Source: Methylobacter tundripaludum SV96 (GTDB lineage: Bacteria > Pseudomonadota > Gammaproteobacteria > Methylococcales > Methylomonadaceae). From it: a DNA stretch of 64,000 nucleotides. The translations under genes were made by a program, and so were the position numbers. The notes under the pieces are model-generated. The model did not search any database, had not been told where the DNA came from, and saw only the letters and a list, made by a program, of their open reading frames with translations. Shown here piece after piece: positions 1 to 64,000 of this stretch. The number at the start of each line of letters is the position of its first letter. Within the stretch, counting starts at the first letter, position 1. The stretch is from contig NZ_JH109153.1 of the NCBI RefSeq assembly GCF_000190755.2, positions 372,001-436,000 on the forward strand. Reading direction: 5' to 3'.

Positions 1-872
1 GCGGCGAATCAGGCACCGGTAAAGAAGTGGTCGCCAATGCGATTCACTTTAACTCGGGCTGCGCCGGCGGACCTTTTTTAAAGCTCAATTGCGCCGCCCT
101 GCCCGACACCTTGTTGGAGTCTGAATTATTCGGCCACGAAAAAGGCGCGTTTAGCGGCGCGGTCAGCCAACGCAAAGGCCGATTTGAACTGGCCGATAAC
201 GGCACCCTGTTTCTCGACGAAATCGGCGAAATTTCCGCATCGTTCCAGGCCAAACTGCTGCGCGTATTGCAGGAAGGCGAATTCGAACGGGTCGGCGGCA
301 CCCAAACCATCAAGGTTAATGTGCGCATCATTGCCGCAACCAATCGCGACCTTGAGGAAGAAGTGACCAAAGGCGAGTTCAGGGAGGATTTGTATTACCG
401 CCTTAATGTCATGCCGGTCTTCATGCCTGCATTACGCGACAGGACTGAGGACATTCCAGAGTTATCCGAATTCCTGCTCGGCAGGATTTCGCAGCAGCAA
501 GGCGGCCGACCGCTGGAAATCAAGGAAAGCGCGATACGCATATTGATGAAACACAGCTGGCCCGGCAACGTTCGCGAACTGGCAAACCGGCTGGAACGCG
601 CCGCGATCATGAGCCCGAACGGCATCATCGATCGCGACGTGATGGTCAGCACCGGCCTGGAAGACGAAATCGGCACCGCTATCAGTCATAAACCGCAAAA
701 ATCACCCGCGATTGATTTTAATGATGAAAACATGGACGACCGGGAACGGGTCATCGCCGCGTTGGAGCAAAGCGGTTGGGTACAAGCCAAAGCCGCACGC
801 CTGCTGAATATGACGCCGAGGCAAATCGCTTATCGGATTTTGACCTTGGATATTACGATGAAGCAAATTTAA
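1..872 (+). CDS. nifA: Nitrogen fixation sigma-54 activator NifA, 3' part (5' end outside window)
   Basis: The reading frame is open from base 3, so the gene starts upstream and only the AAA+ and DNA-binding parts are visible. The first residues are the Walker A motif GESGTGKE. The sigma-54 contact loop follows as GAFSGA and Walker B as LFLDEIGEI. After a linker, the last 45 residues form a Fis-type helix-turn-helix containing [19 protein letters not shown], which is close to the NifA consensus. NifA activates sigma-54-dependent nif promoters, and a matching NifA site plus -24/-12 promoter lies upstream of nifB at 3021-3115. The N-terminal GAF domain cannot be seen. The family assignment is firm; which NifA paralogue it is cannot be judged from this part. 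Confidence 0.93.
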
Positions 873-891
873 GGAATCTTTGAGCAGGTTT

Positions 892-952
892 TTCACCACG
901 AAGACACGAAGAGCACGAAGAATAAATATCAACTTCGTGTCTTCGTGGTGAA
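892..952. repeat. Perfect 20-bp inverted repeat downstream of nifA
   Basis: The arms at 892-911 (TTCACCACGAAGACACGAAG) and 933-952 are exact reverse complements around a 21-base AT-rich loop, and the 3' arm is followed by an A-rich stretch. It could end the nifA transcript, but no U-tract follows on the + strand. The arm belongs to a family of CTTCGTG-type dispersed repeats; related pieces lie at 52121-52150, 56860-56940 and 60428-60445. Confidence 0.7.
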
Positions 953-996
953 TCAAAAAATTTAATCAATAACTCCCCAAAGCATTTGGAGCAACA

Positions 997-1257
997 ATGA
1001 CTATTTTATATGTGCAACACGATTATGCCGTCTTCGGCTTTGGTGAAACCCGACAAGAAGCCCTCGCGATGGCAGCGCAATGGCTAAAAGATGAAACCGG
1101 CAAACAAGGCTGTTCAGTTGATTATGCAGAAAGCTTATTGGTAACGTCACCCAAACCCGGACAAATGACGCTATACCAAACCGATGAACACATCCCCGGC
1201 GATGCGGAAAACTGGGGCGGCGAAGAGCTTTTGGATTGGTATCATGATGTAGCTTGA
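997..1257 (+). CDS. Small hypothetical protein, 86 aa
   Basis: This short acidic soluble protein has an ATG preceded by GGAG about 6 bases upstream. I see no signal peptide and no membrane segment. The pattern of aromatic and acidic residues (VQHDYAVFGFGETRQEA near the N-terminus, EELLDWYHDVA at the C-terminus) suggests a small alpha/beta fold, but I do not recognise the family. It sits between nifA and a toxin-antitoxin pair on the same strand, 74 bases before the latter, with no clear shared promoter. It may be an accessory gene inserted with the toxin-antitoxin pair. Confidence 0.6.
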   Translation: MTILYVQHDYAVFGFGETRQEALAMAAQWLKDETGKQGCSVDYAESLLVTSPKPGQMTLYQTDEHIPGDAENWGGEELLDWYHDVA

Positions 1258-1331
1258 GGTGGGTTGTTATCCCATTTATTAATCAACGGGATATAATGTA
1301 ATTCAATCGAACCCCAAGTGAGTACAAAGCC

Positions 1332-1565
1332 ATGAGCATTGATTATCACAACATGATTACCATTGAACCCGGCAAACGTGGCGGCAAGCCGTGCATTAGA
1401 GGTTTACGGATTACCGTTTATGATGTGCTTTCCTGGCTGGCCGATGGCATGAGCCGTATTGAAATTGTCGAAGACTTCCCGGAATTAACGGATGACGACA
1501 TTACCGCCTGCCTGCAATTTGCAGCCGATAGGGAGCGGCAATCTGTAATCATCAAAGCGTTATGA
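1332..1565 (+). CDS. DUF433 antitoxin-like protein
   Basis: The 77-residue protein carries the DUF433 signature: GKRGGKPCIRGLRITVYDVL followed by the ADGMSRIEIVEDFPELTDDDI segment, a small winged-helix fold. DUF433 proteins are usually the antitoxin, and probably the DNA-binding autoregulator, of pairs with PIN-like DUF5615 toxins. The next gene is exactly such a partner and overlaps it by four bases (ATGA), indicating translational coupling. A small inverted repeat (ATCCC...GGGAT, 1269-1292) upstream could be an operator; that is speculative. The function is inferred from family and arrangement. Confidence 0.85.
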   Translation: MSIDYHNMITIEPGKRGGKPCIRGLRITVYDVLSWLADGMSRIEIVEDFPELTDDDITACLQFAADRERQSVIIKAL

Positions 1566-1894
1566 AGCTATTGCTTGATGAAAACCTGTCGCGGCGAATC
1601 GTGCCACTCATCCAAGACAGCTACCCCGGTTCAACACAGGTAGCTTTGATCGGTCTGGAGCATGTCAATGATAATGTCATTCGCCAATATGCCATTGATA
1701 ACGACTACATCATCGCTACTCAGGATGCAGATTTTTACGAAATGGGCCTGATTCATGGGCAACCTCCCAAGATTGTCTGGCTCAAGATGGGCAATCATTC
1801 CAAAACGACGACAATTAAAACCTTGCTCGATAATAAGCAAGCCATTGAACAAGCGTTAATTATCGACAATAAAGCTTGTATTGAGATTGTATAA
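1562..1894 (+). CDS. PIN-like (DUF5615) toxin candidate
   Basis: This 110-residue protein begins MKLLLDENLSRRIV, the DUF5615/Mut7-C-like PIN-fold signature in which the first acidic cluster (D6, E7) is part of the predicted nuclease site. The second acidic motif is ATQDADFYEMG in the middle. The start codon lies inside the stop of the DUF433 gene. Such pairs are annotated as VapBC-like type II toxin-antitoxin systems, with the PIN-like protein as predicted RNase. The protein looks complete, and nothing suggests decay. Whether the pair is toxic here is not shown by sequence. Confidence 0.85.
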   Translation: MKLLLDENLSRRIVPLIQDSYPGSTQVALIGLEHVNDNVIRQYAIDNDYIIATQDADFYEMGLIHGQPPKIVWLKMGNHSKTTTIKTLLDNKQAIEQALIIDNKACIEIV

Positions 1895-2144
1895 TTCAAT
1901 ATGCGATCTTCTCATGCGGCGCAATATGCCGCGCTATTGCGCCCTACATATTACGTTTTACCGTGTTTAAATCAAGGCATTATTTGTCTGAACAATGGTG
2001 TTCGCTTTATTGCGCAACTGCCTTTCGTTGCCCAACGTTACAGTGATGGTAGGTGATAGGAAAATCCGAAAATCATCCCCCTATTGAAGCGTCGAAATGC
2101 CGGGCATACAAAGCATCCCCGACAGAGTTGTTATCACAACACTA

Positions 2145-2813
2145 TTACGCTTTTGCATTACCTTCCTCTGCCGCTCTGCGATACCAATAAGCTGCTTTGG
2201 TATTATCCTGTACCACGCCTTGGCCAGATTGGAATTTAAGCGCCAGATTGTATTGCGCATTGGCATTGCCTTGTTCGGCTGCCTTGCTATACCAGGAAAC
2301 CGCTTCAGCATAGTCCTGTGTAACATATTGGCCCTGATCATACATAAGACCCAAATTGAACTGAGCCTTTGCGTGACCTAGTTCTGCCGATTGTCGGTAA
2401 AGTGAAAAGGCTTCTGCATGCCGCCCCCGATCATTCAGGTCACATGCACGCTGAAACATAGCTTCACTATCAGTGCTCGATGGCGGTGGCTGCGTGTCTT
2501 GTTGCTGCTGTCGTTGTCGCTGTTGTTCAGTTGCTTTGCCGGTATCGTTGAACGGTGCCTTTTCACTCTGCTGCTTAGCTTTGGCTTCTTGCTCCCGAAT
2601 CCAGGCATTATGTCCTGCACGCTTAACCGGGTCTATTAAGACGGCATAGGAAACATTCACAAGTCTAATGACTCTTTCAGCTTCCTCGGTGCTACCCTGG
2701 AATTTATCGGGGTGGAAAGTTTGACACAGGGCTTTATAGGCCGCTTTGATGACACTGGCGGGGGCGTCTCTTGTAACTTTCAGGTTGTCGTAATGGGTAC
2801 GTATGTTAGCCAT
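2145..2813 (-). CDS. DnaJ-domain protein with Sel1-like repeats
   Basis: The protein has 222 residues. Residues 1-70 are a J domain with the catalytic HPD (in TFHPDKFQ), which stimulates Hsp70/DnaK ATPase. Residues 70-115 are a Gln-rich, Pro-rich linker. The C-terminal half contains three Sel1-type TPR units, recognisable as AQFNLGLMYDQGQ and AQYNLALKFQSGQ, ending in the truncated unit RRAAEEGNAKA. Sel1 repeats mediate protein binding, so it is probably a client-specific co-chaperone. No signal peptide or membrane segment is seen. The protein stops midway into what would normally be another repeat, so it may be naturally shortened. It is transcribed away from nifB. Confidence 0.85.
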   Translation of the reverse strand: MANIRTHYDNLKVTRDAPASVIKAAYKALCQTFHPDKFQGSTEEAERVIRLVNVSYAVLIDPVKRAGHNAWIREQEAKAKQQSEKAPFNDTGKATEQQRQRQQQQDTQPPPSSTDSEAMFQRACDLNDRGRHAEAFSLYRQSAELGHAKAQFNLGLMYDQGQYVTQDYAEAVSWYSKAAEQGNANAQYNLALKFQSGQGVVQDNTKAAYWYRRAAEEGNAKA

Positions 2814-3020
2814 AGAACTTGTTTTTGTAGTTTTTTACCGTGAACGAAAATCTTGGCAATTATAACCGGTTCTATCGCACATTAACCGCAAAAACGCATA
2901 CGTCGAATATGCAGATATTGGGAGGTGCTACTGACGTACCTAATAATATTGAATTCAAAAGCATCAGATCAAAATCACGTTAGTCATTGTCCCATTAATT
3001 ACAAAACCTAAAAACATGAC

Positions 3021-3036
3021 TGTTGCGTTTGCAACA
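3021..3036. promoter_or_regulatory. NifA upstream activator site of nifB
   Basis: TGTTGCGTTTGCAACA is a perfect match to the NifA site TGT-N10-ACA and is palindromic in its outer halves. Its centre lies about 70 bases upstream of the -24 element, a usual distance for enhancer-type activation by NifA. Confidence 0.85.
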
Positions 3037-3099
3037 ATAACGCCCACCAACTAAAACAATAACCCTATAAATCAACACAATAAAATAAAATACTGCCGT

Positions 3100-3115
3100 T
3101 GGCATGGCCTGTGCT
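3100..3115 (+). promoter_or_regulatory. Sigma-54 (-24/-12) promoter of nifB
   Basis: TGGCATGGCCTGTGCT has GG at -24 and GC at -12 with the correct 10-base spacing, matching TGGCAY-N6-TTGCW except for one T of the -12 box. It lies about 45 bases before the nifB start and downstream of the NifA site at 3021-3036. In the 348-base gap 2814-3160 I see nothing else. Confidence 0.85.
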
Positions 3116-3160
3116 TTTGCTTTAGTAAGCAAGTAAACGCAACTTACGAGGTCAGATACT

Positions 3161-4651
3161 ATGGAATTACCAGTCTTAAACGATGCCCCTGCGGCTAAAG
3201 GCGGCTGTTCAGCCAGTTCATGCGGTACAACCGACAATCAAATGGATTCATTGCCTGATTCGATACGGGAGAAGGTACAGAATCATCCGTGTTATTCGGA
3301 AGATGCCCACCATTATTTTGCCAGAATGCATGTTGCTGTCGCTCCGGCTTGTAATATCCAGTGCCATTACTGTAACCGTAAATACGATTGCAGTAATGAA
3401 TCGCGTCCCGGCGTGGTTTCCGAAGTGCTGACGCCGGATCAGGCGGTTAAAAAAACCATGGCGGTGGCGGCTACTATTCCGCAAATGACCGTTCTAGGTA
3501 TCGCCGGCCCCGGCGATCCGTTAGCCAATCCCGAACGTACTTTTGAAACATTCCGCCGTTTAAGCGAAGAAGCGCCGGACATCAAATTATGCGTATCAAC
3601 GAATGGTCTTGCGCTGCCCGATTCGGTGGAGGAATTATCCAAGCACAATATCGATCATGTCACTATCACCATTAATTGCGTCGACCCTGAAATCGGAGCG
3701 AAGATTTATCCGTGGATTTACTGGAACAATAAACGCATTACCGGCGTAAAAGCCGCAAAAATACTGATTCAACAGCAGCAAAAAGGCTTGGAAATGCTGA
3801 TTGCCAAAGGCATTTTGGTTAAGGTCAACTCGGTGATGATTCCCGGTATAAACGATCAGCATTTGGCGGAAGTGAGTCGCGTGGTTAAATCCAAAGGCGC
3901 ATTTTTGCACAATGTGATGCCGCTGATTGCCGAAGCCGAACATGGCACTTTCTACGGCGTGATGGGGCAACGCGGCCCTACCCCCGATGAATTGCAAGAC
4001 CTGCAAGACAGCTGTTCCGGCGATATGAACATGATGCGCCATTGCCGTCAATGCCGCGCCGATGCGGTGGGCTTGTTGGGTGAAGATCGGGGCGACGAGT
4101 TTACGCTGGACAAGATTGAAGAGATGGACATCGATTATCAAGCGGCGATGGAAAAACGCAAAGTGATTCATGTCGCTATACAGGCTGAGATGGACAGTAA
4201 ACGGCTGGAAAAAGCCCAAAAGGCACAGCAACTTAAAGAAGAACCCAAGCTGACTACGCGTCCGGTACTGATGGCCGTAGCCACCAGCGGTCAAGGCGTG
4301 ATTAACATGCACTTCGGTCATGCCAAAGAATTCCTGATTTATGAAGCCTCGCCGGACGGTGTGCGCTTTATCAGTCATCGTAAAGCCGATCAATATTGCG
4401 GCGGCGACAGCACCTGCGGCGACGGCGAAACCACTTTACAGCTGACTATCCGCGCTTTAGCAGGATGCGAAGCGGTATTGTGTTCCAAAGTCGGATATGA
4501 ACCTTGGGAGCAACTTGAAGCGGCCGGAATCGCACCGAACGGCGAACATGCAATGGAACCCATCGAAGAAACTGTGCTGGCTGTTTACAAAGAGATGGCG
4601 GCGGCGGGTAAGTTGGATGAGGCTAAAGATTCAGTTAGGGCCAGTGCGTAA
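3161..4651 (+). CDS. nifB: FeMo cofactor biosynthesis protein NifB
   Basis: NifB is the radical-SAM enzyme that inserts carbide and fuses two 4Fe-4S clusters into the 8Fe precursor (NifB-co) of FeMo-co. The 496-residue protein has the radical-SAM cysteines C64-x3-C68-x2-C71 (in ACNIQCHYC), the glycine-rich AGPGDPLA segment, and the later cysteine set near residues 285-300 (DSCSGDMNMMRHCRQCRAD) that binds substrate clusters. Residues from about 365 onward form the NifX/NafY-like cofactor-binding domain (INMHFGHAKEF), so this is the full two-domain proteobacterial type. GAGG precedes the ATG by nine bases. A NifA site and sigma-54 promoter lie directly upstream, and the gene leads a run of nif accessory genes. 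Confidence 0.97.
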   Translation: MELPVLNDAPAAKGGCSASSCGTTDNQMDSLPDSIREKVQNHPCYSEDAHHYFARMHVAVAPACNIQCHYCNRKYDCSNESRPGVVSEVLTPDQAVKKTMAVAATIPQMTVLGIAGPGDPLANPERTFETFRRLSEEAPDIKLCVSTNGLALPDSVEELSKHNIDHVTITINCVDPEIGAKIYPWIYWNNKRITGVKAAKILIQQQQKGLEMLIAKGILVKVNSVMIPGINDQHLAEVSRVVKSKGAFLHNVMPLIAEAEHGTFYGVMGQRGPTPDELQDLQDSCSGDMNMMRHCRQCRADAVGLLGEDRGDEFTLDKIEEMDIDYQAAMEKRKVIHVAIQAEMDSKRLEKAQKAQQLKEEPKLTTRPVLMAVATSGQGVINMHFGHAKEFLIYEASPDGVRFISHRKADQYCGGDSTCGDGETTLQLTIRALAGCEAVLCSKVGYEPWEQLEAAGIAPNGEHAMEPIEETVLAVYKEMAAAGKLDEAKDSVRASA

Positions 4652-4668
4652 TTTAACGTCACAAAGCC

Positions 4669-4691
4669 GGCCGGGGCATGTTGCCCCGGCC
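4669..4691. terminator. GC-rich hairpin after nifB
   Basis: GGCCGGGGCA (4669-4678), loop TGT, and TGCCCCGGCC (4682-4691) form a perfect 10-bp stem 18 bases after the nifB stop. There is no clear U-tract, so it may stabilise or attenuate the transcript rather than end it. Confidence 0.5.
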
Positions 4692-4739
4692 GAAACGTTT
4701 GAGATTGGTTAAATAGCTCAGACATCGCAGAAACATTAG

Positions 4740-4884
4740 GGACGGGGTTGCAAACCCCGTCCCGCCCTAGGGATAGCCGCAATTTATCGTTCCCACGCTC
4801 CGGCGTGGGAACGCCGCCAGAGACGCTCTGCGTCTCGCACCGCTGGAGCGGTGCTGAATCCATTCCCACGCCGGAGCATGGGAA
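4740..4884. repeat. Cluster of REP-like palindromes between nifB and fdxN
   Basis: Four hairpins follow each other: GACGGGGTTGCAAACCCCGTC (about 4741-4762, family also at 8323-8345 and 8394-8416), CGTTCCCACG...CGTGGGAACG (4788-4813), two short stems (GACGC/GCGTC and CACCGCTGGAGCGGTG), and ATTCCCACG...CATGGGAAC (4862-4884). The outer CCCACG/CGTGGG units recur at 7231-7255, 42106-42130 and 42203-42227. Confidence 0.75.
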
Positions 4885-4908
4885 CAAGAAACATTTTAGG
4901 AGCCTGTC

Positions 4909-5187
4909 ATGGCAGTAAAAATTATTGAATCCTGCGTTAATTGCTATGCTTGCGAACCGGTTTGTCCAAGTAAAGCCATTTATGAGGCTAAACCGCATTT
5001 TTTGGTTAACAGCAAAAAATGCACCGAATGCGAGGGCGACTTCCCCGTCTATCAATGTGCCAGTATTTGCCCTATTGAAGGTGCGATATTGAATTCATTG
5101 GGCGAGCCCATTAACTTACCCGGCTCTTTAACCGGTATTCCGCCGGAAAGAATGGCGGAAGCAATGGCCGAGTTGCAGGGCCACTGA
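4909..5187 (+). CDS. fdxN: Nif-associated 2[4Fe-4S] ferredoxin (FdxN-like)
   Basis: The 92-residue protein has two cluster motifs: C9-x2-C12-x2-C15-x3-C19 with following Pro, and C38-x2-C41-x8-C50-x3-C54. The longer spacing in the second motif is typical of nif-linked and Azotobacter-type ferredoxins. It probably supplies low-potential electrons for NifB maturation or to nitrogenase. A strong AGGAG precedes the ATG. The next gene, nifO, starts 14 bases after the stop. A block of palindromes separates it from nifB, so co-transcription with nifB depends on read-through. Confidence 0.92.
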   Translation: MAVKIIESCVNCYACEPVCPSKAIYEAKPHFLVNSKKCTECEGDFPVYQCASICPIEGAILNSLGEPINLPGSLTGIPPERMAEAMAELQGH

Positions 5188-5201
5188 TTGAGGATATCCT
5201 G

Positions 5202-5624
5202 ATGGCTACTGTCTATTTCTACGAAAAACCCGGTTGCATTAACAATACCCGGCAAAAGAAATTATTAGCTGCGGCGGGCCATCAGGTTGTGGCGCTGAAT
5301 TTATTGACTGAAGCCTGGCAGCCTGACCGCTTGCGCACTTTTTTCGGTAAATTGGCGGTACGTAATTGGTTCAATTACAGCGCCCCGGCCATCAAACAGG
5401 GCGAGATTGAACCTGATAACCTGACAGAGCATGAAGCGTTAGCGCTGATGGTGAAAAATCCGTTGTTAATTCGTCGCCCCTTAATGCAAGTCGGCGATAG
5501 AGTGATGGCGGGATTCGATCAGTACGCGGTCGATAACTGGATCGGCTTAAAAGAAATCCAGCCTCATCAGGATATAGAAAGCTGCCCTCGCCCGCTTGCA
5601 CAAGCAAGTTGCGGTCATGAGTAA
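5202..5624 (+). CDS. nifO: Nitrogenase-associated ArsC-like protein NifO
   Basis: The 140-residue protein has the ArsC/Spx thioredoxin-like fold: an N-terminal beta strand (ATVYFYEKPGCINNTRQKKLL) in which only one cysteine remains at the active-site position, and the C-terminal LLIRRPLMQ segment shared with arsenate reductase. This is the nitrogenase-associated subfamily (NifO), reported to influence molybdenum allocation between nitrogenase and nitrate reductase; its chemistry is not well known. It lies between a nif ferredoxin and a flavodiiron protein, and its stop overlaps the next start region. Confidence 0.88.
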   Translation: MATVYFYEKPGCINNTRQKKLLAAAGHQVVALNLLTEAWQPDRLRTFFGKLAVRNWFNYSAPAIKQGEIEPDNLTEHEALALMVKNPLLIRRPLMQVGDRVMAGFDQYAVDNWIGLKEIQPHQDIESCPRPLAQASCGHE

Positions 5625-6900
5625 ACCTCCGGTCTTGTCTATTGACGGCGTACCGCAGGCAGTTACGTTATCCGAACGCGTTCACTGGATAGGTGCGCTC
5701 GACCCGTCGCTACGCACCTTCGACATCATCTTAAAAACCGCCAACGGCACCAGCTACAACGCTTATGTGGTCAGGGGCAGCGAGGGCGTTGCCGTCATCG
5801 ATACCGTCAAGGAAAACTTTGCCGATGATTTTTTTGCCCGTTTGGAATCGGTAGCGCGTTATGACGAAATTAAAGTCATCGTCCTGAATCATCTTGAACC
5901 CGATCATACCGGCGCATTGCCCGAACTGATGCGCCGCGCGCCGCAAGCCCAGCTTTACATTTCCCAGAAAGCGCAATCCATGCTCAAAGCCCTGCTAAAA
6001 CAGGATGCGTTCGATTTTACGCCGGTCTTTACCGGCGACAATGTCTCGCTGGGCGATCGCACCTTAACGTTTTTCCACACCCCCTACTTGCACTGGCCGG
6101 ATACGCAATGCACTTATTTAGTGGAAGAAAAAACCCTGTTTTCCGGCGATGTGTTCGGCTGCCATTTTTGCGATGCGCGGCTGTTTAACGATGAAGTCGG
6201 CGATTTTCGCTTTTCGTTTGAATATTACTATGCCCACATCATGCGGCCGTTTAAAGAGTATGTGAATCGGGCGCTGGTCCTGATTGAACCTTTACTGCCG
6301 CTCAATAAAATCCTGCCTGCGCATGGCCCACTGTTACGCGACCAACCGCAACGGTATGTGCAGCGTTATCGCGAATTATCGACCGCGGCGTTGCAAAGCG
6401 AAATCAGCGCGGGCGAAAAAACCTTGTTGATCTTTTATATCAGTTCCTACGGCAATACGCGGCGCATGGCCGAAGCCATTTATGAAGGCGCGATGGCGGT
6501 GGAGCATGTGCGCGTCTCGTTATACGACCTGGAAGGCAGTGAAATAGCGCCGTTTGTCGACTTAATAGAAGGCGCGGACGGCATCCTGTTCGGTACGCCG
6601 ACCATTAACGGCGATGCGGTTAAACCGGTGTGGGATTTATTGTCCTCGCTGGCCGTCATCAATCTCAAATCGAAACTGGGCGGCGTTTTCGGCTCGTACG
6701 GCTGGACCGGGGAAGGCGTGAAAATGGTTGAAGATCGCTTGCGCGGTCTCAAATTGCGTGTGCCCATTCCGGGCATACGCATTAAGTTAATTCCGACCGA
6801 GGAAGAAATCGAAATCTGTCGTGAATTCGGGCATGAAATGGCACAGGATCTAATGGGTTTAAGACAACCCAAAGTGATCGATATGGCCGATCTTGCTTAA
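5617..6900 (+). CDS. Flavodiiron protein (A-type flavoprotein, oxygen reductase)
   Basis: The protein has 427 residues from the ATG at 5617, which overlaps the nifO stop; a TTG 21 bases earlier is in frame but less likely. The N-terminal beta-lactamase-like domain has all seven diiron ligands expected of the family: H92-x-E94-x-D96-H97, H159, D178 and H236. The C-terminal flavodoxin domain (FMN) starts near residue 268 with SSYGNTRRMAEAI. Flavodiiron proteins reduce O2 to water or NO to N2O in the cytosol, and need a rubredoxin or other donor that is not seen here. Its place among nif genes suggests oxygen removal near nitrogenase. Confidence 0.93.
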   Translation: MSKPPVLSIDGVPQAVTLSERVHWIGALDPSLRTFDIILKTANGTSYNAYVVRGSEGVAVIDTVKENFADDFFARLESVARYDEIKVIVLNHLEPDHTGALPELMRRAPQAQLYISQKAQSMLKALLKQDAFDFTPVFTGDNVSLGDRTLTFFHTPYLHWPDTQCTYLVEEKTLFSGDVFGCHFCDARLFNDEVGDFRFSFEYYYAHIMRPFKEYVNRALVLIEPLLPLNKILPAHGPLLRDQPQRYVQRYRELSTAALQSEISAGEKTLLIFYISSYGNTRRMAEAIYEGAMAVEHVRVSLYDLEGSEIAPFVDLIEGADGILFGTPTINGDAVKPVWDLLSSLAVINLKSKLGGVFGSYGWTGEGVKMVEDRLRGLKLRVPIPGIRIKLIPTEEEIEICREFGHEMAQDLMGLRQPKVIDMADLA

Positions 6901-6911
6901 TATTTTTTTAA

Positions 6912-7217
<306 letters not shown>

Positions 7218-7230
7218 AAAACACGTTTCT

Positions 7231-7255
7231 CATTCCCACGCTCCGCGTGGGAATG
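7231..7255. repeat. REP-like palindrome CATTCCCACG/CGTGGGAATG
   Basis: CATTCCCACGCTCCGCGTGGGAATG is a perfect 11-bp stem with a 3-base loop between the two 2Fe-2S ferredoxin genes. It is one of at least five members of this family in the window. Confidence 0.75.
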
Positions 7256-7329
7256 CAGATAAGAATTATCGTCGGTGAATCCCCACGCGGAAACATGCGA
7301 CCACACATCACACTCATAAGGAGTAAATC

Positions 7330-7680
7330 ATGGCTTTAGTTACTTTTTCAAATCCCGAATACCGGGATAAAACCGTCTATGCCGTAGCAGGCAGTCATAC
7401 CGAAACACTGCTGAAACTGGCCCGGGAAAACAAAATCCCGATCAATTACGAATGCGAAGATGGCGAATGCGGCACCTGCCTGGTAAAAGTCAGCAGTGTC
7501 GATCAAAAGCACCAACGCATGGGCGGCCCTTTAACCGAAAAAGAGAAAGAAGTGCTGCGCGTTAGCGGCAAAATCAGCAAAGAAGAAATGGAGCAAATGA
7601 TTGTTGACGATATACCGTCGCCCTGGCGCTTGGCTTGCCAGATGATAGTCAGGGATGAAGATATTCTGGTCGAATATTAA
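7330..7680 (+). CDS. Shethna FeSII-like 2Fe-2S protein (nitrogenase protection)
   Basis: The 116-residue protein has C42-x4-C47-x2-C50 and C103. Compared with ordinary plant-type ferredoxins it carries an extra helical insertion (about residues 62-95, LTEKEKEVLR...SKEEMEQM) and ends DEDILVEY. From memory these features match the Azotobacter FeSII (Shethna II) protein, which forms a reversible oxygen-stable complex with NifH and NifDK under oxygen stress. Its position beside the flavodiiron and nifQ genes fits this role. AAGGAG precedes the ATG. Only the long C-terminal extension of some FeSII proteins is absent. The assignment by pattern is strong but was not tested by alignment. Confidence 0.85.
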   Translation: MALVTFSNPEYRDKTVYAVAGSHTETLLKLARENKIPINYECEDGECGTCLVKVSSVDQKHQRMGGPLTEKEKEVLRVSGKISKEEMEQMIVDDIPSPWRLACQMIVRDEDILVEY

Positions 7681-7682
7681 TC

Positions 7683-8258
7683 ATGTCTGCCGCTCTCCAA
7701 CTCCAGGATAACCGGGAGCAGATCTATGCCCGGCTAAAGCCCAAGTCCATGATGAGTCCTAATCATGAATGGCTGGCCTGCATGATGGCCAGTTGGTGTG
7801 CCGGACAAGGCGTTTTGCCCGACACGATGGGGTTGGAGTCCGGGCAGTTTAACGCGCTAACAAACCGTCTTTTTCCCGGCAGCAGCATTCCGGACCACGC
7901 GCCATCGGGTAGCAAACTGGACTTTAGCCGAATGCTGGAAAAAGATGACCTGGTCAACCTGCTCAAGCATTTCAGCAAGCCCGATATTATCGAAATAGAC
8001 TGGATCATAGGCGTTATCGTAGCCGGCAGTCTGGGCAGCGATCACTTATGGCAGGATTTAGGTCTCTGGTCGCGCTCGCAATTGAGCGCCATGCTGCAAT
8101 ACAACTTTCCCGAACTAGCCGCAAAAAACGACAAGGACATGAAATGGAAAAAGTTCATATACAAGCAGCTTTGCGAAGCGGAAGGCTTGTACCTGTGTCG
8201 CGTACCCTCTTGCGAGGTGTGCATCGACTACCCCAAATGTTACGGCTCTGAAGAATAG
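7683..8258 (+). CDS. nifQ: Molybdenum donor protein NifQ
   Basis: This 191-residue protein ends with C172-x4-C177-x2-C180-x5-C186, the defining NifQ cysteine motif that holds a Mo-Fe-S cluster used as molybdenum source for FeMo-co assembly on NifEN. The rest is mostly alpha-helical with little sequence conservation, as usual for NifQ. The start follows the preceding stop by two bases, so the gene is co-transcribed and probably translationally coupled to the FeSII-like gene. It is the last nif gene in this stretch. Confidence 0.92.
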   Translation: MSAALQLQDNREQIYARLKPKSMMSPNHEWLACMMASWCAGQGVLPDTMGLESGQFNALTNRLFPGSSIPDHAPSGSKLDFSRMLEKDDLVNLLKHFSKPDIIEIDWIIGVIVAGSLGSDHLWQDLGLWSRSQLSAMLQYNFPELAAKNDKDMKWKKFIYKQLCEAEGLYLCRVPSCEVCIDYPKCYGSEE

Positions 8259-8270
8259 CGCTTAATTTGC

Positions 8271-8471
8271 AAATCAATATTCACGCTGATCCTGCATGGA
8301 TAAGCCTATTGAACATGTGGCTGGACGGGGTTTGCAACCCCGTCCGAAACGTTTGACGGATGAAAATATGGCAGTAGTTATCGAAAACGCTAGGAACGGG
8401 GGTGCAACCCCCGTCCCGCTCGTGGAAAATCAATATTCACGCTGATCCTGCCTGGATGAGCCTATTGATCA
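8271..8471. repeat. Direct repeat plus two palindromes in the nifQ-MCP gap
   Basis: A 45-base unit containing AATCAATATTCACGCTGATC occurs at 8271-8315 and again at 8427-8471 with about four differences. Between the copies are two hairpins, GGACGGGGTTTGCAACCCCGTCC (8323-8345) and GACGGGGG-like AACGGGGGTGCAACCCCCGT (8394-8416). The arrangement suggests a duplication that carried the palindromes with it. The remainder of the gap, 8478-8582, encodes a possible gene remnant on the minus strand (see findings). Confidence 0.7.
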
Positions 8472-8602
8472 TTCTACTTAATTGAAGTGACCGACCGGTT
8501 CCGGCGACGCTTCTAATCGCTTGGGTTGGGCGACGAACACACCCTGAGATTCGGCATAACCGGCACGTAACAATCCCATCATAAATAAAAGAGGTGTGCA
8601 TC

Positions 8603-10990
8603 ATGTTAAATAAGATGAAAAATCCCAGTCTGTTAACGATCAAAATGCGTTTTACGATCATTTTGAGCACCTTGGTCATCGGTTTTTCGCTGTTCGGTTT
8701 CGCAACCTTCAAAGCCATGAACACACTTAATGTTAATGGCCCCATTTATCAACGCATTGTTCAGGGCAAAGATATTATTGCCGATATTCTGCCTCCGCCT
8801 GAGTACATCATCGAATCCTATCTGGTAACGCTACAATTAACGCAAGCTGCCGACCCTGCTGAAGTCAGCGCCTTAGTGACGCGTTTTCAATCGCTAAAAA
8901 CGGAATACGAGTCCCGCCATAGTTACTGGTTAGGCCAAGCTTTGGAACAGGAGCTCCATGCTCCCCTGCTTCAAACCTCTTATCAGGCGGCGCAAGACTT
9001 TTATACTGAAGCCGAGCATCATTTCCTGCCTGCCGTTCAGGCAGGAGACCGCAACGCATCGCAGGCCAGCCTCCAAAAAATGCGCAGCGCCTACGAACAG
9101 CACCGCATCGCTGTTGATAAAGTGGTGCAGCTGACGACGGCTCGCAATGCAACGGATGAGACGCAAGCCCGAAACACCATCCATTTGTACAGCCTCATCC
9201 TGATCGGCATTTTCGCTTTCAGCGTTGCGGCGGCCGTAGCATTAACAGCATTAATCAGTCGCGGCATTATTCGTCAATTGGGCGGCGAGCCTGGCGATGT
9301 TGCCGCTTTGGCCGGAAACATCGCTTCCGGCAAACTGGATAATGCTATAGCCGTTAAACGAAACGATAGCGGCAGTTTGCTGGCAACCATGAAAAACATG
9401 CAGCAACAATTGCTTGAGCGTATAACCGCGGATCGCCAAATAGCCAATGAAGCCCTGCGCATCAAGACAGCATTGGATTGCATCAGTGCAAACGTGATGA
9501 TCGCCGACAATGAGCGCACTATTATCTACATGAACCCGGCAGTGCATAATATGCTGAGGCTGGCCGAAACCGACATTCGCAAGTCCATGCCGCATTTCGA
9601 TTTCGACAAACTGTTGGGGGCGAGCATCGACTCTTTTCACAAAAACCCGGAGCATCAGAAAGCATTGCTGGCGCAATTCAGTTCGACTTTACGAAGCGAG
9701 ATTACTATCGCCGGACGCACTTTTTATCTGGTCGCCAATCCCATCACTAATGAACGCGGCGAGAAACTCGGCGTAGTGGTGGAATGGAAAGATCGAACGG
9801 CCGAAGTAGGTATTGAACAGGAAGTCGCCAAAGTAGTGGATGCCGCAGTACGAGGCGACTTTACCCAACGCTTCGACTTAGAGGGCAAGGAAGGCTTCTT
9901 CTGCGAACTAAGCGTCGGCATCAACCAACTGATGCAAACCAGCGAATCCGGACTCAATGAAGTGGTGCGCGTCCTTGAAGCCCTGTCCCGCGGCGACCTG
10001 ACCGAAACCATCACCAACGACTATTCCGGCACCTTTGGACAACTCAAGGATGACTCCAATACCACCGTGGAAAAGCTTAAAGCCATTATTAACCAAATCA
10101 AGAAGACCACCGACAGCATTAATACCGCGTCTAAAGAAATCGCCGCAGGCAATAATGATTTGTCCCATCGCACCGAGGAGCAAGCTGCCAGCCTGCAACA
10201 AACTGCCGCCAGCATGGAAGAACTGACCTCCGCGGTACAGCATAATGCGGCAAACGCCCAACAGGCCAACCGGCTCGCCGTTGACGCCTCCGACATCGCG
10301 GGCAAAGGCGTTGAAGTGATCGGCCAGGTCGTAATGACGATGGACGACATCAACGAATCTTCACGCAAGATCGGGGACATTATCTCGGTGATCGACGACA
10401 TCGCTTTCCAGACCAATATTCTCGCCCTCAACGCCGCGGTGGAAGCCGCCCGCGCCGGAGATCAAGGCCGGGGCTTTGCCGTGGTGGCCGTGGAAGTCCG
10501 CAACCTTGCGCAGCGCGCCGCGACGGCCGCAGGAGAAATTAAAGACCTGATTAATGATTCGGTAGGCAAAGTTTCAGGCGGCAGTCAACTGGTTACCCAG
10601 GCGGGGCTGACGATGGAAGAAATTGTCGCATCGGTCCGCGGCGTTACCAGTATGATGGCTGAAATCACCGCCGCCTCCGCCGAACAAAGTTCCGGCATCG
10701 AACAGGTCAATCAAGCCATCGCTCAAATGGATAACGTGACCCAACAAAATGCGGCCCTGGTGGAACAAGCCGCAGCGGCCGCAGAATCGCTGGAAGAGCA
10801 GGCGCAAGATCTGACGGTCACAATGAGCAGTTTTAAAGTGGAAGGTAACTCGCATAACTTGGTCCATGCTTTTCATCGTCCTGCACGAAGAGAAATAACG
10901 CTGGCCGGGACAAGTGCAGCTAAAAGCTCGCCGGTCAAACTGCAATTACAATTACAGCCTGCTGATAATGACGATTGGGAAGAGTTTTAA
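8603..10990 (+). CDS. Methyl-accepting chemotaxis protein with PAS domain and C-terminal docking pentapeptide
   Basis: The start is the ATG at 8603, eight bases after AAGAGG. The protein has 795 residues. One membrane helix lies at about 15-37 and a second at about 195-218, enclosing a helical periplasmic sensor domain. A HAMP-like linker ([20 protein letters not shown]) and a PAS-like region (about 285-395) follow, then a second HAMP-like stretch. The signalling hairpin contains the conserved core [20 protein letters not shown]. The protein ends DDWEEF, resembling the xWxxF peptide that tethers CheR/CheB. The ligand is unknown. A fragment of its 3' end is duplicated at 15521-15587. Confidence 0.93.
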
Positions 10991-11095
10991 TGCTATTTAT
11001 TTGTAACTGATATTACGCATTGCCCGCGAAAACCGCAAAAAGAGGGTTTGATAATGGATAACGCCCCTTCACTGAATGACCGCGACGGATGTGAG

Positions 11096-11241
11096 TAGGG
11101 CGCGCCGTGCGCGCCTTAGCAATGAGCATGAATAACGTAAGCTGGTTTTATTTTTAAACCATGAAGGATTGAAATCTTCAGCCTTTCATGGTCATTGCTT
11201 AAGCCTGTTCCTTAGTTCACAAGGCGCGCACGGCACGCCCT
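11096..11241. repeat. MITE-like element with 22-bp inverted ends
   Basis: TAGGGCGCGCCGTGCGCGCC at the left (11096-11117) is mirrored at 11220-11241 with one mismatch, enclosing about 100 bases that include a second internal dyad around CCATGAAGGATTGAAATC and its partial complement. Single arms of the same family occur at 17125-17148, 19046-19068, 37301-37322, 40159-40181 and 52053-52071. The rest of the gap 10991-11582 holds a repeat segment (11331-11392) described separately; no gene is seen. Confidence 0.7.
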
Positions 11242-11330
11242 ACGGCGGATATTCCCAGACACAGAGCAAGATATTTCCTGACTGCGATCTATCTTTTTCA
11301 CGACGGTTCTAGACCGTGCGTAACGTCAGT

Positions 11331-11392
11331 TTGTAAAACTCCGGACTTGATCTGACAGCTTCTAAAATGAGTCTAAGCTGCATCAGGCATTA
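11331..11392 (+). repeat. Dispersed repeat, copy A
   Basis: The segment starts TTGTAAAACTCCGGACTTGA and runs to GCATCAGGCATT. It matches 15584-15644 with a few substitutions (copy B), and its first 32 bases match the minus strand at 17056-17088 (copy C). No coding potential is seen. Confidence 0.7.
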
Positions 11393-11582
11393 ATAGCCAA
11401 TTGTTTGATTGCATTAGAAGAAAGCTTTTAAACGGTGACCCAAGTCTTTGTCTCCATTCCGTATCGCCCTAATTTCTTCGACGTGTACTCGTCAATCAAG
11501 CGGGCTGGGTTCTAGCGATGGCTCTTTAAACTGCGGAGCATAGTAAGTGCGTTTGGCTGAACTGTATTTTTCAAGGTTGCCT

Positions 11583-11972
11583 TTAGTTGACCAGTGTATG
11601 GCCGCGCTGACGCATACATGATTTGAATGCTCGTTTAAAGTCCTCATTGGCTTCATAACCTTTCCACAATCCAGCGGGAATGGCCAAAATAGCACCACCT
11701 GCGGCACCTGTTGCAGCACTACCCGCTATAGCGCCAACAGCTGCACCGCCAGCTGCACCAGTAACGGCGCCAACACCCGCGCCCATACCGATTTCTTTGG
11801 TGATATCCGATGCTTGATCTGCCAGTGCCTTACACTCTACCATGTCGCGCTGAGCGGTTTCTGGATGTTGGTCCATGCGAGGATCGACAATCGGACGCCA
11901 GCCACTCATAGATGCGCACCCAGTGGCTAATGCAGAAAGCACCAACATTGTTGCTAAATTATTTTTTCTCAT
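11583..11972 (-). CDS. Glycine-zipper lipoprotein
   Basis: The start at 11972 is chosen because GGAG lies eight bases upstream; an in-frame ATG 30 bases earlier lacks a ribosome site. The 129-residue product has a lipoprotein signal with lipobox LATGC, so it is probably acylated and exported. A stretch rich in Gly and Ala (MGAGVGAVTGAAGGAAVG) with GxxxG spacing forms a glycine-zipper hairpin, a feature of small outer-membrane or envelope-stress proteins. Two Cys remain in the mature part (one in ECKAL and one in SCMRQ). The function is unknown. Confidence 0.82.
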   Translation of the reverse strand: MRKNNLATMLVLSALATGCASMSGWRPIVDPRMDQHPETAQRDMVECKALADQASDITKEIGMGAGVGAVTGAAGGAAVGAIAGSAATGAAGGAILAIPAGLWKGYEANEDFKRAFKSCMRQRGHTLVN

Positions 11973-12055
11973 GTTTTTCTCCAAAAAAAGGGCATATTTC
12001 AATCGTTAAATAAAATTTTATAATTTATGTTTGGTGCGTTGATTGTAAAAAAGCA

Positions 12056-12101
12056 TCCAAAAATTTACCGCTTCCGGCGTCGTTTTTTCAGTTAAATACG
12101 T
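12056..12101 (+). repeat. Direct repeat left of the IS element
   Basis: This 46-base segment ending TTTTTTCAGTTAAATACGT recurs at 14125-14170 with about nine differences, on the other side of the transposase gene. The core CGTTTTTTCAG also occurs upstream of the two paralogous lipoprotein genes (near 19557-19568 and 29804-29814). Confidence 0.6.
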
Positions 12102-12244
12102 CGGAATGTACTTTAATAACAATAAGATAACAAAGGCCTCTGGTAAGTTTTGACGCTCTTTTCCGGCAAAACCGGCATATTTTTCACGCTTTTTGACAAC
12201 ATAGTTTAGAAATGGCTTGGGTGGCCGCCTTTATGAATTACTAG

Positions 12245-13801
12245 GAGACTGTCGGATTTAGCAGTGCAAAAAGTGTTAAAATAACCCTATCGAAACACCA
12301 AATCAAAAAACAAAAATGGCTACCCAATTCATCCTGATTGATCGCGATACCCCCTACATTCTGCCCCCGTGTGTTCAGGATTATTTGCCTGAAGATCATA
12401 TGGCCCGTTTTGTTGTCGAGATTGTCGATCAACTGGATTTACGGACGCTATCAGCCGTCTATGCGGGCAAAGGAAAGCGCCCCTATCATCCGGCGATGCT
12501 GTTGGCGTTGCTGTTCTACGGTTACGCGACCGGCGTATTTTCCAGTCGCAAACTGGAGAAAGCCACTCATGACTCGATGGCCTTTAAATACATCTGCGCC
12601 AACGAAAACCCAGATCACGACACCATCAACAGCTTTCGCAAGCGCTTTGGCAAAGAGATCGAAAGCCTATTTGTCGAGATATTGGTACTTGCACAAACCT
12701 TGGGGCTGCTTAAGCTGGGTACGGTGAGCCTGGACGGCACCAAGATTAAAGCCAATGCCAGCAAGCATAAAGCCTTGAGCTGGGATTACGCCAATCAACT
12801 GGAAGCCCAGTTCAAACAGGAAGTTGAAACCTTGATGAAACTGGCTGAAGCCGCCGACAATTCCCCGCTTCCAGAAGACATGGATGTACCCAAGGAACTC
12901 AAACGCCGCCAAGACCGTTTAGCAGTGATTGCCAAAGCCAAACAGGAAATCCAGGCCCGTGCCAAGGCGCGTTACGCGCAAGAAAAGGCCGAGTATGACG
13001 AAAAGCAGGCTAAGCGTGAACAACACCTGAGTGAAACCGGCAAGAAAATGGGCGGCAAAGCCCCCCAAGCGCCTACCGATGCGCCTCAAGGTAAAGATCA
13101 AGTCAGCCTGACCGATGAAGAGTCCCGCATCATGCCGACCCCTAATGGTTTTGAACAAGCCTATAACGCCCAAGCCAGTGTTGATATTGCCACCCACCTG
13201 ATCGTTGCTCATCACATCACCCAACACACCAACGACAAACAAGAAATCGAACCGGCCTTAGCCAAACTGGAACAGCTCCCGGAATGCTTGGGGAGTGTTG
13301 ACAACCTGTTGGCCGACACCGGCTACTTCAGCCAAGCCAATGTAAAGGCGTGTGCTGATGCAAAGATAAAACCGTACATCGCCCAAAAGCGGCAAAGCCA
13401 TAACCAAGCCCTTGACGCCCGGTTTCAGCATCAGCCGGAAATAGGCGAAAGCACCTTACCGCCGGTTGAGGCCATGACCCATCGCTTAACAACCAAAGCG
13501 GGCAAAGCACTCTACGGCAAGCGAAAATCTACTGTCGAAACCGTGTTTGGCATCATTAAACACGTCCAGGGATTCAGGCAATTCCAGCTTCGAGGCCTGG
13601 AATCCGTCCAAAGTGAATGGAATTTAGTCTGTATAGGCTGGAATTTAAAAAGAATGCATGTATTAAGAGGGTGAGAGAGGAAAAAGAGCATTGAGCTGCC
13701 CATAAAACAGAACTATGGGCATTAAAAATCCCAATAAACCACTTTTTTAAATTTTAATCGTGATTAAGTGGGGAGGCTCGCTCTATTAATCCGACAGCCT
13801 C
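12245..13801 (+). mobile_element. Insertion sequence, IS1182 family, apparently complete
   Basis: The left end GAGACTGTCGGATTTA and the right end, whose complement is GAGGCTGTCGGATTAA, form imperfect terminal inverted repeats. Both ends are flanked by CTAG (12241-12244 and 13802-13805), consistent with a 4-base palindromic target duplication. One intact transposase gene fills the element. Intact ends and frame suggest a fairly recent insertion. Confidence 0.85.
12316..13674 (+). CDS. IS1182-family DDE transposase
   Basis: The 452-residue protein begins with an IS1182/IS5-type N-terminal domain (YHPAMLLALLFYGYATGVFSSRKL). The DDE acidic residues are visible in SLDGTKIKANAS (first D), NLLADTGYFSQANV (second D) and KSTVETVFGIIKH (E). 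A lysine- and glutamate-rich helical insertion lies between the first two, as is common in this family. The frame is intact. It lies inside the element defined by the inverted repeats at 12245 and 13801. Confidence 0.93.
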   Translation: MATQFILIDRDTPYILPPCVQDYLPEDHMARFVVEIVDQLDLRTLSAVYAGKGKRPYHPAMLLALLFYGYATGVFSSRKLEKATHDSMAFKYICANENPDHDTINSFRKRFGKEIESLFVEILVLAQTLGLLKLGTVSLDGTKIKANASKHKALSWDYANQLEAQFKQEVETLMKLAEAADNSPLPEDMDVPKELKRRQDRLAVIAKAKQEIQARAKARYAQEKAEYDEKQAKREQHLSETGKKMGGKAPQAPTDAPQGKDQVSLTDEESRIMPTPNGFEQAYNAQASVDIATHLIVAHHITQHTNDKQEIEPALAKLEQLPECLGSVDNLLADTGYFSQANVKACADAKIKPYIAQKRQSHNQALDARFQHQPEIGESTLPPVEAMTHRLTTKAGKALYGKRKSTVETVFGIIKHVQGFRQFQLRGLESVQSEWNLVCIGWNLKRMHVLRG

Positions 13802-13805
13802 CTAG

Positions 13806-14360
13806 AGCTGAAACTGAGGACAATTGACTACGGCGTGAATTCCGGATGGAGCGTAACCCGCGATATTACTCATTCAAGCGAGTGACATATTCGCTAATAT
13901 CCTTATTCTGTCTGTATTCAATGATGAACGGTCAAAATCGCTCATCTCAAAAGTCATCGCGACACAACGTTATGCACAATTCGTTACGACAGCGTAAAGA
14001 TTACATAAACAAGATGAGAGGAAACCTGTTGGTTTGATTAAGATTAGATGAAGACAGGAATAATTTCAGGAAGGTTCATGCTGAGCTGGATCGCCCCGCG
14101 TGAACTAAGCGCGTAAATAAAACGTCCAAAACTTACCACTATCAGCGTCGGTTTTTTCAGTTAAATGCGTTAGCCAAGTCAGGCATAAACAGCTTGTCCG
14201 ACCTACCCGGCTACATGGCGAGAAATTTCCGACCCATGCAGGGGCAAAACAAGGGATAAAAATCAAGACAATGCAAGATGCTGTTCAGTCAATACTTTTA
14301 CTGTTAGAATCCAATCAGCCTTAAACCATAATAAATTACCCAAATAAGAAGGTAACGCTC
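13806..14360. other. Gap without a supported gene, right of the IS
   Basis: No convincing gene is seen. The only structure is the repeat at 14125-14170 matching 12056-12101. A 63-codon open frame at 13846-14037 has no ribosome site and no recognisable features. Confidence 0.6.
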
Positions 14361-15320
14361 ATGTCCGAATATATTTCCGAAGCATCCGAAATTGCTAACC
14401 AAGAAGCTGAACGCGCCAGACAGGCGGCAAACCGTTGCGAAGATTTCTATCAGTCTGCTGAACAATCCCAACGAGCCGCCGAACAACAGGCACAAGCCGC
14501 ATCCGAACGTGCAGTTCAAGCTGATCAGCACGCTCATCAAGCCGCATTAGTTCTCCATCATACTGAAATACATGCTGAAAATGCGGCTAACGCAGCTCAG
14601 AGTGCTAATGACAGCGCCCAAACAGCGGCCCAGGCAGCTGGCAAGGCAGAGGATGAAGCGCAACAAGCCAGCACCCACGCCGAAACAGCCGCACATGCGG
14701 CGACTGAAAGCCAGGCTTCTGCACGGACCGCGCAAGATTGTGCCGAGCAAGCCCAACAACATGCTGAAAATGCCGGTAACTCAGCTCAGGATGCAAACGG
14801 CAGCGCCCAATCGGCAGCCCAGGCAGCCATTAAGGCGGAAAATGAAGCACAACAAGCCGCTCGATTTGCCAGCGACGCTCAATCATCTGCCTATGTGACC
14901 GGCCAGACAGTGAGCCAATCTCAGGAACACGCCGCCCAAGCAGCCCAATTTTGTGAGCAGTCGGCCAGTCGCGCTCAAGAAATTGAACAACAGCGCGGTG
15001 AAGCGCAAACAGAGATAGATAGGATACGGGGTCTTCGTGCTCAGGCCGAGTTTGTATTATCACAACTGCAACAAGCGCTTTCGGAAACTCAAAATTCCCA
15101 GCGCTTGGCTGAACAGGCTCGCGATGATGCACAGAGGCTGCGTGATGATGCGCAAAAATTGTACGAGCAAGCCCAAGAGGCCTCAGCCCGCATCCAGGAT
15201 CATTCCTTCAGTATCGAACAAGCCAAAACCGAGGCTAGCAACGCCGCCGAAGATACGAAAAAATCAATGCTCGATGCCAGAATTGTATTATCGCGTGCTT
15301 TTGCTGCGGTTAAGTGCTAA
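14361..15320 (+). CDS. Alanine-rich coiled-coil protein with internal repeats
   Basis: The protein has 319 residues, dominated by Ala, Gln and Glu, with almost no Pro or Gly, so it should form a long helical or coiled-coil rod. A block of about 33 residues occurs twice: around residues 72-104 (HAENAANAAQSANDSAQTAA) and again around 139-171 (HAENAGNSAQDANGSAQSAA), both followed by KAE-EAQQA. The last 100 residues become more charged and heptad-like. It has no signal peptide or membrane segment. The pattern resembles stalk regions of phage tail fibres or tropomyosin-like scaffold proteins, but no family is recognised. A reasonable AAGG precedes the ATG. No phage genes lie nearby. Confidence 0.82.
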   Translation: MSEYISEASEIANQEAERARQAANRCEDFYQSAEQSQRAAEQQAQAASERAVQADQHAHQAALVLHHTEIHAENAANAAQSANDSAQTAAQAAGKAEDEAQQASTHAETAAHAATESQASARTAQDCAEQAQQHAENAGNSAQDANGSAQSAAQAAIKAENEAQQAARFASDAQSSAYVTGQTVSQSQEHAAQAAQFCEQSASRAQEIEQQRGEAQTEIDRIRGLRAQAEFVLSQLQQALSETQNSQRLAEQARDDAQRLRDDAQKLYEQAQEASARIQDHSFSIEQAKTEASNAAEDTKKSMLDARIVLSRAFAAVKC

Positions 15321-15350
15321 CAAGAGTCTCCTTACCTACTTGAACATCAG

Positions 15351-15442
15351 CCTGTAGGGCGCAATAGCAGCTTTATCGCATATTGCGCCGTATGATAATC
15401 TCGCCATGCGACGCAATACGTTATGCTATTGCATCCTACGGG
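15351..15442. repeat. Imperfect inverted repeat of the GTAGGGCGCAATAGC type
   Basis: CCTGTAGGGCGCAATAGCA (15351-15369) and TGCTATTGCATCCTACGGG (15424-15442) are near-complementary. Related fragments (GCGCTATTGCGCCCTACA) lie at about 1935-1955. Confidence 0.65.
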
Positions 15443-15520
15443 CGCGCTTTACTGCGTTGATTAAGCTTAAAAGCCGGAATATTATCCGATCTACATTACT
15501 ATCTCCGTTCCAATGACAGA

Positions 15521-15644
15521 CTGCAATTACACTTACAGCCTGCTGATAATGACGGATTGGGAAGAGTTTTAATGCTATTTATTTGCAAAACTCTGGACTT
15601 GATCTGACAGTTTCTAAAATGAGTCTATGCTGCATCAGGCATTG
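15521..15644 (+). pseudogene. Duplicated fragment of the chemoreceptor 3' end joined to repeat copy B
   Basis: The segment 15521-15587 repeats 10940-11003, covering the last codons and stop of the chemoreceptor, with one base inserted (GACGGATTGG versus GACGATTGG) that would break the frame. It continues directly into 15584-15644, which matches 11331-11392. The 330 bases that separate these parts in the original (11001-11330, bounded by TTGTAA) are absent here. It is a non-functional remnant. The rest of the gap 15645-15880 shows nothing else. Confidence 0.75.
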
Positions 15645-15880
15645 ACTGTCTCAGTTCGACCCAAACCGGACGGTGAGATACAGCTAGATTTATTTTTAAA
15701 CTGGGATAACGGATGCTAGCTGGCTGCCAAACCAAGAGCGATGCGGCGAATTTGGCAGCCCTAGCTGATGTAATGGTTAGGGTACTGCCATAGGCAATGA
15801 TTTGTGTGATTCATAGACAGCAAGTATATTGCAATGATGTCTATGAACCACACAAATGATTTCATAACACAGGCGCAGCA

Positions 15881-16168
15881 CTATTGCTTAGGCACCACTT
15901 GTTGCATCCCATGCTGGCCCTCACCCTCAGCGCAGCAACCCATATCATTCATCATGCCGCGCATATGTCCCATGTGTTCATCCATCATATGCCTACGCTG
16001 TTGCGGATCCTTCGTTTTGCGCATTTGGTCTATTTCCTTTTCCAGCTGCTTCAGGCGTTCCTGCGTTTCCTTTTCGGTCAAGGGTTGCTGCTGTTGTTCT
16101 TCAACGGCTAATGCAAAAGGGCTGAACGATACAAGGGCAACGATTATCAAAAGAATGTATGCTTTCAT
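15881..16168 (-). CDS. Small exported Met/His-rich protein, possible metal binder
   Basis: The 95-residue protein has a cleavable signal peptide (hydrophobic core ILLIIVALVSFSPFALA). The mature part begins with a Gln-rich stretch and a charged helix (RLKQLEKEIDQMRK), followed by a Met/His-rich segment (RRHMMDEHMGHMRGMMND) and two adjacent Cys. This residue set suits periplasmic Cu(I) or Ag(I) binding, and copper transport genes lie 4-20 kb away. AGGAG precedes the ATG. The family is not recognised; metal binding is inference from composition. Confidence 0.78.
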   Translation of the reverse strand: MKAYILLIIVALVSFSPFALAVEEQQQQPLTEKETQERLKQLEKEIDQMRKTKDPQQRRHMMDEHMGHMRGMMNDMGCCAEGEGQHGMQQVVPKQ

Positions 16169-16515
16169 GATAGTCTCCTAAGGAATTCTTAAAGAAATCT
16201 ACCTGGGCTTGGCTTTCCTGCATGCAGGTAGTAGGTGGAACCAAAGAAACTATCCCTGTCTGCTCTAACTGGTGTCTGGATTTCTGGGGGCCGCTTTAAT
16301 GCTACATACCAGATTTTCTTTAACGGCTTTAGTGCTGAATTAGAGTAAATGCTAAGTGGACCGCATGAAGTTCGTTGGTCATTGCTGCTCAATAAATCAA
16401 TAGCTTGTGCTGTGCTAACAACGCAAACGAACTTCCCGCTGGGCACCACTTACCGATAGGGGAATCAACATAAAGTAACAACACCCCCGTTATGAAAATA
16501 ACGGGGGTGAGTATT
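16169..16515. other. Gap with inverted repeat, no supported gene
   Basis: The stretch holds a near-inverted pair GAAGTTCGTT (about 16366) and AACGAACTTC (about 16426). A similar AGGTTCGTTGGTCATCA unit with its own dyad is at about 58524-58560. The open frame 16189-16449 on the minus strand has no ribosome site or recognisable domain and was not called. Confidence 0.5.
16482..16509 (-). terminator. Strong hairpin terminator of the small membrane protein gene
   Basis: CACCCCCGTTAT, loop GAAA, ATAACGGGGGTG form a perfect 12-bp stem with a GNRA-like loop seven bases beyond the stop at 16516. A T-rich stretch follows on the minus strand. Confidence 0.75.
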
Positions 16516-16716
16516 TCAATTACCTACGTCACCAGTGACGTTGCTGGTTTTTCTCTTTTCTATATTCTTGAAGGTTTCAGTTTGCAACTGCTCTACCGCA
16601 CCACTTTGCAAATGCTTAGTTTCGTCCTTTTTCAGCAGCACGACTAAAACAATAACAGCAGCAATAGCAACGCCAGCGATCCACCATGTGTAGTCTTTTT
16701 CTTTTTCTTCAGCCAT
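16516..16716 (-). CDS. Small single-pass membrane protein, 66 aa
   Basis: A charged N-terminus (MAEEKEKDYT) is followed by one hydrophobic helix (WWIAGVAIAAVIVLVVLL) and a polar, lysine-containing tail. GAGG lies about eight bases before the ATG, and a strong terminator follows, so a real short gene is likely. It would sit in the inner membrane with a short N-terminal part. No family is recognised. The next gene on this strand upstream is over 500 bases away, so it seems monocistronic. Confidence 0.68.
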   Translation of the reverse strand: MAEEKEKDYTWWIAGVAIAAVIVLVVLLKKDETKHLQSGAVEQLQTETFKNIEKRKTSNVTGDVGN

Positions 16717-16989
16717 TTTAAAATCCTCGTAGTTTGTTTAACTATATTTTGTTGCCTTTCCTCAAAAGGGGGCGCTTGACTGGACAAAATGATATACAGG
16801 TCTGCAATTGGCCGAAAATGTTCATACATTATCAGGTCAAAAATTGCTAATCCATCACCCCGCCCACGGTTCAACAATACATATTCAGAACTGAATACAC
16901 AATATGTAATGATACCTATATTTACTAACTCAAAAAATCGGCGGCTTTTATATGCATGTAAATAATTCGTAAAGTTCACCGACCTTTCA

Positions 16990-17088
16990 CTGACTATCCG
17001 GTTTTAGACGAACCGAGACAGTCAATGTCCGACTCAATCCAAGATAATATTTGAATCTGTCAGATCTAGTTCAGAGTTTTACAATTTA
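16990..17088 (-). repeat. Dispersed repeat, copy C (inverted relative to copy B)
   Basis: On the minus strand this reads TTGTAAAACTCTGAACTAGA, later CATTGACTGTCTCGGTTCG and AAACCGGA, matching copy B (15584-15690) in the same order with a short length difference in the middle. Copies B and C therefore form a 1.3-kb-spaced inverted pair around the two small envelope protein genes. In the rest of 16717-17264 there are REP arms at 17125-17148 and 17160-17177 and a hairpin at 17198-17232; no gene is supported. Confidence 0.65.
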
Positions 17089-17197
17089 TTAACCGATGTT
17101 AAGCCTGTCCAATGGCAACGATGGGTAGGGGTGTGCTGCGCGCGCCTTGGGAGCTAAAACGCGCACGGGTGCCCTACGGCTGACCGAATAGTTCAAC

Positions 17198-17232
17198 ACA
17201 GACAGGGCCAAAAACGGCCCTGCCCTGTCTGT
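17198..17232 (-). terminator. Hairpin after the four-helix membrane protein gene
   Basis: ACAGACAGGGC (17198-17208) pairs with GCCCTGTCTGT (17222-17232), with an alternative inner stem CAGGGCC/GGCCCTG. It lies about 33 bases past the stop at 17265 on the minus strand. Confidence 0.55.
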
Positions 17233-17264
17233 TCTGATGTAATCGGTAAATATTTAAACAGAGA

Positions 17265-17654
17265 CTACACGGCGTAATTCAACAAGCTGATACCCACCCA
17301 GCCAAAGCCTATCGTTGTGACAACAAAGCTGATAGCCGAGTAAACTTTCCAGACTGTCTTTTCCCAAAAAGCAGGATCAAATGCCGCAATCACAAACACG
17401 CAAGGATTGGTAATCCCGCCGATCACCACCAGCCAGCAAGCCGTAACCGATAACGGCACTTTGACCGCATAAAACCCCAGGCAAAACAACGCCATTAAGG
17501 CAAAATCGATATGCGCTCTGATCAGGGTTTTGTAGTCGGTAAGGAATTCGCCATCAATGCCTTTGACAGGGAACCATCTTGCAAAGGTCATCAGCCATGC
17601 CGAAGCCAAAACGGCAAAAACCATCAGCACAGCGCCAATTAATAATATTTCCAT
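17265..17654 (-). CDS. Four-helix integral membrane protein, TetR-controlled
   Basis: The 129-residue protein has four predicted membrane helices (about 3-23, 50-66, 70-92, 106-126) and a short polar loop with WFPVKGIDGEFLTDYK. I do not recognise a named family. It diverges from a tetR gene, and the 116-base gap holds two palindromic operators, so it is very likely repressed by that regulator. It may be a small transporter or an enzyme-associated membrane protein; the neighbouring flavin-barrel gene suggests response to a small organic compound. The function is open. Confidence 0.8.
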   Translation of the reverse strand: MEILLIGAVLMVFAVLASAWLMTFARWFPVKGIDGEFLTDYKTLIRAHIDFALMALFCLGFYAVKVPLSVTACWLVVIGGITNPCVFVIAAFDPAFWEKTVWKVYSAISFVVTTIGFGWVGISLLNYAV

Positions 17655-17688
17655 CGTGTTATCCCATTTTTTGTTTGGTTATAAAAAA

Positions 17689-17736
17689 TATACTGACCGG
17701 TCGGTATATTGACATTGCAGTATACCGACCGGTATA
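17689..17736. promoter_or_regulatory. Paired TetR operators in divergent promoter region
   Basis: Two palindromes share the core GACCGGTCGG/CCGACCGGTA: TATACTGACCGGTCGGTATA (17689-17708) and TATACCGACCGGTATA (17721-17736). Their centres are about 30 bases apart, on the same face of the helix. They lie between the membrane protein gene and tetR, so both promoters are probably repressed together. Confidence 0.82.
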
Positions 17737-17770
17737 GTGACAATCAACCTGTTTTCTACTGCCCTCGCCC

Positions 17771-18382
17771 ATGACCTTAAATCTGCAAGAAAAAATCCTG
17801 CAAGCCGCATCAGAGCTGTTCTATAGCCAAGGCATCAGGGCGACCGGCGTCGATGCCATTGTCAAAGCGGCAAACACCACAAAAATGAGTCTGTATAAAT
17901 ACTTCCTGTCCAAGGACGATTTGGTGCTCGCCTTTCTGCGCAAGCGGGATGAGGATTTTCGAGTCTGGTTTGTCGAACAGGTTGACGCCAAGGCCGATAC
18001 GCCCAAAGCTAAGCTGCTGGCGGTTTTTGATGTCATCGGCGAATGGATGGCTGTTCCCGAATTTCGCGGTTGCGCCTTTATCAATGCCGCGGCCGAATTT
18101 CCGCTTGAAGGTAACCCGGTGCATCAGGTGTCTGCTGAGTTTTACGACCATTTCCGAAGCTATATTGCCGATCTGGCCGGACAGTGCGGCTCTAAATCGC
18201 CGGAAAGTCTGGCGCTGCAATTAAGCCTGCTGGTCGAAGGCGCCATCGTTTCGGAACAGATGAAGCGCCATTCAGGTTCCGCCGAACAGGCCAAGCAGGC
18301 CGCCATAGTTCTTATCGAAGGAAGCTTAAGTTATATTCCCGACTTATCCTTATCAACCACTAACACCCAGGAGCAGCAATGA
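17771..18382 (+). CDS. TetR-family transcriptional regulator
   Basis: The protein has 203 residues. Residues 7-50 are the TetR helix-turn-helix (QEKILQAASELFYSQGIRAT followed by GVDAIVKAANTTKMSLYKYF). The C-terminal ligand domain resembles the YxaF/AcrR subgroup (FRGCAFINAAAEF). It is divergent from the membrane protein gene with two operators between, and its stop overlaps the start of the next gene by four bases (ATGA), so regulator and flavin-barrel protein are co-expressed and likely autoregulated. The inducer is unknown. Confidence 0.92.
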   Translation: MTLNLQEKILQAASELFYSQGIRATGVDAIVKAANTTKMSLYKYFLSKDDLVLAFLRKRDEDFRVWFVEQVDAKADTPKAKLLAVFDVIGEWMAVPEFRGCAFINAAAEFPLEGNPVHQVSAEFYDHFRSYIADLAGQCGSKSPESLALQLSLLVEGAIVSEQMKRHSGSAEQAKQAAIVLIEGSLSYIPDLSLSTTNTQEQQ

Positions 18383-19011
18383 GTGAATTTTTCCATGAAG
18401 GCAGTCGACAACTGCAAGACCGTTTCGATACCCGGCCCATGGCCGACCGTCTCGTCGATGCGATTGTCAGCGGCCAAATCAGCCCTGAAGACAAGGCGTT
18501 TATCGAAGAACAAAACATGTTTTTCTTCGCCACCGTCGATCGGGAAGGACGTCCTAACTGTTCCTACAAAGGCGGCAGCGTCGGCTTGGTCAAGGTTATC
18601 GATGAACAAACCCTGGCTTTTCCGCTTTACGACGGCAGCGGCATGTACTTGTCGGCGGGCAATGTATTGGTTAACGAGCATGTCAGCCTGTTGTTCGTCG
18701 ACTTTCAGCGCCAAGCCCGTCTTCGTTTAAACGGCAGCGCTTTCATTCAGGACGATGATCCTTTGCAAAATCACTGGCCCGAAGCGGAACTGGTGTTGCG
18801 GGTAAAAGTGCGGGAAATGTTCCCCAACTGTCCGCGCTATATCCACAAAATGACCTTGGTCGAAGAGTCGTCATTCGTTCCCAAACAACATTGCGAAACA
18901 CCGGCACCGGCCTGGAAGCGTCTGGAAGTCGTCGCCGACGTCTTGCCGCCCCGCGACGCGCATCTGGCCGGTAACGAGCAGGATGCCGCGGCGGCGTTAA
19001 ACCGTAACTAG
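18379..19011 (+). CDS. Pyridoxamine 5'-phosphate oxidase-like FMN split-barrel protein
   Basis: The 210-residue protein shows the PNPOx-like split barrel: an N-terminal helix, then FFATVDREGRPNCSYKGGS and the strand VSLLFVDFQRQARLRLNGSA. Members bind FMN, F420 or haem and reduce or oxidise small molecules; exact substrates are usually unknown. It overlaps the tetR stop (ATGA), so it is part of the same operon and probably derepressed by the same effector. AGGAG precedes the start. A pentapeptide FPNCPRYIHK near residue 150 is typical of the subfamily. Confidence 0.85.
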   Translation: MSEFFHEGSRQLQDRFDTRPMADRLVDAIVSGQISPEDKAFIEEQNMFFFATVDREGRPNCSYKGGSVGLVKVIDEQTLAFPLYDGSGMYLSAGNVLVNEHVSLLFVDFQRQARLRLNGSAFIQDDDPLQNHWPEAELVLRVKVREMFPNCPRYIHKMTLVEESSFVPKQHCETPAPAWKRLEVVADVLPPRDAHLAGNEQDAAAALNRN

Positions 19012-19178
19012 AGCCTACAAATTATCTTGAGTTTTTCTTGCGTGCGTAGGGCGCGCTGTGCGCGCCTTAGGACCTGAATAATGGTAGGTAGCAGTCTTGG
19101 TGGTACTTTAATCGTCGCTGATTTCAGTTTATTCCATCAAGACTGTTTGTAGGGATCTAATTATCCTGATTTGAAGCG

Positions 19179-19517
19179 TTACATCTGACGATGCATTTTT
19201 GCCATGCTCAAGTTTTCCTCGGCGGCTTTTTCATAGACATCAATCAGCCTTTCGCAATGCGCTTTAAAATCTTCAGCCTGTCTACCGTAGAGATAGCTTT
19301 TTGACTGATACTGACTAAGAAGCTTCTTGTGTTCCTCAGCTTTAAGCCGCATTTCTTCAGCTGCTTCTTCATAGTGTTTCGCCAGCGCCTCATGATCGGC
19401 TTTGGATGACGCATTTTGCACGGCCAGGTTCATATCCATTGGATGCGGGTTCATCTCGGCACATGCCGACACTAAGCCAACAGTTAAAAGCAAGGCAATC
19501 AGTAACTTTTTTTTCAT
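19179..19517 (-). CDS. Small coiled-coil lipoprotein, paralogue 1
   Basis: The 112-residue protein has a lipoprotein signal with lipobox VSAC, then a mature helical part rich in Glu, Lys and Ala (HYEEAAEEMRLKAEEHKKLL), and a C-terminal helix with a single additional Cys (AHCERLID). It is about 85% identical to the protein at 29428-29766, the last 50 residues being the same. Both genes also share an upstream segment with CGTTTTTTCAGGTTGTTA. It lies downstream of the copper ATPase on the same strand but separated by 420 bases. The function is unknown; an envelope role near metal export is inferred from location. Confidence 0.85.
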   Translation of the reverse strand: MKKKLLIALLLTVGLVSACAEMNPHPMDMNLAVQNASSKADHEALAKHYEEAAEEMRLKAEEHKKLLSQYQSKSYLYGRQAEDFKAHCERLIDVYEKAAEENLSMAKMHRQM

Positions 19518-19937
19518 GGTTTTTCTCCTAAATAATTCAAAAAAATTTAAAGTATCATCGTTTTTTCAGGTTGTTAAGCAAGGATAGAGAATTCAACTTC
19601 TTCGATCAATAGGCGCTGCTACCTATCAGGTAACCCGCTCTTTAGCTGAATGCTTTACATCACCAAAATCCCAAATGATTTTTGGGATTTATAGCTCGCG
19701 GATTGATGCACAAAAAATAGGGCATCAACCCAGTCCGCACAGCTATTTTTTAAAGCACGAATAGTGCCATTTATAATAAATCAATGCGTTAGGCATTTTT
19801 TGTCTTCTACTCAATTCTATTCGCACAATAAATGTGCATTAAAAACCCATAAACGCACCCTAATAAAGCGATCTAAAACGTTTATCTTTAACATCTCCTT
19901 CGAATCCAAATAATCGCTTTTTTAGATAAATGATGTT
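19518..19937. other. Gap between copper ATPase and lipoprotein genes
   Basis: The stretch carries the promoter-side conserved segment near 19550-19580 and a hairpin AAATCCCAAA/TTTGGGATTT (19666-19690) that may end the ATPase transcript on the minus strand. No gene is seen. Confidence 0.5.
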
Positions 19938-22193
19938 TTAAAGCGATAATTTTCGCAGTCGCAGAGCGTTCATGATGACTGAAACCGAACTAAAACTCAT
20001 TGCTGCCGCCGCAATCATCGGTGAAAGCAAAATGTCGAAGTATGGATACAGCACACCGGCTGCAACGGGAACGCCGAGGGCGTTGTAGATGAAAGCAAAA
20101 AACAGATTCTGGCGGATATTACTCATGGTGGCTTGGCTCAACCGCCGTGACCGGGCGATGCCACGCAGATCGCCTTTGACCAGCGTGACACCCGCACTTT
20201 CCATGGCGACATCGGTGCCCGTACCCATGGCAATGCCTACGTGTGCCTGCGCCAATGCCGGTGCATCATTGATGCCGTCGCCCGCCATTGCCACTATATG
20301 GCCTTCAGACTGCAATTGTTTAACGATTTCGGTTTTCTGTATGGGCAACACTTCCGCCTCGACCCGGTCTATGCCGAGTTTTTTTGCCACCGCATCGGCC
20401 GTAATTTTGTTGTCGCCGGTCAGCATGACGACTTTTATCCCTGCTTCGTGCAGGGCTTTCAGGGCTTCCGGCGTTGACGATTTGATGGGATCGGCGACAC
20501 TGACAAGACCGCCAAGCTTGCCGTCCACGGCAACAAACATGACGGTCTGCCCTTCCTGACGGAGTTCGTCAGCCTGTTTTTTTAAAGGCGTTGTATCGAT
20601 ATTCTGCGCCTCCATTAATTGGGCATTGCCCAGCGCAACCTGGCGGCCTGAAATCCTGCCACGAACACCTTTACCGGTTACCGATTCAAATTGTTCTCCG
20701 GCAGCCAGCTTGATGCCCTTTTCTTCGGCGCCTTTAACAATGGCATCGGCAAGCGGGTGTTCGCTGGCTTTTTCCAGACTTGCGCCGAGATACAGCACGT
20801 CTTCTTCGGAAAAATCCTTGCTTGCTATAACTGACATAAGACGGGGTTTACCCTCTGTCAGAGTGCCGGTTTTGTCGATCACTAACGTATCTATTTTTTC
20901 CATGATCTCTAGCGCTTCGGCATTTTTAATCAATACCCCCAGCTGAGCGCCCCTGCCGGTACCGACCATAATCGACATCGGCGTGGCGAGACCGAGCGCA
21001 CAGGGGCAAGCAATAATGAGTACAGCTACCGCATTAACAACCGCATGAGCCAAACGTGGCTCCGGCCCCCACTGCCACCAGACGATCAAGGTAATGATGG
21101 CAATGATGACAACGGCCGGTACAAACCAGCCTGCAACCACATCCGCCAGTTTCTGGATCGGTGCCCGGCTGCGCTGTGCTTCGCCGACCATCTTCACGAT
21201 CTGAGCCAGCAGTGTTTCGCCGCCGACCTTTTCGGCGAGCATCAGCAGGCTTCCGGTGCCGTTGACGGTAGCGCCTATCAGCCTATCACCTACATTTTTT
21301 TCCACCGGAATAGGCTCGCCGGTCACCATCGATTCATCGACACTGCTGTAACCTTGCTGCACGACACCATCCACAGGGATTTTTTCGCCGGGCCGGACCC
21401 GTAACACATCGCCCGGTTGGACCTGTTCAAGAGAAATATCCTCTTCCTTGCCGTCGCCTGTCACCCGACGCGCTGTTTTCGGCGCCAGCTCCAGCAGCAT
21501 CTTGATAGCCTGGTTGGTGCGGCTTCGAGCCTGTAATTCCAACACTTGCCCCAGCAACACCAATGCGGTAATGACGGCGGCTGCCTCGAAATAAACAGCC
21601 ACCATGCCGTCTGAATTACGCATGGTTGGCGGAAAAATGCCCGGCGCAAATGTTGCTGCCACGCTGTAGCCCCAAGCGACGCCGATACCCAATGCGATCA
21701 GCGTAAACATGTTTAAATTGCGATTGATGATGGAACGCCAGCCGCGTTGAAAAAACGGCCAGCCGCCCCACCAAACCACCGGCGTGGCTAAAGCAAATTC
21801 AATCCATTGCAACCAGTGGGTGAAAAAGTCGCCAGCAATCAATCCCGGCATCAGATCGTGGCCCATCGCCAAAATGAACACGGGTATCGACAGCGCAGTA
21901 CTGACCCAAAACCTTCGGCTCATATCGGTGAGTTCGTGGTTTTCCTGTTCCTCCCCTGAAACATCTCGAGGTTCCAGAGCCATGCCGCACTTGGGACAGG
22001 AACCCGGCTCGCTACGGATGATTTCAGGATGCATCGGGCATACATATTCGGTATGAATTTCGACAACCTTGCTTTCCACCGGAGCCATCGGCTCCAGGGG
22101 CATCCCGCATTTTGGGCAGTTGCCAGGATTTTCCAGGCGAACTTCAGGGTGCATGGGGCAGGTATAAGTTGTTTCATGAACATATTTTGTCAT
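19938..22193 (-). CDS. Heavy-metal CPx P-type ATPase, Cu(I)/Ag(I) exporter type
   Basis: The protein has 751 residues. The N-terminus holds two copies of a short metal-binding module (residues 10-36 and 50-76; CPMHPEV...[14 protein letters not shown] and a close variant) instead of the usual HMA domain. Eight membrane helices are predicted. The ion-path motif [11 protein letters not shown], the phosphorylation loop DKTGTLTEG, the actuator loop TGEP, the HP motif (SEHPLA) and the hinge [10 protein letters not shown] are all intact. This architecture matches the SilP/CopF-like copper or silver exporters of the inner membrane. A CusCBA operon lies 8 kb away. Copper specificity is inference from CPC and module type. 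Confidence 0.94.
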
Positions 22194-22414
22194 TGTCTTA
22201 CCCTATAGTTTTCGTAACACGATGAAATCAGAGATCCGGTTTTCATGCTTTTGGCAATACGTATTATTTACTTCGCGTCATCGGGATAACACAGCGCGAT
22301 TGCCCTGACAGATACGGGCAATAGAACTCGAATTAAAACATTTTAACGAAAAGCAAATGTCAGTTGCTACAATGCCTGTCTATCCTTCTGATATGTCCAC
22401 AGGATACCCTCTTA

Positions 22415-23167
22415 ATGAATTATAAAGAACTCCAAAAAGGCCTGCCTTGGCTACCTTTATCAATAAAGATGCTGTTCACTGGCTACCTTCTGACCATAGG
22501 CTTCGGCTTACTGATGGCGGGTGCGCAAATTATGCTGACCCACGGTATGGCTGATGGCAAACCTGGACTATCCGTAGACGACATTGTTTACAGTTATTAC
22601 GGTAATCGTAATGGATCAACCCTGGAAGCCAAGCTTAATGGCTCTATGAAAAATAATGCGCCACCGCAGGTACGTATTGAAATTATCAAATGGGCGCGTG
22701 CAGGCGCTCCGGCCAAAGATTGGGATTCCAGGTTTAAAAATATATTTGAGACCCATTGCACTGCTTGCCACCATGCGGCATCTTCCTTGCCGGATTTTTC
22801 CAAACTGGAAAATGTTCAGCAGCGTGCCAGTATTGATACAGGAATTTCCTTTACCTCGCTGACAAAAGTGTCACATGTCCATCTTTTTGGCATTGCCTTT
22901 ATATTTATGCTGATGGGAGCGATTTTTGTATTTGCGGTGGGAATTCCGGAATGGATCAAGGCTACGTTGGTAGTGATTCCATTTGCCTTCCTGATTATCG
23001 ATGTTATTTCATGGTGGCTCACCAAGCTGAACCCTGAATTCGCCTGGATTACGATTATTGGCGGCTATGGTTATTCATTAGCTTCAGCAGCAATGTTGTT
23101 CATCAGCTTATACCAGATGTGGATACTTCCTTGGAAACCGGCAAAAAAACATAATCCGAACACTTAA
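22415..23167 (+). CDS. Membrane-bound monohaem cytochrome c-like protein
   Basis: The start is the ATG at 22415 with AGGA ten bases upstream; an in-frame TTG 51 bases earlier seems less likely. The 250-residue protein has a first membrane helix at 20-42, then a soluble part with one haem-c motif C115-TAC-H119, and three more membrane helices (about 155-175, 181-202, 210-232). Histidines at the edge of helix 2 (KVSHVHLFG) could ligate a second cofactor; that is speculation. The family is not recognised by name. Its stop faces the stop of an outer-membrane haem protein gene with a shared terminator. Confidence 0.8.
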   Translation: MNYKELQKGLPWLPLSIKMLFTGYLLTIGFGLLMAGAQIMLTHGMADGKPGLSVDDIVYSYYGNRNGSTLEAKLNGSMKNNAPPQVRIEIIKWARAGAPAKDWDSRFKNIFETHCTACHHAASSLPDFSKLENVQQRASIDTGISFTSLTKVSHVHLFGIAFIFMLMGAIFVFAVGIPEWIKATLVVIPFAFLIIDVISWWLTKLNPEFAWITIIGGYGYSLASAAMLFISLYQMWILPWKPAKKHNPNT

Positions 23168-23190
23168 TCGAGCTTTATGAGGAATTATGT

Positions 23191-23219
23191 AATCTACCCG
23201 ATGTTTAGTCGGGTAGATT
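23191..23219. terminator. Bidirectional terminator between convergent haem protein genes
   Basis: AATCTACCCGA (23191-23201) and TCGGGTAGATT (23209-23219) form a perfect 11-bp stem with a 7-base loop between the two convergent stops at 23167 and 23224. Confidence 0.75.
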
Positions 23220-23223
23220 CAGG

Positions 23224-24606
23224 TTAAAAAGCTAACCAACCATTCACCATGAAGGTGTTGTTGAATTGAGCATCAGTATTTGTGCCATTGGCTTGAGAAT
23301 AGCCAATATACTGCAAGCTGGTACGCAAATTCATCAGATATGAATACGAATTGGATTTGCCAAATGGAACATAAACCAGTTCTGCTGTATAGAATTGGCT
23401 GTTTGGTCTGGTTTGAGCAACGATATTACCCACATCGTCAAATAGGGGAGCATGTGATCCGTTTATTTTGTTATACGCAAAAGTCAAACCATAAGTCTGG
23501 TCAAAGGTATAAGCGAGATTGATTTTATACGTTGCCAGATAGGTTCTACCCGTAGTCGGATCGGATGCCGCCCCTCGATCTGCCGATAGCTTCTGATCTT
23601 CATAAATATAAGCCGTTTTGACTTCAAAGATATGTTTCGGATTCGTCATGTACTGGTAAGTCGCATCGACTGCGACATCGGTAAAATGATTAGCGCCAAA
23701 AGTCTTGTCACGTCCGGGAAAAACATCGGCACTCATACCGTAGTGACCCAACGCAAAATAGTGACCCTGCCAGTCATGTTGCAGAGCAACACGCCAATAG
23801 GGCGCAGGACCGTCGAGACTGACCCTGTCAGGCCCGGCGATACCGAATCCTCTCTGGAAATTGCTGGAAAATGAGCCATAAGCGCCGGCTTCCAGATAAA
23901 GCAGATTGTTAATCATCGTATAAGCGGTAGCGCCGCCTACTTGAGATCCCAGTGCTCCGTCAATCAATGGACTCGCTCCGACACTAGGTTGTACCCCGCT
24001 GCCGGTATAAGGAAATCCCCAGGCTGGCGTGGTGTTCCACAAGTCCTGTACGGTCGGGTTATTATTTAAAGAGATACCGTAAGTAATTGGGGTGTCGCCC
24101 AAATCTAATTGATCGGCAAAACGGATATCGGTGTGTTCCATTGCAAGTCGATCCTCATAGCCGTTATATGTTAATTGACTGAACGCACCAACCTTGCCAT
24201 AAATACGACCTGCATAAAACAACGACGCTTCGTCAAAAGTGAAATTATTGTTTTTATTATAGCCGGATCGGAGCGTTCCATCCGGCTGACTTTGGCTTTG
24301 TACTGTCTGATCCTTCTGGGTATTGGTGAATGTCCCCATGACCGTAGCGCTGAGTGGCGGCAGTTTGGCAGCAGTGCCGCTACCTCCGCCCATTGTATAC
24401 CCGCCCAATTTAAAATCACGGCCAAAAGGCGACAGGTTGGGCCCGAAGGATTGAGTATGGCACGCGCTACAAGCTTCACCGGTTTGCCGGGAAAAGCTCG
24501 GTGTAGCTTCTGCTTCCGGACTTGTTAATAAAATGACTGAGATTAGTGCCGGTAGCAATGCCAGAAAATAATTCAACTTGTAACTTCGTTTAGAAAAAGT
24601 TTGCAT
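23224..24606 (-). CDS. Outer-membrane barrel protein with N-terminal haem-c motif
   Basis: The 460-residue protein has a signal peptide (to about residue 34), a single haem-c motif C46-SAC-H50 right after it, then a long region of alternating polar and aromatic residues with no membrane helix, ending in NGWLAF; a C-terminal Phe is typical of outer-membrane barrels. A cytochrome joined to a porin-like barrel suggests electron transfer at or across the outer membrane, or a haem-bearing porin. The role is unknown. It lies among copper transport genes and faces another haem-c membrane protein. Confidence 0.78.
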   Translation of the reverse strand: MQTFSKRSYKLNYFLALLPALISVILLTSPEAEATPSFSRQTGEACSACHTQSFGPNLSPFGRDFKLGGYTMGGGSGTAAKLPPLSATVMGTFTNTQKDQTVQSQSQPDGTLRSGYNKNNNFTFDEASLFYAGRIYGKVGAFSQLTYNGYEDRLAMEHTDIRFADQLDLGDTPITYGISLNNNPTVQDLWNTTPAWGFPYTGSGVQPSVGASPLIDGALGSQVGGATAYTMINNLLYLEAGAYGSFSSNFQRGFGIAGPDRVSLDGPAPYWRVALQHDWQGHYFALGHYGMSADVFPGRDKTFGANHFTDVAVDATYQYMTNPKHIFEVKTAYIYEDQKLSADRGAASDPTTGRTYLATYKINLAYTFDQTYGLTFAYNKINGSHAPLFDDVGNIVAQTRPNSQFYTAELVYVPFGKSNSYSYLMNLRTSLQYIGYSQANGTNTDAQFNNTFMVNGWLAF

Positions 24607-24738
24607 AAATCACCCAATTGTTTGTTTGAATTTAGTCGCTAAGTGGTTTTCAGTCTTCTCTATTCGGTGCTAACTTAACCTGCATACTCCGTTTCCAAAG
24701 CGTAGGATTGTATGTCTGCTTGAAGTTTTATTTTTATT

Positions 24739-27438
24739 TTAATCCTTCTTTGCCCGGGGGCGACGGATGATTTTTCTCAGCTCCAGGACAATCAGCGGTA
24801 TGAATCCAACGCCGATCCACGATACGCACTGATTTAGAGAAACCGGCTCGATCTGAAACAGCGTTTGCAACATGGGAACATGGTGTATCGCCAACTGCAA
24901 GGCGAAGCTCACCTCCACAATCAGGAACAAGCGCATGTTGGAAAACAAGCCTATCTGCCAAATAGTACGCTGCTCGCTGCGCGCACCAAATGCGCGCAGC
25001 AGCTCGGCGATCACCAGGGCGGTAAAAGCGGCATCGCGGGCTTGTTCAAGGCTGTTGTCGATATAGAGTTCATAGGCAAACACGCCGAGCGTGACGCCAG
25101 CGGTCAGCAAGCCGGTGAACAGGGTGAGGGTAAGGAACTCCCGGTTGAACAGCGCATCCTGGGAACGTCGCGGCGGGCGATTCAACACGCCGGGCTCAAT
25201 CGGATCAGTCGCCAGAGCGAGCGCGGGTAAGCCGTCTGTTACCAGGTTGATCCACAGCAGGTGCAGCGGCAGCAGCGGCAGCGGCCAGCCCAGCAAAACC
25301 GCGCTCAGCATCACGATCAATTCGCCGGTATTGCCGCTTAGCAAATAAGCCAAGGTTTTGGCGATATTGTCATAAATGCCCCGTCCTTCCTCTACGGCAG
25401 CGACAATGGTGGCAAAATTATCATCGGTAATGATGATGTCGGCAGCTCCCTTGGTCACCTCGGTGCCGGTGATGCCCATGGCGATACCGATGGAGGCCTC
25501 CTTGAGTGCCGGGGCATCGTTAACCCCGTCCCCGGTCATCGCTACGACTACGCCCCGCGCTTTCCATGCGCGGACAATGCGTAGCTTGTGCTCGGCGGTA
25601 ACTCGCGCATAAACCGAAACCTTTGACACACATTGCTTCAGTGCTTCGTCATCCAGGCGGTCAAGCTCGGCTCCTACGAGCACTTCATCGCCCTTGCCCA
25701 GAATGCCCAATTCATGACCTATTGCCCGTGCAGTATCCGGATGATCGCCGGTGATCATCACGGTTTTGATGCCTGCCCGCTTACATTTGATCACAGCTTC
25801 CTTTGCCTCGCCTCGGGGCGGGTCCTGTAAGCCTATGAGTCCTAACAAGGTAAGCCCCTGTTCGATCTCCGTATCATTTACGGCCATACTTTCTTCGAAA
25901 CTGAAGTTGTCCAGGGAACGTTCAGCGACGGCCAGCACACGCAGGGCATCGTGCGCCAATAAGGCATTGGCTTGTAACAGCCGACTACGGTCATTCTCGG
26001 TCAATGCTCTGACTCCCTGATCGGTACGGATCAGGGAGCAACGGCTGAGAATAACTTCGGGTGCGCCTTTGACGAACGCCCAGGGGTGGTTTTCCCGATT
26101 ACGGATGACGGTCATGCGTTTGCGGTCGGAATCGAAAGGCACGGCAGCCAGTCGCGGCATTTGGGTCTCGACAGCCGCGCGGGTAATGCCGCCTTTCGCG
26201 GCGACCACCAGCAACGCACCTTCGGTGGGATCGCCCACGACTTCAGATCGGCCATCTATTAAAGTCAGTTCGGCATCGTTGCAAGCAGCCGATGCGTACA
26301 GCAAGGCGAAAAGTTCCGGGCTTTTTGACGGCAGGTTTTCCACGTTGCCGGAAAAAAAGGCGCCTTCCGTTCCGTAACCTTCGCCGGTGATGCGATACAA
26401 ACTGTCTGACGTAATCAACTTGCGGGCCGTCATTTCACCCATCGTCAGTGTACCGGTCTTGTCCGTACAGATAACCTCGGCGCAGCCCAGCGTTTCGACC
26501 GAGGCCATGTGCCGCACCAAGGCATTGCGCTGCACCATCCGTTGCACACCCAAAGCGAGCGCGACAGTCACCACCGCAGGCAGCCCCTCGGGAATGGCCG
26601 CTACCGCAAGACTCACCGCGCTCAGGAACAGCTCAAACGGCGCAATTCCCCGCAATAAGCCGAGACTAAAAATCAGCGCAACAACGCCGAAACAGGCCCA
26701 CAACAGCAAACGCGCTACCCGGTCGAGTCGGCGTTTCAATGGGGTTTCTCCGCTTTCTGCGGTCTCCAGAAGTTTGGCGATATGGCCGAGTTCGGTCTCC
26801 ATGCCGGTATTAACCACCAAGGCACGGCCGGTTCCCCCCGTTACGCTAGTGCCGAGGAAGGCCATGTTTTTCCGATCCGCGAGAGGCGTTTCCATAGGCA
26901 AGCCGTCGGTGAACTTACCTACGGCCTGAGATTCGCCGGTAAGTGACGCCTCGTTGATACGAAGAACGGATGTTTGGATCAGACGAGCATCCGCAGCGAC
27001 CAAATCCCCGCCTTCCAGCAACAGGATATCGCCCGGAACAATTTCAGTCGCATCGACCACCACGCTATGACCGCCGCGCACCACACGGCAATGGGGCGCT
27101 GTCAAACGAGCCAACGCGGCCGCCGCCTTCTCGGCACGATACTCCTGGATGAAGCCGATTATCGCATTCAAAATGACGATGGCAATGATCGCGATGCCGT
27201 CTACAGTTTCGCCCAGTGCGGCGGAAACCGCCGCCGCACCGATCAGCACCCAAATAACCAGACTTTTAAACTGGCTGACAAAAATGACCAAGGCAGAAAA
27301 TCGCTTGCCCTTGCGCAATTTATTCTGCCCATACCGGGTGAGCCGGTTTTTCGCTTCATTGACAGAAAGCCCTTGTTCCACATCGGTCGCGAGAAGGCTT
27401 ACGGCTTCGGTAACCGATAGTTTGTGCCATGCGTTCAT
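24739..27438 (-). CDS. P2-type cation-transporting ATPase
   Basis: I chose the ATG at 27438 because GAGGG lies about ten bases upstream; an earlier ATG at 27471 is possible. The 899-residue protein has the N-terminal cation-ATPase domain, the TGES actuator loop, PEGLPAVVTVALALG in helix M4, ICTDKTGTLT for phosphorylation, and GDGVNDAPALKEA at the hinge. The PEGLP motif places it with PMR1/SERCA-like Ca2+ or Mn2+ pumps and their bacterial relatives rather than with CPx heavy-metal pumps. It is downstream of an AhpD-like gene by 35 bases on the same strand. The ion is not determined by the sequence seen. Confidence 0.9.
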   Translation of the reverse strand: MNAWHKLSVTEAVSLLATDVEQGLSVNEAKNRLTRYGQNKLRKGKRFSALVIFVSQFKSLVIWVLIGAAAVSAALGETVDGIAIIAIVILNAIIGFIQEYRAEKAAAALARLTAPHCRVVRGGHSVVVDATEIVPGDILLLEGGDLVAADARLIQTSVLRINEASLTGESQAVGKFTDGLPMETPLADRKNMAFLGTSVTGGTGRALVVNTGMETELGHIAKLLETAESGETPLKRRLDRVARLLLWACFGVVALIFSLGLLRGIAPFELFLSAVSLAVAAIPEGLPAVVTVALALGVQRMVQRNALVRHMASVETLGCAEVICTDKTGTLTMGEMTARKLITSDSLYRITGEGYGTEGAFFSGNVENLPSKSPELFALLYASAACNDAELTLIDGRSEVVGDPTEGALLVVAAKGGITRAAVETQMPRLAAVPFDSDRKRMTVIRNRENHPWAFVKGAPEVILSRCSLIRTDQGVRALTENDRSRLLQANALLAHDALRVLAVAERSLDNFSFEESMAVNDTEIEQGLTLLGLIGLQDPPRGEAKEAVIKCKRAGIKTVMITGDHPDTARAIGHELGILGKGDEVLVGAELDRLDDEALKQCVSKVSVYARVTAEHKLRIVRAWKARGVVVAMTGDGVNDAPALKEASIGIAMGITGTEVTKGAADIIITDDNFATIVAAVEEGRGIYDNIAKTLAYLLSGNTGELIVMLSAVLLGWPLPLLPLHLLWINLVTDGLPALALATDPIEPGVLNRPPRRSQDALFNREFLTLTLFTGLLTAGVTLGVFAYELYIDNSLEQARDAAFTALVIAELLRAFGARSEQRTIWQIGLFSNMRLFLIVEVSFALQLAIHHVPMLQTLFQIEPVSLNQCVSWIGVGFIPLIVLELRKIIRRPRAKKD

Positions 27439-27473
27439 AGTGGTGTTTCCCTCATTAGTGGTGAACGGCAAGG

Positions 27474-28043
27474 CTAAACGGTTGATTTTTCATTATTGCG
27501 ATCTGGTAAACGGCAAAACCCTTGTGCAGGTAAATCCAGGGCGCTGTTAAATTTACTGGATAAATTCTGAAAGGCAATGAGCCCGGTGAGTTCCACTATT
27601 TCATCCTCGTTAAAGTATTCATGCAAGCGTTGAACCAAGTCATCATCAACCCGCCGTTCGGTATAAGTCACCGCTTCGGCATATTCCAGGACGAGCCTTT
27701 CTTTGCTATCAAACAACTCGCTTGCTTGCCATTGTTCAAGGGCTTCTACCTTGTTCATGGAGCCCGTTCTTTTTGCCAACACGGCGGAGTTAATATCAAT
27801 ACAAAAATGACACTCGTTTATTTGCGATACTCTCACTGTAATCAAGGAGCGTAGAACCGGATCGATAGGGCTGCTTTTTCTATCCAGCACCCCATAGAGC
27901 AGGGCTATTGCTGCAAACAACCTGGGGACTCTGGCCCAAATCAATGCAGGCTTAAGGATTTGTCCGTATTTTCTTTTTTGATTCCAAAAGAATGGACGAA
28001 GGTACCAAGGGTAACTGGAAATAGGTTTTTCTGTGACTCTCAT
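27474..28043 (-). CDS. AhpD/carboxymuconolactone decarboxylase-like protein
   Basis: The start at 28043 has AGGAG six bases upstream; the longer frame begins 42 bases earlier. The 189-residue protein contains the AhpD-type redox motif ECHFCIDIN (CxxC with adjacent His) in an all-helical fold. Members act as alkylhydroperoxidases or as adaptors passing electrons to peroxiredoxins. An N-terminal extension of about 60 residues (WYLRPFFWNQKRKYG) is longer than in classic AhpD. It probably shares a transcript with the following ATPase gene. The substrate is unknown. Confidence 0.85.
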   Translation of the reverse strand: MRVTEKPISSYPWYLRPFFWNQKRKYGQILKPALIWARVPRLFAAIALLYGVLDRKSSPIDPVLRSLITVRVSQINECHFCIDINSAVLAKRTGSMNKVEALEQWQASELFDSKERLVLEYAEAVTYTERRVDDDLVQRLHEYFNEDEIVELTGLIAFQNLSSKFNSALDLPAQGFCRLPDRNNEKSTV

Positions 28044-28068
28044 GCGCTTCTCCTGCTTGACTTCCGGC

Positions 28069-29313
28069 TTATGCGGTTTTGGCAATTTTTCTCATGATGT
28101 GGTGGTTATCGCCAAATTTGCAAAGGGCATCGCAATGCTGCCGAAGCTCAGAAAATAAAATATATTCAATCGGGGTTTTGATTTGCTTGATCGAAGGCCG
28201 TGAGAGCTGTGAAACCACGTCTTTTTCTCTGCTATCGGGTACCACCAAATAAAAAGTTTCATTGCCGGTAGCAATGGAATAAGAAAGGTCGGTCAGTCGT
28301 AAAATTCCGGAATAAATACTGGTGCTTTTTTCAACTTCAAAGGCACAAATCACATTATTTGTCTCTTTCTCAAACCATAACACGTCTATCAATTTAATAG
28401 TATTGGCGGTTTCTTTATCACAATTGATAGCGGGAAATTTATCGGGACTCATAAACGAAAAACTACTTCCTGCATAAGACCTTGAACGGTCATTTGAAGC
28501 CACAAAAGCATCGTAGCCCAAGCTTTGACCAATCTTCAAAAGATGAAACTGCATTTCGGAATGCAGGTTTTCTTGCTGCTTTTCGTCTTGAATTTCTTTT
28601 TGGCGTTTTTCAATGTTTTTTTCTAATTTATTTCGTTCGTCTTCACTTAAATATTCATCATTGCCGATAAGCATTTTTTGCGTACCGATTTCAAAACACA
28701 AACCCGCAATCGCCCCCAAATCGTTGGAAAGTTGAGCTTTGTGTTTGTTGTTGGTTTCAATTAATACTTCTCGGATTTTTAGGTATTCAGTCCAAGAACC
28801 TAATTTCTTTTTATCGTTAAATAAAGCGTTAAAGCCATTGACGATGGCGGTATTGAAAGGCGGGAACAAAGTCGGATGCAAAAAATATAAAATACTTGCT
28901 ACAGCGGGACCCAAACCTTTTATTTTTAGAGCATCTAACCGTACTATTTCTTTAATAATTTGTTCTTCGGATTTAGCATTGATGCAGTTTTCCAGGAATT
29001 GACCAAAGGCAATGTTATTACTTTGATTTTCGTAAATATCAGGTATCCGTAATTTAGGTTTCCAATAAAAAGGGTGCGATACCCCGACAAATACCTGTTT
29101 TTGTTCGGCAATGCAGTTCAAAACAAATTCTAAAGAGCTCCCCTTAAAATCATTCGGAAACGTTTTATTTTTAATGTCTTCCACCACCTGTAAAACGCCT
29201 CTGCGAATGGTGCGAAAGGCTTTAAGGCGTTGGTCATTATCAATAAACCAAGTATTGTAGACACTCTGTGTATCGGTTTTGTATTGGGTAATTAGCTGTA
29301 AAAGGTTATTCAT
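28069..29313 (-). CDS. Putative HhH / PD-(D/E)xK nuclease-like protein, horizontally acquired
   Basis: The 414-residue protein is clearly more AT-rich than its neighbours. Residues about 120-160 contain a helix-hairpin-helix-like motif (LKIKGLGPAVASILYFLHP) of the DNA-glycosylase type. Residues 300-345 look like a restriction-endonuclease-fold core: D310 in LIDVLWFE and E326-V-E328-K329 in CAFEVEKST. A charged helical linker (EKNIEKRQKEIQDEKQQE) joins the two. This set suggests a DNA-binding nuclease, perhaps an orphan restriction or defence enzyme; no methyltransferase is nearby. The family name is not recognised. It is preceded by A-rich sequence without a good ribosome site and lies 25 bases before the AhpD-like gene. 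Confidence 0.7.
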   Translation of the reverse strand: MNNLLQLITQYKTDTQSVYNTWFIDNDQRLKAFRTIRRGVLQVVEDIKNKTFPNDFKGSSLEFVLNCIAEQKQVFVGVSHPFYWKPKLRIPDIYENQSNNIAFGQFLENCINAKSEEQIIKEIVRLDALKIKGLGPAVASILYFLHPTLFPPFNTAIVNGFNALFNDKKKLGSWTEYLKIREVLIETNNKHKAQLSNDLGAIAGLCFEIGTQKMLIGNDEYLSEDERNKLEKNIEKRQKEIQDEKQQENLHSEMQFHLLKIGQSLGYDAFVASNDRSRSYAGSSFSFMSPDKFPAINCDKETANTIKLIDVLWFEKETNNVICAFEVEKSTSIYSGILRLTDLSYSIATGNETFYLVVPDSREKDVVSQLSRPSIKQIKTPIEYILFSELRQHCDALCKFGDNHHIMRKIAKTA

Positions 29314-29427
29314 TTTTTATTTTTCATAGAAGCAACAAACTAATCTAAAGGAACACAACGACGCGAAAGAGCGCATCAGCATATCCAGAGCGGGTAACTC
29401 GTAGGATATGCTAAACACAGTGAAACG

Positions 29428-29766
29428 TTACATTTGGCGATGCATCTTTGCCATACTCAAGTTTTCCTCGGCAGCTTTTTCATAGACATCAATCAGCCTT
29501 TCGCAATGCGCTTTAAAATCTTCAGCCTGTCTACCGTAGAGATAACTTTTTGACTGATACTGGCTAAGCAGTTTCTTGTGTTCTTCAACCTTAACCTGCA
29601 TTTCTCTGGCCGCTTCCTCATAGTGCTGCGCCAGCGCCTCATGATCGGCTTTGGTTTTTGCGTTATGCACGGCTTGATTCATATCCATAGAATGCGGGTT
29701 AAATTCGGCACATGCGGACAACAAACCAAGAGCCAAAAGCAGGGTAATCAGTAATTTAGTTTTCAT
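29428..29766 (-). CDS. Small coiled-coil lipoprotein, paralogue 2
   Basis: This protein is 112 residues long like its relative at 19179-19517, with lipobox LSAC and the same helical mature part; differences lie mostly in residues 20-60. The last ~50 residues (from the SQYQSKSYLYGRQ segment onward) are identical. The shared upstream element (ATCGTTTTTTCAGGTTGTTA, near 29801-29820) indicates a common mode of control. The gene lies between the nuclease-like gene and the CusCBA operon. The 10-kb spacing of the two copies around metal genes suggests duplication within a metal-response region. Confidence 0.85.
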   Translation of the reverse strand: MKTKLLITLLLALGLLSACAEFNPHSMDMNQAVHNAKTKADHEALAQHYEEAAREMQVKVEEHKKLLSQYQSKSYLYGRQAEDFKAHCERLIDVYEKAAEENLSMAKMHRQM

Positions 29767-29893
29767 GGGTTTTCTCCAAAATAATTTATATAGTTCAAAT
29801 GATCGTTTTTTCAGGTTGTTAGTTAGCTTGTTATCAGTTTTACCTCCTTTATGGCGCGTGGGTTGAACAATGAAATCCAGCTTTTCTTAGCGA

Positions 29894-29917
29894 ATGCTGG
29901 GTTACTAAACCCAGCAT
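29894..29917 (-). terminator. Hairpin at the end of the Cus operon
   Basis: ATGCTGGGTT, loop ACTA, AACCCAGCAT form a perfect 10-bp stem about ten bases past the stop of the small lipoprotein gene at 29927 (minus strand). Confidence 0.7.
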
Positions 29918-29926
29918 GACTGTTAT

Positions 29927-30088
29927 TTAAAATGAACGCCCCTTATCCCAAGGATGACCTTGACCGCCAGGATGTGACGAGTAGACATTTTTAATGACTT
30001 TAGTACGTGATGCGCACGCAGTAACAGTGAGCAAGAAAAGTGCGATTAATAAAACAACACGTTTCCGACCTCTAAATAATGTATTCAT
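29927..30088 (-). CDS. 53-residue lipoprotein at the end of the CusCBA operon
   Basis: Reading the minus strand from the ATG at 30088 gives a 53-residue product with a basic start (MNTLFRGRKRVV), a hydrophobic core and lipobox TACAS, then a polar tail ending GGQGHPWDKGRSF. GAGG lies eight bases before the ATG. The gene begins 23 bases after the cusA stop and is followed by a hairpin terminator, so it should be the last gene of the efflux operon. No family is recognised. Its place suggests an envelope accessory to metal efflux. Confidence 0.72.
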   Translation of the reverse strand: MNTLFRGRKRVVLLIALFLLTVTACASRTKVIKNVYSSHPGGQGHPWDKGRSF

Positions 30089-30111
30089 GTTTTCGACCTC
30101 ATGTAATTGTA

Positions 30112-33100
30112 TTAATGAACGACAGCAACGGTTTGTTGCTTGCGCTTTTCCTGGAACTGCAAGACCAAACTGTAGATCACCGGAAATACCAGCAGACTCA
30201 ATATCAGCACGGTCAACATCCCGCCCAGCGCCGGAGCGGCGATGCGCTGAGTAACATCAGCGCCTGCGCCGGTGGCCAACATAATGGGGATTAAGCCCAC
30301 GATGTTGGCCAGCGAGGTAATCGCTACAGGCCTCACCCGCATAGCGGTTGCGGCTTCGCAAGCCGCCCTGATTTCATCGCCGGTCAAGGGAGCCTGTTTT
30401 TGTTGCCGCAGTTTCTCAATTTCAATATCGATAAAACTCAGCACCATGACGCCGGTTTCGGCAGCCGTACCGGCGAGGGCGATAAGACCCACATATACTG
30501 TAATCGACAGATTGAACCCCAGCCAGTACACGAACCATATTCCTCCGATGAGGCTGAATGGAATGGCCAGCATAACGATAGTGGGCTCGGTGATATTGCG
30601 AAAAGCGGAATACAACAGGATAAAAATCAGCAGCAATGTGATGGGTACCACTATGCGCAACCGTTCCGCCGCGCGTTCCATGTATTCAAATTGTCCGGAC
30701 CAAGCGACGGTGTAACCTGCCGGTATCGTGACGCGTTCCGCCAGTTTTTGTTTCGCCAGCGTGACAAACCCGCCTATATCGGAAGTTTTAATATCAACAT
30801 AAATCCATGCATTAGGCCGTGCATCTTCAGTTTTAATCACATCCGTGCCGCGTTTGAAGTTTATGCCCGCCACTGAAGTCAATGGTATTTGACTACCCGT
30901 TGGCGTGGGAATTAAAACGCGCCGCAACGCTTCCAGGTTATCGCGCAGATCGCGCGGATAGCGCAGGTTGACCGGGTAACGCTCCAGGCCCTCGACGGTT
31001 TCGGTGATATTCATACCGCCGATAGCGCTTTGAATGACATCCTGGACATCGCCGGTGGTCAGCCCGTAACGCGCGGCCGCTTCCCGGTTAATATCGAAAT
31101 CCAGGAAATAGCCGCCGACCGCCCGATCTCCGTATGCCGACAGCGTTTCCGGCAAGGTTTTCATCGCTTCAGCAATTTGTAGTGCTAGGGTCTGCAAAAC
31201 GTTCAGATCGGGCCCGGAAACCTTGATACCTACCGGCGTTTTGATGCCGGTAGCCAGCATATCAGTACGATTTTTAATCGGCATCGTCCAAGCGTTAGTA
31301 ATGCCTGGAAAATGAATGGCCTTGTCCATTTCATCCATCAGTTGCCGGATGGTTTTGTCCGGATCAGGCCACTGCTCCTGGGGTTTTAGTTGCACGGTCG
31401 TTTCCACCATCATTAGCGGAGCTGCGTCAGTTGCCGTTTCAGCCCTGCCTATTTTGCCGAACACCTGTTGCACTTCCGGAAATGTTTTCAGTATTTTGTC
31501 GGTCTGTTGCAATACTTCCTTGGCTTTGGTGATGGATATACCAGGAAAAGTGGTCGGCATGTATAAAAGATCGCCTTCATACAAAGGTGGCATAAATTCA
31601 CTGCCTATCCTGGACAATGGATATAGCGTTGATGCCATCAACAGGGCGGCCAGTATTACCGTCAGCGTACGCCAGCGCATTGCCAGCTTCAAAACGGGCG
31701 AGTGAATAAAGTGCAAAAAACGGTTAATCGGATTTTTTTGCTCAGGAATGATCTTGCCACGAACAAAATAACCCATCAACACTGGCACCAGTGTGATGGT
31801 CAATATCGCTGCCGCAGCCATCGCATAGGTTTTGGTATAGGCCAGAGGGCTGAATAAACGCCCTTCCTGCGCCTCCATGGTGATAATAGGCAGAAAGGAA
31901 ACGGTAATGACTAACAGCGAGGAAAACAGCCCTGAACCGACTTCACGGGAAGCGTTGCCGATTGCTTGCCAGCGTTCCTCTGAAGTCAGTTTGGCTTGTT
32001 TCTTCTCAACCGCTTCGGCAAGGTGTTTGTGGGCATTTTCAACCATCACCACTGCGCCATCGACCATGTCGCCAATCGCCAGCGCGATACCGCCCAGCGA
32101 CATGATATTGGCGTTCATGCCTTGCCATTTCATCACGATGAAGGCCATCAAAATGCCCAGCGGCAAGGTGATAACGATCACCAGCGATGAGCGCAGATGC
32201 AGCAGAAACAAGGCGACCAATGCACAGACGATGATCAGCTCCTGAGACAGCGCGCTATTCAGGGTATCTACCGCACGTTCGATCAAACTGCCACGATCAT
32301 AAACGGTGACAATTTCGACACCTTCCGGCAAGCCTTTTTTTAATTCGTCCAGTTTTTTACGCACGTCCTCAATGGTCGCCAGGGCATTTTCGCCAAAGCG
32401 CATAATCACCACACCTCCAGCAACTTCACCTTCGCCATTCAGCTCGGTCACCCCTCGGCGCAGTTCAGGGCCAATCTGGATATGCGCTACATCCTGTAAA
32501 CGTATCGGCGTGCCATTGGTATCGACACCCACCGGGATGGTTTTAAGATCAGCGATGGATTTGATGTAACCCAGGCCCCTGACCATATATTCGGTTTCGC
32601 CCATTTCGAACAGACGGCCGCCGACATCATTATTGGAGCGCTTGATCGCGGTGATAACAGTAGATAATGGAATTTGATAGGCCTGCAAAACATTAGGATC
32701 GACTTCCACCTGATATTGCTTGACGTAGCCGCCCATGGAAGCCACTTCAGACACGCCGGAAACGGTCTGTAACGGATAGCGCAAATACCAGTCCTGAATG
32801 GAGCGCAGCTGCGCCAGATCATGCTTGCCGGTTTTATCCACCAGTGCGTATTCGTAAATCCAGCCAACGCCGGTCGCATCGGGGCCTAGTGTCGGCGTGA
32901 TGCCCTGCGGCAACCGGCCTTTAACGTAATTGAGATATTCCAGTACACGGGATCTCGCCCAGTATATGTCGGTGCCGTCTTCAAAAATGACATAGACAAA
33001 TGACAGGCCGAAGAAGGAATAGCCGCGCACCACTTTGGCATGAGGCACCGCCAGCATCGCAGTGGTTAATGGATAGGTGACTTGGTCTTCAACAACCTGC

Positions 33101-33273
33101 GGCGACTGGTCTGCATAATCGGTGAAAACGATAACCTGTACATCGGATAAATCCGGTATCGCATCCAGCGGCATGTTTTTGAAAGACCACAACCCAGCCA
33201 GCGCCAGGATAATCGCACCGAGCAGCACCATGAAACGGTCTTTCAAACATGTATTGATGATGAAATCAGTCAT
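30112..33273 (-). CDS. cusA: Heavy-metal RND efflux pump, CusA/CzcA family
   Basis: The 1053-residue inner-membrane transporter has the 12-helix RND layout with two large periplasmic loops. The N-terminus (DAIPDLSDVQVIVFTDY) and MSLGGIALAIGDMVDGAVVM in helix 4 are typical of the heavy-metal HME family. Methionines in the periplasmic cleft segments (MMVETTVQLK and NRTDMLATG) agree with Cu(I)/Ag(I) handling in CusA rather than zinc. It overlaps the upstream cusB gene by eight bases. It works with CusB and the CusC outer-membrane channel to expel periplasmic metal ions. Copper/silver specificity is inferred. Confidence 0.95.
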   Translation of the reverse strand: MTDFIINTCLKDRFMVLLGAIILALAGLWSFKNMPLDAIPDLSDVQVIVFTDYADQSPQVVEDQVTYPLTTAMLAVPHAKVVRGYSFFGLSFVYVIFEDGTDIYWARSRVLEYLNYVKGRLPQGITPTLGPDATGVGWIYEYALVDKTGKHDLAQLRSIQDWYLRYPLQTVSGVSEVASMGGYVKQYQVEVDPNVLQAYQIPLSTVITAIKRSNNDVGGRLFEMGETEYMVRGLGYIKSIADLKTIPVGVDTNGTPIRLQDVAHIQIGPELRRGVTELNGEGEVAGGVVIMRFGENALATIEDVRKKLDELKKGLPEGVEIVTVYDRGSLIERAVDTLNSALSQELIIVCALVALFLLHLRSSLVIVITLPLGILMAFIVMKWQGMNANIMSLGGIALAIGDMVDGAVVMVENAHKHLAEAVEKKQAKLTSEERWQAIGNASREVGSGLFSSLLVITVSFLPIITMEAQEGRLFSPLAYTKTYAMAAAAILTITLVPVLMGYFVRGKIIPEQKNPINRFLHFIHSPVLKLAMRWRTLTVILAALLMASTLYPLSRIGSEFMPPLYEGDLLYMPTTFPGISITKAKEVLQQTDKILKTFPEVQQVFGKIGRAETATDAAPLMMVETTVQLKPQEQWPDPDKTIRQLMDEMDKAIHFPGITNAWTMPIKNRTDMLATGIKTPVGIKVSGPDLNVLQTLALQIAEAMKTLPETLSAYGDRAVGGYFLDFDINREAAARYGLTTGDVQDVIQSAIGGMNITETVEGLERYPVNLRYPRDLRDNLEALRRVLIPTPTGSQIPLTSVAGINFKRGTDVIKTEDARPNAWIYVDIKTSDIGGFVTLAKQKLAERVTIPAGYTVAWSGQFEYMERAAERLRIVVPITLLLIFILLYSAFRNITEPTIVMLAIPFSLIGGIWFVYWLGFNLSITVYVGLIALAGTAAETGVMVLSFIDIEIEKLRQQKQAPLTGDEIRAACEAATAMRVRPVAITSLANIVGLIPIMLATGAGADVTQRIAAPALGGMLTVLILSLLVFPVIYSLVLQFQEKRKQQTVAVVH

Positions 33274-34732
33274 GTTGATGCGCTCCTTGCTCCATGATCA
33301 ATCGGTTCGGCTCCGGCTTTTGCGGTGTCGAAGGTTCCATCATTTTTGCCGTGGCTTCATGCAGCTTCGATTCGGAATCGATCAGAAATTGCGCTGAAGT
33401 GACGACTTCTTCGCCTGCTTTTACTCCGTTAAGCACGGCAATATCGCCATTAGATGCTAAGCCCGTGGTAATCAGGCGAGGTTCAAACTTGCCGGAGCCG
33501 CGCACAATAAAAACCTGGTTTTTTGCCCCAGAGCGTATAACCGCTTCGGATGGAATCACCACCGCATCCACTTGCTTACCCGCGTAGATAGTCACTTCGG
33601 CAAACAAATCGGGTTTTAACAACAATTCGGCATTATCAAATACCAAACGCACCTTGATGGTTCGGGTTTTTGCTTCGGCATAAGGATAAATGAAAGCCAG
33701 ATGCCCGTTAAAAATGCGCCCCGGCACACCGGCCAGCTGCATTTCAACAGGATCGCCCTCTTTAACCCAGGGCAATTCATATTCGTAAATTTCGGCATAA
33801 ACCCAGACTGTGGATAAATCGGCGATCATGTACAGTTCGGTTTCGGGCGTCACATACTGCCCTTCACGAGCGCCTATATTGATCACGATACCGTCCGCCG
33901 GTGTATGGATATGCAGGCCTTTTTTGACTTTATGACTGTTAGCTAGATCATGCAGTTGATGCTCGGGTACATCCAACAGTTTTAACCGTTCACGGGAACT
34001 GGTAACCATCTCCTCCGCACCAAGGCGTATGTCTTCAATAGGGCTTTTTTCCAGCGCCTTAAGATTATTTAATGCCAGAATATATTCCTGTTGAGTAGCA
34101 ACCAGTTGCGGCGAATAAATGCTCAGTAAATCTTCATTCTTCTTTACCCATTGTCCGGTTTTATCTACACGTAGCGTTTCAATCCAGCCTTCCGTTTTAG
34201 GATGTAAACGTACAATATGTTCTTCATCATAAGCCACACGCCCAACGGCTCGAACAATATGCGAAAGCGAGGTCTTTTTTGCAATAGCGGTGCGTACCCC
34301 CATGTTTTGCACCATAACGGCATCAATTTTGACAGTGCCGGCTGCATCAGCAACACTGACATTACCATCGTCATAAACCGGCAGATAGTCCATGCCCATC
34401 GTATCTTTAGCCGGAACGGGTGAAGTGACTGAGGGGTTCATCGAATTCCGGTAAAACAGAATTTTGCGTTGTTGGGGGTTATTATCCTTGGCAACGGTTC
34501 CTACATCCTTATTGTCGTCGGCATAGACAGGGACATAATCCATGCCCATGTTATCCATTGCTGGTACAAGGGAGGTGACCGATGGATTCATGGGATTGCG
34601 ATAAAACAAAGGCTGTTTGCTTCTGTTTGATGAACTGACTGGCTGTTCATGATGTTGATTAGCCAACCAATATCCACCGCCAGCACCCAAAACCAGCATC
34701 AACACCGCTGTTATTAATATCTGCTTATTCAT
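33266..34732 (-). CDS. cusB: Membrane fusion protein CusB with two heavy-metal-binding modules
   Basis: The ATG at 34732 has GAGGAGG six bases upstream; the longer frame starts 18 bases earlier. The 488-residue protein has a signal anchor (ILITAVLMLVLGAGGGYW), then two tandem metal-binding modules (FYRNPMNPSVTS...MGMDYVPVY and a second with FYRNSMNPSVTS), where most CusB proteins have one or none at this place. The remainder is the usual barrel-lipoyl-hairpin layout (EGWIETLRVDKTGQWVKK, GREGQYVTPETELY). It bridges CusA and CusC in the periplasm. It overlaps both neighbours slightly. Doubling of the module is notable. Confidence 0.93.
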   Translation of the reverse strand: MNKQILITAVLMLVLGAGGGYWLANQHHEQPVSSSNRSKQPLFYRNPMNPSVTSLVPAMDNMGMDYVPVYADDNKDVGTVAKDNNPQQRKILFYRNSMNPSVTSPVPAKDTMGMDYLPVYDDGNVSVADAAGTVKIDAVMVQNMGVRTAIAKKTSLSHIVRAVGRVAYDEEHIVRLHPKTEGWIETLRVDKTGQWVKKNEDLLSIYSPQLVATQQEYILALNNLKALEKSPIEDIRLGAEEMVTSSRERLKLLDVPEHQLHDLANSHKVKKGLHIHTPADGIVINIGAREGQYVTPETELYMIADLSTVWVYAEIYEYELPWVKEGDPVEMQLAGVPGRIFNGHLAFIYPYAEAKTRTIKVRLVFDNAELLLKPDLFAEVTIYAGKQVDAVVIPSEAVIRSGAKNQVFIVRGSGKFEPRLITTGLASNGDIAVLNGVKAGEEVVTSAQFLIDSESKLHEATAKMMEPSTPQKPEPNRLIMEQGAHQHD

Positions 34733-36020
34733 AAATTTCCTCCTCGCCAACAGCCGCGTTTAACTGAGCCAGCGACTGATTTGCTTCGGTAAGCGCTTTC
34801 CAATACTGAGTTTCGTATTCGAATAAGGTAATCTGGCTACGTACTAAATTAAGAAAATCAACTTTGTTGACCTGATAACCGGCCAGCATCGAGGCAACGG
34901 TCTGTCTTGCCTGCGGCACAATACCGGTTTCAAACAACACCACCTGATCTTTAGCACGCCGGTAATCGTTGTAGCCTTGAGAAATTTGCGAGCGAACCTT
35001 GTTCCACTGATCCTGTAAAGCGTATTTTTCCTGCATTAATTCGCTGGTACGCTGATCAACCGCCTTGGCCTGTTTTTGGGCGGCGAAGATCGGCACATTC
35101 ATGCTCAGGTTCAAACTTAACAGATCGGCCCGCTTGTCACCGGCAGGCGTGTTGGCTCTGGCTCCATACGACGCGCCCAGATTAAAATCCGGCAACACAT
35201 CTTTTTTAGCCAGTTCCAAACGGGATTGCGCGGCATTAATGCCTTGCCGGTTACTCTCCAGTACGGCTCTCGATGTTTCCGCCTGTCGATAGAGCAGGCT
35301 TTCCCGCTTGATGGTCGGCAATTGCGATTCAACCTTGTCCGGTAAACGGACCTCTTCGTTGGCCGGTTTATCGAGCAGCGCGTTCAGGCTGGCGGCGGCA
35401 TTGCGACGCGATGCTTTCAGCATCAATTGCTGGTCGAGCAATTTGGATAGTTCCAGTTGAGCCAGCAATACATCCTGCTGCAGACCTTCGCCGACTTCAT
35501 ATTTTGTCCTGGCAATCTGAACAAACTGCTGCAACAGTGCATGATTGCTATCAACAATCTGAATCGCCCTATCCAGGTAAAAGATCAACCACCAGGTCGA
35601 TTTCACCTCGCTCAGCAACCGCCAGCGTACCTCGGTGACGCTTTGTGTTGCGGCTTCTGCTTCAAAAGCTGCTGCTTGTTCGCGCAAGGCAAGCTTGCCG
35701 GGAAAAGGAATAGCCAGCGAGATACCCGCGCCCAGTTGCGTCATATCTTCCTGTTTAGTGTTAAAGGTATTAACCGGTAGGCTCATCGCATTGAAACTGA
35801 TTTCAGGATCAGGCAGAGTACCCATTTGTGAAGGAATAGCAGCCATCGCTTGAGCCCTGGCCTGCATTTGTGCCAGATCAGGATTATCCTGAACGGCCTG
35901 CTCGGTTGCTGTTTTTAATGTTAATACTCGCTCGATTACCGGCTCTTCACCTGCAAATACACAGGCGGAAAGCAGCAGCAAAATCAAGCTAAAGCACTTG
36001 AAAATAATTTGTGGCGACAT
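34725..36020 (-). CDS. cusC: Outer-membrane efflux channel, CusC/TolC family
   Basis: The 431-residue protein has a signal peptide (LILLLLSACVFA; a Cys lies in the lipobox position) and two TolC-type repeats of coiled-coil helices: LKTATEQAVQDNPDLAQMQA in the first and RAVLESNRQGINAAQSRLEL in the second. It forms the trimeric channel for the CusBA pump. It is the first of the three pump genes on the minus strand, with its stop overlapping cusB. The region before it (36021-36280) shows no obvious promoter. Confidence 0.9.
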   Translation of the reverse strand: MSPQIIFKCFSLILLLLSACVFAGEEPVIERVLTLKTATEQAVQDNPDLAQMQARAQAMAAIPSQMGTLPDPEISFNAMSLPVNTFNTKQEDMTQLGAGISLAIPFPGKLALREQAAAFEAEAATQSVTEVRWRLLSEVKSTWWLIFYLDRAIQIVDSNHALLQQFVQIARTKYEVGEGLQQDVLLAQLELSKLLDQQLMLKASRRNAAASLNALLDKPANEEVRLPDKVESQLPTIKRESLLYRQAETSRAVLESNRQGINAAQSRLELAKKDVLPDFNLGASYGARANTPAGDKRADLLSLNLSMNVPIFAAQKQAKAVDQRTSELMQEKYALQDQWNKVRSQISQGYNDYRRAKDQVVLFETGIVPQARQTVASMLAGYQVNKVDFLNLVRSQITLFEYETQYWKALTEANQSLAQLNAAVGEEEIYE

Positions 36021-36280
36021 GCACCCTCCTACACTCGTTACAAAGTCCGTGAAACGGATATATTATGTTGAGTTTGCGCAAGGAATGAACAAAAAGACCT
36101 CAATACCTATCAACTAAGCCGAACTCAATCAATAATACAACCAGCTTGATTAACTACGGAGACACGAAGAAAATGCCTCGGCACCCGCTAGGTATGCTTC
36201 ATGCAGCTGTTCGTGGTTTTTATGTCTTGAGTTGATGCCGATGAGCGATGGACAAAAAGGCCTGTCCATTCCTACGACGG

Positions 36281-36655
36281 TTAGAGGCTATTGATCGGCG
36301 GTCTTATTTCGGGGGAGAATGCGAGGGAACGGGAAACGGACTTTTCCCAATGCTCATAACGATACGCGCTATAAGCTTGAGTAAATGAAAAAACTGTGGC
36401 GATTCCTCCATCACCACAAATATGAAAGGTGCAACTGCCGCTTGCATGGCAGGCTACTTTAAATTTATCCTGATGAAGACAGTGTTCTGAACTCTGTGGT
36501 GCGGCATCAGCCGAATCAGCTACAGCTACAGCCTGTTTGAAAGAAGGTTCAGCAGACAACGACTCCGCCATACTCGAATAATAGCCAAGCGCAGACCAAA
36601 CTGGCGTAATGACCATCATGAGTATTAACAATAATAAAAATCGCTGTTTAATCAT
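36281..36655 (-). CDS. Exported cysteine-rich protein preceding the Cus operon
   Basis: The 124-residue protein has a signal peptide (LLLLILMMVITPVWSA) and a mature part with four Cys and several His in a short stretch (HCLHQDKFKVACHASGSC, then FHICGDGG). This resembles small periplasmic copper-related proteins found before CusCBA operons, though I do not recognise a specific family. It is on the same strand as cusC, 260 bases upstream, and may be co-transcribed. Metal binding is inference from residues and location. Confidence 0.8.
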   Translation of the reverse strand: MIKQRFLLLLILMMVITPVWSALGYYSSMAESLSAEPSFKQAVAVADSADAAPQSSEHCLHQDKFKVACHASGSCTFHICGDGGIATVFSFTQAYSAYRYEHWEKSVSRSLAFSPEIRPPINSL

Positions 36656-36796
36656 TATCTGACTGCGTTGTGTTTTTTACAGTCTACCGGTATTTATCGC
36701 AATTATCAAAGGGATAAAACAAGCCCGGCACCGATCGCTGTTAAGCATCGCTTGCTGCGAATCATCAGGCGCATTCAAAGCCGAACTGCTTGCGAC

Positions 36797-37246
36797 CTAT
36801 TCACTCAGTGAAAGACGCAGTGGAATCATGGCCGAAAAACCGAAGCCGTGCTTTTGATAAAACCGTTGCGCCGACTCGTTAGCGCGATCCGTGAGCAAGG
36901 TAATGCGTTTGCAGCCGTTCAATCGCGCGAATTGAATGGCTTGCTCCAGAAGCTGGGAGCCCACGCCGGAGCCGCGAGCGGCGGGGGAAACCACCATATC
37001 TTCCAGCAGCGCAACGCGGTCGCCGAGCGCAGTCGACACGGTGTAGAGAAGATTGACCATACCCACAACCCGGCCGTCTTGACGGGCGACGACGATAAGC
37101 CCAACCTCCGGGCTGCTAATGATGCGCGCCAAGCCACGGCTTTGCGCTTCGTGATCCGGCTTGAAATCCGCTTCTTGAGAAAACAGGAGGTCCAGCAATT
37201 CACAAAGCGCCGGGATGTCTGAAGCGTTTGCAGGAGTAATTTCCAT
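36797..37246 (-). CDS. GNAT-family N-acetyltransferase
   Basis: The 149-residue protein shows the complete GNAT fold: an N-terminal helix pair, the strand VGMVNLLY, and the acetyl-CoA loop VVSPAARGSGVGSQLLEQAI with the Q/RxxGxG/A signature (ARGSGVG), then FYQKHGFGF near the C-terminus. It acetylates an unknown amine. The gene stands alone between the metal region and the ATP-grasp pair. An R1-type REP arm lies 55 bases upstream (37301-37322). Confidence 0.93.
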   Translation of the reverse strand: MEITPANASDIPALCELLDLLFSQEADFKPDHEAQSRGLARIISSPEVGLIVVARQDGRVVGMVNLLYTVSTALGDRVALLEDMVVSPAARGSGVGSQLLEQAIQFARLNGCKRITLLTDRANESAQRFYQKHGFGFSAMIPLRLSLSE

Positions 37247-37419
37247 TGTTGTGCCGTAGCGCGGCTCCCATTATGTCCGTAACAGATCAGGCGGTAGTGG
37301 GTAGGGCGTGCCGTGCGCGCCTTGATTTCTACTCAGCCGTTAGAAAAATGGAACGCTGATGACGTTGATAATTATGATTATAGAAGCCGAAGTTGATAAA
37401 GCGACATTTGAACTGCCCT

Positions 37420-37456
37420 CACCCTAGCCCTCTCCCGAAGGGAGAGGGCTAGGGTG
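37420..37456. repeat. 17-bp perfect hairpin, CACCCTAGCCCTCTCCC type
   Basis: The arms at 37420-37436 and 37440-37456 pair perfectly around GAA. The unit is a common dispersed palindrome; here it sits about 90 bases after the alpha-E stop on the minus strand and may serve as its terminator. Confidence 0.7.
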
Positions 37457-37545
37457 TCCTTTTATCAGCTTCGTTATCTATAAATAAGATTTCATCCGTG
37501 TTCATCATATTCATCCGCGTCATCTGCGTTCCATTCCGTTCCGAT

Positions 37546-38484
37546 TTATTCCGCAATGCCTTGCTTAAACCAGTTGTTGGATACCCGATCATGCAGTTCT
37601 CCCAACTTGTTTTGCAGGTCATCGAGAATTTCCCGTAATTGCGCCTGGGTCGTGTGCCGGGTATCGATGGCTTGCACATAAGCTTCCAGTTTAACGACCT
37701 CTTCCGGCAAGGCATCGTTATTCGGCAGGGCATTGATGCAGCCGGCAATTTCAGCGATGCAGCAGCTGACCGATCGGGGCAGGTTGGCGTTCAGTAATAG
37801 AAAATTAAGCACATCGTCACCGTTAACGCTGCTTCTGACATGTTGCCGATACATTAACTGGGCGTTGAGCGCCTTTAATATATTCACCCACAAAATAGTC
37901 TCGTATTGGCGCATTTCATCGCTGCGCGAATCGGCCAACAGCAAGGAGGCCAAATCCAGAATCCGGCTGGTCATGTCGGCGCGTTCAATATTCTTGCCCA
38001 AGCGAATGAATCGATAAGGATGATTGTGGCTCATATAGCCCGACAACAGCCCGGTAAATCGCTGACAGCCTTTGAGAATCTCGTTCAGGAACACGACGCG
38101 GTTGCTGCGGTTGTAGACCGAATCTCTATTATTTTTTACATACAGATACATTTCGTTGACCTGCTCCCAAGCCTCATCGGGCAGCAAGTCCCTCGAGGTA
38201 CGGATGTTTTCCCTGGCGGCGCTTAATGATGAAAACAAGGAGCCCGGATAAGTTTCGTCACTTAACAGAAATCGGGTAATGTTGTGTTCGTTGGCCGCGT
38301 TGTATTTTTCATAAAATTGCGGCTCCGAGGTATTGATACGGATCAGCTGCTGCCAACCCATTTCAACGCCGTTAGGTAAATCCATCAATAAATTCATATG
38401 CACACTGACCAATCTGGCGATATTTTCAGTGCGTTCAAGGTAACGTGCCAGCCAATACAGGCGTTCTGCTGAGCGGGATAACAT
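37546..38484 (-). CDS. Alpha-E domain protein (DUF403)
   Basis: The 312-residue all-helical protein starts LSRSAERLYWLARYLERTEN, the alpha-E signature also found at the junction of the fused protein at 47378-49939. Alpha-E proteins nearly always accompany circularly permuted ATP-grasp ligases, and are predicted to act with them in peptide or amide bond formation; no activity is settled. Its ATG overlaps the stop of the ATP-grasp gene by one base (TAATG), so the pair is translationally coupled. Confidence 0.92.
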   Translation of the reverse strand: MLSRSAERLYWLARYLERTENIARLVSVHMNLLMDLPNGVEMGWQQLIRINTSEPQFYEKYNAANEHNITRFLLSDETYPGSLFSSLSAARENIRTSRDLLPDEAWEQVNEMYLYVKNNRDSVYNRSNRVVFLNEILKGCQRFTGLLSGYMSHNHPYRFIRLGKNIERADMTSRILDLASLLLADSRSDEMRQYETILWVNILKALNAQLMYRQHVRSSVNGDDVLNFLLLNANLPRSVSCCIAEIAGCINALPNNDALPEEVVKLEAYVQAIDTRHTTQAQLREILDDLQNKLGELHDRVSNNWFKQGIAE

Positions 38485-39935
38485 TAGTTGTGCTCCATGT
38501 CGATGATCCAGGTGTCTTTGCTGCCGCCGCCTTGCGAGGAATTGACCACCAGCGAGCCTTTTTTTAGCGCTACCCGGGTTAAGCCTCCGGCAGTCACAAA
38601 GGTATTTTCGCCCTGCAAAATAAACGGCCGCAGATCGATGTGCCGGGGCTCAAGTTTACCTTTGCACAAAGTCGGTGCGGTAGAAATCGCCAAGGTCGGC
38701 TGGGCAATGTAATTACGGGGATTTTTTTGGATAATCTCCCGAAACTCTGCTATTTCTTTGTTGGTTGCATGCGGCCCTACCAACATGCCGTAGCCGCCCG
38801 ATTCATTGGCAGGTTTGACGACCAGCTCCGGCAAGTGCTTCAACACATATTCGAGGTGCTCCGGATTGTCGCACAGGTAAGTTTGCACATTAGGCAAGAT
38901 GGGTTCTTCGTTCAGGTAATAACGGATCATTTCCGGAACGTAGGCATAAACCACTTTGTCATCGGCGACACCCGCGCCCGGCGCATTAGCCAACGACACA
39001 TTACCGGCTTTCCAGGCGCGCATTAAGCCCGGAACGCCCAATGCGGAATCTTTTCGGAATACTTCGGGATCGAGAAAGTCATCGTCGATGCGCCGGTAAA
39101 TAACATCGACTTTTTCCAGTCCTTCGATGGTGCGCATATAGACGCAATCATCGTCATCGACCACCAGATCTCCGCCTTCGACCAGTTGCGCGCCCATTTG
39201 CTGGGCCAGATAAGCATGTTCAAAATAGGCCGAGTTATAAATGCCGGGCGTTAATACCACGATTTGCGGTTTGCTGATGTGCCCGGGCGCAAGCGACGCC
39301 AACATATCCTGCAAGCGGCTGGGGTAGTCGTCGATAGGCAAAATGTCTATGTTTTGCAAGAGCTCGGGGAATACGCGCTTGGTAATCACGCGGTTTTCCA
39401 GCATGTAGGAAACGCCCGAGGGTACCCGTAAATTATCTTCCAGCACGTACATAACGCCGTCTTTATCGCGTACCAAATCGGTGCCGCAAATGTTTGCCCA
39501 AACATTGTGGCGCGGTTTCATGCCGATACATTCTTTACGGAAGTTCTTTGAGCTATTGATGATCTCGGCAGGCATCTTGCCCGCTTTAATGAAGGCTTGT
39601 TCGTCGTAAACATCCGCTATAAAACAATTCAAGGCCGTCAAGCGTTGCTTTAAACCTTTTTCTATCATTCGCCATTCTGTAGAGCTGATGATGCGAGGGA
39701 TAATATCAAACGGCCAGGCCCGGTCTATGTTGCCCTCATCGCTGTAGACCGTGAAACTGATGCCCATTTCCAAAATGGCCAGTTCGGCAGCCATTTTGCG
39801 TTTATCGATATCGCTCGTATTGAGCGAATTTAAATATTGGCACAGACGGTAACTGATTTGCCTGGGTTGGAACTCAGAGCACATGAGTTCATCGTAAGCA
39901 CTATCGGTTTTGTAGTTTTCCCAGATTGATTTCAT
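38484..39935 (-). CDS. Circularly permuted ATP-grasp type 2 ligase (DUF404/DUF407)
   Basis: The 483-residue protein matches the circularly permuted ATP-grasp group: GIYNSAYFEHAYLAQQMG, VIYRRIDDDFLDPEVFR and the nucleotide-binding strand VVKPANESGGYGMLVG, with the terminal RPFILQGE segment and a Gly-rich loop SQGGGSKDTW near the C-terminus. Such enzymes are predicted to ligate an amine to a carboxylate in an ATP-dependent way. It is a stand-alone form; a fused paralogue with its own alpha-E domain is encoded at 47378-49939. It is divergent from the HPPD-like gene, with a 730-base repeat-rich gap between. Confidence 0.93.
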   Translation of the reverse strand: MKSIWENYKTDSAYDELMCSEFQPRQISYRLCQYLNSLNTSDIDKRKMAAELAILEMGISFTVYSDEGNIDRAWPFDIIPRIISSTEWRMIEKGLKQRLTALNCFIADVYDEQAFIKAGKMPAEIINSSKNFRKECIGMKPRHNVWANICGTDLVRDKDGVMYVLEDNLRVPSGVSYMLENRVITKRVFPELLQNIDILPIDDYPSRLQDMLASLAPGHISKPQIVVLTPGIYNSAYFEHAYLAQQMGAQLVEGGDLVVDDDDCVYMRTIEGLEKVDVIYRRIDDDFLDPEVFRKDSALGVPGLMRAWKAGNVSLANAPGAGVADDKVVYAYVPEMIRYYLNEEPILPNVQTYLCDNPEHLEYVLKHLPELVVKPANESGGYGMLVGPHATNKEIAEFREIIQKNPRNYIAQPTLAISTAPTLCKGKLEPRHIDLRPFILQGENTFVTAGGLTRVALKKGSLVVNSSQGGGSKDTWIIDMEHN

Positions 39936-40666
39936 GTTATTTCATAAGGCTAGTTGGCTTCAGTGAAAAAACAGCATGATTTGTGCCATTCTTATTTCGA
40001 GTGGAATTATCCGCATAATTCAATTTTGTGTACTTAGGGTTCCCACGCCCTGCGTCACCGCCATTAAGTTAATAAAAAACACTTAATAAACAAAATGTTG
40101 TTCCAGTATGGGGTGCCGTTCGCCCCAAAGGAATGGCAAGATTTTTCATGCGTCGCGAAAGGCGCGCACAGCACGCCCTACAACGGTTCAATTTGAGTGC
40201 TAGTTCCCAAGCTCCAGCTTGGGAATTCGGTGTGGGAAGCTCCAGCTTCCCGTCTCGCGAAGCTGCGACTACATGGATACAGGAGGTAGAGCAACGCAGG
40301 GAGCAGTTGCCGAGAGCTTCGTCATCCGGGTTCCCAAGCTGGTGGAGCTTGGGAACCCGCGTATTTCTTAACTTAATGGCAGTGTCGCCCTGCTCGGAAA
40401 CGATGAGTCCAGATGTCTGGAAGTTATTACCGACCCTGTCCTAAGCAACATGAAATGCGATGCCTGTTTTAAGGGTGATAACTACAGTAATGCCGCTTAA
40501 ATAACCCTATTTTGGACTTTATCCGCATCAATTTGGTGCAGCTTGAACTTTTAAATGACTCCTCCAACCGACGCATAGGAGTATCGCTTATATGATGCTG
40601 CCTGATTGTCTACTTGGTATGGCACTTGCTTTGCTTTTTAGAGATAAAACTTGTAAAGGACTCACT
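39936..40666. repeat. Repeat-rich gap upstream of the HPPD-like gene
   Basis: The stretch contains a REP arm (40159-40181), GTTCCCAAGCTCCAGCTTGG palindromes at 40203-40226 and 40330-40356, and GAAGCTCCAGCTTC at about 40233. A segment CAGGAGGTAGAGCAACGCAG (40280-40315) recurs at 42033-42067 on the other side of the HPPD-like gene. No gene is supported. Confidence 0.65.
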
Positions 40667-41923
40667 ATGCCAACCATTAGCCACTCTTTATCGTTCCCTG
40701 TTCAGGGTGACAAAGACAACTCATCCTTCTTTAATGATTACCTGGGCAAGTTGCTCGAAGAGCGCGATAGCTTGAACTTAAGCAACATGATTCATGAAAT
40801 CGATGCCATGATGCTGACCGTCGAGCCCGGAAAGTCGATTGAATACATCGGGGAACTCTGTCTGATGTCGCCTTACCATTATCTGGTCACCCTGGAAAGC
40901 GAGTCGCATTGGACCCACGTATTGCGCATTGATATGACGGCCCCGGACCTGATTATTCGTGAAGTGAAAAACGATGACACCAAGGGCATTTTTCGCAGCC
41001 TGAACGAAGTGTTCCCGATTGGTTCAAGCAAGCCGCACAGCCGTTATATGGGCGAAGTTCTGAGGGTAACCAACCGGCATGAAGTGGTTAAGTTGCAGCA
41101 GCAACGGGGCTTTTTGTTTTTCTCCCAGGATGATGTGCGTAAGCTGGAGCTGCCGGGCAACCTGGCGATCACCAAACCTTCTCCGTACACCCATAACATC
41201 GTCGCCTATCTGGAACGGGAACCCGAGGAGCCGCGCGTTTATGCATTGGGCGTCAGCAGTTTCCGTATCGATGCCCAACAAGCTTGCGAGCTTGCCAAAC
41301 AACAGCAAAAGGCATTAGGCATAGACGGCTTGATTTTACCGGTGGATCATTTGGCGACGCGTATTTACAGCCAAAACAGGGAAGTAGCGATTCTGGAATG
41401 GCTGTCATTATCCAGTTATTACTACTGGGGCTCGTTCGATATAGTCGACCAGAATTCATCGACCAATGTCACCAAAAGCATCCATTACACTGATGAGATG
41501 CACAGTCCGGCCAAGGTGTTCACCGCCAATAACACGCCTTATTTTGTCAATCATTTCAAAATATTCCCCTCGCCGACCGAGAACTTTGTGCGCAATTACG
41601 GGCCGAGATTGCACCATATTGCACTGGCGGTTAAAGACGGCAATCAGCAGGGGATGGAAAATATCGATTTTGTAGTCAACGCCATAAGCGAGCAAGGCAA
41701 AAGCTTTTTGCTGGATGTTGTGGGCTCCAAGGACGAAGGCTTAAAACAGATTTTTTCCAGCGCCTCCGAGCATTCGTCATTGATTATTGAGTATGTGCAG
41801 CGCTTTGGCGGTTTCCAGGGATTCTTTACCAAGGATAATGTCGCCGAACTAACCCATGCTGCGGGTGTCGAAGAAGAGTTGATGCGGATGCAGACCGAAG
41901 CGCAAAAACCTGTTCGGGTTTAA
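40667..41923 (+). CDS. HPPD-like VOC-family dioxygenase
   Basis: The start is the ATG at 40667 (AAAGGA upstream). The 418-residue protein has two VOC-like halves in its C-terminal 200 residues. The three iron ligands expected of 4-hydroxyphenylpyruvate dioxygenase are present: H228 (PVDHLATRI), H317 (LHHIAL) and E375 (LIIEYVQR), followed by the FGGFQGFFTKDN loop resembling HPPD's QGFGAGNFKSLF. The first 200 residues are unlike HPPD. It is therefore likely an Fe(II)-dependent, 2-oxoacid-using or related oxygenase of unknown substrate. Its position among ligase and protease genes, bracketed by direct repeats, is unusual. Confidence 0.8.
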   Translation: MPTISHSLSFPVQGDKDNSSFFNDYLGKLLEERDSLNLSNMIHEIDAMMLTVEPGKSIEYIGELCLMSPYHYLVTLESESHWTHVLRIDMTAPDLIIREVKNDDTKGIFRSLNEVFPIGSSKPHSRYMGEVLRVTNRHEVVKLQQQRGFLFFSQDDVRKLELPGNLAITKPSPYTHNIVAYLEREPEEPRVYALGVSSFRIDAQQACELAKQQQKALGIDGLILPVDHLATRIYSQNREVAILEWLSLSSYYYWGSFDIVDQNSSTNVTKSIHYTDEMHSPAKVFTANNTPYFVNHFKIFPSPTENFVRNYGPRLHHIALAVKDGNQQGMENIDFVVNAISEQGKSFLLDVVGSKDEGLKQIFSSASEHSSLIIEYVQRFGGFQGFFTKDNVAELTHAAGVEEELMRMQTEAQKPVRV

Positions 41924-42032
41924 TGGCTCGCCAATAACTACGCAATGGCTAAGAAATTTTCACCACGAACGACTGCACGGACAGATATTTGCTCCTGCAA
42001 TATCTGCATTCCCCACATCCATGTGGGTTATG

Positions 42033-42334
42033 CAGGAGGTAGAGCAACGCAGGAGCAGTTGCCGAGACACGAAGGTTTAAAGAACAAAGCGCTTCTTGAT
42101 CCCCTCGTTCCCACGCGCTGCGTGGGAATGCGATGCTGGACGCGCTGCGTCCCGTATACGCAAGACGTTGGTCGAGACTCGCGGCGCAGCGCGCCTTGAC
42201 TGCATTCCCACGCAGCGCGTGGGAACGAGAACACAGGGAATATTCGCTCGATCCCAAGCGCCAAGCTCCAGCTTCCCGAAACACAGAAAGCTTGAGCTTT
42301 CAGGACTGGGGTTCCCAAGCTGGAGCTTGGGAAC
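42033..42334. repeat. Repeat cluster between HPPD-like and DUF2126 genes
   Basis: The cluster starts with the second copy of the CAGGAGGTAGAGCAACGCAG unit (42033-42067), then CGTTCCCACG/CGTGGGAATG (42106-42130), its inverse (42203-42227), and GTTCCCAAGCTGGAGCTTGG (42311-42334). The segment 42140-42200 between the two CCCACG units carries CGCGCTGCGT-rich sequence also seen near 60650. No gene is supported in 41924-42382. Confidence 0.65.
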
Positions 42335-42382
42335 CAGCGCATACATTTGCAACGCCCAACACTTAGGCAATAGGAAAAAATC

Positions 42383-45300
42383 ATGACCATTCGAGTAGCT
42401 GTCCGTCACAAAACCGTATACAGCTTTGATAGACCGGTATCCCTGTCGCCGCATGTATTCAGGTTGCGCCCGGCGGTGCATAGCCGGACGCCGATTAAAG
42501 GCTATAGCTTGCGCATCAAACCTGAAAACCATTTCATCAACTGGCAGCAGGACCCGTTCGGCAACCTGCTGGCGCGAGTGGTGTTTCCGGAAAAATGCTC
42601 AACACTCAGTGTTGAGGTCGAAGTCATCGCCGAGTTGACCGTGATCAATCCCTTCGATTTCTTTGTTGAAGACTATGCAGAACAGTACCCGTTTAAATAC
42701 GACGCGCTATTGCTGAAAGAATTGCAGCCTTATCTGGAAATCACCGAGCAAGGTCCCTTACTCAAACGGTGGGTAGCCGATTTCGATCTAAGCAAACGTA
42801 ATATCAACGACTTTCTGGTTGACGTTAATCGCAAAGTTTTTCAGGCGATTAGCTACAACATCCGCATGGAAGTCGGCATCCAAAGCTGCGAGGAAACGCT
42901 GACTTCGCTCAGCGGTTCGTGCCGCGATTCGGCCTGGTTGCTGGTGCAAATACTCCGTCATTTGGGACTGGCTGCGCGGTTCGTTTCCGGTTATCTGGTG
43001 CAACTGACCGCCGACGTCAAATCGCTGGACGGCCCCTCCGGTCCTGAACAGGATTTCACCGACTTGCACGCCTGGACCGAAGTCTATATCCCCGGAGCCG
43101 GTTGGATAGGGCTTGATCCGACCTCCGGCTTACTGGCCGGGGAAGGACATATTCCCCTGGCCTGCACACCCGATCCCGCCAGTGCAGCGCCGGTCACCGG
43201 CGGCACCGATAAGTGCGAAGTGGCATTCGAATTCAGCAATACGGTAACCCGTTTGCACGAAGATCCGCGCGTCACCAAGCCTTATACCGATGACCAATGG
43301 CAGCGCATCGACGCGCTGGGCCAACAGGTTGACCGTCAATTATTGGCCGATGATGTGCGCTTGACCATGGGCGGCGAACCGACCTTTGTGTCCGTCGACG
43401 ACATGGAAGGCGCGGAGTGGAATGTCGATGCCGACGGCCCGCACAAACGCGAGCGGGCCAATGCGCTGACCAAACGCTTGCGCGATGAATTTGCAAAAGG
43501 CGCGATGCTGCATTACGGACAAGGCAAATGGTATCCGGGCGAAGCGTTGCCGCGCTGGCAATACGGTATTTTCTGGCGTAAAGACAGCACACCGATTTGG
43601 CGCAATCCCGAATTGCTGGCCGATATTACCAAGGATTACGGTCATACTTCTGAACACGCCGAATCGGTTATCAAGCAATTTACGTTACGCTTGGGCTTGC
43701 AACCGCGTTATATCAAAACCGCTTTTGAAGACAGTTTTTACTATCTCTGGCAGGAAGGCGGGCTTCCGGAAAATATCGATCCGTTAAAAAGCAACCTGAA
43801 GGATTCGATTGAACGCAAGACTTTGGCGCAGCTGCTGGATGCCGATTTAGGCAAAGCCGCAGGGTTTACCTTGCCGATAAAATGGGACTGGACCCATCAA
43901 AAATGGCAAAGCGGCCCCTGGAATTTTCGCCGCGGGCAGATGTTCTTGATTCCCGGCAACTCACCAATGGGGATGCGCTTGCCCTTAGGCAGTTTGCCTT
44001 GGGTTGCGCCGGACAAACGCGACACTCAGGAAGAACAAAGCCTGTTTGAGGCGCTGCCCGAGCTCGGCGATTATTACGGCGAAGTCACGCGCCGTTACAG
44101 CCATATCGAGAAAAAACTCAAGGCCCATCCCGAGATTACCGAGCAGGATTCAGGCGACGATCAAAGCGTCGAGGTGGAAGTGCCTCATACCGCAGTTTGC
44201 GTCGAAGCCCGCGAAGGCCGCGTGCATATATTCCTGCCGCCGCTGACTTCGCTGGAACATTATCTGGAATTGATTGCGGCCATTGAAGCCACCGCAGAAA
44301 ACCTGTCGATCCCGGTGGTGCTGGAAGGTTATGAGCCGCCGCGGGATTACCGCATCGAGCGCTTGATGGTAACGCCCGATCCCGGCGTGATCGAAGTCAA
44401 TATTCATCCGTCGAAAACTTGGCAAGAGTTGGTCGATAAAACCACCGTTCTTTATGAACACGCGCATCAGGTTAGATTGGGCACCGAAAAATTCATGCTT
44501 GACGGCCGCCATACTGGAACCGGCGGCGGCAACCATATCACCATGGGCGCCGAGACGCCGACCGACAGCCCGCTGTTGCGCCGTCCCGATTTGTTGCGCA
44601 GCTTGGTCACCTACTGGCAGCATCATCCCGGATTGTCGTACTTGTTTTCCGGCATGTTTATCGGCCCGACCAGCCAAGCGCCGCGGGTTGATGAAGGCCG
44701 CGACGAAAAGCTTTATGAACTGGAAATCGCCTTCCAGCAAATGCCGGAAGGCGAAGTGCCTGCGCCGTGGCTGGTGGATCGCTTGTTGCGGCATTTGCTG
44801 ACCGACATTACCGGCAACACGCACCGTTCCGAGTTCTGCATCGATAAACTGTATTCGCCGGACAGTTCGACCGGACGCTTGGGCATTCTGGAATTGCGCG
44901 CCTTTGAAATGCCCCCGCATGCCCGAATGTCGTTGGTGCAAACCTTACTATTGCGCTCGCTGATTGCCTGGTTTTGGCGCGAACCTTACAAACACGATTT
45001 AATCCGTTGGGGTACCGAATTGCACGACCGTTTTATGCTGCCGCATTATGTCCGGGAGGATATGAAGCAGGTCAGCAAAGATCTGCAACGAGCCGGGTAC
45101 GGTTTTGAACTGGAATGGCTGGAACCGTTTTTCGAGTTCCGCTTTCCCCGTTACGGCAATACTTTCATAGACGGCATCGACCTGGAAATGCGCTTTGCGA
45201 TTGAACCCTGGCACGTGTTGGGCGAGGAAGTCAGCAGCACCGGCACCGCGCGTTATGTGGATTCATCGGTGGAGCGCGTGCAGGTCAAGGTGACCGGTTT

Positions 45301-45769
45301 CACCGAAGGCCGCTATGTGTTGACCTGTAACGGCAGGCGCCTGCCGTTACGCAACACCGGCCGCAAGGGCGAATATGTCGCCGGTGTGCGTTACCGCGCC
45401 TGGCAACCGCCCTCCGCGCTGCATCCTACGATCAGCCCGCATGTACCGTTGGTGATCGATGTGATCGATACCTGGAACGGACATTCGGTGGGCGGCTGCA
45501 CTTATTATGTCTCCCATCCCGGCGGCCGAAGTTACGATGCATTCCCGGTGAATAGCTATGAAGCCGAGGCGCGGCGCGTCACCCGCTTTTGGGATTTCGG
45601 CCATACGCCCGGCATTATTACGCGCCCGCCCATGATAATGCCGACTGTTGCAGCGTCCGACGCGAAATTCAGCGTCAGCGAAGCCGTGCCGAGACCCATG
45701 TCTCCGCCCATTGAGGAGCTAAGTCACGAATATCCGTTTACAATGGACTTGCGGCATCGGAGCGGGTAA
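42383..45769 (+). CDS. Transglutaminase-like / DUF2126 fusion protein
   Basis: The protein has 1128 residues. Residues 1-270 are a bacterial transglutaminase-like domain with an N-terminal beta region (HKTVYSFDRPVSLSPH) and an intact triad: C180 (SLSGSCRDSAW), H229 (LHAWTEVY), D245 (WIGLDPTSG). The remaining 850 residues match DUF2126, which is predicted to be a carboxylate-amine ligase related to glutamine-synthetase-like enzymes (TMGGEPTFVS at residue 330, TGTGGGNHITMG later). Transglutaminase, ligase and ATP-grasp genes together point to peptide or protein conjugation. No signal peptide is seen, so it acts in the cytosol. The biochemistry is unknown. Confidence 0.92.
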   Translation: MTIRVAVRHKTVYSFDRPVSLSPHVFRLRPAVHSRTPIKGYSLRIKPENHFINWQQDPFGNLLARVVFPEKCSTLSVEVEVIAELTVINPFDFFVEDYAEQYPFKYDALLLKELQPYLEITEQGPLLKRWVADFDLSKRNINDFLVDVNRKVFQAISYNIRMEVGIQSCEETLTSLSGSCRDSAWLLVQILRHLGLAARFVSGYLVQLTADVKSLDGPSGPEQDFTDLHAWTEVYIPGAGWIGLDPTSGLLAGEGHIPLACTPDPASAAPVTGGTDKCEVAFEFSNTVTRLHEDPRVTKPYTDDQWQRIDALGQQVDRQLLADDVRLTMGGEPTFVSVDDMEGAEWNVDADGPHKRERANALTKRLRDEFAKGAMLHYGQGKWYPGEALPRWQYGIFWRKDSTPIWRNPELLADITKDYGHTSEHAESVIKQFTLRLGLQPRYIKTAFEDSFYYLWQEGGLPENIDPLKSNLKDSIERKTLAQLLDADLGKAAGFTLPIKWDWTHQKWQSGPWNFRRGQMFLIPGNSPMGMRLPLGSLPWVAPDKRDTQEEQSLFEALPELGDYYGEVTRRYSHIEKKLKAHPEITEQDSGDDQSVEVEVPHTAVCVEAREGRVHIFLPPLTSLEHYLELIAAIEATAENLSIPVVLEGYEPPRDYRIERLMVTPDPGVIEVNIHPSKTWQELVDKTTVLYEHAHQVRLGTEKFMLDGRHTGTGGGNHITMGAETPTDSPLLRRPDLLRSLVTYWQHHPGLSYLFSGMFIGPTSQAPRVDEGRDEKLYELEIAFQQMPEGEVPAPWLVDRLLRHLLTDITGNTHRSEFCIDKLYSPDSSTGRLGILELRAFEMPPHARMSLVQTLLLRSLIAWFWREPYKHDLIRWGTELHDRFMLPHYVREDMKQVSKDLQRAGYGFELEWLEPFFEFRFPRYGNTFIDGIDLEMRFAIEPWHVLGEEVSSTGTARYVDSSVERVQVKVTGFTEGRYVLTCNGRRLPLRNTGRKGEYVAGVRYRAWQPPSALHPTISPHVPLVIDVIDTWNGHSVGGCTYYVSHPGGRSYDAFPVNSYEAEARRVTRFWDFGHTPGIITRPPMIMPTVAASDAKFSVSEAVPRPMSPPIEELSHEYPFTMDLRHRSG

Positions 45770-45847
45770 TACCAACAAGTGCGCCGATGTGGCTGGTTCC
45801 CAAGCTCAAGCTTCGCGTGTCGGGAAGCTGGAGCTTCCAAGACGTGG

Positions 45848-45952
45848 GTTCCCAAGCTGGAGCTTGGGAACCAGCAGATAAACATGAGCCGCGTAGGGTA
45901 CGCTGTGCGTACCATTGACTGCCAAAGGTACGCACAGCGTACCCTACGCGGC
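45848..45952. repeat. Palindromes between DUF2126 and citrate synthase genes
   Basis: GTTCCCAAGCTGGAGCTTGG (45848-45871) is followed by a perfect 26-bp inverted repeat: 45888-45913 (starting GCCGCGTAGGGTACGCTGTG) and 45927-45952, with a 13-base loop. Confidence 0.8.
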
Positions 45953-46003
45953 TAAATAAAATTAACTGATAAATCGTGCCATCCGCTTTGGAGATTGATT
46001 CAA

Positions 46004-47308
46004 ATGACCGATAAATTAAAACAACTACCCCCGGCCATATTGACGCTGGATGATAAAAGTTACTCACTGCCCACTTTGATAGGGGCCGAGGGCGAAAAAG
46101 CCATCGACATTTCCAAATTACGCAGTCAAAGTCATTACGTGACCCTGGATGAAGGCTATGGCAATACCGCCAGCTGCGAAAGCGCCATCACCTATATTGA
46201 CGGCGAGAAAGGCATACTGCGTTATCGCGGTTACCCTATTGAGGAACTGGCCGAACATTCGCGTTTTGTTGAAGTCGCCTATCTGCTGCTGAATGGCGAG
46301 CTGCCTAACAGCCAACAATTATTGGAGTTTTCTACCAACCTTAATGAGTCTTCGATTATTCATGAAGACATGCATCATTTTTTTAACGGCTTTCCGCGCG
46401 GCTCGCACCCGATGGGTATTTTGGCGACCATGGTGGCGTCGTTATCCACGTTCTACCCGATTCCCGACCGGCTTGATACGGCGACGGAACAACAGATCGT
46501 TATCAACTTGATCTCCCAGGTGCGTACTATCGCGGCTTTTTCTTACAAGAAATCGATCGGCGAACCGCTGGTTTATCCGTCCTACAAGCTTAAGTATGTG
46601 CGCAACTTCCTGAACATGATGTTTTCATCGCCGGTGCGTGATTATCAATTGGATGACGACATTGTCAGAGCCATCGATATGTTCCTGATCCTGCATGCCG
46701 ACCATGAGCAAAATTGCAGCACCTCTTCGGTGCGCACCGCGGGCTCCAGTATGGCGAACGTGTATGCGGTGGCTTCGGCGGGCATTTCGGCGCTTTGGGG
46801 GCCGCGCCATGGCGGAGCCAATCAGCAAGTGATACAGATGCTTGAACAAATACATGCCGACGGCGGCGACGGCACTGAATTCATCAACCAGGCGAAAGAC
46901 AAAAACTCGTCAAGCCGACTGATGGGTTTCGGCCATCGCGTCTATAAGAATTTCGATCCGCGCGCAACGGTATTAAAGAAACAATGCGACAAATTATTCG
47001 ATAAAGCCGGCGTCAGCGATCCTTTGTTCGATATTGCCCGGAAACTGGAAGAAATTGCCTTAAAGGACGATTATTTCATCTCCCGAAAACTGTATCCGAA
47101 TGTCGATTTTTATTCCGGGTTGATTCTCCGGGCCGCGGGCATACCGACCAATATGTACACGGTATTATTCGCTATCGGCCGCATGCCCGGCTGGCTGGCC
47201 CACTGGCGGGAAATGCTGCACGGCGAGCAAGTGATCATTACCCGCCCCCGTCAGATCTATGTAGGCGAGCCGTTACGTCGCTATCAAGATATTGAACAAC
47301 GGCCTTAG
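46004..47308 (+). CDS. Citrate synthase (type II)
   Basis: The start is the ATG at 46004 (GGAG ten bases upstream). The 434-residue protein carries the family motifs: a catalytic His in LHADHEQNCSTSSVRTAGSS, GFGHRVYKNFDPRA with another catalytic His, and the terminal RPRQIYVGEPLR that binds citrate/CoA. It has the NADH-sensitive type II length. It condenses oxaloacetate and acetyl-CoA in the cytosol. Being within the ligase/protease run is odd: 70 bases separate it from the ATP-grasp fusion gene. Whether it is the housekeeping enzyme or a dedicated paralogue supplying a tricarboxylate substrate cannot be told here. Confidence 0.96.
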   Translation: MTDKLKQLPPAILTLDDKSYSLPTLIGAEGEKAIDISKLRSQSHYVTLDEGYGNTASCESAITYIDGEKGILRYRGYPIEELAEHSRFVEVAYLLLNGELPNSQQLLEFSTNLNESSIIHEDMHHFFNGFPRGSHPMGILATMVASLSTFYPIPDRLDTATEQQIVINLISQVRTIAAFSYKKSIGEPLVYPSYKLKYVRNFLNMMFSSPVRDYQLDDDIVRAIDMFLILHADHEQNCSTSSVRTAGSSMANVYAVASAGISALWGPRHGGANQQVIQMLEQIHADGGDGTEFINQAKDKNSSSRLMGFGHRVYKNFDPRATVLKKQCDKLFDKAGVSDPLFDIARKLEEIALKDDYFISRKLYPNVDFYSGLILRAAGIPTNMYTVLFAIGRMPGWLAHWREMLHGEQVIITRPRQIYVGEPLRRYQDIEQRP

Positions 47309-47377
47309 AAAAAGCATGGTCAATTCTTTTGGTGGATTCATTATTGGAAACAACCTAAACAGCAACAAGGTCTCATC

Positions 47378-49939
47378 GTGAACGAATCAACCGGCGATAT
47401 TGGCGCGCAGTTTTACGCCACCCAACTTGGCGTTTACGATGAAATGCTCGCCAAAGAACATAAAGTGCTGCCTTATTGGGAGCGCTTTATGGACGCCATT
47501 GCAACGCTGGGTAGCGAACAACTGGAGTTGCGCCGCCGCGAAGCCCAGCGCCTGTTGCGGGAAAACGGCGTCACTTACAATGTTTACGGCGATACGCAAA
47601 AGCTCACCCGGCCCTGGCGGCTCGACCCTGTTCCGCTGCTGATCAGCAGTGAAGATTGGTCGCTTATTGAAGCGGGCCTTAAACAACGCGCCGAGCTGCT
47701 CAACCTGATTTTGAAAGACATCTACGGCAAGCAACAACTGTTGAAAAAAGGCCTGCTGCCCAGCGAACTGGTGTTGGCGCACGACGGTTTTTTGCATCCC
47801 TGTGTGGGCGCCCTGCCCCATCTGCAACGCGAGCTGATTGTTTATTCGGCCAACCTTGCCCGTGGTCAGAACGGCCGCATGCTGGTATTGGATGACCGCA
47901 GCCAGGCGCCTTCCGGCGCCGGTTATGCGTTGGAAAATCGCACGGTGATGACACGGGTGCTCCCGGACATTTTCCGCGAAACGCAAGTGCATCGGCTGTC
48001 CGGTTTTTTTAAGGCCCTGCGCAAGGGACTGGCCGATATTGCGCCGCATAATAAAGAAGATCCGCGGATTGTGATACTCACGCCGGGTTCTCTTAACGAA
48101 ACCTATTTTGAGCACGCCTATTTATCGTCTTATCTCGGTTTTTCACTGGTACAAGGCGACGACCTGACGGTACGCGACGGCCGGGTCTGGCTTAAATCGC
48201 TGGACGGCCTGCAACCGGTCGACGTTATCTTGCGGCGCGTTGACGATTCGTTCTGCGACCCGCTGGAATTGCGCAGCGCGTCCCGGCTGGGCGTTGCCGG
48301 ATTGCTCGAAGCCGTGCGCCGAAACAATGTGGCGATTGCCAATCCGCTGGGCAGCAGCGTTCTGGAAAATCCGGGACTATTGGCCTTTTTACCCCGGCTC
48401 TCGCGGTATTTTTTAAACCAGGAATTGATACTGCCTTCGGTTGCCACGTGGTGGTGCGGTCAGCGCCGCGAACGGGATTTTGTGCTGCAAAACCTTGATC
48501 GGCTGATTATTAAACCGATCAATCGCAGTTCGGGGAATTACGCCCTGTTCGGCGGCCTGTTAAGCGCCAAGGAAAAAGAACTTTTACGTGCCGCCATTAT
48601 CGCCAAACCGCATTGTTATGTCGGCCAGGAGCATGTCAGTTTTTCTACCGTGCCCTCGTTTATCGACCACCATATCGAGCCGCGGTTTGCGGTATTGCGG
48701 AGCTTTGCGGTTGCCAGCGGCGACGACTATCAAGTGATGCCCGGCGGTCTGACCCGGATTGCCCGCCAGCAGGACGATTTTATTGTGTCGAATCAGGCCG
48801 GCGGCATCAGTAAAGACACCTGGGTGTTGGCGGATGAACCGGACAAGCAGGTCAGTTTGTGGTTTCAGCCCGGCCGGGATGTGGTCTTGGCTGCGGACAC
48901 CGAACCCTTGACCAGTCGCGCTGCCAATAACCTGTTTTGGGTTGGACGCTACCTGGAGCGTATCAAAGCGGCGACTCGCTTGATGCGCACGATATTGCTC
49001 AAATTAGCGGAAGCCCCGGAACTTAACGATCCGCTCGACAGCCAGTGCCTCGATGTATTATTGAGCGCCCTGACTCAGGTAACCGGCACCTATCCGGGCT
49101 TTGTTACCAGCAATGCGTCGGTGTTAAAAGAGCCCCAAAATGAGTTACTGGCGCTCGCTAAAAATGTCCAGCGCTCCGGCACGCTGGCGGCCAACATCCA
49201 AGCCTTTGCCCAAACCGCCTTCAGTATCCGCGATGTCTGGTCGCAGGATACCTGGCGCTGCGTCGATAATATTCAACGGCGCTGGCAACAACGGGTCGTG
49301 AACGGCGATTGCGATCTGGAACAACTGCAAAAACACCTGGACGATTTAATTACCGGCTTTGTCGCATTTATCGGCTTGACCACCGAGAGCATGACTCGCG
49401 AAGCAGGTTGGCTGATGCTGGATAGCGGCCGTCGCCTGGAGCATTCACTGACATTGATCGCGTTGCTGCGCGCCACGGTGGTGCAGCGTCATGAGTCGGC
49501 ATTGCAAAACCAGCTGCTGGAAGCGGTGTTGATCTCCACCGACAGTTTGAGCATTTACCGCCGCCGCTACCGCTCATTTATCAAATTGCCGATGGTGCTG
49601 GAATTATTGCTGATGGATGAAACGCATCCCCGTTCGCTGGCTTATCAGTTACATCAATTATCCGACCATATCGGTGCATTGCCGAGGGAACGCGGCAAGG
49701 GGCAATTGAGCGAGGAAGAACGTTTAATACTCAAGGCTTACACCGACCTGCGCTTGGTCAAAGTGTCCGAGTTGGTTAACGTTGCTGACGATGTCGGCGT
49801 TTACAGTGAGCTGGAAAGCGTTTTGTCGGCGATGACGGAACTGTTATGGCGGCTTTATGAAGTGCTTGCTCAAGCTTATTTCAGCCATTCTCAAGTGCCG
49901 CAATTGATGACGCCGACGCAACCGGAGGATGATCTGTGA
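47378..49939 (+). CDS. Fused circularly permuted ATP-grasp / alpha-E protein
   Basis: The start is GTG at 47378 with AAGG seven bases upstream. The 853-residue protein contains the ATP-grasp module in residues 1-480 (TPGSLNETYFEHAYLSSYLG, VILRRVDDSFCDPLEL, LIIKPINRSSGNYALFGG) and an alpha-E module from about 510 (NLFWVGRYLERIKAATRL). It is thus a single-chain version of the pair encoded at 37546-39935. The stop overlaps the next gene's GTG start. Having both the split and fused forms suggests two ligases with different substrates or a sequential pathway; that is inference. Confidence 0.93.
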   Translation: MNESTGDIGAQFYATQLGVYDEMLAKEHKVLPYWERFMDAIATLGSEQLELRRREAQRLLRENGVTYNVYGDTQKLTRPWRLDPVPLLISSEDWSLIEAGLKQRAELLNLILKDIYGKQQLLKKGLLPSELVLAHDGFLHPCVGALPHLQRELIVYSANLARGQNGRMLVLDDRSQAPSGAGYALENRTVMTRVLPDIFRETQVHRLSGFFKALRKGLADIAPHNKEDPRIVILTPGSLNETYFEHAYLSSYLGFSLVQGDDLTVRDGRVWLKSLDGLQPVDVILRRVDDSFCDPLELRSASRLGVAGLLEAVRRNNVAIANPLGSSVLENPGLLAFLPRLSRYFLNQELILPSVATWWCGQRRERDFVLQNLDRLIIKPINRSSGNYALFGGLLSAKEKELLRAAIIAKPHCYVGQEHVSFSTVPSFIDHHIEPRFAVLRSFAVASGDDYQVMPGGLTRIARQQDDFIVSNQAGGISKDTWVLADEPDKQVSLWFQPGRDVVLAADTEPLTSRAANNLFWVGRYLERIKAATRLMRTILLKLAEAPELNDPLDSQCLDVLLSALTQVTGTYPGFVTSNASVLKEPQNELLALAKNVQRSGTLAANIQAFAQTAFSIRDVWSQDTWRCVDNIQRRWQQRVVNGDCDLEQLQKHLDDLITGFVAFIGLTTESMTREAGWLMLDSGRRLEHSLTLIALLRATVVQRHESALQNQLLEAVLISTDSLSIYRRRYRSFIKLPMVLELLLMDETHPRSLAYQLHQLSDHIGALPRERGKGQLSEEERLILKAYTDLRLVKVSELVNVADDVGVYSELESVLSAMTELLWRLYEVLAQAYFSHSQVPQLMTPTQPEDDL

Positions 49940-50880
49940 AATACCGCATTACCCACAGCACTCTTTACAAATACAGCCAGTTGGTCGGCCTGTGCCAGAA
50001 TGAAGCGCGATTGCAGCCCCGCGATTTCTGGCGTCAGCAATGTCAAAGCAGCCGCTTTGACATTAGCCCCGAGCCTAACGACTTTCACGAACGCAGGGAT
50101 TTTTTCGGCAATCGTGTCGCTTATTTCGCCATACAACAAGCGCATCAACGCTTGGTGGTCACTGCCGTGAGTGAAGTCACGGTATTTCCCAGGCAAAACC
50201 GTGACGATTTGGCTAATTTAATAACTTGGGAGCAGGCACGCGACCAGTTGCAAGGAGGGCCAGGCCCCGGACAATCACAAGTGCAATCGCAGTCTCAATC
50301 GCAAAGCCAGTCTCAGCAGCAAGATGGCTATGACGAGCTACTGGATGCCAAGCTGTTTCTGCTGGACTCGCCGATGGTCGTCACCAGCGACGAACTGGCT
50401 AATTACGCACAAAGCTCCTTTTTGCCCAATCGGCCGCTGGTGCAGGTAGTGACGGATTTGATGCAGCGCATCCATGCCGATTTCACTTACGATCCGAGCA
50501 GTACCACGATTGCCACGCCGTTATCCGACGTGCTGCAATTTCGCCGCGGCGTATGCCAGGATTTTGCCCACCTGGCGATCGGTTGCTTGCGTTCCTTCGG
50601 TATTGCCGCGCGTTACGTCAGCGGCTATGTGGAAACGCAGCCGGTGCCGGGCAAGCAGCGTTTGGTCGGGGCGGATGCGTCACATGCCTGGTTTGCAGTG
50701 TATGTGCCGGGTACCGGTTGGCTGGAGTTCGACCCAACCAATAATGCGGTGCCGTTCGATCAGCATATCACCTTGGCTTGGGGACGCGACTACACGGATG
50801 TCACTCCGCTAAAGGGCATTGCCTTTGGCGGGGGGCAGCATACCTTGTCGGTGTCGGTGGATGTGCTTAGATTGGAATAA
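49936..50880 (+). CDS. Transglutaminase-like cysteine protease family protein (second)
   Basis: The protein has 314 residues from a GTG that overlaps the previous stop (GTGA). The N-terminal transglutaminase-like region (HSTLYKYSQLVGLCQNEARL) is followed by a low-complexity Gln-Ser stretch (about residues 113-128, alternating QS) and the catalytic core with C207 (RRGVCQDFAHLAI), H250 (SHAWFAVY) and D266 (WLEFDPTN). These proteins are predicted papain-like peptidases or transamidases that work with the ATP-grasp/alpha-E partners. The Ser-Gln tract is an expansion and could vary in length between strains. Confidence 0.93.
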   Translation: MKYRITHSTLYKYSQLVGLCQNEARLQPRDFWRQQCQSSRFDISPEPNDFHERRDFFGNRVAYFAIQQAHQRLVVTAVSEVTVFPRQNRDDLANLITWEQARDQLQGGPGPGQSQVQSQSQSQSQSQQQDGYDELLDAKLFLLDSPMVVTSDELANYAQSSFLPNRPLVQVVTDLMQRIHADFTYDPSSTTIATPLSDVLQFRRGVCQDFAHLAIGCLRSFGIAARYVSGYVETQPVPGKQRLVGADASHAWFAVYVPGTGWLEFDPTNNAVPFDQHITLAWGRDYTDVTPLKGIAFGGGQHTLSVSVDVLRLE

Positions 50881-50979
50881 CAAACACCTCTGCTAAGCGC
50901 CGGGCGTGTTGGACGTTGGCGTTGCTTTATTGGATAATGGCCTGAAAGTATCTTTAAACACCACAATCGAACGTTTTTT

Positions 50980-51735
50980 ATGACTTATTGTATTGCCGCT
51001 TCTATAGATGAAGGACTTATCCTGGTTTCCGACTCAAGGACCAATGCCGGTATTGATAACGTCAGTACTTACGGCAAAATGCATGCATTTAAAACCAACG
51101 ATGACCGCAAGATTGTTTTATTGTGCGCCGGTAATCTTGCTACCACTCAAGCGGTTTTGGAGCAGCTGCACCGCGATAAAATCAAGAATGCCGGCGTCAA
51201 TATCAATAATGTGGAGTGCTTGTCCGAGGCGGCTGCCTATCTGGGCCATGTCAGCGTCGAAAAACAAAAACAACACGTTAATTCCGAAGGACAATCGGCA
51301 TTTAATCCTTCGGCCAGTTTTATTTTAGCTGGTCAAATCGGCGATGAGCCGCACGGCGCTTATATGGTTTATGCGGAAGGCAACAGCATAACCAGTTCAG
51401 CCAATACGCCGTTTTTACAAATCGGCGAGAGTAAATACGGCAAGCCGATACTGGACCGTTTTCTTAAATTGAACACCTCAATCGACGAAGCGGCGCGCTG
51501 CTGTTTGGTGTCGATGGACTCGACCATCCGCAGTAATGCCAGCGTCGGGCCGCCGGTAGAAATGCTCATTTACCGCAAAAACAGTTTCAGCTTTGACGAG
51601 TATTATTGCTTTGACGGCGATGACGATTATTTGTTGCAACTTCGGCGCAGCTGGGAAGCCAAGCTCCGTGAAGCGATAGGCGCATTGCCCAGTCTCAATA
51701 AAGAAGCGGTTAAGGTCATGCGGGTTGATTTGTAG
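50980..51735 (+). CDS. Proteasome-type peptidase Anbu (HslV-like)
   Basis: The 251-residue protein begins MTYCIAASIDEGLILVSDSR, the Anbu (ancestral beta subunit) N-terminus. After Met removal Thr2 is the likely nucleophile of the Ntn-hydrolase fold; Lys in the TYGKMH segment and the D of SDSRTNAG occupy the usual positions. Anbu forms open, lock-washer-like assemblies and has little proven proteolytic activity. It is usually encoded next to the transglutaminase, ATP-grasp and alpha-E genes, as here. The 99-base gap after the transglutaminase gene holds no clear terminator, so the two are likely in one operon. Confidence 0.93.
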   Translation: MTYCIAASIDEGLILVSDSRTNAGIDNVSTYGKMHAFKTNDDRKIVLLCAGNLATTQAVLEQLHRDKIKNAGVNINNVECLSEAAAYLGHVSVEKQKQHVNSEGQSAFNPSASFILAGQIGDEPHGAYMVYAEGNSITSSANTPFLQIGESKYGKPILDRFLKLNTSIDEAARCCLVSMDSTIRSNASVGPPVEMLIYRKNSFSFDEYYCFDGDDDYLLQLRRSWEAKLREAIGALPSLNKEAVKVMRVDL

Positions 51736-51744
51736 CTTGCGCTA

Positions 51745-52037
51745 GTTCCCAAGCTCCAGCTCTCGTCGTTATACACATCCTCGGCGGATACCCAAATCTC
51801 CCCGCGTAAAGACTGTCCAGACCGTTGCTGATAGCTGGAGTGCAGGCTTCGCCTGCAAGCGCAAGCAAAGCTTGCACTCCCGTTGCAATAAAGCCGTCTT
51901 CATAGCGGAGACGGCTCGCAGAACTTGTGTATGTTCCAGGATGTTTGCCGGAAACGCCACCTCGCGCTATCGCTCGAACCGGCTTATTCCGGCCTACTTA
52001 AAGATGTGTATAACGACGAGAGCTGGAGCTTGGGAAC
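51745..52037. mobile_element. MITE-like element inserted in a REP palindrome
   Basis: A 35-base perfect inverted repeat frames the segment (51745-51779 and 52003-52037). The outer 17 bases belong to the GTTCCCAAGCTCCAGCT palindrome family. The inner part starts CTCGTCGTTATACACATC and would be the element's own terminal repeat, roughly 51762-52020. AGCT is present at both junctions, consistent with a 4-base target duplication. The element encodes nothing; its middle (51828-51898) recurs inverted at 60556-60626. The rest of 51736-52186 holds a REP arm (52053-52071) and the repeat at 52101-52160. Confidence 0.75.
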
Positions 52038-52100
52038 CAGCGTAAACTCTTTGGCGCGCGGCACGCCCTACAACTATCTCGCCTAACAAATAGAACCCCC

Positions 52101-52160
52101 TTTTATATCTCTTCGAATATTTTCGTGCTTTTTGTGCTTTTCGTGGACGAAATGATTTTT
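52101..52160. repeat. Left copy of inverted repeat flanking the glk/GH15 pair
   Basis: The segment begins TTTTATATCTCTTCGAATAT and ends CGTGGACGAAATGATTTTT. Its reverse complement, shortened by about nine bases, is at 56852-56902. Confidence 0.75.
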
Positions 52161-52186
52161 CCAGGATGATCTACGCTGCCGGCCCC

Positions 52187-53161
52187 TCACAGATCAAAAT
52201 AGTTAATGGCACCAATTAAAGGTGTACGCGGGTTTAATGACAATTTCACCGGGATTTTATCGAGCAAGGGGAGAAATCGGCCTTTAGCTTTAAACGCCTG
52301 AATAAAGTTACCGTCCTGCATCGCCGGTAATATTTTCGGACCAATTCCCCCGCCGATAAAAATCCCGCCGATGGCAAGCGACTTTAATGCCAGGTTGCCT
52401 GTTTCAGCCCCATAGAGTTCAACAAAAAGCCTGACTGCCTCCGCGCATAACCGGTCTTCACCGGAAACCCCCAGCCCGGAAATGACGGCATTCCTGTCTA
52501 TATCGCCATTGTTATCGGGAACATCAGTGCAAGGCGGCGCAAAGTCCTGCTCACAGAGAAAATCATACAGATGGCTGAAGCCGATGCCCGACAGGATACG
52601 TTCGTAGCTGACATGATCGGGATAACTTTTTCTAAGATAAGCCAACAGCTGATCCTGCCGGGGATTTTGAGCGGCAAAGTCGCTGTGCCCGCCTTCGGTA
52701 GCCATAGGATGATGTTTGTTGCCGTCCCAATAAAGAATGGCTTCGCCCAAGCCTGTTCCAGCCGCGATGACGGCAATATTGCCCTCCTGGGTTTCCGCAT
52801 TCGGATTGAGCTCTACCAGATCGTGTTCGGGCAGGTACAACATGCCCAGCGCCATGGCTTCCAGGTCATTCAGGAGTTTTACTTTAGCCGTGCCCAGTTT
52901 TATTTTCAGCGCTGCCGCGTCCAGCAGCCACGGCAAATTAGTGGTTTGGCAACGCTGATTGACGACCGGGCCCGCTACGCCGAAACACGCCGACTTGATG
53001 TTAACGCCGGCGGGTAAAAAGGCGGTCAGAATGTCGTCAAATTCCGGGTATTGTCGGCTTGGGTAGGTTTGTTCCTGCACGCAGGTCAGTGAGCCGTTGG
53101 CATCTCCGGTCAAAATGGATAATACCGTTTTCGTTCCGCCTATATCTCCGGCCAGTATCAT
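52187..53161 (-). CDS. glk: Glucokinase
   Basis: The 324-residue ROK-unrelated glucokinase (Glk family, as in E. coli) has the phosphate loop MILAGDIGGTKTVLSI, the sugar-binding NDLEAMALG region, AAGTGLGEAILYWDG and EGGHSDFAAQNP with the glucose-contacting Glu/His. It phosphorylates glucose from the GH15-like partner's action, if that releases glucose. Its start overlaps the stop of the upstream large gene by four bases (ATGA), indicating coupling. The pair is divergent from the ParA-like gene. Confidence 0.94.
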   Translation of the reverse strand: MILAGDIGGTKTVLSILTGDANGSLTCVQEQTYPSRQYPEFDDILTAFLPAGVNIKSACFGVAGPVVNQRCQTTNLPWLLDAAALKIKLGTAKVKLLNDLEAMALGMLYLPEHDLVELNPNAETQEGNIAVIAAGTGLGEAILYWDGNKHHPMATEGGHSDFAAQNPRQDQLLAYLRKSYPDHVSYERILSGIGFSHLYDFLCEQDFAPPCTDVPDNNGDIDRNAVISGLGVSGEDRLCAEAVRLFVELYGAETGNLALKSLAIGGIFIGGGIGPKILPAMQDGNFIQAFKAKGRFLPLLDKIPVKLSLNPRTPLIGAINYFDL

Positions 53162-56100
53162 AATGTTGCTCTCTCGTTATTGTTAAGCAGATATATTAAA
53201 GCGTCCAGGATGCCGTTAGCTACTTTATGCGGCGGCAATCGATAAAAATCCTGCCATGCTAACGATACGCACTCTTCGTAGTTGTCTTTGCTTTCAGGAT
53301 GAGCTTGCAACCAGCTGACTCTTACGGCATGGCCGATAATAATGTCCGTCAACAAAGTATCGTCAATATGTAACGATGGGGTTTCGCGAAAAATAGACGC
53401 CATTGCTTTTAGCGCTTCTACCGTTAATTGACGATAAACCGGGGCTTGAATTTTGTTAAGCAAATGGTTGACGTGCAGCTTGAAACTTTGCTCGCCCGCG
53501 GTTGATTGCGACAGGGTGTTCTCGCTATCCAGCCGATTCTTACTGTTGAGCTTGTCGCCTATCGCCAAGCCTTTGCAGTGGTGCAGGATGTCCCAGACAC
53601 TGGCAAAAAAAACATCATTTTCCCTGCCGACACTGCCTTGCTGTTCACGCCATCCGTACCAATCGTCAATTTCCGAATGATCTTTCGGGTCCATGTTTTT
53701 CGGGAAGCGCGCGCCGGTTAACTCCCGACAATCGCCTTCATAGTGCAGCGTTTCAGCCAAACCCAGTTGATCTTCCGTATTACTGTAATCCTCCAGCGTT
53801 TCTTTTACATTTCCGGACAATTGGTAAGGCGGCAAAGAAAGGATTGCATTAAACGCCTGGTCTAATGTGCCGCAGCCTGATTCGCGTTTTTGTCTTGCAA
53901 CAAGCAGCTGCAGGATATGCCCTACTCTTACGGTATGCATATCGATGAACAATTCGGGGTTAGACTTGATCAACATGCCCAAATAAATGATCAATTCCTG
54001 AATAATGATGTGTTCACTGGCATCATTATTATTGTAGGCGCGGATAGTTTGCAAAATTTCCGAGGAATCGGCCGGGCGCGTCAAGGTTGCCCTGCCGCTG
54101 TAAGCACGACCTAAGGTCAATGCATGTTGGCGAACCAGTATATCGGTGGCCGCCTGTTCCAGGTTGATGTCGTATTTGCCCAGCAGACCCGCACAACGCC
54201 TGACAATATACCAGGCATGTTGATCTCCGGCCCGCTGGTAGATTTCTTCCAGCAAGTCGCGCACATAACCGATAGCGCCATCCGCCGCCGATAATCCGGT
54301 GTCGTAATCCAGCCCATGACGAAAACTCAGTAAATTTAAGAGTTCAAGTTGTGCGTACAGGTTGGCGTTGGTTTTTAGTTGCTCGATAAGCACTTCATCG
54401 GCGCTGATTTCCCACTCCGTCACCGTGTAGGTATCCAGCGGTGCCGATGGCACCGTGCCTATGGGTAATACCGAAAAAAAAGGTCGCTCGGCTTCCTCCC
54501 AAGTGGCTTTTGAAAATTGGAAGTCATGCAGATAGTTGATTTTTTCATGGCTTGAAGTTTCCGCGAAATCGGCAAGGGTTCCGAGTTGCACCGGAATACT
54601 CAACGTAGAGCCTTGTTGCAGTTCTTTGATGAACTCAATCAGGACTTCACGGTTATGGCTGCCCAACATATTCTGTTTTATGGTCATCACCACCAATGGA
54701 TTACCCGGTCTGTCCCAATGCTTATAGATATAGGCCAGTTCCAGTCGTAAGCGCTGAATGAGCAAGCGGTTGTCCATCGCAAGGTAGAAGCCTTTTTGAT
54801 TAAGACATTGCGGCAGGAAAAGCAGACACTCGCCTGCCAGTATATACATCTTGGAGGTTGCCAGCGTCCGCAGCTGCCTCAACGGCCTGCCTGTCAAGCC
54901 GATACGGTCATTCCTGCCGACATGCGTATAGGCATCGGCGAGTTCATTGGCTTCCCTGATTTGGATAGGGGCTATCGCGGCGAGTGTTTGAGTGCGAATG
55001 CCGTATTTCATTAAGCTGTTTTGTACGATTTCATCCTGGGCAAGTAACTGAATTTGCAGCTTGCGATCCTGAGCTTGTTTAACGACTTTGTGCCGCCCCA
55101 AGGGGTCGATGTCCTCACAACACAGCAAACCGTCCTGAATAAGGCTGCCCAGCATAAAAAGACTTTGCGCCCAAACCAGAGGCACATTTTCATTCGGGAC
55201 GCGTTGCTGGCTGTGTGGATTGGCTTTTTCCGCTTCGATTAAGTCTTTGGGGACACTATAAAGTTCCGGCAATAATTGCCGCCCATCTTGTTCAACCAGC
55301 AGACTTTCCAATTTAGCGCGATAGCGCAAGGCCGCATCGTTATCGCCGGTGAACACGTTGTTAAGCAGTAAATAGGTAAAAAACAACGGCCACTCACATT
55401 CAATATCCATGAATTGTTTTAATTCATGCGGATCGTAATGGAGGCGATGACTGTCTTCTATGGCGGTTTGGTGGCCATCCAGCAAGAAGCGTTTGCAGCC
55501 GTATCGGCCTTCCAGTTTTTCGCAAATAATCGCTTCTGTTCTTGCCCGGATTATCGGGTTATCAACCGCGAAAGCCGGAAACCCGGTGATGCTGAGCACG
55601 GCGGAATCCGCCTCTTTGGAAATGGACTCCCTCGGCAACAGCGACTCCAGGGTAATTCGCGTTCGGGCGATGTCGTCGCTGATCACATGAACGACAGACG
55701 CTTGCCCGCCCTCCTTGCCGAACAGATTAAAGCCGGACAGCGCTTCCAGCGCCGCTTTTGCCATGCCGATTGAGCTGGCGTTCAACTCGGCAATGCCATG
55801 ATTGGTTTTGTGGCCGCGCTCCCAGATGCCGTAGTCGGGCGTGCGGTAAGTCCGGCTGATATAGTGAACCAGGTTTTGCACAAAATTGACTTCGTCTATC
55901 GTAAACACAATGCGCAAGCCGGACGCCGTCATTTGCGCCAGCATCAACAGGAATAAAGACGTGGCGTCCAGTTGCAAATGTCCCCATTCATGATCGCCCA
56001 CCACCACCGCGCCGGTTTTCGTATCGTACTTGGCATGCAAGGCGTCCAGCGGATTCTGCGTGTGCTTGAATTTCTCGACTTTGGGCGCTTGGCGCATCAT

Positions 56101-56397
56101 CGCCGTCAGCAGTCCGCGCATCAGCTTGACGACGCTCTGCTCCAGCAAATAAGCGCGTCCGCTGTTTTTTTCAACGTAGCTGTCTTCAACGCGCCGGTAA
56201 GCAAGCGCCAGCCCCCATGCCGAAAGAATACTGTAAACATTATCCCTGACCCAGGCATCGGTATAATTGCCATGCACGTTGACCGCGGTACTGGCCGGCA
56301 ATAAGCCGGTCACCCAATCCTGCCGGATCAGGATAATGTCCTGCACCTGCCGGAAATAAGTTTCTAGTTTGTCGTGTTGAGTCGGATTCATGTTCAA
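53158..56397 (-). CDS. Large GH15 / phosphorylase-kinase-alpha-like protein
   Basis: The 1079-residue protein opens with a segment like the phosphorylase kinase alpha/beta subunit and GH15 glucoamylase-like (alpha/alpha)6 barrel (PASTAVNVHGNYTDAWVRDN; GDHEWGHLQLDATSLFL; ERGHKTNHGIAELNASSIGM). The C-terminal 400 residues resemble the phosphorylase kinase alpha tail region. Catalytic acids cannot be assigned securely. It may hydrolyse a glucan or sense it and regulate metabolism. It overlaps glk (ATGA) and so supplies or regulates glucose phosphorylation. Bacterial members are sparsely studied. Confidence 0.85.
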   Translation of the reverse strand: MNMNPTQHDKLETYFRQVQDIILIRQDWVTGLLPASTAVNVHGNYTDAWVRDNVYSILSAWGLALAYRRVEDSYVEKNSGRAYLLEQSVVKLMRGLLTAMMRQAPKVEKFKHTQNPLDALHAKYDTKTGAVVVGDHEWGHLQLDATSLFLLMLAQMTASGLRIVFTIDEVNFVQNLVHYISRTYRTPDYGIWERGHKTNHGIAELNASSIGMAKAALEALSGFNLFGKEGGQASVVHVISDDIARTRITLESLLPRESISKEADSAVLSITGFPAFAVDNPIIRARTEAIICEKLEGRYGCKRFLLDGHQTAIEDSHRLHYDPHELKQFMDIECEWPLFFTYLLLNNVFTGDNDAALRYRAKLESLLVEQDGRQLLPELYSVPKDLIEAEKANPHSQQRVPNENVPLVWAQSLFMLGSLIQDGLLCCEDIDPLGRHKVVKQAQDRKLQIQLLAQDEIVQNSLMKYGIRTQTLAAIAPIQIREANELADAYTHVGRNDRIGLTGRPLRQLRTLATSKMYILAGECLLFLPQCLNQKGFYLAMDNRLLIQRLRLELAYIYKHWDRPGNPLVVMTIKQNMLGSHNREVLIEFIKELQQGSTLSIPVQLGTLADFAETSSHEKINYLHDFQFSKATWEEAERPFFSVLPIGTVPSAPLDTYTVTEWEISADEVLIEQLKTNANLYAQLELLNLLSFRHGLDYDTGLSAADGAIGYVRDLLEEIYQRAGDQHAWYIVRRCAGLLGKYDINLEQAATDILVRQHALTLGRAYSGRATLTRPADSSEILQTIRAYNNNDASEHIIIQELIIYLGMLIKSNPELFIDMHTVRVGHILQLLVARQKRESGCGTLDQAFNAILSLPPYQLSGNVKETLEDYSNTEDQLGLAETLHYEGDCRELTGARFPKNMDPKDHSEIDDWYGWREQQGSVGRENDVFFASVWDILHHCKGLAIGDKLNSKNRLDSENTLSQSTAGEQSFKLHVNHLLNKIQAPVYRQLTVEALKAMASIFRETPSLHIDDTLLTDIIIGHAVRVSWLQAHPESKDNYEECVSLAWQDFYRLPPHKVANGILDALIYLLNNNERATL

Positions 56398-56992
56398 TTA
56401 ATGCGTCATTTTAGAATATAGACTCTCAGGATAGCCGCTCAGCCGCGTCGAGCCGCGACTATAATCCCATGGATACGTAATAACCAGCAATTAATGCGCC
56501 ATAATTTAAGTCCACCAACAGAGGACGACTTCGTATTCTTTGCGGTTACGCTTAGCCTTGCGGCTTGCCCTGCATCACGGCTTACCGAAACAGCCTATCT
56601 TCGCAATGATTTGCACCAATTTGAGATGGAAACCTGTTTTTTGCACTAAAAATGCCCACAACTATTGTGGATCGATTCGCAACAACGCTTTTCCCCGAAC
56701 AGTCATCCCGTACTGCGCTGCACGTACCGGGTGCCGGCCATGAATAAAAGGCTATTGGTTTGATTATTGCTTTCTGCTGACTGAATGGACATTTTTAACT
56801 CGGTTACGGCTTGAATAAATAACCCGGATTTCAATAAAACCATGAACCTAGAAAAATCATTTCGTCCACGAAAAGCACAAAAATATTCGAAGCGATATAA
56901 AACAGGCTGATTTATTTCGTGTCTTTCGTGCTTTTCGTGGACTAACTGCGGTTTTTAGGATGAGCCTGAAACTTTAACTTAATGGAGAAACA
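56398..56992. repeat. Gap with right copy of the inverted repeat and CTTTTCGTGGAC repeats
   Basis: The right copy of the glk/GH15-flanking repeat is at 56852-56902. A second run, CTTTTCGTGGACTAACTGCG followed by GTTTTTAGGAT (56929-56960), recurs at 60433-60463 with two changes. The earlier part, 56398-56850, shows no supported gene. Confidence 0.65.
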
Positions 56993-57697
56993 ATGAGCGC
57001 TATTCATTTTATCGGCGGCGAAAAAGGCGGCGTAGGCAAGTCCGTCGTAGCCCGTGTGCTGGCTCAATACATGATAGACAACGAAATACCGTTTATCGGT
57101 TTCGACACGGACCGTTCGCATGGTTCCTTGCTGCGTTTTTATACCGACTATGCATCGCCTACCGTCATTGATCATTACCAAAGTCTGGATGCGATTATGG
57201 AGACGGCCTTAGCGAATCCGGGGCAGCGCATCCTGGTTGATCTCGCAGCCCAAACCCATCATCCGCTGGCAAAATGGATCGATGAATCCGGCGTGCTGGA
57301 ACTGGCGGAAGAGTTGGGAATTGCCCTGTACTACTGGAATGTGATGGACTCCGGCAAGGATTGCGTGGATTTGCTCGGCAAACTGCTCGATCAATACGGC
57401 TCTCGATTGAATTACATACTGGTACAGAACCAGCTTCGCGACGACAGCTTCGCTCTTTTAGAATCGTCAGGCGTTAAAGAGCGTGCCTTGGCGTTGAATG
57501 CCGGGGTGATGACATTGAAGCGGCTGCATTCGCCGGTAATGACCAAGATTGACGGCAACAGCTCCAGTTTTTGGGCAGCAACAAACAAGGATACCGAAAG
57601 CCTGAACGCCTTGGGTTTATTGGAGCGGCAACGCGTCAAAATATGGCTGAGACACGCCTACAGCCAGATTCAATCGGTGGGACTTTTATGCGAGTAG
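56993..57697 (+). CDS. ParA/MinD-like P-loop ATPase
   Basis: The 234-residue protein has the deviant Walker A motif GGEKGGVGKSVVARVLAQYM at residues 8-27 and the short Walker A' FDTDRSHG, then an acidic ILVDLAAQT strand. The C-terminal third is not close to ParA partition proteins. It lacks the membrane-targeting helix of MinD. The transglutaminase-like gene follows 25 bases later, so the two probably form an operon. Similar orphan P-loop ATPases serve as regulators or loaders; the role here is unknown. AATGGAGAAAC precedes the ATG. Confidence 0.85.
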   Translation: MSAIHFIGGEKGGVGKSVVARVLAQYMIDNEIPFIGFDTDRSHGSLLRFYTDYASPTVIDHYQSLDAIMETALANPGQRILVDLAAQTHHPLAKWIDESGVLELAEELGIALYYWNVMDSGKDCVDLLGKLLDQYGSRLNYILVQNQLRDDSFALLESSGVKERALALNAGVMTLKRLHSPVMTKIDGNSSSFWAATNKDTESLNALGLLERQRVKIWLRHAYSQIQSVGLLCE

Positions 57698-57722
57698 GCG
57701 CTTTTTTAAAAGTAAAATCAGT

Positions 57723-58517
57723 ATGAAATTGGGTGTTAGTTGCAATCTTCATTTCCAGCTGGACGCCCCGACGGTGTTAATTTTAATGCTGCGCCCCTTG
57801 AACGGTATACAGCAATGGATTACAAAATCCAGTTATGTTGTCGAGCCTGACGTGCCGATAATCGAGAGCAAAGACAACTACGGCAATTCCTGTCAACGGC
57901 TGGTTGCTCCGCCCGGAGAATTTATTATTCGTACCTCTGCCGAGGTCATCACGGCTGAATATATAGATAGCGCACCTGGCGCGCATTTTATTGAGATCCA
58001 GAATCTTCCTTATCAAATCCTGCCTTATCTGTTACCCAGCCGCTATTGCGAATCGGACCGATTTGGCGATCTTGCCAGAGAGATAGTGAGCGATGCACTG
58101 CCGGGTTACGATCAGGTCGGCAAAATTACTGATTGGGTTCGCCGCTCCATCCAATATATTCCAGGTTCCAGCGATTTGCCGCTGTCGGCGATTGAAGTTC
58201 ATAACCGCGGCTATGGCGTTTGCAGGGATCTTGCGCAACTCGCCATCGCACTGTGCCGAAGTATCAGCATACCTGCGCGACTGGTGGTAGGGTATTTGTA
58301 TCAGCTTGAACCGATGGACTTGCATGCCTGGTTTGAGGCCTATATCGGCGATCGATGGTATGCTTTCGATGCCACTCAGGGCGATTTACGCGGCGGCAGG
58401 GTGATTATTGCTTTTGGACGCGATGCTGCCGATGTTTCGATATTTCATCAATTCGGCTTGGGTTGTATTTTGAAGGGCATGGATGTTCAGGTTAATTTGC
58501 TGAACAAGTCCCTGTAA
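57723..58517 (+). CDS. Transglutaminase-like protein (third copy)
   Basis: The 264-residue protein has its catalytic residues at C167 (RGYGVCRDLAQLAI), H201 (LHAWFEAY) and D216 (WYAFDATQG). Its N-terminal domain (residues 1-130) differs from those of the two others in the window and begins with a beta-rich YQILPYLLPSRYCESD section. It is downstream of a ParA-like ATPase in probable operon order. It probably takes part in the same chemistry as the neighbouring Anbu-linked genes, or in a parallel branch; its substrate is unknown. Confidence 0.92.
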   Translation: MKLGVSCNLHFQLDAPTVLILMLRPLNGIQQWITKSSYVVEPDVPIIESKDNYGNSCQRLVAPPGEFIIRTSAEVITAEYIDSAPGAHFIEIQNLPYQILPYLLPSRYCESDRFGDLAREIVSDALPGYDQVGKITDWVRRSIQYIPGSSDLPLSAIEVHNRGYGVCRDLAQLAIALCRSISIPARLVVGYLYQLEPMDLHAWFEAYIGDRWYAFDATQGDLRGGRVIIAFGRDAADVSIFHQFGLGCILKGMDVQVNLLNKSL

Positions 58518-59586
58518 TCGGCATGAGGTTCGTTGGTCATCAATACTTGATGACCAACTCACTACGCAGACTTAACGCATTTCTCGCCATGAACTTAACC
58601 TTGCCGTGAGATACGCCGATTGTAATCTTGCTGGAAAAATAGATTATTTGTCAGCAAAACAAAAAGCTGGAAAAGAGCAGCGCCAGCTATCGCAAAAAAA
58701 GAGGCTAGCAAAACTATTACTGTGATAATTTTCATTGTTAGTTACCTGATATTTGTTTAATCCGAGCGCAAATAATCCTCCCGTTAAATAAGCAAAACAA
58801 GTGATTTAATTATTAATCAAGCTAAGCAAAGCCAAGTATTCCGGCGTCTTGACCGGTGTCCCGCCTACCCGTTGTTAGTCTGCAACAGTCCATTTAACAT
58901 CATCATTACCCGCCAAGAAGGTGCTTACTATTGGCACCGCATACGGTTAAACAAACAGATGAATTTTGACTGCTTTGTCTGCTTTTTTGTGTAAAAGCAA
59001 CAAAATAATCACTCGCTCTTCGGCAAGAAATTATTGTTTAAATATCGATAAAATGCCGACAGCGACCGCAACAACTGCCGAGCATGCGAGTTCACTTTGC
59101 CAGACTCATTCCAGCCTCTAATTTGACCGTAAAAGTTCATTATCGCATTGTTTTTAAATAAAAAACTTGCTAACAAGACATTGAAATTCATATAAATACG
59201 GGTTCCCCTTCCCTGTTTATTCTGCGTGTAATTTAATAAAAACAGCCTCTAAAAATGATAAATTTCAGAAAGGTGCTACCGCCCGCCATAACCTCTGCCG
59301 GAAATGGCTACGTTAGTATCGAGCGCCTTATTTCACTCCGCCCATTCAAAAATCCCGTTATCCATCAGCGCGAACCGGTTCCTGAATTAGCCAACCGAAC
59401 CTTGAAGTTTATTCCAACGGCTCAAGACAGTCATTTTGCCGACTTGTAACATAACTTTCATCTGCGTTTGTTAATATTCAAATAACGTAGACTTTTCCTG
59501 GCAAACCATGAGAACTCAACCAATACCGGTTAAACGGTCATCGACATAACCCCTCTTGCTGGTAATACACTATTAAAAGTTTGATT
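58518..59586. other. 1-kb gap with one small membrane peptide gene
   Basis: Apart from the small gene at 58595-58735, I find no supported gene. Open frames at 59009-59191 (minus) and 59255-59449 (plus) lack ribosome sites and recognisable features. A dyad GGTCATCAATACTTGATGACC lies at 58534-58554. Confidence 0.5.
58595..58735 (-). CDS. 46-residue hydrophobic membrane peptide
   Basis: Read on the minus strand from the ATG at 58735, this gives a 46-residue peptide with one long hydrophobic segment (MKIITVIVLLASFFAIAGAA) continuing into FQLFVLLTNNLFF and a short basic tail. It could be a small membrane protein or an unprocessed signal-like peptide. A weak AGG lies about nine bases upstream. It stands alone between the transglutaminase gene and the phosphoesterase gene. 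Small hydrophobic frames arise by chance, so the call is moderate. Confidence 0.45.
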   Translation of the reverse strand: MKIITVIVLLASFFAIAGAALFQLFVLLTNNLFFQQDYNRRISRQG

Positions 59587-60375
59587 ATGAATATCACCAC
59601 CTATCGAACCATCTGGATTTCCGATTTACATCTTGGCTCCACCCAATGCCGGGCCGACCTTTTACTCGACTTTCTAAAATACAATGAGAGTGAAAAACTT
59701 TACCTGGTGGGCGACATTATCGATTTTTGGGCGCTTTCCAAGAAAATGTATTGGCCCAGAGATCACAATACGGTGATTCAGAAAGTCCTGCGCAAAGCCA
59801 GACATGGCACCCAGGTCATCTATATTCCCGGCAACCACGACGAAAACGTCAGGCATTACGACAATTACGTCTTTGGCGACATCGTCGTTAAAAACTCAGA
59901 TGTGCATGTCACCTCCGCCGGAAAGCAGTTTCTGGTTGTCCATGGCGACGAGTACGACACCATTGCCAAGTGCCACAAGTGGCTTGCCAAGCTGGGCAGC
60001 GATGGATATGACTTTTTGATTGAGATTAACCGCTTGCTGCGAATGGTCAGGCGATGGTTTGGCATGCAGTCGAACTTCTCGCTTGCCGCCTTTGTCAAAT
60101 TCAAAGTCAAGAATGTGGTTCAGTTTATTTCCGATTATGAAGAAAGTATCGTCAGCACGCTTAAAGACCAGGATCTTGATGGCGTTATCTGCGGGCATAT
60201 ACACCACGCTGAAATTAAGGAAATAGACGGATTTTTATATGTCAACACGGGGGATTTCGTGGAAAGTTGCACAGCCATAGTGGAGCACTTCAATGGAACG
60301 TTGGAACTCGTAAGGTGGCACAGGATTGAGTCGGCTATCGCCCATAATGAGATCATGGAAGTAAACATTGACTAG
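59587..60375 (+). CDS. UDP-2,3-diacylglucosamine diphosphatase-like metallophosphoesterase
   Basis: The ATG at 59587 is used; a TTG six bases earlier is in frame. The 262-residue protein carries all metal-binding motifs of the calcineurin-like fold: SDLHLGS, GDIIDFW, GNHDE, HGDEYD and GHIHHAEI. The layout agrees with the LpxH family that cleaves UDP-2,3-diacyl-GlcN in lipid A synthesis, and with its homologue found beside glycolipid genes. It is a peripheral membrane enzyme in the family. Its neighbours are a lysophospholipid transporter and a glycosyltransferase. Confidence 0.87.
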   Translation: MNITTYRTIWISDLHLGSTQCRADLLLDFLKYNESEKLYLVGDIIDFWALSKKMYWPRDHNTVIQKVLRKARHGTQVIYIPGNHDENVRHYDNYVFGDIVVKNSDVHVTSAGKQFLVVHGDEYDTIAKCHKWLAKLGSDGYDFLIEINRLLRMVRRWFGMQSNFSLAAFVKFKVKNVVQFISDYEESIVSTLKDQDLDGVICGHIHHAEIKEIDGFLYVNTGDFVESCTAIVEHFNGTLELVRWHRIESAIAHNEIMEVNID

Positions 60376-60848
60376 AGAGCAAATTGTCACTCATCGCCAA
60401 AAAAGCTGAACGGCTGTAATGAGTCTTCCGTGCTTTTCGCGGACTAACTGCGGCTTTTAGGATTTGGTCAATAATAACTTCCCCAAACATGAACTTATCG
60501 TTTCCGCGCTCTGCGCTCATCCTTATGCACAAGTGTCCGAGGGACTCTGCGAGCAGACGGCTTTATTGCAACGGGAGTGCAAGCTTTGCTTGCGCTTGCA
60601 GGCGAAGCCTGCACTCCAGCTATCAGTCAAGGCGCGCTGCGCCGCGAGTCACGACCAACCTCAGTATATACGGGACGGAGCGTGTGAACCCTAAGAGGAA
60701 GTTATTTTTAGCGAACCCTTTAGGATTAACGATTAACACATCGCTTGCCCCGATTTAAGCCCGTAGCTGATAAACTAAACAAACTTTTTTAACCATTTAC
60801 AGTGCAACGACTCCGGTTTTCGTAGCGTCGCACAGGGCAAATAATTCT
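60376..60848. repeat. Repeat-rich gap before the LplT-like gene
   Basis: The CTTTTCGCGGACTAACTGCG segment (60433-60463) repeats 56929-56960. The 71-base unit at 60556-60626 is the inverted match of 51828-51898 in the MITE-like element and contains an internal stem (AGTGCAAGC...GCTTGC and AGGCGAAGCCT). No gene is supported. Confidence 0.65.
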
Positions 60849-62075
60849 ATGAATCGCGGTTTTACCACCATTCTTGCAGCACAATTTTTTTCATCACTGG
60901 GGGATAACGCGCTTCTGTTCGCCGCTATCGCGCTGCTCAAAAGCCTGGATGCGCCCTCCTGGCAAATTCCTGTCTTACAGCAATTTTTCGTGTTCTCCTT
61001 TATCGTACTCGCCCCCTTTGTCGGCGCATTTTCCGATGCTCTGCCGAAAGGCCAGGTCATGTTCATTAGCAACGGCATTAAGATAGTCGGTTGCGCCACC
61101 ATGCTGTTGGGTTTGCATCCGCTGCTCGCCTACGGCTTTGTCGGCGTGGGTGCTGCTTTGTATTCGCCGGCTAAATACGGCATCCTGACCGAATATCTCC
61201 CAACCGATAAATTGGTGTGGGCAAACGGCTGGATGGAAGGCCTGACCGTTGCGTCCATTATTTTGGGCGCCATATTCGGCGGATTATTGATCGGTCATCG
61301 CGTTGAGGATCAAGTCATTCATCAACTGGGAGCGCTTGAGTTCAATGGCGGCATTGATACCGCTCCCGAGTTTGCGATCTTTATTATTTTCGGTCTTTAT
61401 ATCGTCGCGGCAATACTCAATTGCTATATTCCCAAACTGTCCATTGAACATACCCTGCCGAATCGAACCCCAGGGTTCCTGTTGGCGGATTTCTGGCGCG
61501 GCTTCCTGCTGCTGTGGAAAGATCCGTTGGGACAAGTCTCTCTCGCGGTAACCTCGCTGTTTTGGGGAGCGGGAACCAGCTTGCGTTTGATTATTCTGGC
61601 CTGGGCTGCGGTAGCGCTAAAGCTCGATCTGGAGCAAGCCACTCAATTGACTGCCCTGGTTGCGGTGGGTCTTGCCATCGGTTCGGTGGTGGCGGCCAAG
61701 GTTGTGCCATTGGAACATGCGGTGAAAGTATTACCTTTGGGAATCGCTATGGGTTTCGTCGTATTAGCCATGGCCTTGGTGACCGACTGGCGACCGGCGG
61801 CGCTGTTGCTGATCTTGATTGGCGCCCTGGCAGGCTGTTTTTTGATACCCATGAATGCATTGCTACAGCACCGGGGCCATCAACTCATGGGTTCGGGACA
61901 TTCTATCGCCGTACAAAACTTCAACGAAAATCTTAGCATTTTATTGATGCTGGGCGCTTATGCGTTGATGATTGACGCCGGACTTTCGGTGCATACCGTT
62001 GTGATCGTGTTTGGGCTATTTTTGTCGGCTGCAATGGGTTTGCTATTTAAAAAACACGGTCATGACCAGGATTAA
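60849..62075 (+). CDS. lplT: Lysophospholipid transporter, LplT family (MFS)
   Basis: The 408-residue protein has 11-12 predicted membrane helices of the major facilitator fold and the LplT N-terminus MNRGFTTILAAQFFSSLGDN, with YSPAKYGILTEYLPTDKLVWANGW after the first loop. LplT flips lysophospholipids inward across the inner membrane for reacylation. It ends one base inside the start of the glycosyltransferase gene (TAATG), so both are coupled. In E. coli the partner is an acyltransferase; here it is a lipid glycosyltransferase instead. Confidence 0.93.
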   Translation: MNRGFTTILAAQFFSSLGDNALLFAAIALLKSLDAPSWQIPVLQQFFVFSFIVLAPFVGAFSDALPKGQVMFISNGIKIVGCATMLLGLHPLLAYGFVGVGAALYSPAKYGILTEYLPTDKLVWANGWMEGLTVASIILGAIFGGLLIGHRVEDQVIHQLGALEFNGGIDTAPEFAIFIIFGLYIVAAILNCYIPKLSIEHTLPNRTPGFLLADFWRGFLLLWKDPLGQVSLAVTSLFWGAGTSLRLIILAWAAVALKLDLEQATQLTALVAVGLAIGSVVAAKVVPLEHAVKVLPLGIAMGFVVLAMALVTDWRPAALLLILIGALAGCFLIPMNALLQHRGHQLMGSGHSIAVQNFNENLSILLMLGAYALMIDAGLSVHTVVIVFGLFLSAAMGLLFKKHGHDQD

Positions 62076-63274
62076 TGTTGGCTGTTAATACGCTGATGAA
62101 AAAACGGGTTTTAATTATGTCGGCGGGTGCGGGAACCGGCCACATCAGAGCGGCCGAAGCGTTGGAGCTGTCCTTTGCCGCCGACGGCCGGGTTGCCGAA
62201 GTCGTCAATAACGATGCGCTGCAATACACCAACAAGCTGTTCCGGGATTTCTATTCCAGCTTTTATACCTCGCTGGTGCGATCTGCGCCGAATTTCCTCG
62301 GCTGGTGGTATAAAACCAGCGACGAACCCTGGCACACGGACAGAATGCGGCACATGATAGACCGGCTCAATACCAAGCCGCTGGTGCGATTTATCCGGGA
62401 ATTCGACCCGGACATCACCGTCTGCACCCACTTCATGCCCGCCGGAATCATTTCCCACCTGATTGCAACCCAACAGTTGCAAGCGCGCCTGTCCATTGTG
62501 GTCACGGATTTCGATTTTCATGCGATGTGGTTGTCGCGCTCATTTCATCGCTATTTTGTTGCTATCGATGAAACCAAAGCGCATCTTGAAATGCTCGGCA
62601 TTCCCAACGAAAGAATCACCGTGTCCGGCATACCCATCGACCCCGTATTCCAACAACCCGTCAACCGCGTAGAAGAACGGCTTCGACTGGGACTAAATCC
62701 TGAAAATCCGGTTTTGCTGCTGTCGGCCGGAGCTTTTGGCGTAGGCCCCACCGAGTACATGGTGGAGCGAATACTCAACCTGAATAGCGACGCGCAGACC
62801 GTGGTTGTCTGCGGACGCAACGACGAACTGAAACAGCGCATCGTGCAATTGGTCGATAATCGAAGCGCCCGGTTTAAGGTTCTGGGTTATACCGACGAAA
62901 TGCACAAGCTGATGAAAATGGCCGATATTTTCATCGGCAAGCCCGGCGGCATCACGACCTCCGAGGCTATCGCCTGCGGACTGCCGATGTGCGTGGTGTC
63001 CCCGATTCCCGGCCAAGAGGAAAGAAACAGCGATCATCTTTTGGAAGAAGGCATCGCGGTCAAATGCAACGACTTGACCACCCTCCCCTTCAAACTGGAG
63101 CGCTTGCTGGAAGACCCTGACAGGTTGGCTCGAATGAAACTCAATGCCTTGCGTTTTGCCAAACCCGATGCATCGGCAACCATCGTCGATACCCTGCTCG
63201 AAGATCGTCTTCCGCCGCTATCCTTCACCAAAGATCAACGGGCGGCGATTGCCCTGGCAGCGGGTCCGGAATAA
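62075..63274 (+). CDS. MGDG-synthase-type lipid glycosyltransferase (GT28)
   Basis: The 399-residue protein has an alternative start at 62096 (ATG AAA AAA) that would trim seven residues. It follows the pattern of the monogalactosyldiacylglycerol synthase/GT28 group: an N-terminal ILIMSAGAGTGHIRAAEAL glycine loop, a FDPDITVCTHFMPAG acceptor-side motif, and the C-terminal donor loop KPGGITTSEAIACGLPMCVV followed by PIPGQEERNSDHL. These enzymes add a sugar to diacylglycerol. It is co-encoded with a lysophospholipid transporter. The sugar and lipid are not known from sequence. Confidence 0.92.
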   Translation: MLAVNTLMKKRVLIMSAGAGTGHIRAAEALELSFAADGRVAEVVNNDALQYTNKLFRDFYSSFYTSLVRSAPNFLGWWYKTSDEPWHTDRMRHMIDRLNTKPLVRFIREFDPDITVCTHFMPAGIISHLIATQQLQARLSIVVTDFDFHAMWLSRSFHRYFVAIDETKAHLEMLGIPNERITVSGIPIDPVFQQPVNRVEERLRLGLNPENPVLLLSAGAFGVGPTEYMVERILNLNSDAQTVVVCGRNDELKQRIVQLVDNRSARFKVLGYTDEMHKLMKMADIFIGKPGGITTSEAIACGLPMCVVSPIPGQEERNSDHLLEEGIAVKCNDLTTLPFKLERLLEDPDRLARMKLNALRFAKPDASATIVDTLLEDRLPPLSFTKDQRAAIALAAGPE

Positions 63275-63300
63275 GCGGGTAGCGCGTATGAAATACATCG

Positions 63301-64000
63301 CTACATTCCCGTATTTATAATAAAAAAATAAACACTCGCCGCACACAATAGAATAGAGGCGATAAGCTGCACTATGGGATGGTCTGAAAACCTACCGAGG
63401 GTCTTATCGAACAACACGTTCACGATCGTAAATACCGACCAGTGGGAAACATCCCGCTGCGCATCCACCGGCCGTTTTTTGTCAACGGGGCGCGCGGACT
63501 CTGTTCTTTTTGGAGCGGACGACATAGCCGGACTGGGAGGGGCTTTAATAGATGAAGCTTCCGACTCAGCAATCTTTGCCGCTTTCTTATCCCGATTCGT
63601 CAGCCATAAAAAAACCTCGGTCCCCAGCCCTATATCATCGGCCGCCCGTCTCACACTGACTAGATCAACGATAGTTTTGTTGGCTTCATAGCTAACGCGT
63701 AGCGCCCTGTCGCAAAACGCATTGACCAAGCGAGGCGTACCGCGCGTAGCGATTATGATAGCTTCCATCGCATCGTCAGTAAAAATTCTCGACTGACTCC
63801 CCGCGATTTTCAACCGATGCGTTATATATTCATGCGTTTGCAAAGGCGTCATTTTGCCGATGGTCTCCATCCAGGCGATGCGCTGTTTAAACGACTCCAG
63901 TTCAGGCCGGGACAATGTAACGAGAAATTCCTCCTGCCCCAGTAAGAGCATTTGGATCAGCTTAATGCTGCCTTGTTCAAGATTATTCAAAAGCCGAATG
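63301..64000 (-). CDS. ExeA/GspA-like AAA ATPase, 3' part (5' end outside window)
   Basis: The reading frame is open to the window edge, so only the C-terminal part of the gene is visible. The visible part contains a helical AAA lid (LSRPELESFKQRIAWMETIG; TPLQTHEYITHRLKIAG; TRGTPRLVNAFCDRALRVSY, the sensor-2 area of ExeA-like ATPases), a polar linker and one C-terminal membrane helix (LIASILLCAASVYFFII). ExeA proteins act with ExeB in assembling type II secretion secretins or in related capsule/polysaccharide systems. It converges on the glycosyltransferase gene. The P-loop is outside the window. Confidence 0.8.
   Translation of the reverse strand, partial: IRLLNNLEQGSIKLIQMLLLGQEEFLVTLSRPELESFKQRIAWMETIGKMTPLQTHEYITHRLKIAGSQSRIFTDDAMEAIIIATRGTPRLVNAFCDRALRVSYEANKTIVDLVSVRRAADDIGLGTEVFLWLTNRDKKAAKIAESEASSIKAPPSPAMSSAPKRTESARPVDKKRPVDAQRDVSHWSVFTIVNVLFDKTLGRFSDHPIVQLIASILLCAASVYFFIINTGM

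What the first reader, a model, noticed from the sequence alone, without database searches (positions are those of the whole stretch)
37546..51735. A doubled Anbu-linked ligase/protease cluster
Within 14 kb there are a split ATP-grasp/alpha-E pair, a fused ATP-grasp/alpha-E protein, a transglutaminase-DUF2126 fusion, a second transglutaminase and the proteasome-like Anbu. The association of these families is known and predicted to build or recycle peptide tags, but no pathway is established. Having both a split and a fused ligase in one cluster implies two different ligation steps, or a recent duplication with divergence. This is the strongest candidate for an uncharacterised biochemical system in the window.
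Basis: partly seen in the sequence, partly recalled or inferred. Interest (0 to 1): 0.8.

Follow-up and report, generated by a model that had tools for sequence, protein, structure and literature searches.

The report
Amide-ligase cluster with a pseudo-ligase
The cluster is a known type of predicted bacterial peptide-making or peptide-tagging locus, but its two look-alike ligases are an ancient pair of which one keeps and the other has lost the residues normally needed to use ATP, so they are probably a working enzyme and a non-working partner rather than two working ligases.

Summary
In detail: every named protein is there at those coordinates. The set is a known kind, the predicted peptide-tagging network of Anbu, Alpha-E, circularly permuted ATP-grasp and DUF2126. 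What is new is the meaning of the doubling. (1) Split and fused forms are not recent copies (37% identical in ATP-grasp, 23% in Alpha-E) but two clades, each one side of a single branch in both domain trees. (2) All 78 split proteins examined keep the classical ATP-grasp residues; of 124 fused proteins, from several phyla, none keeps the metal-site Asn (115 have Arg) or the Asp of the D-x-R motif, and one keeps the DK lysine. The fused form is probably a pseudo-ligase. (3) It hardly ever lacks the split form: 93 of 94 fused-bearing genomes have both. (4) Elsewhere the split pair usually goes with Anbu and the fused form with transglutaminase-DUF2126; here both modules are interleaved, and the locus runs on to 58.5 kb with a third transglutaminase and a P-loop protein. 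(5) Sigma-54-like sites are enriched before the split ligase across relatives, the window included. Substrate and product are unknown.

The parts
37546..38484 (-). Alpha-E protein, partner of the split ATP-grasp
   Evidence: PF04168 E 6.5e-83; split clade of the Alpha-E tree
38484..39935 (-). Split circularly permuted ATP-grasp, all classical ATP/metal residues kept; probable working ligase
   Evidence: PF14403 E 4.1e-169; solved relative 3n6x E 4.5e-159; residues
39973..39988 (-). Sigma-54-like promoter site TGGCACAAATCATGCT, 53 nt before the split ATP-grasp start codon
   Evidence: score 10 of 12; position; enrichment before this gene in relatives
40620..40635 (+). Sigma-54-like site TGGCACTTGCTTTGCT before the 443-aa ORF (an in-frame ATG lies at 40667)
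   Evidence: score 11 of 12; position
40592..41923 (+). 443-aa ORF of unknown function, found in 10 of the 81 stretches (window and 80 loci) examined, beside the split pair or transglutaminase-DUF2126
   Evidence: no Pfam match at E 0.001, Glyoxalase_4 only at E 0.1; PDB best E 0.86
42383..45769 (+). Transglutaminase-DUF2126 fusion (putative amidoligase), Cys-His-Asp triad present
   Evidence: Pfam; triad; weak fold match to glutamine synthetase and YbdK
45995..47308 (+). Citrate synthase, second copy in the genome (51% identical to the other), in the cluster only within this bacterial family
47378..49939 (+). Fused ATP-grasp/Alpha-E; most classical ATP and metal residues lost; probable pseudo-ligase
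   Evidence: Pfam; trees; residues; AlphaFold model
49936..50880 (+). Transglutaminase of the fused-gene type (TG-B), overlapping the fused gene's stop
   Evidence: Pfam; tree; triad
50980..51735 (+). Anbu, with Thr1, Asp17 and Lys32 after removal of Met
   Evidence: residues read from the translation against those named in PMC6376114
56993..57697 (+). P-loop (GGVGKS) protein found next to a transglutaminase in 11 stretches, all of this family; no Pfam match at E 0.001
57723..58517 (+). Third transglutaminase (TG-C), a separate clade usually beside Anbu in relatives
   Evidence: PF01841 E 1.5e-23; tree, 12 rows, SH-aLRT 99; gene orders

Best explanation
The locus joins two old modules of one amide-bond system. 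Module A: a working ATP-grasp ligase (split) with its Alpha-E partner, normally with Anbu. Module B: a transglutaminase-DUF2126 protein, a fused ATP-grasp/Alpha-E protein and its transglutaminase. The split enzyme activates a carboxylate with ATP and makes an amide bond (inferred; ATP hydrolysis to phosphate is reported in print for the Yersinia relative). The fused protein no longer uses ATP in the usual way: it keeps much of the conserved core, has swapped metal- and nucleotide-binding residues for its own conserved set, and works as a non-catalytic partner of the split ligase, binding substrate or product and passing it on to, or tuning, DUF2126 and the transglutaminases (inferred). DUF2126 is the best candidate for a second ligase (weak support). 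Transglutaminases and Anbu remodel or hydrolyse the product (inferred). Control by sigma-54, probably with NtrC at nitrogen shortage, is supported for the split gene (promoter enrichment here; regulon data in print for Pseudomonas putida and Burkholderia cenocepacia).
For: Residues: 78 of 78 split keep all six classical residues; of 124 fused, N168 is kept in 0, D434 in 0, K327 in 1, E166 in 3, against D153 in 98 and K374 in 88. The fused clade has its own conserved replacements (N168R 93%, R170Q 90%, S176G 100%, S235E 92%, D325E 98%), so the site was rebuilt rather than left to decay. One branch parts fused from split in both domain trees. Fused hardly ever without split: 45 of 45 in 139 genomes, 23 of 23 in 61 relatives (one genome shared with the former), 26 of 27 in genomes of other phyla. 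Fused lies within 10 kb of DUF2126 in 39 of 40 genomes with both; split within 10 kb of Anbu in 52 of 61. Split and fused lie within 15 kb in 17 of 45 genomes, 13 families, 0.29 expected by random placement. The other enzymes keep their catalytic residues: transglutaminase Cys 45/45, 45/45, 13/15, 12/12 in four clades. Promoters: score at least 10 before split ATP-grasp in 24 of 61, control ORFs 18 of 781, fused 1 of 46. Print: PMC6376114, PMC7801951, PMC5491218 (passages).
Against: Loss of activity is inferred from sequence; the window's fused protein keeps the Lys of the nucleotide loop (K379), has Asp for Glu at the metal site, and 88 of 124 keep that Lys, so altered ATP use is not excluded. 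No physical contact between split and fused was tested. Pull-downs in print found no specific complex of Anbu with its operon partners (PMC6376114), and the 2017 Structure paper argues for protein breakdown rather than peptide synthesis (PMC5666114). Co-occurrence counts are not corrected for relatedness. 39 of 84 split-bearing genomes lack the fused form, so the split enzyme can act without it. The DUF2126 model is poor (pLDDT 68). In the window alone neither sigma-54 nor NtrC patterns exceed chance.
Confidence: 0.55

Rival explanations
1. The fused protein is an active ligase with changed chemistry: the conserved Arg replaces a metal ion, and the two ATP-grasp proteins do carry out two different ligation steps.
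For: The replacements are conserved (N168R in 115 of 124, S176G in 124 of 124, D325E in 121 of 124); D153 (98 of 124), K374 (88 of 124) and R436 (123 of 124) are mostly kept; the fold is kept (3n6x TM-score 0.88 by target length).
Against: The metal-site Asn, the D of D-x-R and the DK pair are lost together, and the glycine-rich loop is not conserved (G380 in 11, G381 in 37 of 124). The fused form evolves faster (mean identity between families 42% against 57%, lower in 731 of 735 pairs).
Confidence: 0.2
2. The two modules are independent nitrogen-starvation functions that sit together only because they share regulation or travel together.
For: In 28 of 45 genomes with both, split and fused were not found within 15 kb, draft contigs included; both the split gene and transglutaminase-DUF2126 show more sigma-54-like sites than control ORFs (24 of 61 and 8 of 44 against 18 of 781).
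Against: The dependence is one-sided: 0 of 139 genomes have fused without split, 39 have split without fused. Shared regulation alone predicts no such nesting.
Confidence: 0.15
3. A protein-tagging and breakdown system: ligases attach a peptide or amino-acid tag to proteins, and Anbu and the transglutaminases remove it or degrade the target.
For: Predicted in the literature for this gene set (discussed in PMC6376114 and PMC5666114; the 2009 source itself is recalled). Anbu, ligases and transglutaminases share the locus.
Against: No small ORF in the neighbourhoods recurs in more than two bacterial families (2666 small ORFs compared), so a gene-encoded tag was not found; 23 of 84 split-bearing genomes have no Anbu match; Anbu showed no peptidase activity on standard substrates in print.
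Confidence: 0.25

Closest known systems
Anbu operon (ATP-grasp, Alpha-E, transglutaminase, Anbu), as in Pseudomonas and Yersinia
   Same: Same families; the split pair is the operon's ligase type (split-Alpha-E-transglutaminase-Anbu order in loci L068, L071, L072, L100, L108 and others).
   Different: Here Anbu follows the fused gene's transglutaminase, the split pair is divergent and without the operon's usual transglutaminase, and module B is interleaved.
Predicted peptide-tagging network of Iyer et al. 2009 (ATP-grasp, glutamine-synthetase-like ligase, Ntn peptidase, alpha-helical domain; recalled, not held)
   Same: The component families are all present.
   Different: The split/fused pair read here as ligase and pseudo-ligase; whether that paper already noted the loss could not be checked.
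Solved CP-ATP-grasp 3n6x (Methylobacillus flagellatus) and the eukaryotic-type glutathione synthetase / glutathionylspermidine synthetase fold
   Same: Split and fused ATP-grasp domains both match 3n6x (E 9.2e-238 and 8.6e-137); the fused model matches glutathione synthetases and E. coli Gss (2io7).
   Different: The fused clade lacks most of the metal and nucleotide residues of these enzymes (ligand roles in Gss recalled).
Burkholderia cenocepacia I35_5080-5083 cluster (PMC5491218)
   Same: ATP-grasp, Alpha-E, transglutaminase and a large transglutaminase-domain protein in one NtrC/sigma-54-dependent cluster (passages).
   Different: No fused ATP-grasp/Alpha-E or Anbu is named there in the passages seen; its sequences were not examined.

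Membership tests
Circularly permuted ATP-grasp family (split protein) | Family match and classical ATP-grasp residues (DK, Lys plus glycine loop, D..E-x-N metal site, D-x-R) | tested here: met
   PF14403 E 4.1e-169; all residues kept in 78 of 78 split proteins. Roles of the motifs recalled; E. coli Gss shows R316, D318, E330, N332, K498, K533 in a comparable order.
Working ATP-grasp ligase (fused protein) | Same catalytic residues | tested here: not met
   Window fused: N, D, R, P, K, V at D153, E166, N168, K327, K374, D434; 124 fused proteins keep 0 to 3 of the six.
ATP-grasp fold (fused protein) | Fold | tested here: met
   AlphaFold pLDDT 86.6, pTM 0.85; 3n6x E 3.4e-33.
Alpha-E family (both) | Pfam match and R-x-x-E-R motif | tested here: met
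   R14/E17/R18 kept in 60, 60, 59 of 60 split and R524/E527/R528 in 46, 45, 46 of 46 fused.
Anbu | Sequence match to solved Anbu; Thr1, Asp17, Lys32(33) | tested here: met
   residues by eye in the translation, residue list from PMC6376114.
Anbu | Peptidase or amidase activity | not testable with these tools
   None detected in print for the Yersinia, Hyphomicrobium and Pseudomonas proteins (passages).
Glutamine-synthetase-like amidoligase (DUF2126) | Carboxylate-amine ligase fold | tested here: inconclusive
   Model pLDDT 68.2; glutamine synthetase 8fbp E 0.0023 and YbdK 1r8g E 0.0079 with TM-scores of 0.31 and 0.33 by target length.
Bacterial transglutaminases (three in the window) | Cys-His-Asp triad | tested here: met
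   Cys 45/45 (TG-B), 45/45 (DUF2126-linked), 12/12 (TG-C); His 45/45, 45/45, 11/12; Asp all.
NtrC/sigma-54 regulon | Sigma-54 promoter and NtrC sites before the operon | tested here: inconclusive
   Sigma-54-like sites enriched before split ATP-grasp (24 of 61 against 18 of 781 controls, p 5e-19, related genomes not corrected); NtrC pattern not above chance in the window (31 against 30.95).
Peptide-tagging system | A tag and a modified target | not testable with these tools
   No recurrent small ORF found.

The most novel reading that the evidence does not exclude
The fused protein is a pseudo-ligase whose ATP site was rebuilt into a metal-free pocket, kept across phyla as an obligate partner of the working split ligase: it senses or hands over the ligase's product to DUF2126, so the system is a two-enzyme relay joined by a dead ligase.
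Probability: 0.35. Interest if true: 0.7.

Novelty: new member of a known kind. Interest (0 to 1): 0.5.

Why it matters
The function of Anbu and its ligase neighbours has stayed open since they were described. If one of the two ligases is a pseudoenzyme tied to the other, assays that look for two ATP-grasp activities look in the wrong place: the testable set becomes one split ATP-grasp ligase, one DUF2126 ligase, a pseudo-ligase that may link them, and transglutaminases. The near-perfect nesting (fused almost never without split) gives a simple genetic prediction, and the promoter evidence names a growth condition, nitrogen shortage, in which to look for the product.

Tried and rejected
Recent duplication: rejected. 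Two ATP-grasp ligases: disfavoured. A gene-encoded peptide tag: 2666 small ORFs compared, best cluster two families. Profile comparison of the split family with E. coli Gss gave nothing (hhalign probability 0.1), so residue matching to Gss is by motif order only. Pattern scans of the window for sigma-54 and NtrC sites alone were not above chance. PDB sequence search of the 443-aa ORF found nothing useful. The foldseek list for DUF2126 also holds toxin entries at probability 0.09 or less, read as chance. Whether the loss in the fused clade is already in print: searches (listings) showed no such report; the 2009 source paper was not held.

Limits and corrections. Split or fused in genome searches is told from open-frame length (780 aa or more = fused); from profile matches. 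In one search I left out three matches below the Pfam cut-off (G062 C37, G169, G081). In one search G028 (two fragments, one with an internal stop) and two sub-cut-off matches (G003, G007) were not counted as split or fused. 25 of 61 split and 23 of 45 fused rows of the first set come from the window's own family. The second fused set was found with a pattern that includes the Gly at S176, so S176G is partly forced there; N168, K327 and D434 were not in the patterns. My notebook says that no fused protein of 45 keeps E166 and that all 124 lack K327; searches show that one of 45 (3 of 124) keeps E166 and 1 of 124 keeps K327. The numbers 45 (genomes with both) and 45 (fused rows, or genomes with both) belong to different sets. 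Alignment A3 held a mistaken short row and was replaced by A4.
Full report
What is there. The window holds a divergent pair, Alpha-E (37546-38484) and ATP-grasp (38484-39935) on the minus strand, then on the plus strand a 443-aa ORF, transglutaminase-DUF2126, a citrate synthase, a fused ATP-grasp/Alpha-E protein, a transglutaminase and Anbu. About 5 kb further, past a glucokinase and a large glycosyl hydrolase-type protein, lie a P-loop protein and another transglutaminase (57723-58517). The genome has no other CP-ATP-grasp or Alpha-E match and one more citrate synthase (51% identical). The contig is unnamed; the window's genus and family are known here only as codes.

Old paralogues, not copies. 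The two ATP-grasp domains are 36.7% identical and the two Alpha-E domains 23%. Trees of 106 ATP-grasp and 106 Alpha-E domains from the window and 80 fetched loci each part split from fused by one branch, SH-aLRT 100; both trees are quick searches and some fused rows have long branches. Across 735 pairs of genomes of different families, drawn from 45 genomes with both forms, mean identity is 57.4% for split and 41.8% for fused, lower for fused in 731. Four transglutaminase groups separate likewise: after the fused gene (45 rows), inside DUF2126 proteins (45), after Alpha-E (15; two changes on the tree) and a fourth group near Anbu (12, including the window's at 57.7 kb).

Two modules. In 139 Pseudomonadota genomes (counted), 84 have a split ATP-grasp, 45 a fused one, 43 DUF2126 and 62 Anbu. 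Fused and DUF2126 occur together in 40 (3 and 5 alone) and lie within 10 kb in 39 of the 40. Anbu occurs with split in 61 of 62 and within 10 kb in 52 of 61; with fused within 10 kb in only 6 of 27. So Anbu belongs with the split pair and DUF2126 with the fused gene. Both modules lie within 15 kb of each other in 17 of 45 genomes from 13 families, against 0.29 expected from random placement on genomes of those sizes. In the window's own family the interleaved arrangement with the divergent split pair recurs in 10 of the stretches read, the window included; citrate synthase appears in the cluster in 18 stretches, all of this family.

Nesting. None of the 139 genomes has fused without split, while 39 have split without fused. 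In 61 closer relatives, 23 genomes have fused and all 23 have split (the window's genome is in both sets). I then searched the genomes of the 27 loci, of 80, whose titles name groups outside Pseudomonadota (Bacteroidota, Verrucomicrobia, Planctomycetes, Acidobacteria, Actinomycetes, Chloroflexi, Poribacteria and Desulfuromonadales by title): 26 of 27 also hold a split copy; the exception is a Planctomycetaceae MAG in some 1700 pieces. Together 93 of 94 genomes. Relatedness was not corrected for.

The fused ligase has lost its ATP site. Against 78 split proteins (61 and 17), every one of which keeps D153, E166, N168, D325-D326-K327, K374, G380-G381, D434, R436 and N465, the 124 fused proteins (45 and 79) keep D153 in 98, E166 in 3, N168 in 0, D325 in 1, D326 in 0, K327 in 1, K374 in 88, G380 in 11, G381 in 37, D434 in 0, R436 in 123 and N465 in 0. 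Per protein, of the six residues D153, E166, N168, K327, K374 and D434, the fused keep none in 3, one in 53, two in 67 and three in 1; the split keep six in 78. By recalled family knowledge these are the metal-site D..E-x-N, the DK and K-glycine-loop nucleotide residues and the D of D-x-R; E. coli Gss, read from its own gene, has R316, D318, E330, N332, K498 and K533 in a comparable order, though a profile comparison with Gss failed. The losses are not random: N168 became Arg in 115 and His in 7, and R170Q, S176G, S235E and D325E are each at least 90%. Much of the core stays, among it R98, D108, R182, E239, R281, R282, D289, N317, R436 and D474. The AlphaFold model of the fused protein is good (pLDDT 86.6), and its nearest solved folds are 3n6x and glutathione or glutathionylspermidine synthetases. 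The transglutaminases and, by eye, Anbu keep their catalytic residues. In the fused Alpha-E half the first R-x-x-E-R motif stays but several split-specific residues (N93, D170, R174) are mostly gone.

Regulation. Before the split ATP-grasp start, sites matching the sigma-54 consensus at 10 or more of 12 positions occur in 24 of 61 genes, against 18 of 781 control ORFs (p 5e-19), 1 of 46 fused genes, 1 of 60 Alpha-E and 8 of 44 transglutaminase-DUF2126 genes. The window has such sites before the split gene and before the 443-aa ORF. Control ORFs are mechanical, 25 of 61 split rows are from one family, and scans of the window alone are at chance. In print, the Pseudomonas putida operon PP_2685-2688 rises under nitrogen limitation and is attributed to NtrC (PMC7801951 and PMC8050072, passages), and the Burkholderia cluster is NtrC/sigma-54-dependent (PMC5491218, passages).

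Mechanism. Shown here: clades, residue loss, co-occurrence, linkage, promoter enrichment. Shown in print: phosphate release from ATP by the Yersinia operon's ATP-grasp, no Anbu peptidase activity and no stable complex with Anbu (PMC6376114, abstract and passages). Inferred: the split enzyme is the ATP-grasp ligase; DUF2126 may be a second ligase (weak); the fused protein is a non-catalytic partner. Against: some ATP-site residues survive in many fused proteins, and 39 genomes run the split module alone. The 2017 Structure paper (PMC5666114, passages) prefers protein breakdown to peptide synthesis.

Verdict. A member of a known, still unexplained kind of locus. The doubling is real and old, but the likely reading is ligase plus pseudo-ligase, not two ATP-grasp steps. 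Searches found no earlier report of this (listings), but the key 2009 paper could not be read.

Noticed in passing
57723-58517 (+) and 56993-57697 (+): A third transglutaminase of a separate clade and a P-loop protein; relatives place both near Anbu and the fused gene's transglutaminase, so the locus reaches beyond the given range.
   Followed up: partly
45995-47308 (+): A second citrate synthase kept between transglutaminase-DUF2126 and the fused gene in stretches of this bacterial family only; its link to the ligases is unexplained.
   Followed up: partly
40592-41923 (+): 443-aa ORF of unknown function with a sigma-54-like site near its start; weak hint (E 0.1) of a glyoxalase/dioxygenase-type domain.
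   Followed up: partly
L066:14719-15909 and relatives in 6 genomes of 6 families: A zinc-ribbon plus putative zinc metallopeptidase (Peptidase_Mx, PF15887) recurs near these clusters in other bacteria.
   Followed up: partly
L120, L143, L149, L152, L155, L157, L176: Same-strand gene order split ATP-grasp, Alpha-E, transglutaminase-DUF2126, fused, seen in one Poribacteria MAG and several Gammaproteobacteria, with a transglutaminase after it except in L120, where the contig ends.
   Followed up: no
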